Virus record (IMG/VR): IMGVR_UViG_3300016457_000131
Location: 1 to 27,325 of that record
DNA length: 27,325 bases
Strand: one strand, 5' to 3'
DNA from: a virus
Part shown: positions 1-27,325 of the stretch, piece by piece
Layout: the number at the start of each line of letters is the position of its first letter
Position numbering within the stretch: position 1 is the stretch's first letter
The notes under the pieces: model-generated
Told to the model about the DNA's origin: nothing
Database searches by the model: none
The model's input: the letters and a program-made list of their open reading frames with translations, nothing else
Translations under genes and position numbers: made by a program

Positions 1-40
1 ATTTATATCTGATAAAAAAGAGAATAGCTTCTTTAGTCAT
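1..40 (-). CDS. Start of a truncated ORF at the window edge
   Basis: An ATG at 40 opens a frame that reads MTKEAILFFIRYK and runs off the left edge without a stop. It follows the 77-aa gene and lies just downstream of a 10-bp inverted repeat. There is no strong Shine-Dalgarno within 12 bases: the only AGAGGA-like sequence is in the distal arm of that repeat. Too little is visible to judge whether it is a real gene. Confidence 0.3.
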   Translation of the reverse strand, partial: MTKEAILFFIRYK

Positions 41-42
41 CC

Positions 43-84
43 CAAAGAGGATCTTCTTTAACTTTTTTTTATCAATCCTCTTTG
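43..84. repeat. 10-bp perfect inverted repeat (stem-loop)
   Basis: CAAAGAGGAT (43-52) and its exact complement ATCCTCTTTG (75-84) enclose a 22-base A/T-rich loop. On the minus transcript the first arm starts just after the TGA stop of the 77-aa gene and holds the only SD-like AGAGGA. The second arm ends three bases before the ATG at 40. No U-tract follows the stem in the minus direction, so an intrinsic terminator is not well supported. It may instead shape translation of the truncated downstream ORF. Confidence 0.5.
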
Positions 85-318
85 TCAGTCTAAAGGGTAA
101 GTTTCAAGCGGCCATTTCTTGATTAGCTTATCTCTCACACCGAGTTCAATTATCTTTTGAGAATTGTCATCGAATTTTGTCTCGGTGTCAGCTACAAGAC
201 CACCTAACCAAAGGCTAAATGCTCCGTATACAGATTCTACCTTATCTTCGACAAACTCATCTCCTGCTACTAACAAACTGTTAGCAAAATCCCATACCTT
301 AGTTAAATCTAATGCCAT
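85..318 (-). CDS. Hypothetical 77-aa phage protein
   Basis: An ATG start is preceded by AGGTAGGTGA at good spacing, and it ends in TGA. The sequence is mixed and amphipathic, with no clear membrane span, signal peptide or Cys/His motif. A weakly hydrophobic middle (YGAFSLWLGGLVA, about residues 30-42) is followed by a charged C-terminus. It is the last complete gene of the lysis-side block and follows two small membrane proteins on the same strand. I do not recognise a family. Position would allow a lysis accessory role, but nothing in the residues shows it. Confidence 0.7.
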   Translation of the reverse strand: MALDLTKVWDFANSLLVAGDEFVEDKVESVYGAFSLWLGGLVADTETKFDDNSQKIIELGVRDKLIKKWPLETYPLD

Positions 319-356
319 TACTTATCACCTACCTTTCCTAATGGATTTTATTTTAT

Positions 357-443
357 TTAAACTAAAAAGTAATAACCTAAAAAGGCTAATACAGCCACAA
401 TGGCTACTTTAAAATACCAAGCTAATTCCACAAACCATTCCAT
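357..443 (-). CDS. 28-aa single-span membrane micropeptide
   Basis: The frame reads ATG (443) to TAA (357), and the start follows a very purine-rich GGAAGGGGGGGAATAAG leader. The peptide begins MEWFVELAWYFK and the rest is one hydrophobic helix (VAIVAVLAFLGYYFLV), so nearly all of it would lie in a membrane. It directly follows the 54-aa membrane protein with only one base between that stop and this ATG. The strong ribosome site and tight packing argue for real translation. Position next to the M15 endolysin makes a holin-like or lysis-timing role possible, which is inference. Confidence 0.5.
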   Translation of the reverse strand: MEWFVELAWYFKVAIVAVLAFLGYYFLV

Positions 444-444
444 C

Positions 445-609
445 TTATTCCCCCCCTTCCTTCTCGTATTCTTCTATCGGCGGGCATATACCGCCATCAC
501 ATTCAATATTGATTGGTGTTATTATTCCCTTACTCACTTCCCGGGCCCACCAACCACATAAAAAGCCGATTATACAGAATAAGATTAAGATAATAATTTT
601 CATTTTCAT
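445..609 (-). CDS. 54-aa membrane-anchored small protein (lysis module)
   Basis: The ATG at 609 overlaps the TGA of the endolysin gene (ATGA overlap), so translational coupling is likely. A second in-frame ATG lies at 603. The N-terminus is a signal anchor (MKMKIIILILFCIIGFLCGWW), followed by a short polar tail with a CDGGIC motif, a PP pair and a run of Glu. No proper lipobox precedes the Cys in the hydrophobic segment, because the -3 residue is Gly. With its place straight after the endolysin, a spanin-like or lysis-accessory role is possible. Its size and topology do not settle it. Confidence 0.6.
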   Translation of the reverse strand: MKMKIIILILFCIIGFLCGWWAREVSKGIITPINIECDGGICPPIEEYEKEGGE

Positions 610-1049
610 AAGTCCTCTACAAACCGTCCTGCTTGTTCTAAAGTCTTAAAATAGTGATAATTGCGGCTTTTATCTCTCACCCAGCTTGCACTCCCCCTGT
701 AAGGATTTACAGTATCAATATGTATAAAGTGATTATAAGGATATAGCCCTATTCGAGAAAAACCGATACTTTTAGCTATTATAGCCAGGTCAATGATATT
801 CATACTTGTAACGTGTATATCTACTGCTTTACCGTCTATATGCGGAGAATATTTATAACCACCGATACGCCTATTATACGCCTTACACCGCAAACCGCCA
901 CCCTTGCTTATATAAATTGGCCTGCCAAGCTTATTGCGTAACGATTGTAATAGATAGGTTAATTTCGGGTCAATAGGATTGACCTTTTCACACCCGCAAG
1001 GACACATAATTTCGCTATATTTAAAATTTTTGGCAAAGTATATGCTCAC
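606..1049 (-). CDS. Peptidoglycan endopeptidase/endolysin, peptidase M15 family
   Basis: A 147-aa zinc peptidase of the M15A/M15_3 type, the usual size for phage endolysins of this class. It would cleave peptide cross-links in murein to release progeny. The N-terminus carries the typical NF.YSE..CPCGC pattern (C16, C18, C20). The active-site pattern SPHIDGKAVDIH gives zinc ligands H70 and D77, and HFIHID near 107-112 gives the third ligand H110. The start is GTG at 1049, overlapping the upstream TGA (GTGA), with GAAGGTTAA upstream. There is no signal peptide, so a holin would be needed for release. The neighbouring TM/coiled-coil gene is the best candidate. Confidence 0.9.
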   Translation of the reverse strand: MSIYFAKNFKYSEIMCPCGCEKVNPIDPKLTYLLQSLRNKLGRPIYISKGGGLRCKAYNRRIGGYKYSPHIDGKAVDIHVTSMNIIDLAIIAKSIGFSRIGLYPYNHFIHIDTVNPYRGSASWVRDKSRNYHYFKTLEQAGRFVEDL

Positions 1050-1390
1050 TTAACCTTCTCCTTCAACTCCTTCATCTCCAACCTCAATTTCGCTATTGCA
1101 GGATTTCTACCATTTAATAATTCCAATATTCTATCAAATCCAGATAACAATTTTTTCCATGCTTCTTCACTATTTTTTTCATATTTATTCATACTTTTTA
1201 GAGTCTGTGCCTGTATGACTGCAATATCCTTGTTTAGCCTTTTATTCTCGGTTACGTTATCATCAATATTTTTTAGCCTGCCCTCGAATAAACTCCACAT
1301 TTTACGCACCAAAAAAGTAGCTACCCAAAAAATAAAAATATACGTGCCATACTTGTAAATCATTTCACCTGTCAAACCTGATATGTCCAT
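1046..1390 (-). CDS. TM plus coiled-coil protein; candidate holin or inner-membrane spanin
   Basis: 114 aa. One hydrophobic helix lies at about residues 14-30 (YGTYIFIFWVATFLV) after a short N-terminus, then a long charged, heptad-like region (about 34-114) rich in Lys, Glu and Leu. This N-terminal-anchor/coiled-coil layout is seen both in BhlA/UviB-type holin-like proteins and in Rz-type i-spanins. The gene overlaps the endolysin start by four bases, which links it to lysis. The gene just upstream is a lipoprotein, so an i-spanin/o-spanin pair is an alternative reading to holin/endolysin. Confidence 0.65.
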   Translation of the reverse strand: MDISGLTGEMIYKYGTYIFIFWVATFLVRKMWSLFEGRLKNIDDNVTENKRLNKDIAVIQAQTLKSMNKYEKNSEEAWKKLLSGFDRILELLNGRNPAIAKLRLEMKELKEKVK

Positions 1391-1394
1391 TACC

Positions 1395-1757
1395 TCATCT
1401 CCCTATAATGTTTATTCTTGCTGTATTCCTAAACTCCTCATAATCACAATATATATGCATTACTCCACTTGAAGACCTCGCCGAAGTAAAAGCAGTTGTA
1501 TATCCTGTCAGTGGCTCTAAATCTCCACTTGGGCAGCACTTACTCCAATAAATTTTCGTAGCGTCTAAATCTACTTCTTCGCCCTCTTCACTATATCCTG
1601 TAACGAATAGGTCAATACTTTCCTCTGCTTCTATATTCGCACTGTGCGGAGTAATTTCTATACAATATAATTCAGGTTCGATAGGTGGGTCAGGTATTGG
1701 ACTACACCCTACAAGAAAAGCCAGCATTAATATAAATATTATAAAGTATTTGTTCAT
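1395..1757 (-). CDS. Phage-encoded lipoprotein with Ig-like (Big-type) domain
   Basis: 120 aa. A lipoprotein signal peptide (MNKYFIIFILMLAFLVGC) ends in the lipobox L-V-G-C, so Cys18 would be lipidated. A proline-rich linker (PIPDPPIEPE) is followed by a beta-rich domain with the spacing of a bacterial Ig-like (BIG2-type) fold, with phrases such as ITPHSANIEAEESIDLFVTG and four further cysteines. It lies four bases from the TM/coiled-coil gene. Possible roles are outer-membrane spanin partner, superinfection exclusion or surface display. None can be chosen from sequence. A lipidated, exported product in a late phage operon is notable in itself. Confidence 0.8.
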   Translation of the reverse strand: MNKYFIIFILMLAFLVGCSPIPDPPIEPELYCIEITPHSANIEAEESIDLFVTGYSEEGEEVDLDATKIYWSKCCPSGDLEPLTGYTTAFTSARSSSGVMHIYCDYEEFRNTARINIIGR

Positions 1758-1784
1758 TAACTCATCTCCTTTTATTTCATTGTT

Positions 1785-2360
1785 CTAAAAATTTATTCCA
1801 AAGAATACAGCATTTAACTCTTTTTCTTCCAAAGTATATTGATAAACTGTATCAGTGCCATATCCCATAATATACATTTTATTACCATTTAAATTAAAGG
1901 TTACACTCAAAGGATATGTATCTTCATTACTTACATCTTTAGATTTATTTGCATAAGTTGCTGTTGAAACATCCCAGGGAGTTGATAGGGCATATTGATA
2001 GACTGTACCAGTGCCATATCCCATAATATACATTTTATTACCATCTGAATTAAAAGTTACGTCATAAGGATATGAATCTTGACTACTTACATCTTTAGAT
2101 TTGCTTGCATAAGTTGCTGTTGAAACATCCCAAGAAGTTGATAGGGCATATTGATAAACTGTATCAGTATTATATCCTACGATATACATTTTATTACCAT
2201 CTGAATTAAAAGTTACACTACGAGGATATCCTTCTTGAGAATTTACATTTTTGGATTTATTTGCATAAGTTGCTGTTGAAACATCCCAAGAAGTCGCATA
2301 AACAAATACACTAAATATTAAACATAATATTAAGACTAACGGTAATATATATTTTTTCAT
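1785..2360 (-). CDS. Exported beta-propeller-like protein with three 52-aa repeats
   Basis: 191 aa. A Sec signal peptide (MKKYILPLVLILCLIF..., cleavage probably after VYA at 22) is followed by three near-identical 52-residue repeats at 23-74, 75-126 and 127-178. Each has the pattern SWDVSTATY...YP.SVTFNSDGNKMYI.GY.TDTVYQY. This is the 'DGtkMYv..VyqY' beta-propeller blade motif common in phage and environmental surface proteins. Three blades cannot close a propeller alone, so it may oligomerise or be a trimmed relative. It sits between the fibre-like gene and the lipoprotein gene, all three with export signals. Binding to a cell-surface or extracellular ligand is plausible but inferred. Confidence 0.75.
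   Translation of the reverse strand: MKKYILPLVLILCLIFSVFVYATSWDVSTATYANKSKNVNSQEGYPRSVTFNSDGNKMYIVGYNTDTVYQYALSTSWDVSTATYASKSKDVSSQDSYPYDVTFNSDGNKMYIMGYGTGTVYQYALSTPWDVSTATYANKSKDVSNEDTYPLSVTFNLNGNKMYIMGYGTDTVYQYTLEEKELNAVFFGINF
1827..2294 (-). repeat. Three tandem 156-bp coding repeats
   Basis: Units at 2139-2294, 1983-2138 and 1827-1982 encode the three 52-aa blades. They are highly similar at DNA level: for example, the plus-strand string TTGCATAAGTTGCTGTTGAA recurs in each unit with few changes. The similarity points to recent duplication and to a risk of copy-number change. Confidence 0.85.
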
Positions 2361-2369
2361 ATTATTCTC

Positions 2370-4520
2370 CTATTTAAAATCTAAACTTGCCACGCTATAC
2401 CAATCTGTTCCATCAAAATAAAAAGTTACAATATCCGTTCCTGAAGATGTTAATGATGGGTCTGTTCCCCCAGGAAAATAAACACTTCCAGTTTCAGAAG
2501 CCCAAGTTAAAGTGGCTAATCCACCATTTACTATTTTTAATGAATAATTTCCTACTTTTACATTAGTAGTATCAAGTGTTAGTGTTATAGTATTTTCTGT
2601 TAATGTGCATTTTTGTTTTTGGTCTGTAGAAAAGTCTATTGAGAAATTTGCAGTTTTGCTTCCATTGTCTAATTCCTGTGTAAATCCGACAGAACCTAAT
2701 CTTGTAATATTCTTATCATTCCCATCTACATTACCGCCAAATTTAGGGGTAGTATCATCTTCTAAATCCTGCATATAATCCGCTGCGGTATTTTCAGCTT
2801 CCGTCCAAACATCAGTCATAGTCAAATTACCCGCACCATCGCTAACTGGGGCAGTTCCACTTCCGCCTGCTGTAGTCATGCTTTCTACATTATCATCGGT
2901 TACATCATCATCACTATCACTATTTTCGGAAGTTTTTAAATAATCCTGTGTCGTTTCACAAAAATCATAAATCGCATCAGCCGTTGAGATATGAGTAGTA
3001 TCACCATCACTAACTCCAGCAGTAGGTAAATCTCCAATTTCATCATATTTTGCATTTAATTGTGTCTGAATATCAGAAGTTACACCGTCAAGATACCCAA
3101 ATTCAGTAGCGTCTACTCCTTCTATATTTGCAGTTCCTTCTAAAGTTAATACTCCAGCATTGTTGATATTTACATAGTTAGTCCAGCCACCATCACCCAT
3201 TTTGATATTACCTGCGTTGTCTATTGCAAGACGCAAAGATGGAATATCTGAACTATCAGGAGTAGTAAGAAATTCTAATCTTCCTGGCATGTCACTTTCT
3301 CCTGGTGTTCCGTCAACTATGCTTCTTATTTCAGCGCCACTATAGTATGTTGTATAATAACCCCTAAACAAAAAATCACCAATATAGTCTCCATCACTCA
3401 CATTAGACGTGGGGTCTCCATCTCGTTTTCTCAAAAAATATAGATAGGGAGAGCCAGCAGAAGAGTCAACTGCTCTTTCAAAAAGGGTTTGTCCATCAGT
3501 AAAAGTCCATTCTCCAGTTACTTCTTCATTTTCATCTAACATAGCAATAGAATCGACGTCGGATAAATCATCAGAAGTCAATTGTCTTGATTCGAAGTCT
3601 ACACCATCAGCTACTAATACATATTTATTAGTGGGAGTAGAAGTATTTACATCACTTAAATCAGATAATTGGGAAGCTCCGCCGCCAGATTCAGTTTCAC
3701 ATTCAAACTTACTGGTTGTTGAATTATATTTTAATATCTTTCCATCAGCTAAATCGGTAAGGTCTACATCAGAGAGGTCTCCTATGCTTTCGCCTGTAAT
3801 ATCTGATAATTTACCATCAAGTTGTGTTTGTATTGCAGAAGTAACTCCATCTACATAGTTAAGTTCAGTTGTAGTTAAAGTTGCACCATCAAGGATTGCT
3901 AATTCGGTAGCGTTTACTCCCCCAATACTACCAGTTGAAAGAGTCCAAGCTCCAGTAATATCTTCGTTCTCATCTAACATAGCAATAGAATTTACATCGG
4001 ATAAATCATCACTTGATATTGTGTCAAATACTAAAGCGTCAGGAGTACCATTAACTTGGACAAACTTATTAGCACTTCCTGTATAATCAGCGGGGGTATC
4101 AGTCAAGCCTGTAAAAGTAGTAGCTCCTGAACCACCTTCATCAGTGCCTACAATTAAATTTCCAGAGGCATCAAATTTGAGAATTTTACCTTCGGCTTTT
4201 CCAGTAGTATTAACATCGCTTAAATCCCCTATACCTTCTCCTGTAATGTCATTAAGTAACGTTACTCCCCAGATAGCCTCCATTTTGCCTTGTGTGTCTA
4301 TTTCAGTTTTAAGATAACGTAAAGCCAAACCATCTTTATTTACTTCTATCTGTGTATCTGCTATTTGCATATAAGCGTTATATTCTTCCCACTCAGCAGT
4401 TCCATAAGCTCCATAATCGGGTAAATAGAAAAATCCGTTATCGGTATAAGTTCCACCTACCGCGCAAGCAGACGTTGCAACCATAAAGATTAACGTTAAT
4501 ATTAATAATATTTTTTTCAT
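2370..4520 (-). CDS. Tail-fibre-like repeat protein with N-terminal signal peptide
   Basis: 716 aa from ATG 4520, which follows AAGGAGTGA at good spacing. A GTG nine bases upstream is in frame but too close to that SD. The N-terminus is a Sec-type signal (MKKILLILTLIFMVATSACA). Next comes a PDYGAYGTAEWEEYNAYMQ segment typical of fibre N-termini, then repeats common in phage fibres: DLSDVNSIAMLDENEDITG (twice), an ATEL..LDG / VDGVTSAIQTQLDGK unit (twice) and IGDLSDV...GKILK (twice). The C-terminus is a beta-rich head (GNYSLKIVNGG...FYFDGTDWYSVAS). Host recognition is the usual job of such proteins. The signal peptide is unexpected for a virion part assembled in the cytoplasm, so a surface-displayed or secreted adhesin is an alternative. 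Confidence 0.8.
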   Translation of the reverse strand: MKKILLILTLIFMVATSACAVGGTYTDNGFFYLPDYGAYGTAEWEEYNAYMQIADTQIEVNKDGLALRYLKTEIDTQGKMEAIWGVTLLNDITGEGIGDLSDVNTTGKAEGKILKFDASGNLIVGTDEGGSGATTFTGLTDTPADYTGSANKFVQVNGTPDALVFDTISSDDLSDVNSIAMLDENEDITGAWTLSTGSIGGVNATELAILDGATLTTTELNYVDGVTSAIQTQLDGKLSDITGESIGDLSDVDLTDLADGKILKYNSTTSKFECETESGGGASQLSDLSDVNTSTPTNKYVLVADGVDFESRQLTSDDLSDVDSIAMLDENEEVTGEWTFTDGQTLFERAVDSSAGSPYLYFLRKRDGDPTSNVSDGDYIGDFLFRGYYTTYYSGAEIRSIVDGTPGESDMPGRLEFLTTPDSSDIPSLRLAIDNAGNIKMGDGGWTNYVNINNAGVLTLEGTANIEGVDATEFGYLDGVTSDIQTQLNAKYDEIGDLPTAGVSDGDTTHISTADAIYDFCETTQDYLKTSENSDSDDDVTDDNVESMTTAGGSGTAPVSDGAGNLTMTDVWTEAENTAADYMQDLEDDTTPKFGGNVDGNDKNITRLGSVGFTQELDNGSKTANFSIDFSTDQKQKCTLTENTITLTLDTTNVKVGNYSLKIVNGGLATLTWASETGSVYFPGGTDPSLTSSGTDIVTFYFDGTDWYSVASLDFK

Positions 4521-4525
4521 ATAAA

Positions 4526-4702
4526 TCACTCCTTATTCACTTTGGTATAAGTTGATGTTCCCTTTTCTACTTTATGGTAAAAGTCCACCACATCTTTAAA
4601 CCAACTAAAAAACCAAGGACTTTTAAATTGCCCTTTAGGTTCAGTTTTATCGACTTTTGTATAGGTTGAAACATCTTTTTCTACTTTTGAATATGTTGCC
4701 AT
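4526..4702 (-). CDS. 58-aa protein with a duplicated YxKVEK..STYTKV motif
   Basis: ATG at 4702 follows GAGGT at six-base spacing; the TGA at 4526 lies just before the fibre start and contains that gene's SD. The peptide holds two copies of a 16-residue unit at about 4-19 (YSKVEKDVSTYTKVDK) and 42-57 (YHKVEKGTSTYTKVNK). Between them is an aromatic stretch, PWFFSWFKDVVDF. There is no signal peptide or strong membrane helix. It heads the fibre block, so a small fibre-associated structural peptide is possible, but no family is recognised. Codon-complete reading and good ribosome-site placement make it a credible gene. Confidence 0.65.
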   Translation of the reverse strand: MATYSKVEKDVSTYTKVDKTEPKGQFKSPWFFSWFKDVVDFYHKVEKGTSTYTKVNKE

Positions 4703-4714
4703 TTGTTACCTCAT

Positions 4715-4743
4715 TTGACTTTTGCTTATATTTGATATATTTT
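4715..4743 (+). promoter_or_regulatory. Candidate sigma70-type promoter for the plus-strand islet
   Basis: TTGACT (4715-4720), 17 bases, then TATTTT (4738-4743). An overlapping alternative -10, TATATT, lies at 4736. It is in the 58-bp divergent gap between the 58-aa minus-strand gene and the plus-strand micropeptides. The first 11 bases (TTTGACTTTTG), an internal TTTG and the TATTTT box match the sequence before the only other plus-strand gene, at 15942. Confidence 0.5.
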
Positions 4744-4760
4744 AATAAAGGGGTGTCATT

Positions 4761-4868
4761 ATGCAATCTTACACTAAAAAAGTTTCCCGCACACTTTTAT
4801 TCGGTCTGGTTATACTTGCGATTGCCTTAGTGGTCTACCTGGTTAGGAGTGCTTTATGTTTAATATAG
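4761..4868 (+). CDS. 35-aa membrane micropeptide on the plus strand
   Basis: ATG at 4761 follows AAAGGGGTG, a good ribosome site, and the frame ends in TAG. The peptide is a short basic N-terminus (MQSYTKKVSR) and one hydrophobic helix (TLLFGLVILAIALVVYLV), then RSALCLI. It is on the strand opposite to nearly every other gene and follows a promoter-like site. The next micropeptide starts inside its last codons (13-bp overlap), suggesting a two-gene transcript. A small envelope-acting moron, such as a superinfection-exclusion peptide, fits the position, but nothing proves it. Confidence 0.5.
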   Translation: MQSYTKKVSRTLLFGLVILAIALVVYLVRSALCLI

Positions 4869-4969
4869 ACATCAGTAGTACAGGAATGGCCATTAAGATT
4901 ATATTTTGGTTAATTATCTTCATAATGGCACTAATGTATGGTTTCGATAATAAAAGGGGTAAAAGATAA
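4856..4969 (+). CDS. 37-aa membrane micropeptide on the plus strand
   Basis: ATG at 4856, overlapping the end of the 35-aa frame, runs to TAA at 4969, about 20 bases short of the convergent end of the giant minus-strand gene. The peptide has a polar N-terminus (MFNIDISSTGM), one hydrophobic helix (AIKIIFWLIIFIMALMYG) and a basic tail (FDNKRGKR). The positive tail suggests N-out/C-in topology. TTAGGAGTG lies upstream at short spacing. It is probably co-translated with the first micropeptide. No recognised family. Confidence 0.5.
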   Translation: MFNIDISSTGMAIKIIFWLIIFIMALMYGFDNKRGKR

Positions 4970-4989
4970 CCAGTAAGTCATTTGTCCTC

Positions 4990-7900
4990 TTATTTGTAGC
5001 CATATCTTTCCAACCTCTCTCTTAGTAAATTGCTATATTTCACTACAAGCGCTTGATTATTTGCCTTCTTCGCTTTTGTTATATTCCCCTGTAAGACTTT
5101 ATAAGTTTTATAAAAACCATCTATCCTATTTAACTCCCTTATCTCTGCCCTGGTAGCAATCCCAGATTGTTTTTTCTGTCTTAACACTTCCCAATCGGAG
5201 AAATATTCGTTTAGCTGTCTCTTTGGGTAACTCGGATCTCTTAACATTAAATCCCCTATAACCGGAAGATCGGTCAATTCCTCTCCTGTTATCCTAAACT
5301 GTCTTAAAAACCCACCGGAGTAACTATCTAACATATAATCTAACTGTATAGGTGATAATTGAATACCAATTTTATCCATTCCTTTTGATAATTTAATGGC
5401 CAATCTCGTTGTGTAATCCCTCTTCCTCTCAGTAGGATATAGATATTGCATACCTTCGGATTCTATCGGGACACCTAAATAGTTTTTATTAGTGGCCACA
5501 CTTATAGCCGGTTGAAACACTGATGGGGTCGGATCAGGTATCTGTGCTTTGGCCAAATCGAGTAATCCTTCTAAAGATTTACTATCTTTATCCTTCATAG
5601 TGTCTAATACCGCCTGAGGCGCGGCCATAAATATTATTCCAAGTTCAAAAGGTATCGGTAATCTATATACGTGATCTTCTATCTCAAAGAATAAGTTATT
5701 ATATTTATATGCTGGGGGTAAATTCTTATACCAATCTTTATCTTTATTCCTGTACCAGGAAGTTACTGCTATAGTAGTAAGCCATAATGCACCTTTAACA
5801 AAAGTTTGTATCGGTCTCTCCCTTATACTTCTATATAATTTCTCCGGACCACGTATTGAAACATTAAAGAAAGCTGTTACCTGATTAATCTGTTTAGCCC
5901 ACTTCCCGGACTTGGTAAAGTTTACCGTTACGTCCTGGGCGTCACAGAAGGCCTGTATAAAAGCGTCCTCTTCTGTCCAGTCCGAATGATCCTTTTGCCA
6001 CTTCTCGGAAGTATATTTTTTATAAGAGGCTTCTATCTCGGCACTTCTCGGTCCCATCTCCGTTATTGATACAATATCAGCCAGGGTATTTACAGGATGT
6101 TTAACGACGTGCAATACCTTGCCTAATTTACCTAATTTATTGTCTAACATTTCATCATAACTATTTTGTACCGAAGCCCTATCAAAACCTATCTGCCCGG
6201 ATAGACCGCCACCTAATTTCTTAAATCTCCAGGTAGCCTCTCCCGGCTTTGTCATCATTTCTTGATAGTAGCCCTTTATTGGATCGAAAATCGTTGTATT
6301 ATTTCTTTTGGAGAATACCACATAAGAGAAAGCGTCTCTAAATGGATTCCTGGCTAATCCAAAAGATAGTTTTAACCCTGTAGCCCCTAATCTAAGCATA
6401 CGTGAGAAGGGTGCAAATACCTTTGTAATAGCCCCTAATTTTAATGGATCTACTCCTTTGAAGGCTTCATATAAATCAGGATGTATTTCGTAAAATTCCT
6501 GTTTCCCGTCTCTCCAAATAGATACAATATTCTCCTTTCCGCTATACTTAAAGTCCTGGGTAAACACAGTAAGAAATTCATTATAAGTGTTGCCGCTTGT
6601 CATACCTTCTTCACCTGAGGCAATCTCGTCCAAGTAGCCCTTTATCTGATTAGCACTAAATGTCGTAGCTTTCATAGGTGCAGGGACTTTTGTAATAAAA
6701 CCGCCTACCCCGTGTTCGTAAGCTAAATCTATAAAAGCCTTAGCAATTCTTATTTTCTGAGCTTTAGCGATTAATTCCCTTGTCTGCGTTATTAAGGATT
6801 CGATCGGATTGATAATTGGTCTCCCGCTTCCCTTAATAGTTTTTACTGCTTTACCGGTATCTACATAACCACCTACTCCTTTAGTAACATTAATCTCTTC
6901 TAAAAATGCTCTCTTAAACGGAAGATAGATAGGGTTAAGGTCTCTCATTAGTTTTGCGGTTTCTTCGCTTAAACCCCCTGCCCGGACGATCCAGTCTAAC
7001 ATATGATTAGACCATTCAGTTACTCTTTTAGCAGTTGACTTCCAACCCTTGTCTTTATATTTTTCCACTATAAACCTGGCGTCATCTAAATCAAAACCGC
7101 TTTCGATATCCCTTGCTGACAAGTTTAAAGCTCTCACACCTACGGCGTAAGCAATGAATTGAGGCATTTCGCTATTGGGGATATCTTTAAGTACCTCTAC
7201 TAAACTATCACCTACTACGTTTCCGTGTTCGTCTATTGCCTTGTCCATTACAAAAGTCCTGGCTATTGCTCCCGATTTTGCTTTAGAGTATTCCATTAAT
7301 AAAGCCGGGTTTTTAGAAGGCGGGAGTTTTCTACCTATAATCTCTTCTATCTTTTTAGTTATTTTTTGAGGGAAATAAAACTCATCATTAAATCTTATAT
7401 TGATCCACTCGAGGGCTTTCATTAGTTTTGCCCCTATACCTCTTGTTTTACTATGTTCACCCTTCCAGTCAATGTGTTGGATTATCCTATTCTCCGCTCC
7501 CTGTTTATTCCATATATCTAATTTCTGTTTAAACAGATCTAAATTCTTTTTTAGTTCCGGGAATTGAGGTAATATTTTCTCATTAAAATATTTATGGAAA
7601 TTAGGTGCTTTCTTCTTTCCTATCCCCATAGTAAGCTCATATCTCATATATTCGGCAAACCCTTCAGCTGTTCTTCTCCCGTTTTGTGTCTGATCATAGT
7701 CTAAATCGGCTAATTCTTTTGTAAACTCTCCGGTGATCCCTTTTCTTTCCCCCCACTTCCATAAGTTATATAACTTCTTCGTTATCTTTGAATCAATACC
7801 GTGAGCTATTTCGTGAGCAGCAACCGCTAACTCTCCCCACTTGGCCATTCTTACTATTTGTTTTTTGTAGTAAAATACTCCGGCTGCCTTCCACTTATGG

Positions 7901-10900
7901 GTAGCTTTACTTTTTATCGGGAAACCAAAGGCTTTATCCGCCCAGGTCATTATTTCAGTCTTATTAATCCTCTTGGGAGTGGTCTCTTCTTTCTCCATTT
8001 CCTGACCCCACGTTCTGGCGGATAATTCCTGCTCCTCGACTTGAGGCTCTTCCATTCCCGGTATCAAGGTTTTTTGTTTCTTGGTTGGTCTTTCAAGGAA
8101 GGCCGCTTCTCCTTCTTTTTTTATTTTAGGTTTTTTTACTTTAACTTCTACTTTTGGCTTTACTCCACCGGGTATATCCCACACTTTAAAGGGCAATATT
8201 TCATCTTCGTACCTTACGGGCATTAATACCGCCTGGATTTTGTTAGTTTCTGGGTCTACAAAAGAGACCATATCAGTTTGTTTTTTACCTAATTGTATAT
8301 CAGCATTAGGTAACCATTTATTCATCATATTGAGGTAATTAGTGTTAACCTGGACTTGTAGATTGCCATTGCTTAATATGGCAAAATTATCATTCATAGC
8401 CCTTGTATACCCCTGGATATATGCTTTGTCTTTAGTCCTTACTTTTTCAGCACTTTTAACAACATCTTTCCAATTCGGGAATGGGCGGTCATCTACTATT
8501 TTTTTGAAATAATCCTCGGTATATTTCTCTGCCTCTGCTTTGCTAATATCTGGTAATCTTTTCATATAGTCTTTAACTTGTTTATTAAACATTCTCTTTT
8601 TTTGGTCTGCAATAACCTCATCTGCGACTTTATCATCTATAAAAATCCAATGAGAATCAGTTATTTTATGTACTTTTTCTCCTGCCAATATCCCTGTAAT
8701 AGCAAAATCTTCATCTTTCCAAAGGTCTATATCGGGTTTACCTACTTTTTTAAGTAATTTCCCTTCAGGGTCTTTGAACGTTTTAACGTTTTCTAATAGT
8801 GTATTAACTTCTTTGCGAGATAATTTCTCCCAGGAAGCCTTACCAAGTCTAACTGCCTCTGCCTCGAGTGCTTTCAATGTATTCTCTTCTGATAAAGCTG
8901 TTTTTGGCGGTATATATGTCTCAGGAGTTTCTTTTGGTTTTTCTTCCGGAGTTTCTTGGCCGGCTTTATGTCTCTCTAATAGAACGTCATTAAGAGAATT
9001 TTCAACCCAATCCGCATTATCGTATCTATCTTCAAGGAATATTTTATGCTTACGAAATTCAGAAAGCAGTTCTTTTATTTTATCGACAGACAATAAGGAA
9101 AGGCCTGTTTTGCCGGATTTGTTCACTTGATCTAATGCTTGGAGAAGTTGCGGGTCTAGTCTGGCTTCTTCTGGCTTGGCTGTGACTTGGTTGTAGAAGT
9201 CGGTAGCTTTTTTAAGAAAAGTATCTCCAAAACTATCTCTGCCTAATAGATTTTGTTCATATTTTAATTTATTTAATGGTTTTTTTAATTCATCTATCCT
9301 GTTTCTTATTGAAGACGCTTTTTTCTCGGTCATATTAACTTCTAAAGAATTTAATAAGTCTTCTTTTTGTTTTTCAATCTTATCTATCTTTTTTTGATAT
9401 TTATCAAAAATTATAGTTCGTTCATATTCTGGTAGATACTCCTCTGCACTCTTATACTTCCTCGCTTCCTCTGCCAGTGGCTCAAGATCCTTTGGTATTG
9501 GCTCTTCTTTTGGTACTTCCGGTTCTACCCTTAATTGATCTAAAGCTGCTTGGGCTTTTTCTATTGCTCTTTGTGCTTCGGGATAATTCTCTGCACCACC
9601 AAAATCATTCTTTAAGTTATTTATCGCGGCCTGTAAATCTTGTTCACCATAATAAATAGGATAATCCTTCTTCTTTTTCTTATTTACCTCAAAATGTTGT
9701 TCAAAGATCAATTGTGCTTGCCGTGCCAATAATATAGGTTCTGTAGGATAGGATTCTAATTCTCTACCGATAACTAAAGGATTAGTATAATTATTCGGGT
9801 TAAATTCACCCTCTCTTGTGGCAGTAGGTTCTTTAACTTCTACTTCTGGGGTCTCTTTCTCAAAATAATTTTTTTCCTTAAATTGGTAGCTGGTTACTTC
9901 TTCTAACCCTAATATAACTTTTGCCTTATTCTCTTTTTGGAGTGCTTCTTTATTCTTCTTGAGATTTACCAACTCTTCATCTTTTAAAAAGGGGTTTCTC
10001 ATTTCCTTCTCTATCTCTTCTAATAGATAACTCTTAGCTATTTTTGCGTCGTGAATATCTCTTTCGTTACCAATTATCTCGACAACCTCTTCTTTGCCCT
10101 CAACTGTCGGCTTCACTTCTGGTTCTTTTGGTATCTCAACTTCCTCTTTTAAGGCAGTCTTTATATTATTCTCAGCTATCTTCTGCTTTAATCTTTCATT
10201 GATGTTAGATCTTATATTTGCTCCCATACCGAATATAGCCCAGGGGGCAGTAGCCATAAAGGTCTTTAATGTAGTCTCCGGGATTTTCTCTAATAGACTT
10301 TTATTCTCTCTAAATACATTAACAGCTGCTTCCTGCATACCAAGCTGGATATTTTCTTCCATTATCTCAGCTCCTTCTACTGCGAAAAAGGTTTTTACCC
10401 CTGATTTGGCTATACTTAAAGCAGTCCTTTTAGTAATCTCTTTTTTTATACCTTTAAACAGCAATTTCTTAAAAGGCTTAGATACTGCGGCTAATAATGG
10501 TAAATCTCCCAATACTTCTACACTTGCTATTGCTACACCAAGAGGAACGGCTATTTTAGACGCCTGCTCTTCTGTTGCACCGTTGGCAACTAATTCTTCC
10601 CATACATCCTGGGATTGTGAAGGTGTTGCTACTGCTACACCCGCCGCCATGCCTAACAATGGATTACCCGTTGCGGCTGTTACTCCCACTGTAGTCCCCA
10701 TAACACTAAGCATAAAGGCAGCAGATTGAGAGGCTTCATACCCCCAATAGGCAGGGTCTAATAATATCTTAGGATTTTTCTTTACATTCTCTATTACTCC
10801 CTGACTCCACTCAGGACGAGGTACTAATTCGGGGTGTTCCACCAACCATTTATCGTAACGTTCTTCTGCTTTATGATATTTCTCTTTATATATTTCCCTC

Positions 10901-11685
10901 TTTTCTTTATTGACCTCATTTACCTTTTTAATCTGTTCTTCTGATAGTCCGATGGGGAGTCCCTGTCTCTTATAATATTTCTGATCTTCAAGTTTAACGT
11001 CTGCATAAATAAGGTTAGGCAAGGCGGCATTAAAATACTGTTTAGTATTATGGAATATACCGCTTGAACCCAGTCTGAAAGCGTCAAAACTATCTTTTAA
11101 GTCACCTTCCGGGATATATTCAGGCTCAGCTTCTTCTCGTGCTTGGGTCTGGATATACTGGTTATAAATTCCAATATTCGCATTAAACGATTTGCTCTCA
11201 CTATCTAATGTTACGTAAAGTTTTTTATGCTTTTCAGTATCTTCTTTCAATTTATCTACTAATTCATTATGTTGAGCCACTAACCCGGATCTCTTTTGAT
11301 TAATACGGAACTGCATTTCTGGTGTTGCTGTCTGCATTTCTTCGTCTATATTATCAATCTCTTGCGATAATCCTTCCCATATTTCATAATCAGTATCTAA
11401 GGTTTTACCTAAGTCATCATAGGCTTTACTCATAGCAATTAAGTTATTTTCCTGTACCTTCATATCTTCTAATTTAGGAACGATAGGTTCTTCGACTTCT
11501 GGAATTTCCACTTTAGGTTTAGGTGCAGTACCAAATATCTCAGCAGAGGTTTTTATCCCTTTAGTTGCTTCTTCTTCTTTTTTAATAAGGTCAGGTATAC
11601 CAAAATTACCGCCAAACTGACTGCCTAATGGTTTAGCTTTTGGTTTCCCAAATATATCTTCACTTTTTAATAAACCGGTTTCCAT
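4990..11685 (-). CDS. Giant polyvalent internal virion protein with HExxH metallopeptidase and LPD38-like C-terminus
   Basis: 2231 aa. In order: a charged N-terminus with two SxEIFG/SEDIFG-like motifs; coiled coil (about 70-175); a Gly/Ala-rich hydrophobic block (about 320-410, e.g. GTTVGVTAATGNPLLGMAAG); long Lys/Glu-rich helices; a beta-rich domain (about 985-1165) ending in AVLMPVRYED; a linker; a zinc peptidase with AAHEIAHGID (H1291, E1292, H1295) and EGFAEY about 45 residues later (E1341 or E1345 as third ligand); and a C-terminal region from about 1750 with FAPFSRMLRLGATGLKLSFG and ARNPFRDAF, typical of Large Polyvalent-protein-associated Domain 38. Such proteins are packaged and ejected with DNA (polyvalent proteins, Iyer et al.). 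The hydrophobic block could help membrane passage. The gene overlaps its upstream neighbour by 19 bp. Confidence 0.85.
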   Translation of the reverse strand: METGLLKSEDIFGKPKAKPLGSQFGGNFGIPDLIKKEEEATKGIKTSAEIFGTAPKPKVEIPEVEEPIVPKLEDMKVQENNLIAMSKAYDDLGKTLDTDYEIWEGLSQEIDNIDEEMQTATPEMQFRINQKRSGLVAQHNELVDKLKEDTEKHKKLYVTLDSESKSFNANIGIYNQYIQTQAREEAEPEYIPEGDLKDSFDAFRLGSSGIFHNTKQYFNAALPNLIYADVKLEDQKYYKRQGLPIGLSEEQIKKVNEVNKEKREIYKEKYHKAEERYDKWLVEHPELVPRPEWSQGVIENVKKNPKILLDPAYWGYEASQSAAFMLSVMGTTVGVTAATGNPLLGMAAGVAVATPSQSQDVWEELVANGATEEQASKIAVPLGVAIASVEVLGDLPLLAAVSKPFKKLLFKGIKKEITKRTALSIAKSGVKTFFAVEGAEIMEENIQLGMQEAAVNVFRENKSLLEKIPETTLKTFMATAPWAIFGMGANIRSNINERLKQKIAENNIKTALKEEVEIPKEPEVKPTVEGKEEVVEIIGNERDIHDAKIAKSYLLEEIEKEMRNPFLKDEELVNLKKNKEALQKENKAKVILGLEEVTSYQFKEKNYFEKETPEVEVKEPTATREGEFNPNNYTNPLVIGRELESYPTEPILLARQAQLIFEQHFEVNKKKKKDYPIYYGEQDLQAAINNLKNDFGGAENYPEAQRAIEKAQAALDQLRVEPEVPKEEPIPKDLEPLAEEARKYKSAEEYLPEYERTIIFDKYQKKIDKIEKQKEDLLNSLEVNMTEKKASSIRNRIDELKKPLNKLKYEQNLLGRDSFGDTFLKKATDFYNQVTAKPEEARLDPQLLQALDQVNKSGKTGLSLLSVDKIKELLSEFRKHKIFLEDRYDNADWVENSLNDVLLERHKAGQETPEEKPKETPETYIPPKTALSEENTLKALEAEAVRLGKASWEKLSRKEVNTLLENVKTFKDPEGKLLKKVGKPDIDLWKDEDFAITGILAGEKVHKITDSHWIFIDDKVADEVIADQKKRMFNKQVKDYMKRLPDISKAEAEKYTEDYFKKIVDDRPFPNWKDVVKSAEKVRTKDKAYIQGYTRAMNDNFAILSNGNLQVQVNTNYLNMMNKWLPNADIQLGKKQTDMVSFVDPETNKIQAVLMPVRYEDEILPFKVWDIPGGVKPKVEVKVKKPKIKKEGEAAFLERPTKKQKTLIPGMEEPQVEEQELSARTWGQEMEKEETTPKRINKTEIMTWADKAFGFPIKSKATHKWKAAGVFYYKKQIVRMAKWGELAVAAHEIAHGIDSKITKKLYNLWKWGERKGITGEFTKELADLDYDQTQNGRRTAEGFAEYMRYELTMGIGKKKAPNFHKYFNEKILPQFPELKKNLDLFKQKLDIWNKQGAENRIIQHIDWKGEHSKTRGIGAKLMKALEWINIRFNDEFYFPQKITKKIEEIIGRKLPPSKNPALLMEYSKAKSGAIARTFVMDKAIDEHGNVVGDSLVEVLKDIPNSEMPQFIAYAVGVRALNLSARDIESGFDLDDARFIVEKYKDKGWKSTAKRVTEWSNHMLDWIVRAGGLSEETAKLMRDLNPIYLPFKRAFLEEINVTKGVGGYVDTGKAVKTIKGSGRPIINPIESLITQTRELIAKAQKIRIAKAFIDLAYEHGVGGFITKVPAPMKATTFSANQIKGYLDEIASGEEGMTSGNTYNEFLTVFTQDFKYSGKENIVSIWRDGKQEFYEIHPDLYEAFKGVDPLKLGAITKVFAPFSRMLRLGATGLKLSFGLARNPFRDAFSYVVFSKRNNTTIFDPIKGYYQEMMTKPGEATWRFKKLGGGLSGQIGFDRASVQNSYDEMLDNKLGKLGKVLHVVKHPVNTLADIVSITEMGPRSAEIEASYKKYTSEKWQKDHSDWTEEDAFIQAFCDAQDVTVNFTKSGKWAKQINQVTAFFNVSIRGPEKLYRSIRERPIQTFVKGALWLTTIAVTSWYRNKDKDWYKNLPPAYKYNNLFFEIEDHVYRLPIPFELGIIFMAAPQAVLDTMKDKDSKSLEGLLDLAKAQIPDPTPSVFQPAISVATNKNYLGVPIESEGMQYLYPTERKRDYTTRLAIKLSKGMDKIGIQLSPIQLDYMLDSYSGGFLRQFRITGEELTDLPVIGDLMLRDPSYPKRQLNEYFSDWEVLRQKKQSGIATRAEIRELNRIDGFYKTYKVLQGNITKAKKANNQALVVKYSNLLRERLERYGYK

Positions 11686-13037
11686 TCATCGTTCCCCATA
11701 TATTTATATTTTTTACCGTCGTTACCTTCTTTTACTTCACCTAAAACATACCCATACTTATCTCTTTGATTCTTTAAATTCTCAGCCGGGGGAGTAAGTA
11801 ATTCTCCTAACCAACTTTTTGGCTTGGATTGTGGTCCCTCTGGTAAAATAACTTCAGGTGGTGCATTAGGGTCTACTCCAATCTGATTGAAAAATAATAA
11901 GACTTCTGCGTCTTCTTCTTCTGTTAATGTATGTTTTCGTAAGTTGTAATTCTTTATCACAAGCTCTTTATCTTCATCTGCCAACTCCATACCGTCATCT
12001 ATTAAGCCTTTTATGTATTCATTAATAATCCCTGTCTTACCAAAGAGGAATTTATCCATATTAGGCCTTTCCTTGCCAGGCTCAGGCTCATCTTTACCTT
12101 TCTGCCCTACAGACACGGTCTCGGTAGCGAAGTTAATATTTTTTATTTCCGTATCCGGATGATCCTCAACCCATTTCTCCGCCTCTTTAATGGCCTGTTT
12201 AAAAGATTTATCTCCCTCGGGTGCGGGTCCGAAATTAATACTCTGACTACCTGTTACCGGATTAACCGTACCGCCTTTTATAATAAAGTCCGAATCCTTA
12301 AGCCATTGGTTGAATTTCTCGAGATCCATTTGTGGTTTCCCCTTCTCTTTTTCCCCGAAGGTATAACCGCCTGTATTAGAGTTGTATCCCGTTATCTTCA
12401 GATTGGGGTTATCCTGTAAAAACTGTTCAGGATCAAAAATAACCCCTTCTTCTTCTGTCTCCGGATATAACTCTTCTTTCATTTTGGCAGCAAGGTTAAA
12501 ATCCTGCTCAAACTTTGCACGTTGATCAGTAATCCCTTGCCCTGCTATCATACTTAAGATACTTTTCGCTGCTGCTCCCATTGCCCGGCCTGACTCTAAC
12601 CTTTTCTTAAAGACTTCCTTGGTATTAGCCCAATCAATCCTACCGGTCGGCAATTCAGAAACAAATTGATATAATTCATTAAATTCTTTTACATCCGGCA
12701 ATAATTCTGTCTTTGTAACCTGTTCTGTCGGTTTTTCTATCCCGCCTACCATTGCCTCTTTCTGCTGTAACATACCCATTGACTCATCTGCAAACTTAGC
12801 CATACCCTCAACGTCTATATAACCCTCAGGGGGGTCTTTTTTTAATATGGAAGCGTCTATACTCTTTTTACTACCTGCTATTTCAATATCTGCTAACATT
12901 GCACTCATCCACTCGTTATCCCATTCGTTTTGTTTTTTCTGTTTGTAAGCACCGACTAATTTCTCTACAAAGGGATTTAACTTCTCGAATACAGAATAAT
13001 CCTTACCTCTGTTACTTGTAACAACTGATAATGGCAT
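11667..13037 (-). CDS. Probable internal virion/ejection protein, 456 aa
   Basis: No signal peptide or membrane span. The N-terminal half is helical, with a Gly/Ala stretch (RAMGAAAKSILSMIAGQG at about 151-168) followed by DQRAKFEQDF. The second half has three degenerate units (about 202-231, 240-272 and 280-314), each a short helix plus paired strands: DNPNLKITGYNSNTGGYTFG, SDFIIKGGTVNP...INFG and HPDTEIKNINFATETVSVG. The C-terminal GEVKEGNDGKKYKYMGNDEW is a small beta module. It lies between a 264-aa probable ejection protein and the giant polyvalent protein, overlapping the latter, as expected for the internal-core gene cluster of a podovirus. The function is by position, not homology. Confidence 0.65.
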   Translation of the reverse strand: MPLSVVTSNRGKDYSVFEKLNPFVEKLVGAYKQKKQNEWDNEWMSAMLADIEIAGSKKSIDASILKKDPPEGYIDVEGMAKFADESMGMLQQKEAMVGGIEKPTEQVTKTELLPDVKEFNELYQFVSELPTGRIDWANTKEVFKKRLESGRAMGAAAKSILSMIAGQGITDQRAKFEQDFNLAAKMKEELYPETEEEGVIFDPEQFLQDNPNLKITGYNSNTGGYTFGEKEKGKPQMDLEKFNQWLKDSDFIIKGGTVNPVTGSQSINFGPAPEGDKSFKQAIKEAEKWVEDHPDTEIKNINFATETVSVGQKGKDEPEPGKERPNMDKFLFGKTGIINEYIKGLIDDGMELADEDKELVIKNYNLRKHTLTEEEDAEVLLFFNQIGVDPNAPPEVILPEGPQSKPKSWLGELLTPPAENLKNQRDKYGYVLGEVKEGNDGKKYKYMGNDEWKPVY

Positions 13038-13046
13038 TTATATCAC

Positions 13047-13841
13047 CTACTTTCCTATACCGGCTAAAGTCCCCACTAATCCTAAAATACCACCCAATGG
13101 GTCTGCTGGTTGTGTATTATCCACGTGCCATTGAGGCATAAGCTGTTGTGCTGCACCTGTCTGCATACCAATCTCGGTTAATTGTTTAGCCCAATCTGCC
13201 TGTTCTTGCCCTGAAGCCTGATTAAAAGCGGCTTGATATTTCTGATTTTGTATGTTTCGGGGTATAGCACCTATTGTTGAGCCAAGCTGTAATCTATTTG
13301 TCTTGCCTGTTTCCTCAAATCCCGCATAGCCTAAAGCCTGAGCTACCGCATTACTCTTTCTATCTCTCTCCTTATCGAGTAGACCGCCTAACATCATATT
13401 TCTTTGTGACTGTGAACCTAAACGATAATCGGACTCTGTCCTCATATTAGGTGTAGCATATAATCCACCGCCTAATTGACCCCGACGCCTGATATCTGAT
13501 ACGCCCTTTTCTTCCTGCATTGCCGAATAATCCCTGTAACCCTTCCAAAATGTGGATTTTTCAGGATTATAGTCACCACTTAAAGTCTTTTGTATCTCAC
13601 TCATACCTGCTTTATACCCTGCGTTATTGGTTGCAGATGTACCGAGATATTTACTTAATAAACTCTGAACGGTTTGCTCATTACCAGTCATACCGGCTAT
13701 CTGCTGTAAAGGAATATTCTGCCCCTCTAAATTTTGATTCATCAGATTAAGCATAAAACTTACTGCTTGATTAGGCTGTCCTTCTGCCCCTTCTGTTCCA
13801 GTGATTTCTAATAATTCCGGGTCTTTTGGTTGGCTACCCAT
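13047..13841 (-). CDS. Probable DNA-ejection / internal virion protein, 264 aa
   Basis: The sequence is Gln-, Gly- and Ala-rich with little charge. The central RRRGQLGGGLYATPNMR, with many QSQRNMMLGG-like phrases, and the glycine-rich hydrophobic tail (PLGGILGLVGTLAGIGK) are features I associate with small podovirus internal or injection proteins. The tail could form one membrane-active helix. The gene comes right after the GNAT-like gene and before two further internal-protein candidates, all tightly spaced. No enzyme motif. An alternative is a tail-hub component. Confidence 0.65.
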   Translation of the reverse strand: MGSQPKDPELLEITGTEGAEGQPNQAVSFMLNLMNQNLEGQNIPLQQIAGMTGNEQTVQSLLSKYLGTSATNNAGYKAGMSEIQKTLSGDYNPEKSTFWKGYRDYSAMQEEKGVSDIRRRGQLGGGLYATPNMRTESDYRLGSQSQRNMMLGGLLDKERDRKSNAVAQALGYAGFEETGKTNRLQLGSTIGAIPRNIQNQKYQAAFNQASGQEQADWAKQLTEIGMQTGAAQQLMPQWHVDNTQPADPLGGILGLVGTLAGIGK

Positions 13842-13843
13842 TT

Positions 13844-14293
13844 TTACATCACTTCCTTTTCAATTTTCTTTTCTAATATTCTCGCTATCTCATAAGTATT
13901 AAATAACTTATTCATTGCCGCGTATCCTTTACTCATGCGCATTTGTATACGACTTATCCCCCTATCTTTACATATACTCATTATCTCCTCTTGAAACTTT
14001 CCCCTTAAATCTGTGCAATGTGGGTCAATCCAAGAGAAATCCAACCACAAATATTCACCCAGATTATCTCTCTGTTTTGAAATTACCATACAACCGTTTA
14101 ACTCTTTATCTTCATTAAAGCTGACCAAGACCATACCAATCCTGTTATATAAATATTTCCCTATTCTTAAGGCAAAATCTTCTTTTAATATATCGTTCTT
14201 CTTTACTTCATCAGTCTTATTGACCACTTCTTTTAACACTTCAACGTTATTGGTAAAATAAACAGTGTTCGGTTTTATATCTTCTTTCTTCAT
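13844..14293 (-). CDS. GNAT-fold-like protein (putative N-acetyltransferase)
   Basis: 149 aa. The layout resembles GNAT proteins embedded in phage structural operons: a beta strand pair (MVLVSFNEDKELNGCMVI), then EYLWLDFSWIDPHCTD where the acetyl-CoA-binding strand would be, a helix with CKDRGISRIQMRMSKG, and a C-terminal AAMNKLFNTYEIARILEKKI. The canonical Q/RxxGxG/A loop is not obvious, so catalytic activity is doubtful and the fold may be used structurally. It lies two bases upstream of the ejection protein gene. Its substrate cannot be read from sequence. Confidence 0.6.
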   Translation of the reverse strand: MKKEDIKPNTVYFTNNVEVLKEVVNKTDEVKKNDILKEDFALRIGKYLYNRIGMVLVSFNEDKELNGCMVISKQRDNLGEYLWLDFSWIDPHCTDLRGKFQEEIMSICKDRGISRIQMRMSKGYAAMNKLFNTYEIARILEKKIEKEVM

Positions 14294-14303
14294 AATTCCC
14301 CCT

Positions 14304-14474
14304 TTATGGCTCTAAATCTGTAACTCTACCTTCTATATGCACCAAGTCATTATAATAAGTAGTGTTCATTCTTTGTATTACTCTTAGTAACTCTTGTATG
14401 ACCCTTTTAGCTTCCGGGTCTTTAATTCTATCTGCTCTCGGCAATATGATATTTTTACTGACTTGTAAACCCAT
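14304..14474 (-). CDS. 56-aa helical small phage protein
   Basis: ATG at 14474 directly abuts the TAA of the FN3 protein (14475-14477), with GGGGGATGAG just upstream inside that gene. The frame ends in TAA at 14304. The peptide is MGLQVSKNIILPRADRIKDP, then a probable coiled coil (EAKRVIQELLRVIQRMNTTY...IEGRVTDLEP) with hydrophobic residues at heptad spacing. A short coiled coil between an appendage protein and head genes could trimerise or anchor a fibre, which is inference. The strong SD and packing make translation likely. Confidence 0.65.
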   Translation of the reverse strand: MGLQVSKNIILPRADRIKDPEAKRVIQELLRVIQRMNTTYYNDLVHIEGRVTDLEP

Positions 14475-15890
14475 TTATCTCATCCCCCTACGTAAGAATT
14501 GAAATAAACATCCTAAAAATTCAAAGTGGTTGGAAGCTGATATCTTAAATAAGAAATGCTTCCCATATATTCTTACTGCTAAATGCTTAACGATAATATC
14601 TGCTGTGCCAGTCAAAGCTACTGACCCTACACTCTGCCAAGTTGCCTCGTGATCTCTCTTTACCTCTACGGTTGCAGTCCCCGATGATTCACTGTTAAAA
14701 TATAGGTGCAAGTCTAAAATCCTTTTATAGAAGGCAAGCCCTCTCTTATCCGTCAAATCTGTAGAAATTACAAAATAAGCCGTATAAGCTGACCCATCGT
14801 CTGTTTCTGACCTTTGTGATTGGTAGGTGTACCCCGAATAATCACTGCATATATCTATCTTTGTACCTGTCGGTATAGTTCCTTGAGCCGCTGTCTGAAA
14901 TTCTACCCAATCACCATAAGAAGTACCGATACTATTTGTCGCATAAGCCCTAATCCAGTAAGTGGTATTAGCAGATAGACCTGTTAATCCTTTAGTAAAA
15001 GCACCTGCTGAAAAAGACCCGTCATCGTGTGCGTCCCAGGTGTCTACTTTAGTTAGCCCATATTTAAACCCTCTTACTGTTGCATTTTCCCCACCTAAAG
15101 CGGTAATGTTTCCGTTGCCTGTTACTGTAGTAGGTAGAACATCAGTCGGGCTTTGAGTGGTAACAGTCGGAGCTACCTTATCAGTAGTAAAGTTTACTTC
15201 TGCACCGTAACCCGTCCCTTCTGAATTAATTGCGTATGCCTTAACATAATACTTCACTCCTGGACTTAATCCCGTCATTGCCGCAGTAAAAGCACCTATC
15301 CCAAAGTCCCCTTCTTCTTCTACCTTATCATCTGCCGTTGTTGGGCTTCCTGTCGTGTTATAACATACGCCTCTTTTAGTACAATTCTCGTCACCTGTAT
15401 CGGTAATTTCACCATTACCAGTAGCGGAATTATGAGTGATATCTGTAACTGCTTGAGTAGTAACAGTAGGAGCTACAATAACGTGATAAAACATAGCTTC
15501 CATAAGTAAATGAGAACCTATTTCCCCACCGGTACTATTGTAGAATCTAAATCTCATTGCTGTGACGGAATATATTGCACCAAGTTCCTTTTCTATCCAC
15601 GTATATCTAGTAAAAGCACCTGAATAAATATTATTCCAAGCCCCTGAATAATATACATCTACGTCAACTTCACTAATATCGCCTCCCCCACTATCTTCAA
15701 GGTAATATTTTATTTTAGAACAATTAATAGCCCCGATGGTAAGTTCTATAAAATTGCTCCAACTTCCACCAGAGATAGTTGTGTATGCTCCATTCGAAGT
15801 TTCTACAATGCCATCATAAGCTTGGCTTTCGTATGTCCAGCTACTATTTGGGTCATTAAATCCAGTTGGGCTTACATATCCGCTTGCCAT
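14475..15890 (-). CDS. Structural protein with two fibronectin type III-like domains
   Basis: 471 aa, all beta-rich, starting at ATG with AGGAGT upstream. An N-terminal jelly-roll-like domain (about 1-135) is followed by two tandem FN3-like domains at about 140-236 and 240-334. Each starts APTVTTQ and has T.NG.I...G.EN...RG...Y, then the FN3 core G.TGLS...YY(V/I)(K/R)AYA.NS.G. A further domain covers 340-471. FN3-like domains decorate many phage virions and help bind carbohydrate or cell surfaces. The protein is probably a tail appendage or minor virion protein. There is no signal peptide, unlike the fibre-like gene at 2370. Confidence 0.8.
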   Translation of the reverse strand: MASGYVSPTGFNDPNSSWTYESQAYDGIVETSNGAYTTISGGSWSNFIELTIGAINCSKIKYYLEDSGGGDISEVDVDVYYSGAWNNIYSGAFTRYTWIEKELGAIYSVTAMRFRFYNSTGGEIGSHLLMEAMFYHVIVAPTVTTQAVTDITHNSATGNGEITDTGDENCTKRGVCYNTTGSPTTADDKVEEEGDFGIGAFTAAMTGLSPGVKYYVKAYAINSEGTGYGAEVNFTTDKVAPTVTTQSPTDVLPTTVTGNGNITALGGENATVRGFKYGLTKVDTWDAHDDGSFSAGAFTKGLTGLSANTTYWIRAYATNSIGTSYGDWVEFQTAAQGTIPTGTKIDICSDYSGYTYQSQRSETDDGSAYTAYFVISTDLTDKRGLAFYKRILDLHLYFNSESSGTATVEVKRDHEATWQSVGSVALTGTADIIVKHLAVRIYGKHFLFKISASNHFEFLGCLFQFLRRGMR

Positions 15891-15906
15891 TAATTACTCC
15901 TTCTCT

Positions 15907-15935
15907 TTGACTTTTGATATTCTTTGTGTTATTTT
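15907..15935 (+). promoter_or_regulatory. Candidate promoter for the plus-strand lipoprotein
   Basis: TTGACT (15907-15912), 17 bases, TATTTT (15930-15935). The -10-like box ends six bases before the ATG at 15942, and no Shine-Dalgarno lies between, so a leaderless transcript is possible. It shares TTTGACTTTTG and TATTTT, at identical spacing, with the site at 4715. Confidence 0.5.
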
Positions 15936-15941
15936 TTAAAT

Positions 15942-16451
15942 ATGAAAATAATTATTTTGTTTTTGACATTAACTATTTTATTAACAGGTTGTTCTGTTTT
16001 TAATTTAAACGATTTTGTTTTACCTGATGATTTAGAGTTTATTAATACAATCAACAAATTAGACACCCCAGAGAAAATATGTAATTATATAAAAGAAAAT
16101 TTTACTTACAAAGAGAATCTTTTCTACAATCCCAGTCCTTATGAATTATGGTTAACCCAAGAAGGAGATTGTAATGATTTCTGCACCTTCGCTATATTTG
16201 CGGTAAATTACCATAACTACCCGACTTACCAAATACAAATATCTTTTAAAGGAACATTTATTAAACACGTGTTAGCTGTTTTTTTAGAGGATGGTAAGTA
16301 TACTTATCTAAATATCAAAGCTTACTATCCGCTCTATGCTTCAACTTTTAATGAAATTGTTTCGCATTATTTTATTGATCACGAGCTTGAATTAAAATCC
16401 TACAAAGTCTACGATTACAACAATAATTTAATTGAAAAGGTACAAAGATAA
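15942..16451 (+). CDS. Transglutaminase-like lipoprotein, plus-strand copy
   Basis: 169 aa from ATG 15942; a TTG at 15924 is in frame but unnecessary. A lipoprotein signal (MKIIILFLTLTILLTGC) ends in lipobox L-T-G-C, so Cys17 would be lipidated. The domain carries the papain/transglutaminase-like order: EGDCNDFCTFA with nucleophile Cys77 at a helix start, IKHVLAV with His109, and YTYLN with Asn124 at the usual Asp position. It would act outside the inner membrane. It is a clear paralogue of the minus-strand gene at 16453 (shared DDLEF, TPEKI, ENF.Y, SPY.LWL, GDCND, SYKV.DY). One base separates the two convergent stops. It could cross-link, cleave or simply mask an envelope target; activity is inferred. 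Confidence 0.8.
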   Translation: MKIIILFLTLTILLTGCSVFNLNDFVLPDDLEFINTINKLDTPEKICNYIKENFTYKENLFYNPSPYELWLTQEGDCNDFCTFAIFAVNYHNYPTYQIQISFKGTFIKHVLAVFLEDGKYTYLNIKAYYPLYASTFNEIVSHYFIDHELELKSYKVYDYNNNLIEKVQR

Positions 16452-16452
16452 C

Positions 16453-16974
16453 TTACTTAACTCCTGCCTCTATAATCTCCATTTTATAATCAAATACCTT
16501 ATAGCTCGTCCATTCCCAGCAGATATTATCGTTACAGCTTTTTTCAACTATTTCGCGAAATGTTTTATAGCCAGAAAAGTAAAATTGGTTATCTGTAAAA
16601 GAGTAACATCCCTCGTTATACACCGCTACATAATGAGTACATAAAGTATTCTTTAGATGAATTTCTATCTGATAAGTTTCTATCCCATGCCAATTAGCTA
16701 CCCAAATGCCAAAACAAGCCATATCGTTACAGTCACCATATTTAGTCTGTATGTTTAATAACCACAATTGGTAGGGACTGTAAGCACTCCATAGATTTAA
16801 TATGTATTCAAAATTCTCCTGCATATACTCACTAATCTTCTCAGGCGTGTTTAAACTCTCTACCACCGCAAGAAATTCAAGGTCATCAGGCATTACAAAA
16901 TCACCCAAGGTGTATATCCCGCAGCCGGATAGAAGTATCGTTAATATAATTAGTATGATTATTTTACGCTTCAA
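16453..16974 (-). CDS. Transglutaminase-like lipoprotein, minus-strand copy
   Basis: 173 aa if started at TTG 16974, which has GGTGAT upstream at suitable spacing and gives MKRKIIILIILTILLSGC, closely matching its paralogue's start. A longer TTG start at 17001 is less likely. Lipobox L-S-G-C puts the lipid on Cys18. Catalytic-like residues are Cys82 (YGDCNDMACFG), His114 (CTHYVAV) and Asp128 (YSFTDNQ), a complete Cys-His-Asp set. Six other cysteines are present. The start lies within the last codons of the nozzle gene, so it is translated with the late structural genes, whereas its paralogue is on the other strand. Substrate unknown. Confidence 0.8.
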   Translation of the reverse strand: MKRKIIILIILTILLSGCGIYTLGDFVMPDDLEFLAVVESLNTPEKISEYMQENFEYILNLWSAYSPYQLWLLNIQTKYGDCNDMACFGIWVANWHGIETYQIEIHLKNTLCTHYVAVYNEGCYSFTDNQFYFSGYKTFREIVEKSCNDNICWEWTSYKVFDYKMEIIEAGVK

Positions 16975-18265
16975 AATAATCACCGAAACAAGGTGTTGCA
17001 ATATCGATTTCCCCCCAGCTTCCGTTTTTGTAAGTTAAAACTTTGCTATTTAAGGCATTACTATACGGTATACTCCACCAAATCTCCCCAGTCTCATCAA
17101 TAAACTTTCCATAGACTAAATGAGCCGAAGAAGGCTCTATAAGTTTAACTATCGGGTCAATATTCTGAGATATCTCTCCTAATTCCATTTCTCTAAAAGT
17201 CATATCACTTGCAAACCAATAAACCCTACCGTCAGGATCTTCCACTATTGAATGATTAGATAAGTTACCTATTCCACCTGGCAATACTACCCAATTCCAA
17301 ACTTCGGATGTTGCAATAAGCCATTGTCGGATTGTGCTTAATTCCTTGAATATAATTAACTGCCCGTTATATATCTTGAAGCCCATTAAAAAATCTGACC
17401 CCTCTGTTTCCTTACTCCCTGCGTCTCCTGAACTCCAATCTGTTTCATCCCCTATATCAGACCAGCGTATCCTTTGAGGATAAGACACTCCGTTTTCGTA
17501 GGTATAGCCTAATATTAAATAATTCTCAAAAGTGGTAACAAACTTTGCTTTAGTTAAGAATGTGCTTGCGGCATATTCTATCCCCTGAAATTCTACTACT
17601 GTCCCCCCGCTTGTATATGTGGTATAAGCACTCGAATTTATACCGTCTAAAGTAAAGTTATCAACGTCTATAACGGTAACTACGAATTGTAAATTGTTTA
17701 CCTCGGTCATTCCGCCTACATTCTTAATGAAAACCCTATCCCCAGTAGTTAGACCGTGTGCCGCTGCTGTTATCTGACAAGGGTCTGCTTTGGTTGCTGC
17801 CGTGATATTAGTTGCCGTGGTATTCTGCAAAGGCATAAAATAACCGGTAGTATCCCAGACAAGCACCATATCAACGTTATTAGTGGCTATAACTTTATCG
17901 TTATAACTGACCGTGTCCCACTCCGTACAGTCTGATTTACAGACAAATTTAACGTCCCAGGCCTTAGTTCCAGTATTCCATAGATAAATATGTGCCTTAG
18001 TGAAAGCTAAAACATACTCCATCGCAGTAGACCGTTTAACAAAGCGGTGATAATGAAGAATCGGGAAAGTATCCGGGGTTTGAGTCTTATCACCTGACCC
18101 GTTAAGCATATCTGGCTCTCTCATTTGTCTACGCCTGACTTCTCCATATTTGCGGACAATGTTCATATTCTGCGTCTGCACCGTTTTATCTAATAAGATA
18201 ACGGGGAAGTCGTGCTTCTCACCTAAAACAGGGCTAAATATACCAAATAATTCTTTCCTGGCCAT
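16964..18265 (-). CDS. Tail nozzle / hub protein, P22 gp10-like, with FCCH-like insertion
   Basis: 433 aa. The pattern of repeated strands (VLAFTKAHIYLWN, DTVSYNDKVIATNN, RIRWSDIGDETDWSSGDAG, LIIFKELSTIRQW, DGRVYWFASDMTFREM, GEIWWSIPY) is typical of the beta-propeller nozzle or tail tubular proteins of podoviruses (P22 gp10/T7 gp12 type). An insertion at about 151-224 (DPCQITAAAHGLTTGDRVFI...V..NNFTLDG) resembles the FCCH-like module found in many phage structural proteins. It follows the gp4-like adaptor gene, the expected order. It would form the distal tail channel. It lacks a long C-terminal tip, and its end overlaps the lipoprotein gene. Confidence 0.85.
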   Translation of the reverse strand: MARKELFGIFSPVLGEKHDFPVILLDKTVQTQNMNIVRKYGEVRRRQMREPDMLNGSGDKTQTPDTFPILHYHRFVKRSTAMEYVLAFTKAHIYLWNTGTKAWDVKFVCKSDCTEWDTVSYNDKVIATNNVDMVLVWDTTGYFMPLQNTTATNITAATKADPCQITAAAHGLTTGDRVFIKNVGGMTEVNNLQFVVTVIDVDNFTLDGINSSAYTTYTSGGTVVEFQGIEYAASTFLTKAKFVTTFENYLILGYTYENGVSYPQRIRWSDIGDETDWSSGDAGSKETEGSDFLMGFKIYNGQLIIFKELSTIRQWLIATSEVWNWVVLPGGIGNLSNHSIVEDPDGRVYWFASDMTFREMELGEISQNIDPIVKLIEPSSAHLVYGKFIDETGEIWWSIPYSNALNSKVLTYKNGSWGEIDIATPCFGDYFEA

Positions 18266-18273
18266 AATTCTCC

Positions 18274-18888
18274 TTATAAATCATTACATTTTACAAATAT
18301 TGGCTCTCTCTCTATCATTTTCTGCAACGGCGGTAAGATTAATTTATCCAATTCCGTTTCATACTTTATCTGCTCATCGGTTAAACCATAATTCCTGCAA
18401 ACTATTGCTTTGGTCTTGGCATAAATAACGTCCCTATAAATATCACTAAAAGGAATATCGTCTACTACCTCGGTCCCGCCTTCTGACTCCAATATAAAAC
18501 GTGGGTAAAATAAGGTTGCCTCATAAACAGCGTCAGGAGTAGGATAGGCATACCAAAAACCACCGTGTAAAGCATATTTAGTTGGCTCTCCCCGATTGTC
18601 TGATGTTTCATCTGCTACTAAAACCTGATATTCTCTAAAAGTGATTTTTAATAATGGAGTATTATCCGCTATCCTTATGGTTATTAATCTACCCTTATAA
18701 TCAAGTGGCAGGGAATAATAACCTCTACCTATTATCGTATCTACTGTAGTTTCTACCCACAGAAAATCATCTTTTAAGCTAAGCCATTTTAGGGCTGCTA
18801 ATAGATGTTCTTTTAGGGTATCTGCTGTCTCACTACGGTCTAACTCTGTATTTACGTGAGCAAGCACTTCAGCTTTTAGTATAGTCAT
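18274..18888 (-). CDS. Head-to-tail adaptor (gp4/gp11-like)
   Basis: 204 aa from ATG 18888, with TGAGGTGA upstream; the codon before is an in-frame TTG. An N-terminal helical part (HVNTELDRSETADTLKEHLLAALKWLS) is followed by DDFLWVE..., GYYSLPLDYKGRLITIRI, PTKYALHGGFWYAYPTPDAVYEATLFYPR and a C-terminal helical bundle with RDVIYAKTKAIVCRNYGL. This is the usual pattern of podovirus adaptor proteins that sit under the portal ring. It lies upstream of the nozzle gene with an eight-base gap, matching the P22/T7 neck gene order. It is a structural ring component of the virion. Confidence 0.8.
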   Translation of the reverse strand: MTILKAEVLAHVNTELDRSETADTLKEHLLAALKWLSLKDDFLWVETTVDTIIGRGYYSLPLDYKGRLITIRIADNTPLLKITFREYQVLVADETSDNRGEPTKYALHGGFWYAYPTPDAVYEATLFYPRFILESEGGTEVVDDIPFSDIYRDVIYAKTKAIVCRNYGLTDEQIKYETELDKLILPPLQKMIEREPIFVKCNDL

Positions 18889-18892
18889 CAAA

Positions 18893-19720
18893 TCACCTCA
18901 TCAGGATATAATCTATCTCTAAGTCGTCTCCCTGGTCTACCGGTGTCGCAGCAGTACCCGACCTTAACTTAAGGTATGGTATATGAGCAAGGGCTTCCAT
19001 TAATGCACCGTCTAAACCTATGGTTTTACTCGCAGCAACCGAAGCTATCGAGAGTTCCGCAGCATCTGAACCTTTTACTACTTGCGTATATGTTCCGTCA
19101 AGGGTCATACAACCTAAGAAGGTTATCGCGGCAGTCGTCCAGGTAGAAGGTAAAGACAAAGCTATTTTAGTGTGATGTTTTTTTCTTATAACCGTAGAAG
19201 TATCTCTCATTATTACTTCTACCACTTCACCTACTCCTGTTTGAGCAACTGCGGCAGCATCTGCTCCAAGATGAGTATTTGTTAAATTATCTACTAAGGT
19301 CAAAGATACTCCAGCTTGAACACTATCTATAACTCCGCTTTCTTCTTTTGCTCCGCCTGAATCAATTATAATTGTCTCACCTGCTAAAAAATTAGTGGTA
19401 GCGGCTACATTAAGCACTTTTTGCCCGGAATTTGAATCAGCGTCTACTGTTGTATTAGCGTCTACTGTATGATTATAAGTAAGATTTGCCAATAAAGTTA
19501 TAGACACATCAGCACTGACACTATCAATAACTCCTTCTTCTTCTCTGTCTGTCCCTCTACCTATTATTACCCTGTCTCCTGATACCATAGTGGCAGTAGG
19601 TGCAGCTACTTTGACTACTTTTTGTCCTGAGGCATTACTCTCATCACAATCAGAGCCGGTATCGTAAGTCTCGTCTGGGAAAGTTACACTATTTTTAACT
19701 GTCATTTCAAGATCTGGCAT
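18893..19720 (-). CDS. Beta-rich virion protein with an internal domain duplication
   Basis: 275 aa. Two units at about 31-85 and 98-150 are clearly duplicated: SGQKV..VAA.T....G(D/E).(V/I)II...REE.GVIDSV.A.VS.TL..NLT..H. The C-terminal part (about 188-275; LPSTWTTAAITFLGCMTLDGTYTQV ... YLKLRSGTAATPVDQGDDLEI) resembles small beta-sandwich domains in phage head or neck decoration proteins. There is no signal peptide. The start lies inside the end of the SAP-like gene (14-bp overlap), and it precedes the adaptor by four bases. Minor head, decoration or neck protein is the best reading, with moderate certainty. Confidence 0.65.
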   Translation of the reverse strand: MPDLEMTVKNSVTFPDETYDTGSDCDESNASGQKVVKVAAPTATMVSGDRVIIGRGTDREEEGVIDSVSADVSITLLANLTYNHTVDANTTVDADSNSGQKVLNVAATTNFLAGETIIIDSGGAKEESGVIDSVQAGVSLTLVDNLTNTHLGADAAAVAQTGVGEVVEVIMRDTSTVIRKKHHTKIALSLPSTWTTAAITFLGCMTLDGTYTQVVKGSDAAELSIASVAASKTIGLDGALMEALAHIPYLKLRSGTAATPVDQGDDLEIDYILMR

Positions 19721-20198
19721 TTATGATCACTTCCTTTTCTTCTATATTTTCTCTCTCTTCAATCTCTTTCTGAATATCTTCTTTTTTCTTTTTGTGAGTG
19801 CTAATACCCAGGCCTTTGGCTTTTGCTACAAGTTCCGGATATTCCAACGCCGAAGCACCTCTACTCACACTTGTTATCCCCTTCTCCTTCTCTATTAGCT
19901 TAATCAATGTTATTAGATACTCTCTTCTTATGTGTCTAACATCAATCTGTAATTCCCTGCCTCTCTCGAGTAGTTTGATACCTTCTTTAGTGTCCTGCCA
20001 ATGTTTAGTCGGCCAGGGTTTATCTGTTCTAAACTTTTCCGGATGTTCCTTTAATAATGCAATAACCTCAGGGTCTTTTGTATCGCATATCCCATCAAAA
20101 AACTGACACACCCTCTTTCTACTTACTACTTTCGTCCCGTCTTTAATCTCTGTAATTATAGACTCGGGTTTCCTTACAATTCTTGAATAAAATCTCAT
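19707..20198 (-). CDS. Hypothetical 163-aa protein with SAP-like C-terminal motif
   Basis: Basic N-terminal half (FYSRIVRKPESIITEIKDGTKVVSRKRVCQFFDG) and a mid-part rich in charged helices. Residues about 124-147 (YPELVAKAKGLGISTHKKKKEDIQKEI) resemble a SAP/HeH-type helix-extended-loop-helix, a small DNA- or RNA-binding fold also found at the ends of phage head genes. It ends in an acidic tail. The gene sits between the decoration-like protein and the neck genes, and a stable RNA hairpin lies between it and the upstream gene. Head-completion or DNA-contacting roles are possible. No catalytic residues are visible. Confidence 0.6.
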   Translation of the reverse strand: MRFYSRIVRKPESIITEIKDGTKVVSRKRVCQFFDGICDTKDPEVIALLKEHPEKFRTDKPWPTKHWQDTKEGIKLLERGRELQIDVRHIRREYLITLIKLIEKEKGITSVSRGASALEYPELVAKAKGLGISTHKKKKEDIQKEIEERENIEEKEVIINARS

Positions 20199-20224
20199 AA
20201 TATTCGCCCACCTTTCATTTGGGT

Positions 20225-20250
20225 AAGAGGGCAGCCGAAGCCACCCCCTT
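20225..20250 (-). promoter_or_regulatory. Stable RNA hairpin with UUCG tetraloop
   Basis: On the minus transcript AAGGGGGTGGC, TTCG, GCTGCCCTCTT can pair over 11 bp (eight Watson-Crick, three G-U) closed by C(UUCG)G, the very stable tetraloop. It lies between the decoration gene stop and the 163-aa gene. No U-tract follows, so it is not a standard intrinsic terminator. mRNA stabilisation, processing or partial attenuation is more likely. Confidence 0.6.
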
Positions 20251-20262
20251 AGGTTATTTTAT

Positions 20263-20655
20263 TTACACGCCAGTTAATAAACTTGCAGGCGGTAATTCAA
20301 CCGCACCTAATTCTGCACAAACGGTAGCAGAAGCATTCGGAGTTAAAACAATCGTGATTTTGTTGTCGTCTTTATCTTTGTGTCTTGCACCTGTTAGCAC
20401 TATAAATTTCTTAGTAGAGGCGGCAACATTAAAGGCATTTGCACCTAAACTCGATTGCCAGTAGTCCCCTGCTGATATGGAAACAGCCAATACTTGTGCA
20501 GCGTCTAAGTTATCAAACATAAGCACGACTCTATCACAGGGAACGCCAGGGGTTAACTCGAAAGTTTCCTCTGTGCCGTCATCTGCTAATGCGGTCAATG
20601 CAACCGCAGTCGCAGTATCTAAAGTTAAAGCTATTGGTGTCAAGGTAGTAGCCAT
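20263..20655 (-). CDS. Decoration-like head protein, 130 aa
   Basis: The start is ATG 20655, with AAAGGAGAA seven to eight bases upstream; the longer frame to a TTG at 20673 would include the SD itself. The protein is small, neutral to acidic and beta-rich, with few aromatic residues and much Ala, Thr and Val (ATTLTPIALTLDTATAVALTALADDG ... FDNLDAAQVLAVSISAGDYWQSSLGANAF ... KITIVLTPNASATV). This composition and its place straight after the major capsid gene are typical of head decoration proteins. RNA hairpins flank it on both sides. A neck or tail role is an alternative. Confidence 0.65.
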   Translation of the reverse strand: MATTLTPIALTLDTATAVALTALADDGTEETFELTPGVPCDRVVLMFDNLDAAQVLAVSISAGDYWQSSLGANAFNVAASTKKFIVLTGARHKDKDDNKITIVLTPNASATVCAELGAVELPPASLLTGV

Positions 20656-20686
20656 AATAAATTCTCCTTTCAATTAAATTCCAAGC

Positions 20687-20709
20687 AGCCCCCATAAAAA
20701 ATGAGGGCT
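20687..20709 (-). promoter_or_regulatory. RNA stem-loop after the major capsid gene
   Basis: On the minus transcript AGCCCTCAT, TTTTT, ATGGGGGCT pairs over 9 bp with one G-U and a five-base loop. It lies 15 bases after the capsid stop. The sequence beyond (GCTTGGAATTTAATTG) has no U-tract. A partial terminator or a 3'-end stabiliser of capsid mRNA is plausible. Confidence 0.5.
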
Positions 20710-20723
20710 ACTATAAACACATA

Positions 20724-21539
20724 TCAAATAACTGTATCTAAAGCCTCAGTCCAATCACCAACACACAATTCTCCAGGCCAAATAACTTTATAACCGTATA
20801 CATACAGAGTTTTTAAAGCGTCTCCGAATTTCTTCTCAGGTTCAAAAGGCACAGTCTTTAAAATCTGTTCTGCAAAGGCAACAGATCTGTAAGAGCCTGC
20901 CAAAGGTGCGGTTGCTCCTACGTTGTCTGACTCATACATATCTATTCCTAATACATCGGTTACAAAACCATTAATATTACCCTTCAAATCGTTGGCGTGA
21001 TATACTCCGGCAAGCAACAGTTTAGTTCCCGCCCAATTTGGTATAATCAACCATCGGCTTTTCTTAGGTACTTTAGCCTCTTTCAAAGCTAAATCCATTT
21101 CCGCTACACCGGATATGATAGTAGTAACATCTACAGTACCGTCAGCAGTGGTCGAAAGTCCTGCTCCGGCAGCCATAAGGGTATTTAGTCCACTATCAGA
21201 TGTATCAGTAAGGGCATAAGAGCCTTCTTTTGAGGCAGCTCCAAATAACTTTACATTAGCTTGCATAGCATCAACATCATCAATCATAAAGTTAATATAT
21301 TTGGCATAATCGATATTGAAATCCATACCGGTATTTCTTATAGACTGCATAGTCATATCTGCTCCGGTGTAATTACCTACAGTTATAGATCCTATCCCAC
21401 TGATATGGACAGATTGACCCATTTTTGTTATGGGTGCGTCTATCTCACATCTTGCTACTTTACCGAAAACGTGGTTATTGTGTGCATTTACAAGTACAGC
21501 CTTATTCCACAATTTCGGTGCGAAATTATTAACACTCAT
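20724..21539 (-). CDS. Major capsid protein (HK97-fold, short type)
   Basis: 271 aa, short for a coat protein. Features read as a coat protein: an N-terminal arm (NFAPKLWNKAVLVNAHNNHVFGKV), a P-domain region (ITKMGQSVHISGIGSITVGNYTG ... YAKYINFMIDDVDAMQ), an A-domain-like middle (SRWLIIPNWAGTKLLLAG, VLGIDMYESDNVGA) and a C-terminal VPFEPEKKFGDALKTLYVYGYKVIWPGELCVG. This pattern is common in capsids of podo- and siphoviruses. Position after a scaffold and a P22-like portal confirms it. It has its own good SD (AAGGAAGTGA). No Ig insertion and no fused protease are visible. Confidence 0.88.
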   Translation of the reverse strand: MSVNNFAPKLWNKAVLVNAHNNHVFGKVARCEIDAPITKMGQSVHISGIGSITVGNYTGADMTMQSIRNTGMDFNIDYAKYINFMIDDVDAMQANVKLFGAASKEGSYALTDTSDSGLNTLMAAGAGLSTTADGTVDVTTIISGVAEMDLALKEAKVPKKSRWLIIPNWAGTKLLLAGVYHANDLKGNINGFVTDVLGIDMYESDNVGATAPLAGSYRSVAFAEQILKTVPFEPEKKFGDALKTLYVYGYKVIWPGELCVGDWTEALDTVI

Positions 21540-21561
21540 TAAAAATCACTTCCTTATAATC

Positions 21562-22269
21562 TTATTTTTTGCCACCCCATCTTTTCTGTGATTCCATAAT
21601 GTCGTCATAGTGTAAATCAATTTCTTCATCTGACATCTTCTGAACCATCTGCGGAGTGTAATAAGACCCAGGAACTTTCTTCCCTTTCATTCCCTCTTTA
21701 GGAGTAATCCCTGGAGGTGGCAGGGTTTTCTTGTAAGTTTCAAGCCTTTTAGCAATTACAGAGTCTTGTAGTCCTATCTGATAAGCCTTTTCACCAGGAT
21801 TTTTAGCTCTTTGAATGACTGCCTTATAACCAGGGTTTTCTTGAATTTGGCGATTAGTTCCGGCCATTACAGAGTCATAGTCCAAACCCTTACCGTCTTT
21901 TTCCTCAGTGTGTAGTGATCTGGCTTTCTCCTCACTGGCTAATAATCTTTTGTTCAGACTCTCCTGGCTTTTCTTGGTCTCATTCGCTGTGTATTTATCT
22001 TCTAATTCCTTATATCTGGCGTTTAAGGCTTTTTCCATTTCTGCCCTTGTCATAATATCCTCAGGATTGCCCGCTTTTACCTTCGCGGTAGAGGATTCTA
22101 ATTCTTTTATCCTGAGTCTCTGCTCTGCGATAATTCTATTACTGGCTGCTAAATCGGCTTCCCTTTGCTGTCTCGTTCTCACCTCATTTTGTTTATCTCC
22201 TAATAGTCCTTTCCACTCTTGTTCTGTATAAGTTTTCTCTTCTGGGGTGTTTAAATTTTCTTCTGACAT
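21562..22269 (-). CDS. Capsid scaffold protein
   Basis: 235 aa, strongly charged and helical: EEKTYTEQEWKGLLGDKQNEVRTRQQREADLAASNRIIAEQRLRIKELE is a long coiled coil, followed by more helices, a Pro-rich linker (KTLPPPGITPKEGMKGKKVPG) and a C-terminal helix pair ending in basic residues (SQKRWGGKK), the usual coat-binding end of scaffolds. It lies between portal and major capsid. Its SD (AGGAGT) follows directly after an A-run and a hairpin. It would be lost from procapsids during maturation. No protease motif is seen here or nearby. Confidence 0.85.
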   Translation of the reverse strand: MSEENLNTPEEKTYTEQEWKGLLGDKQNEVRTRQQREADLAASNRIIAEQRLRIKELESSTAKVKAGNPEDIMTRAEMEKALNARYKELEDKYTANETKKSQESLNKRLLASEEKARSLHTEEKDGKGLDYDSVMAGTNRQIQENPGYKAVIQRAKNPGEKAYQIGLQDSVIAKRLETYKKTLPPPGITPKEGMKGKKVPGSYYTPQMVQKMSDEEIDLHYDDIMESQKRWGGKK

Positions 22270-22289
22270 TTTCTTTACTCCTTTTTTTA

Positions 22290-22329
22290 CGTCTATGTAG
22301 ACGATATTGCCTGTAATTTACCCTACAGG
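22290..22329 (-). promoter_or_regulatory. Two consecutive stem-loops between portal and scaffold genes
   Basis: Two inverted repeats fill the short gap: CCTGTA/TACAGG with an eight-base loop (22310-22329) and CGTCTA/TAGACG with a two-base loop (22290-22303). On the minus transcript the second ends just before the A-run and SD of the scaffold gene. No U-tract follows. They could set the ratio of scaffold to portal or mark an mRNA processing site. Confidence 0.4.
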
Positions 22330-22345
22330 TAGGTAAACCCGCACT

Positions 22346-24130
22346 CTATCGCTTGACAAGTTGTCTCTTCTTTTGCTGTGGCTGCCTTTGTCCTGCTGCC
22401 TGTGCCTGTATTCCCGCGGCTTCCATCTGCTCTCTTCTTAGCTGTGCCTGCTTTAATCTTTCTACAATCTCATCTTTCTTTGGCACATCTGAGGCGTCAA
22501 GTACGATATCAGGCGGTATTATTTCTCCATAAACCTTTGCCATATCCATTAACATATCGAAATTAGCAAACCGGATTGTAGGATTGGTCGGGCTACTTGA
22601 GATCTCAATCCCGTATCTTCCTATCTTCCGGCTTCTAATAGCTTCTAATAACTGGTCAACATTAGCCTCTATCTTGGCTTCTGAGGCTATTGCCATCATT
22701 TCCTGGGTTGTAAAGGTATTTCCGTACCTTATCATCTCCACCATAGTTTCAGAGTATATTTTATGGGTATACTTCATATTGTCGAAAATAATTTCATTGC
22801 CGATTAAACCCTGATTAATTCTCTGCCTGTCCTTTACTCCTGACTCACTGGCTGCTCCCTGGGCTAACATATTAGCGTTAACAGAGGCTATCTTAGGAGC
22901 GTCATTCTCGGCTAACTGCTCTAATTGAATGTGTCCGGTAGATAATTGAGTAGGCTCTATCTTATCGGGCTTAACTTCGTCGTATTCGATAACGTGACCG
23001 GGGGAAGATCCTTCCTCTTGTAATTCGTCTGAATCGGCCCCACCTTTCTTTTTATTGAAAAATCCACTATTAGCACTTGTATTTAATAATCCTAAAGCCT
23101 GAGAACGTCTCTTATTCTTCTCTTTTTGCGGGTCTATCAGGTTATCTATTACAGCAAAGTAATTTCCATTGATAAAATAGGGTATAAATCTGATTATGGG
23201 GAATAAAGTCATTTCTCCATAAGGTCTCTCCACATTTTCTAATTCAATCTCTCCCATAGTGGTTGTGCAGTTTAATACCGGGATAACTTGCTCTCTGACT
23301 GCTAAAATCGGGTTTCTTTCTTCTTCTTCTGCCATCCTCCGATCTTTCTCTAACATATATTTCAAAATATCGAGCTTAGACTTATGGACTCTTCTCTTGC
23401 TCATTTCTACTGTATTAATTAAGTAGACTGCTTTCTCGTAGGATTTCCACCAGGTCTCTCTTATTCTGGCCTGGAATTGGTCAGGACTTCTCTCGGAGCC
23501 GGGTAAGCGGGTTTTATCTCTATTATCGAGGTCATCATACTTTAGGTCGTCTATATCCTCTTTACTTTTAGGATAAGTTAAAGCAGTAAGCTCTTTATCT
23601 GCCCAAAATGAACGGATAACGTATTTACCATAATTTAGGTCATATTTGGTGTTATTTGGGTCTTCGGCAATATCGTAGGGGTTTTCTGTATCTGTAACGA
23701 TTTCACCATTAAAAGGATCTTCGTCATACTTAATATCGAGGCTTAGGAAGCCTTTAGTAGAGACTATACCGTCAAAGAAGGCAGCAGATCGCAAGTAAAG
23801 GCCTAAAGACTGGTCTTCTATGTGTTTGGCTAACTCTGTCATTAATGCTGCGACCATAGAAAGTCCGCCCTTCTTAGGGTAGCATTTTATATCCATACGG
23901 TTTTGACGTTCGTAACCGGTCAATAGATTTATGATAGGGAATATAATATTAAGTGAAAGATGATGTCTCTTCTTCTCATCTAAATAGGCTATGTCGGCAG
24001 GGTCCCACTGTTTATCTCCACCTTCATACATACCATAGTTTGTCGTAGCCTTTATGATATACTCAGCTTGCCCTTTTACTGCTTCGTTCCACATATCTTT
24101 CATTAGTGCTAATCTTGTTAATTGGTTCAT
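22346..24130 (-). CDS. Portal protein (P22-type podovirus family)
   Basis: 594 aa, in the range for podovirus portals. Recognisable phrases are an early HHLSLNIIFPIINLLTGYERQNRMDIKCYP, then YLRSAAFFDGIVSTKGFLSLDI, NPYDIAEDPNNTKYDLNYGKYVIRSFWADKELTALTYP, PFGEMTLFPIIRFIPYF-like sequence and a late ESGVKDRQRINQGLIGNEIIFDNMKYTHKIYSE helix. This pattern is that of the P22-like portal family. A Gln/Arg-rich tail (QMEAAGIQAQAAGQRQPQQKKRQ) ends it. It forms the dodecameric DNA gateway on the procapsid. It lies downstream of TerL and upstream of scaffold, with AAGGAG as SD. Confidence 0.9.
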   Translation of the reverse strand: MNQLTRLALMKDMWNEAVKGQAEYIIKATTNYGMYEGGDKQWDPADIAYLDEKKRHHLSLNIIFPIINLLTGYERQNRMDIKCYPKKGGLSMVAALMTELAKHIEDQSLGLYLRSAAFFDGIVSTKGFLSLDIKYDEDPFNGEIVTDTENPYDIAEDPNNTKYDLNYGKYVIRSFWADKELTALTYPKSKEDIDDLKYDDLDNRDKTRLPGSERSPDQFQARIRETWWKSYEKAVYLINTVEMSKRRVHKSKLDILKYMLEKDRRMAEEEERNPILAVREQVIPVLNCTTTMGEIELENVERPYGEMTLFPIIRFIPYFINGNYFAVIDNLIDPQKEKNKRRSQALGLLNTSANSGFFNKKKGGADSDELQEEGSSPGHVIEYDEVKPDKIEPTQLSTGHIQLEQLAENDAPKIASVNANMLAQGAASESGVKDRQRINQGLIGNEIIFDNMKYTHKIYSETMVEMIRYGNTFTTQEMMAIASEAKIEANVDQLLEAIRSRKIGRYGIEISSSPTNPTIRFANFDMLMDMAKVYGEIIPPDIVLDASDVPKKDEIVERLKQAQLRREQMEAAGIQAQAAGQRQPQQKKRQLVKR

Positions 24131-24142
24131 ACTACCAGCTCC

Positions 24143-24346
24143 TTAAAGGTCTAATACTCCCCTTTGTTTCTTCCACTCTATTACGTCGGGTCTTCCGTGC
24201 CTCATTCTAAAATTCCCCATTCCAGTAACAATCTTAACTTTCATTTTCTCTCCACAATCACATAGAATATTGTTTCTGTCTTCAACCTTACAGATTATTT
24301 CTTTTTCTATACCGCATTTCGGACATTTCAGTATATATGTAGGCAT
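24143..24346 (-). CDS. FmdB-like zinc-ribbon protein
   Basis: 67 aa. The start MPTYILKCPKCGIEKE matches the FmdB-type zinc-ribbon opening (MPxYxxxCxxCG). C8 and C11 form the first knuckle; C29 and C31 (CDCG) the second. The tail (GMGNFRMRHGRPDVIEWKKQ) is basic. Such proteins are small putative regulators or assembly factors and are often found next to portal genes in phages. The start overlaps the end of the 62-aa gene by 19 bp, suggesting coupled translation. Metal binding is likely; function unknown. Confidence 0.75.
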   Translation of the reverse strand: MPTYILKCPKCGIEKEIICKVEDRNNILCDCGEKMKVKIVTGMGNFRMRHGRPDVIEWKKQRGVLDL

Positions 24347-24516
24347 TGCTCTCCTTCAAACTTCTTAACCTCAGCAAGAGGAAGGAAGCCATCTAATGTT
24401 CTGATATAATAAGGCTCTTTAACCTTGTGTTTTCTGAGTTCTTCTTCAAACATTTCTATATCCTTTATTTTCCACTTCTGACCCCTTAACCATTCCTTAT
24501 CCTTCTCCGTTAACAT
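24328..24516 (-). CDS. Hypothetical 62-aa phage protein
   Basis: ATG start after AAGGGGGT. The protein is charged and mostly helical at first (LTEKDKEWLRGQKWKIKDIEMFEEELRKHKV), followed by a short beta part (EPYYIRTLDGFLPLAEVKKFEGEQCLHIY). No metal knuckle, signal or membrane span. It sits between a 114-aa hypothetical gene and the zinc ribbon, overlapping the latter. I do not recognise a family. Confidence 0.7.
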   Translation of the reverse strand: MLTEKDKEWLRGQKWKIKDIEMFEEELRKHKVKEPYYIRTLDGFLPLAEVKKFEGEQCLHIY

Positions 24517-24526
24517 TTTTACCCCC

Positions 24527-24871
24527 TTAGTTCTTGCTTAACTTAACGATATTACTACCATCATCAGGATTATCCGGACAGTTATAGATACGTTCTAACA
24601 TCTGAATATCATTTTTAATAAAGCCCTTGAACCTCTTTAATGCTGACGTTATCTGCCGGTATTCTTCTTCACTTAAGATCACGAATGTAGTGGCATTATT
24701 TAATTTCTTGATCAGTGGTGCTACTTCCATCATATCCGGACCATTTAGACCAAACTGCTGGTGCGTTAAGATGTTAATTATCGTATTCTTAAAGTTGTAA
24801 GGAAGTATTCTGTCTAACCCCTCCTGATCTTTAACTGTGACTGAGTAATTTTCTAAACTTAGCTTTTTCAT
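24527..24871 (-). CDS. Hypothetical 114-aa phage protein
   Basis: ATG with AAAGGAGAGAG upstream. Mixed alpha/beta composition: SLENYSVTVKDQEGLDRILPYNFKNTIINILTH, then FGLNGPDMMEVAPLIKKLNNA, ATTFVILSEEEYRQITSALKRF and a polar end. The GLNGPDMMEV...LI.KL phrase and an ILSEEEY...I.A.K helix resemble small proteins near terminase genes in other phages. I cannot give a name. Soluble, no export signal. Confidence 0.75.
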   Translation of the reverse strand: MKKLSLENYSVTVKDQEGLDRILPYNFKNTIINILTHQQFGLNGPDMMEVAPLIKKLNNATTFVILSEEEYRQITSALKRFKGFIKNDIQMLERIYNCPDNPDDGSNIVKLSKN

Positions 24872-24888
24872 TTCTCTCTCCTTTCTAT

Positions 24889-25002
24889 TTATTTTTTAGT
24901 ACGTTTACCAAACCAATAACTTATACCTACAATTGCACCTATTATTAGCCCTACAATTACGAATAAAGTAAGATACATCTGTCCTACATAACCTTCAAAC
25001 AT
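24889..25002 (-). CDS. 37-aa glycine-zipper membrane micropeptide
   Basis: ATG at 25002 is preceded by GGAAGGTAA at seven-base spacing, and the frame ends in TAA. The peptide is MFEGYVGQMYLTLF, then a hydrophobic helix with small residues at four-residue steps (VIVGLIIGAIVGISYWFG), then a basic KRTKK tail. GxxxG-like spacing often drives helix packing in membranes. It lies two bases after the 64-aa gene. A holin-like or membrane-accessory role is possible. No known family. Confidence 0.6.
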   Translation of the reverse strand: MFEGYVGQMYLTLFVIVGLIIGAIVGISYWFGKRTKK

Positions 25003-25004
25003 AA

Positions 25005-25199
25005 TTATTTACCTTCCTTCCATTTGTTAATTATTTTTTGTTTTGCTATAAATGATGTTTCAAGATAAAAGTCTCCAATCCTTATCCAAAGAGATATATT
25101 ACAATTTTCTTGGTCTTCACCTGTTATTTTTGTCTCTACACAACAATTCATAAAATATTCTTTTATCTCTTTATTACGTTTTTCTAAAGCGTTAGACAT
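25005..25199 (-). CDS. Hypothetical 64-aa phage protein
   Basis: ATG after AAAGGGGGTTAACTA, a strong SD. The N-terminal helix is charged (SNALEKRNKEIKEYFMN). A CC pair and one more Cys follow (NCCVETKITGEDQENC), then a beta-rich end (ISLWIRIGDFYLETSFIAKQKI). No signal or membrane span. It follows the large terminase by about 16 bases and precedes the membrane micropeptide. Family not recognised. Confidence 0.7.
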   Translation of the reverse strand: MSNALEKRNKEIKEYFMNCCVETKITGEDQENCNISLWIRIGDFYLETSFIAKQKIINKWKEGK

Positions 25200-25215
25200 T
25201 AGTTAACCCCCTTTC

Positions 25216-26640
25216 TTAGGCACTCATTGCAGTACCACCGGAATTTTTCCTATAAATCCTCTTGAAAGTCTTTTCTTCTGATGTCTTTGTAACATCGTAT
25301 CCCTGAGCCTGCCTGATATTAATTGCTGTGTACCTGGCACTTGCCCCGGCGTGAGTATGCTCGTTTCTTGCCTCAAAATCTGTATACCTTTCCTGTTGCT
25401 TATTCCAGACCTTTCCCCACATCTCCAGGTGCTTTCTGCCTACTTCAGTTTTCTCAGTATCAAAACAGCAAAGGCCTAATAACCCTCTTATGGCCTCACA
25501 TCCATTTAGGAAACTTGCGTCCGGAGTGATCTGAAAGTCTATCCCTGCTTCTTTAGCCCAGGATAAACGAGATCTTGCTGCCTCTTCTTTTCCGGCTTTC
25601 TCTCTGTTCTTTATATCAAAAGGTGCAAAGTGCCTGCCATATAAATACCCTTTATCTTTTAGCTTCCTGGCCCAATAAGCCCAGGTTGCCCCCGTCTCTT
25701 CTTCATAATCAATGAATCTTATTTCTTTCCCTACCTGCTGCACAAACCATATCGAGTCAAAATCCCCTACTCCAATATCCCAATATGTATCTACCAGGTA
25801 AGATGGGTCATAAGGTACTTTTAAGATCCTTCCGTCTACCTCTGCTTGTTGCATTTGCCTGCCAACATAAGTACCTTCTACTCCTTGCATAAAGGAGCAG
25901 TAAAACTCCTGTTGAGCAAAGTCCTCTGTCATCCCCATTGCTATTTCTTCTTTTACCATTGCCTTGGTGATCAGTCTGCGGTTGTTTTGGTCGTATGTAT
26001 CGTTTATGGTATGTATACAGGTAAACCAATTCTTATTCCTTACAGCTAAATCGTACAATTCCTTAAAGTGATTATTCCCGTTAGGTGTAGACTGGAAGAT
26101 AGCCCAACCGCCATTCTTCATAAGTATTGGCTTTACTACGTCCCAGGCTCCGGGATGTTGTCTGGCCTGCTCAGAGAATATAACTCCCCTGGGATTAGTT
26201 CCTCTCATTGCCTCATAACGGTTTTGGTCTGTACCTATTATCTGGAATGTAGAGAGTCCCCTATTCCCCTGGGTGTACATTTCAAAATTCATGTTTGTAT
26301 TATTCGGTTTCCCGTGTACTATCCCGGCCGGTAAATATTCTTCTAAAAACTGTTTTCCTGCCCCGTTCTCGTCCGGATCTGTGTATCCCTTCCAAAGTAT
26401 TTTCCTGCCCTGGGTCTGAGAAGGGAATACATAATAATAGAGTCCGGGATTAGTCCACATTTCCTCAACAATAAGGTTAAAACCCCTTATATCTTTCCCA
26501 CAACGTCTATGATCAACCCATATACCCCTTTTAAAGCCATCCTTCAACATGTTGTAACTTGGTACTTGCCAGTAGTAGGGGTCAAAGATCGGTAGATCCA
26601 CTGTATTTAGTTCTGGCTTCTCCGCTGTTTGTATAACCAT
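25216..26640 (-). CDS. Terminase large subunit (ATPase and nuclease)
   Basis: 474 aa. The packaging motor that pumps DNA through the portal and cuts the concatemer. The Walker A-like sequence HRRCGKD (44-50) is the reduced form seen in podovirus terminases. VIFSEQ (153-158) stands at Walker B, with Ser where Asp is common and Glu157 as catalytic base. QSTPNG (183-188) is the coupling motif. The nuclease half begins at WDIG (D288), with VGDFDS (D293/D295) and FAPFD (D342) as likely metal ligands. The start ATG follows AGTAGGGATAA. The gene order TerS, microprotein, TerL and then portal region is normal for packaging. Confidence 0.92.
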   Translation of the reverse strand: MVIQTAEKPELNTVDLPIFDPYYWQVPSYNMLKDGFKRGIWVDHRRCGKDIRGFNLIVEEMWTNPGLYYYVFPSQTQGRKILWKGYTDPDENGAGKQFLEEYLPAGIVHGKPNNTNMNFEMYTQGNRGLSTFQIIGTDQNRYEAMRGTNPRGVIFSEQARQHPGAWDVVKPILMKNGGWAIFQSTPNGNNHFKELYDLAVRNKNWFTCIHTINDTYDQNNRRLITKAMVKEEIAMGMTEDFAQQEFYCSFMQGVEGTYVGRQMQQAEVDGRILKVPYDPSYLVDTYWDIGVGDFDSIWFVQQVGKEIRFIDYEEETGATWAYWARKLKDKGYLYGRHFAPFDIKNREKAGKEEAARSRLSWAKEAGIDFQITPDASFLNGCEAIRGLLGLCCFDTEKTEVGRKHLEMWGKVWNKQQERYTDFEARNEHTHAGASARYTAINIRQAQGYDVTKTSEEKTFKRIYRKNSGGTAMSA

Positions 26641-26682
26641 TTATCCCTACTTTACATATCGTAAATTATGAGACGTTAACAC

Positions 26683-26775
26683 TTAAAACCACGCTTTTCT
26701 GTCGCATAATTCGCATTTCTCAGACCTTACCTTATTACCCTTCCTTACATATTCTCCATAATTAATATATTTCAT
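26683..26775 (-). CDS. 30-aa microprotein coupled to TerS, with a CxxC motif
   Basis: ATG at 26775 overlaps the TGA of the small terminase (ATGA), and the frame ends in TAA at 26683, filling most of the gap before TerL. The peptide is MKYINYGEYVRKGNKVRS then EKCELCDRKAWF. It is basic with a single Cys-x-x-Cys pair, half of a zinc knuckle. It may dimerise round a metal or be a remnant of a larger zinc-ribbon or HNH-type gene. Evidence is limited to overlap and reading frame. Confidence 0.45.
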   Translation of the reverse strand: MKYINYGEYVRKGNKVRSEKCELCDRKAWF

Positions 26776-27272
26776 AACAATGTCTCTATATCCCCTTTAG
26801 TCTCTTCTTTAGGCTCTTCTAATGACTCTTTTTCTTTATCCGGAAGTTCTTTCTCTTCTTTTATTACCGGCTCTGCCCCCGCTTGAATAAAGGTTTTTAC
26901 TCTTATTGTGTCGGGTACTTTAACATCTATCTCCTGTTTGTCTTTCCATTCACCCTTACCACGGTTTTTGGCCCAAAAGATTTGGGCTATAACATTACCT
27001 CTATCAACTATCTTTTTCCCTTCGCTATTGGTATATTCTCCTCTGCCAACAGCATTAGAGAATAATGCGTCCACTACGAATTTAATTCTGCTTTCGAGAG
27101 CAATTTCGATGTCTTTAGCAAATTCTTCGTCATCTTTAGCCCATTTCCATATAGTGGTAATATTAACGTTTGCGGCCTTTGCGGCCTTTGCCCTGGTAGT
27201 GCCATTTCTAAGAGATTTAAGATAAGCTCTCTTTTTTGCTGCTTTTTCTTTTTTTTCTTTGCTTCCCAACAT
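26772..27272 (-). CDS. Terminase small subunit
   Basis: 166 aa from ATG 27272, which has GGGGTG eight bases upstream; an in-frame ATG at 27290 has no SD. The N-terminal basic helix (KEKKEKAAKKRAYLKSLRNG) leads to a helix-turn-helix (TRAKAAKAANVNITTIWKWAKDDEEFAKDI). The oligomerisation segment follows (ALFSNAVGRGEYTNSEGKKIVDRGNVIAQIFWAKNRGKGEWKDK), whose 'FW.KNRg.g.WkDK' end is typical of phage small terminases. A Glu/Lys-rich tail would contact TerL. It binds the packaging site and recruits the motor. Confidence 0.85.
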   Translation of the reverse strand: MLGSKEKKEKAAKKRAYLKSLRNGTTRAKAAKAANVNITTIWKWAKDDEEFAKDIEIALESRIKFVVDALFSNAVGRGEYTNSEGKKIVDRGNVIAQIFWAKNRGKGEWKDKQEIDVKVPDTIRVKTFIQAGAEPVIKEEKELPDKEKESLEEPKEETKGDIETLL

Positions 27273-27325
27273 AACCCTCACACCCCACATATAGCGCTAA
27301 AAACATAATTTCATACTATATATAT
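27273..27325 (-). other. TerS leader, with a TAGCGCTA palindrome
   Basis: The remaining bases up to the right edge hold no gene. An 8-bp palindrome TAGCGCTA (27292-27299) lies about 20 bases upstream of the TerS start, and an A/T-rich tract with a TATAGT-like sequence is at the very edge. These could be part of a late promoter or operator, but too little is in view to claim one. Confidence 0.25.

What the first reader, a model, noticed from the sequence alone, without database searches (positions are those of the whole stretch)
15942..16974. Tail-to-tail pair of paralogous transglutaminase-like lipoproteins on opposite strands
Two genes with one base between their stop codons encode lipoproteins that align over their whole length: lipobox, DDLEF, TPEKI, ENF.Y, SPY.LWL, GDCND, H.(L/Y)(A/V)V and SYKV.DY. 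One is read with the late structural operon; the other is on the opposite strand behind its own promoter-like site. Two diverged copies kept in a phage suggest two timings or two targets for an envelope-located Cys-His enzyme-like fold. This could be a previously undescribed superinfection-exclusion or host-envelope-modifying pair.
Basis: partly seen in the sequence, partly recalled or inferred. Interest (0 to 1): 0.8.

Follow-up and report, generated by a model that had tools for sequence, protein, structure and literature searches.

The report
Phage envelope lipoproteins with protease-like fold
An uncultivated phage carries two distantly related genes, on opposite DNA strands, for small membrane-anchored proteins folded like cysteine proteases; one of them sits behind its own promoter in a position where related phages keep other antisense envelope genes, which suggests a role in remodelling or closing off the infected cell's surface.

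Summary
Two lipoprotein genes, 15942-16451 (+) and 16453-16974 (-), are tail-to-tail with one base between the stop codons and 46% identical proteins (E 5e-43). Both predicted structures are confident and match the papain/transglutaminase-like cysteine protease CPR-C4 best; Cys and His are invariant in 20 relatives.

The interpretation needs correcting in two ways. The pair is not an in-genome duplication: the copies belong to two old subfamilies (AU test p 5e-11), and single intact copies are common in related phages. The inverted pair itself is peculiar to this phage.

The striking part is the + strand copy. It is the only clear gene against the late operon, the most AT-rich gene compared in the window, and it lies 6 nt behind a promoter (TTGACT-17-TGnTAT). 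In four related phages the few antisense genes of the late operon also encode envelope proteins (this family, an unrelated lipoprotein, a small membrane protein) behind a near-identical promoter. Phage T5 places its superinfection-exclusion lipoprotein gene llp the same way.

Best reading: an early-expressed envelope moron of superinfection-exclusion type carrying an enzyme fold, plus a late-operon relative. Fold, promoter and subfamily split are shown computationally; enzyme activity and exclusion are inferred.

The parts
15942..16451 (+). copy 1: transglutaminase-like lipoprotein, antisense to the late operon (169 aa; lipobox LTGC, lipid Cys17, Ser at +2; Cys77, His109, Asn124)
   Evidence: GC 27.3%, lowest of the genes compared in the window
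15907..15935 (+). promoter of copy 1: TTGACT - 17 nt - (TGT)TATTTT, extended -10, ending 6 nt before the ATG
   Evidence: only strict hit in the window; top of 54,586 positions with a matrix built from the four other antisense promoters
16453..16974 (-). copy 2: transglutaminase-like lipoprotein read with the late operon (173 aa; lipobox LSGC, lipid Cys18; Cys82, His114, Asp128)
16452..16452 (.). single base between the two stop codons
16170..16172 (+). codon of the catalytic-type Cys77 of copy 1 (GDCND)
   Evidence: invariant in 20 family members
16266..16268 (+). codon of His109 of copy 1
   Evidence: invariant in 20 family members
16964..18265 (-). tail gene 'tailB' upstream of copy 2 (overlaps it by 11 nt)
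   Evidence: syntenic in related contigs
14475..15890 (-). fn3-like tail protein gene downstream of the slot; its Shine-Dalgarno-like AAGGAG (15897-15902) is back-to-back with the copy 1 promoter

Best explanation
Both genes encode small lipoproteins whose mature domain is a papain/transglutaminase-like cysteine hydrolase fold, closest to CPR-C4 and the vasohibins, tethered to the host envelope by an N-terminal lipid. Copy 1 is a moron-like cassette: one AT-rich gene with its own host-type promoter, inserted against the late operon next to tail genes, so that host RNA polymerase could express it from the start of infection. Copy 2 is read late with the tail genes. The most likely job of copy 1 is to modify or bind an envelope component of the infected cell so that further phages cannot infect it (superinfection exclusion, as with T5 Llp). 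Copy 2 would do the same or a related job late, for example protecting progeny from adsorbing to spent envelopes, or acting on a second target. Shown computationally: fold, invariant Cys and His, lipoprotein signals, the promoter and its recurrence, separate ancestry of the copies. Inferred: early expression, enzymatic activity, exclusion.
For: Fold: AF2 models pLDDT 87.5 and 88.5. Foldseek: CPR-C4 7ob6 TMq 0.68, E 5.7e-8 for copy 1 and TMq 0.62, E 9e-6 for copy 2; also vasohibins and the periplasmic protease LapG. An independent sequence profile hits CPR-C4 at E 8e-4. Pfam DUF553 above its cut-off for copy 1; Transglut_core or DUF553 matched by most of 19 members. Lipid-anchor Cys, catalytic-type Cys and His invariant in 20 members; Cys-His spacing of 32 in both copies, as in CPR-C4 C61-H93 (PMC9108980). 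Moron features: antisense, lowest GC among genes compared, own promoter. Survey of 30 related contigs: the four credible antisense genes of the late operon are all envelope-targeted, three of four with a scored promoter against 10 of 438 control genes (p 8e-5). A strict form of the promoter occurs in only 5 of 2.9 million IMG/VR contigs; 4 of them are ahead of antisense envelope genes of this phage group, including one new bicistron, while 51 ORFs behind a looser motif include no lipoprotein. Precedent: T5 llp lies antisense to pb5 behind an annotated early promoter and blocks the receptor FhuA (PMC9586334). Constraint: copy 2 against L007 dN/dS 0.17.
Against: No homology to any known exclusion protein: the Cor PHROG match covers only the signal peptide. 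The third triad position is not conserved (Asp/Asn/Ser), so catalysis is not assured. Many relatives are sense-strand members of late, lysis-adjacent or replication operons without a promoter of their own, so early expression is not a family rule. The copy 1 promoter is the weakest of the set (PWM 10 against 40-47 for the training sites, and close to background maxima in other contigs). Host unknown.
Confidence: 0.45

Rival explanations
1. Lysis accessory: a lipid-anchored cysteine amidase or isopeptidase that cleaves peptidoglycan cross-links or envelope proteins late in infection and helps the M15 endolysin.
For: Late-operon position of most copies; one relative (L007) lies just after a GH108-like muramidase (my reading of the sequence) and a zinc-ribbon gene; the fold also resembles the pseudomurein endoisopeptidase PeiP, weakly; a signal-less distant relative lies next to an M15 endolysin in L086.
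Against: Copies also occur in replication-type modules (L076, L081, L085) and antisense behind host-type promoters, the wrong timing for lysis; no lysis-like family match.
Confidence: 0.2
2. Receptor or envelope binder without catalysis: the fold is a scaffold, and the lipoprotein jams a receptor sterically as Llp and Rtp45 do.
For: Third triad residue variable (D/N/S); known exclusion lipoproteins act by binding the receptor.
Against: Cys and His are invariant in 20 diverse members, and in CPR-C4 and the vasohibins the third position is a backbone carbonyl, so its variation does not imply loss of catalysis.
Confidence: 0.15
3. Virion or tail-associated processing protein: the lipoproteins act on tail proteins or during DNA entry, hence the location between tail genes.
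For: Frequent slot between tailB and the fn3 protein.
Against: Absent from the slot in several relatives (L024, L026, L031, L032, L033) and found far from the tail genes in others; signal peptide sends it to the envelope.
Confidence: 0.1

Closest known systems
CPR-C4 / vasohibin-type cysteine proteases (PDB 7ob6; PMC9108980)
   Same: Best structural match of both copies; Cys-His spacing 32 as in C61-H93; polar but variable residue at the position of CPR-C4 Ser108 (His+15)
   Different: Phage-encoded, lipid-anchored, about 150-residue mature domain; about 17% identity; no activity shown; Leu-carbonyl position not verified
Pfam DUF553 / Transglut_core (papain-like superfamily)
   Same: GDC motif at the start of the core helix, His on the following strand; copy 1 above the DUF553 cut-off
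   Different: Copy 2 below the cut-off; classical Asp of the triad replaced by Asn or Ser in many members
T5 Llp and other superinfection-exclusion lipoproteins (Cor, Rtp45)
   Same: Small phage lipoprotein; gene antisense to tail genes behind a host-type (T5: annotated early) promoter, as llp beside pb5
   Different: No sequence relation outside the signal peptide; carries an enzyme-like fold; exclusion not tested

Membership tests
Papain/transglutaminase-like cysteine hydrolase superfamily | core fold: Cys at the N-terminus of a helix followed by a beta sheet bearing His | tested here: met
   AF2 models with helices starting at Cys77 and Cys82; Foldseek E 5.7e-8 and 9e-6
Papain/transglutaminase-like cysteine hydrolase superfamily | invariant Cys and His | tested here: met
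   invariant in 20 members
Papain/transglutaminase-like cysteine hydrolase superfamily | third polar triad residue | tested here: inconclusive
   mostly Asp, Asn or Ser at the aligned position
Papain/transglutaminase-like cysteine hydrolase superfamily | protease or transamidase activity | not testable with these tools
   needs an assay
DUF553 (PF04473) | score above the curated cut-off | tested here: inconclusive
   copy 1 23.0 bits over 20.5; copy 2 16.1 under 20.5
CPR-C4/vasohibin type | Leu backbone carbonyl as third catalytic element | not tested
Bacterial lipoprotein | N-terminal basic-hydrophobic signal and lipobox Cys | tested here: met
   19 of 20 members with a canonical-looking lipobox (L087 has LVEC); +2 residue S, G or K, never Asp
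Phage moron | own promoter, orientation and composition unlike the surrounding operon, sporadic presence | tested here: met
   the promoter is predicted, not mapped
Superinfection-exclusion lipoprotein | homology to Llp, Cor or Ltp-type proteins | tested here: not met
   PHROG Cor match limited to residues 1-20; no credible match in the phage collection (the weak Vibrio hits lie under unrelated annotated genes)
Superinfection-exclusion lipoprotein | confers resistance to infection | not testable with these tools
   needs an infection assay

The most novel reading that the evidence does not exclude
The late operons of this group of uncultivated podovirus-like phages carry a modular class of antisense, self-promoted envelope cassettes (a shared TTGACT-17-TGnTAT promoter, interchangeable cargo). 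One cargo is a lipid-anchored cysteine protease that excludes competing phages enzymatically, by cleaving or cross-linking a surface receptor, rather than by blocking it sterically as Llp and Rtp45 do.
Probability: 0.2. Interest if true: 0.8.

Novelty: new variant of a known kind. Interest (0 to 1): 0.55.

Why it matters
The phage exclusion lipoproteins whose mechanism was read here (Llp, Rtp45) are tiny binders. A widespread phage lipoprotein family with an intact cysteine-protease-like fold would be a new type of envelope effector, and the recurring antisense promoter-plus-cargo layout gives a way to find more such genes by position and promoter rather than by homology. The family has no match in PHROGs beyond its signal peptide and was not found in the annotated phage records or in the species-genome scans made here, so it would go unannotated.

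Tried and rejected
Weak tblastn hits in Vibrio phages lie under genes annotated as a 5' nucleotidase and an NTP pyrophosphohydrolase-like protein: rejected. PHROG Cor and spanin matches involve only the signal peptide where the stretch was shown: rejected as evidence of function. In-genome duplication: rejected by tree and AU test. Decay of one copy: rejected, both open, with intact motifs and pN well below pS (dS is saturated for several copy 1 pairs, so only the pN/pS ratio is usable there). Lysogeny-linked role: no tyrosine integrase in 18 related contigs and no serine recombinase in 14, though contigs may be incomplete. Two genome-contig scans found no cellular homologue by their peptide-pattern method; the genome search draws no relatives for a virus record. 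The loose promoter pattern is too common to define a regulon in IMG/VR; the strict form worked. Literature: no paper held joins superinfection exclusion, lipoprotein, phage and transglutaminase.

Full report
What is there. The window is an IMG/VR virus record of 27,325 bases. Its genes on the - strand run from a terminase through portal, scaffold, capsid and tail genes to a 2231-aa polyvalent (LPD38) protein and an M15 endolysin. Copy 1 (15942-16451) is the only clear gene on the + strand. It meets copy 2 (16453-16974, - strand) with one base between the stop codons. The proteins are 46% identical (E 5e-43), both with a basic-hydrophobic start and lipobox. The same DNA is 100% identical over 12.5 kb in two further contigs of metagenome 3300016457, so the pair is not the error of one assembly, although these may be the same virus population.

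What the proteins are. Copy 1 scores above the Pfam cut-off for DUF553 (transglutaminase-like), copy 2 below it; most of 19 family members match DUF553 or Transglut_core. AlphaFold2 models from family alignments are confident (pLDDT 87.5 and 88.5). Foldseek against the PDB puts CPR-C4, a cysteine protease with vasohibin-like structure, first for both (TMq 0.68, E 5.7e-8; TMq 0.62, E 9e-6), with vasohibins and the periplasmic protease LapG behind. A sequence-only profile search also finds CPR-C4 (E 8e-4). Cys and His are invariant in 20 members and 32 residues apart in both copies, the same as C61-H93 of CPR-C4. The third triad position is mostly Asp, Asn or Ser; at the equivalent place CPR-C4 has Ser108, judged dispensable there because a Leu carbonyl does the work. 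Activity is therefore plausible, not shown.

The family. Scans of IMG/VR with growing alignments and an HMM search of held loci gave 20 distinct proteins in 17 contigs. They sit in tail modules of the same podovirus-like group (between TTA-like and tailB, or between tailB and the fn3 protein), in other tail modules, after a muramidase-like gene, and in replication-type modules. Some members of the phage group lack the gene in that slot (L024, L026, L031, L032, L033), and four of 18 contigs searched have no match at all. Nothing turned up in the species genomes by the pattern-based scans, in the plasmid records, or in the annotated phage records beyond weak hits that I rejected. Terminase and portal resemble those of podoviruses such as Pseudomonas phage KPP25 and Burkholderia phages, which suggests a Gram-negative host; this is a hint only.

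Not a duplication. Copy 2 groups with L007 and L085, copy 1 with L025, L030, L018 and others; forcing the two copies together is rejected (p 5e-11). The phage L025, with a portal 92% and capsid 94% identical, has a single sense-strand copy of the copy 1 group in the same slot. Two other contigs carry two lipoprotein members: L028, one sense and one antisense but apart, and L077, in tandem. L086 has one lipoprotein plus a distant signal-less relative. Purifying selection is visible where dS is not saturated (copy 2 against L007 0.17; L025 against L030 0.12).

The antisense slot. Copy 1 has the lowest GC of the genes compared in the window (27.3%) and a promoter TTGACT-17-TATTTT, with TG before the -10 box, ending 6 nt before its ATG, back-to-back with the Shine-Dalgarno-like AAGGAG of the next late gene. 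It is the only strict extended -10 site in the window; 33 of 200 shuffles of the window also contain at least one such site somewhere, so its presence alone is weak and its place is what counts. In 30 related contigs the credible antisense genes inside the late operon are four: copy 1, a second member of this family (L028), an unrelated lipoprotein (L018) and an 89-aa membrane protein (L034). All four have the same promoter in the same place; three of four score 10 or more, against 10 of 438 control genes (p 8e-5; the fourth fails only on the last base of its -10 box). A strict form of the motif, written from the L028, L018 and L034 promoters, occurs in five of 2.9 million contigs: those three, one unrelated, and one new case. 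The new case is a two-gene antisense cassette (relatives of the L018 lipoprotein and of the L034 membrane protein) in the late operon of a 45.5-kb contig. As a control, 51 ORFs behind a looser form of the motif include no lipoprotein. With a matrix from the other four promoters, the copy 1 site ranks first of 54,586 positions in the window, but with a modest score close to the best background sites of other contigs, so it is the weakest member.

How it probably works. T5 has the same layout: llp, the lipoprotein that blocks the receptor FhuA, lies antisense beside the receptor-binding protein gene pb5 behind an annotated early promoter (PMC9586334). Rtp45 of phage Rtp is a second structurally studied exclusion lipoprotein (PMC12685063). 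The best reading is therefore an early envelope moron of exclusion type with an enzyme-like fold, plus a late-operon relative. Lysis aid, non-catalytic binder and virion-associated protein are the rivals. Steps shown computationally: fold, invariant residues, lipoprotein signal, promoter recurrence, separate ancestry. Steps inferred: early expression, catalysis, target and exclusion.

Noticed in passing
L213 (contig 3300031565_000079), 2518-3204; L214 12894-13599: Antisense two-gene cassette (NWT-type lipoprotein, then a small YPKYQI membrane protein) in the late operon behind the strict TTGACT-17-TATCTT promoter; relatives of the separate antisense genes of L018 and L034.
   Followed up: yes
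L214, promoter near 8358 and ORF 8100-8306 (-): A weaker copy of the same promoter lies ahead of a small HTH (XRE-like by eye) regulator in the same phage.
   Followed up: no
L086 11613-12113: Distant signal-less relative of the family (profile E 6e-8) next to an M15 endolysin, besides a lipoprotein copy in the same contig.
   Followed up: partly
L085 1000-1073: tRNA-Ile (gat) directly upstream of a family member.
   Followed up: no
L079, L086, L087, upstream of the family gene: Sense-strand copies with their own near-consensus promoters (TTGTAA or TTGAAA, 17 nt, TATAAT).
   Followed up: partly
window 1395-1757 (-): A further 120-aa lipoprotein, Ig-like by eye, next to the endolysin; no Pfam match.
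   Followed up: no
window 4990-11685 (-): 2231-aa polyvalent protein with an LPD38 domain in a podovirus-like late operon.
   Followed up: no
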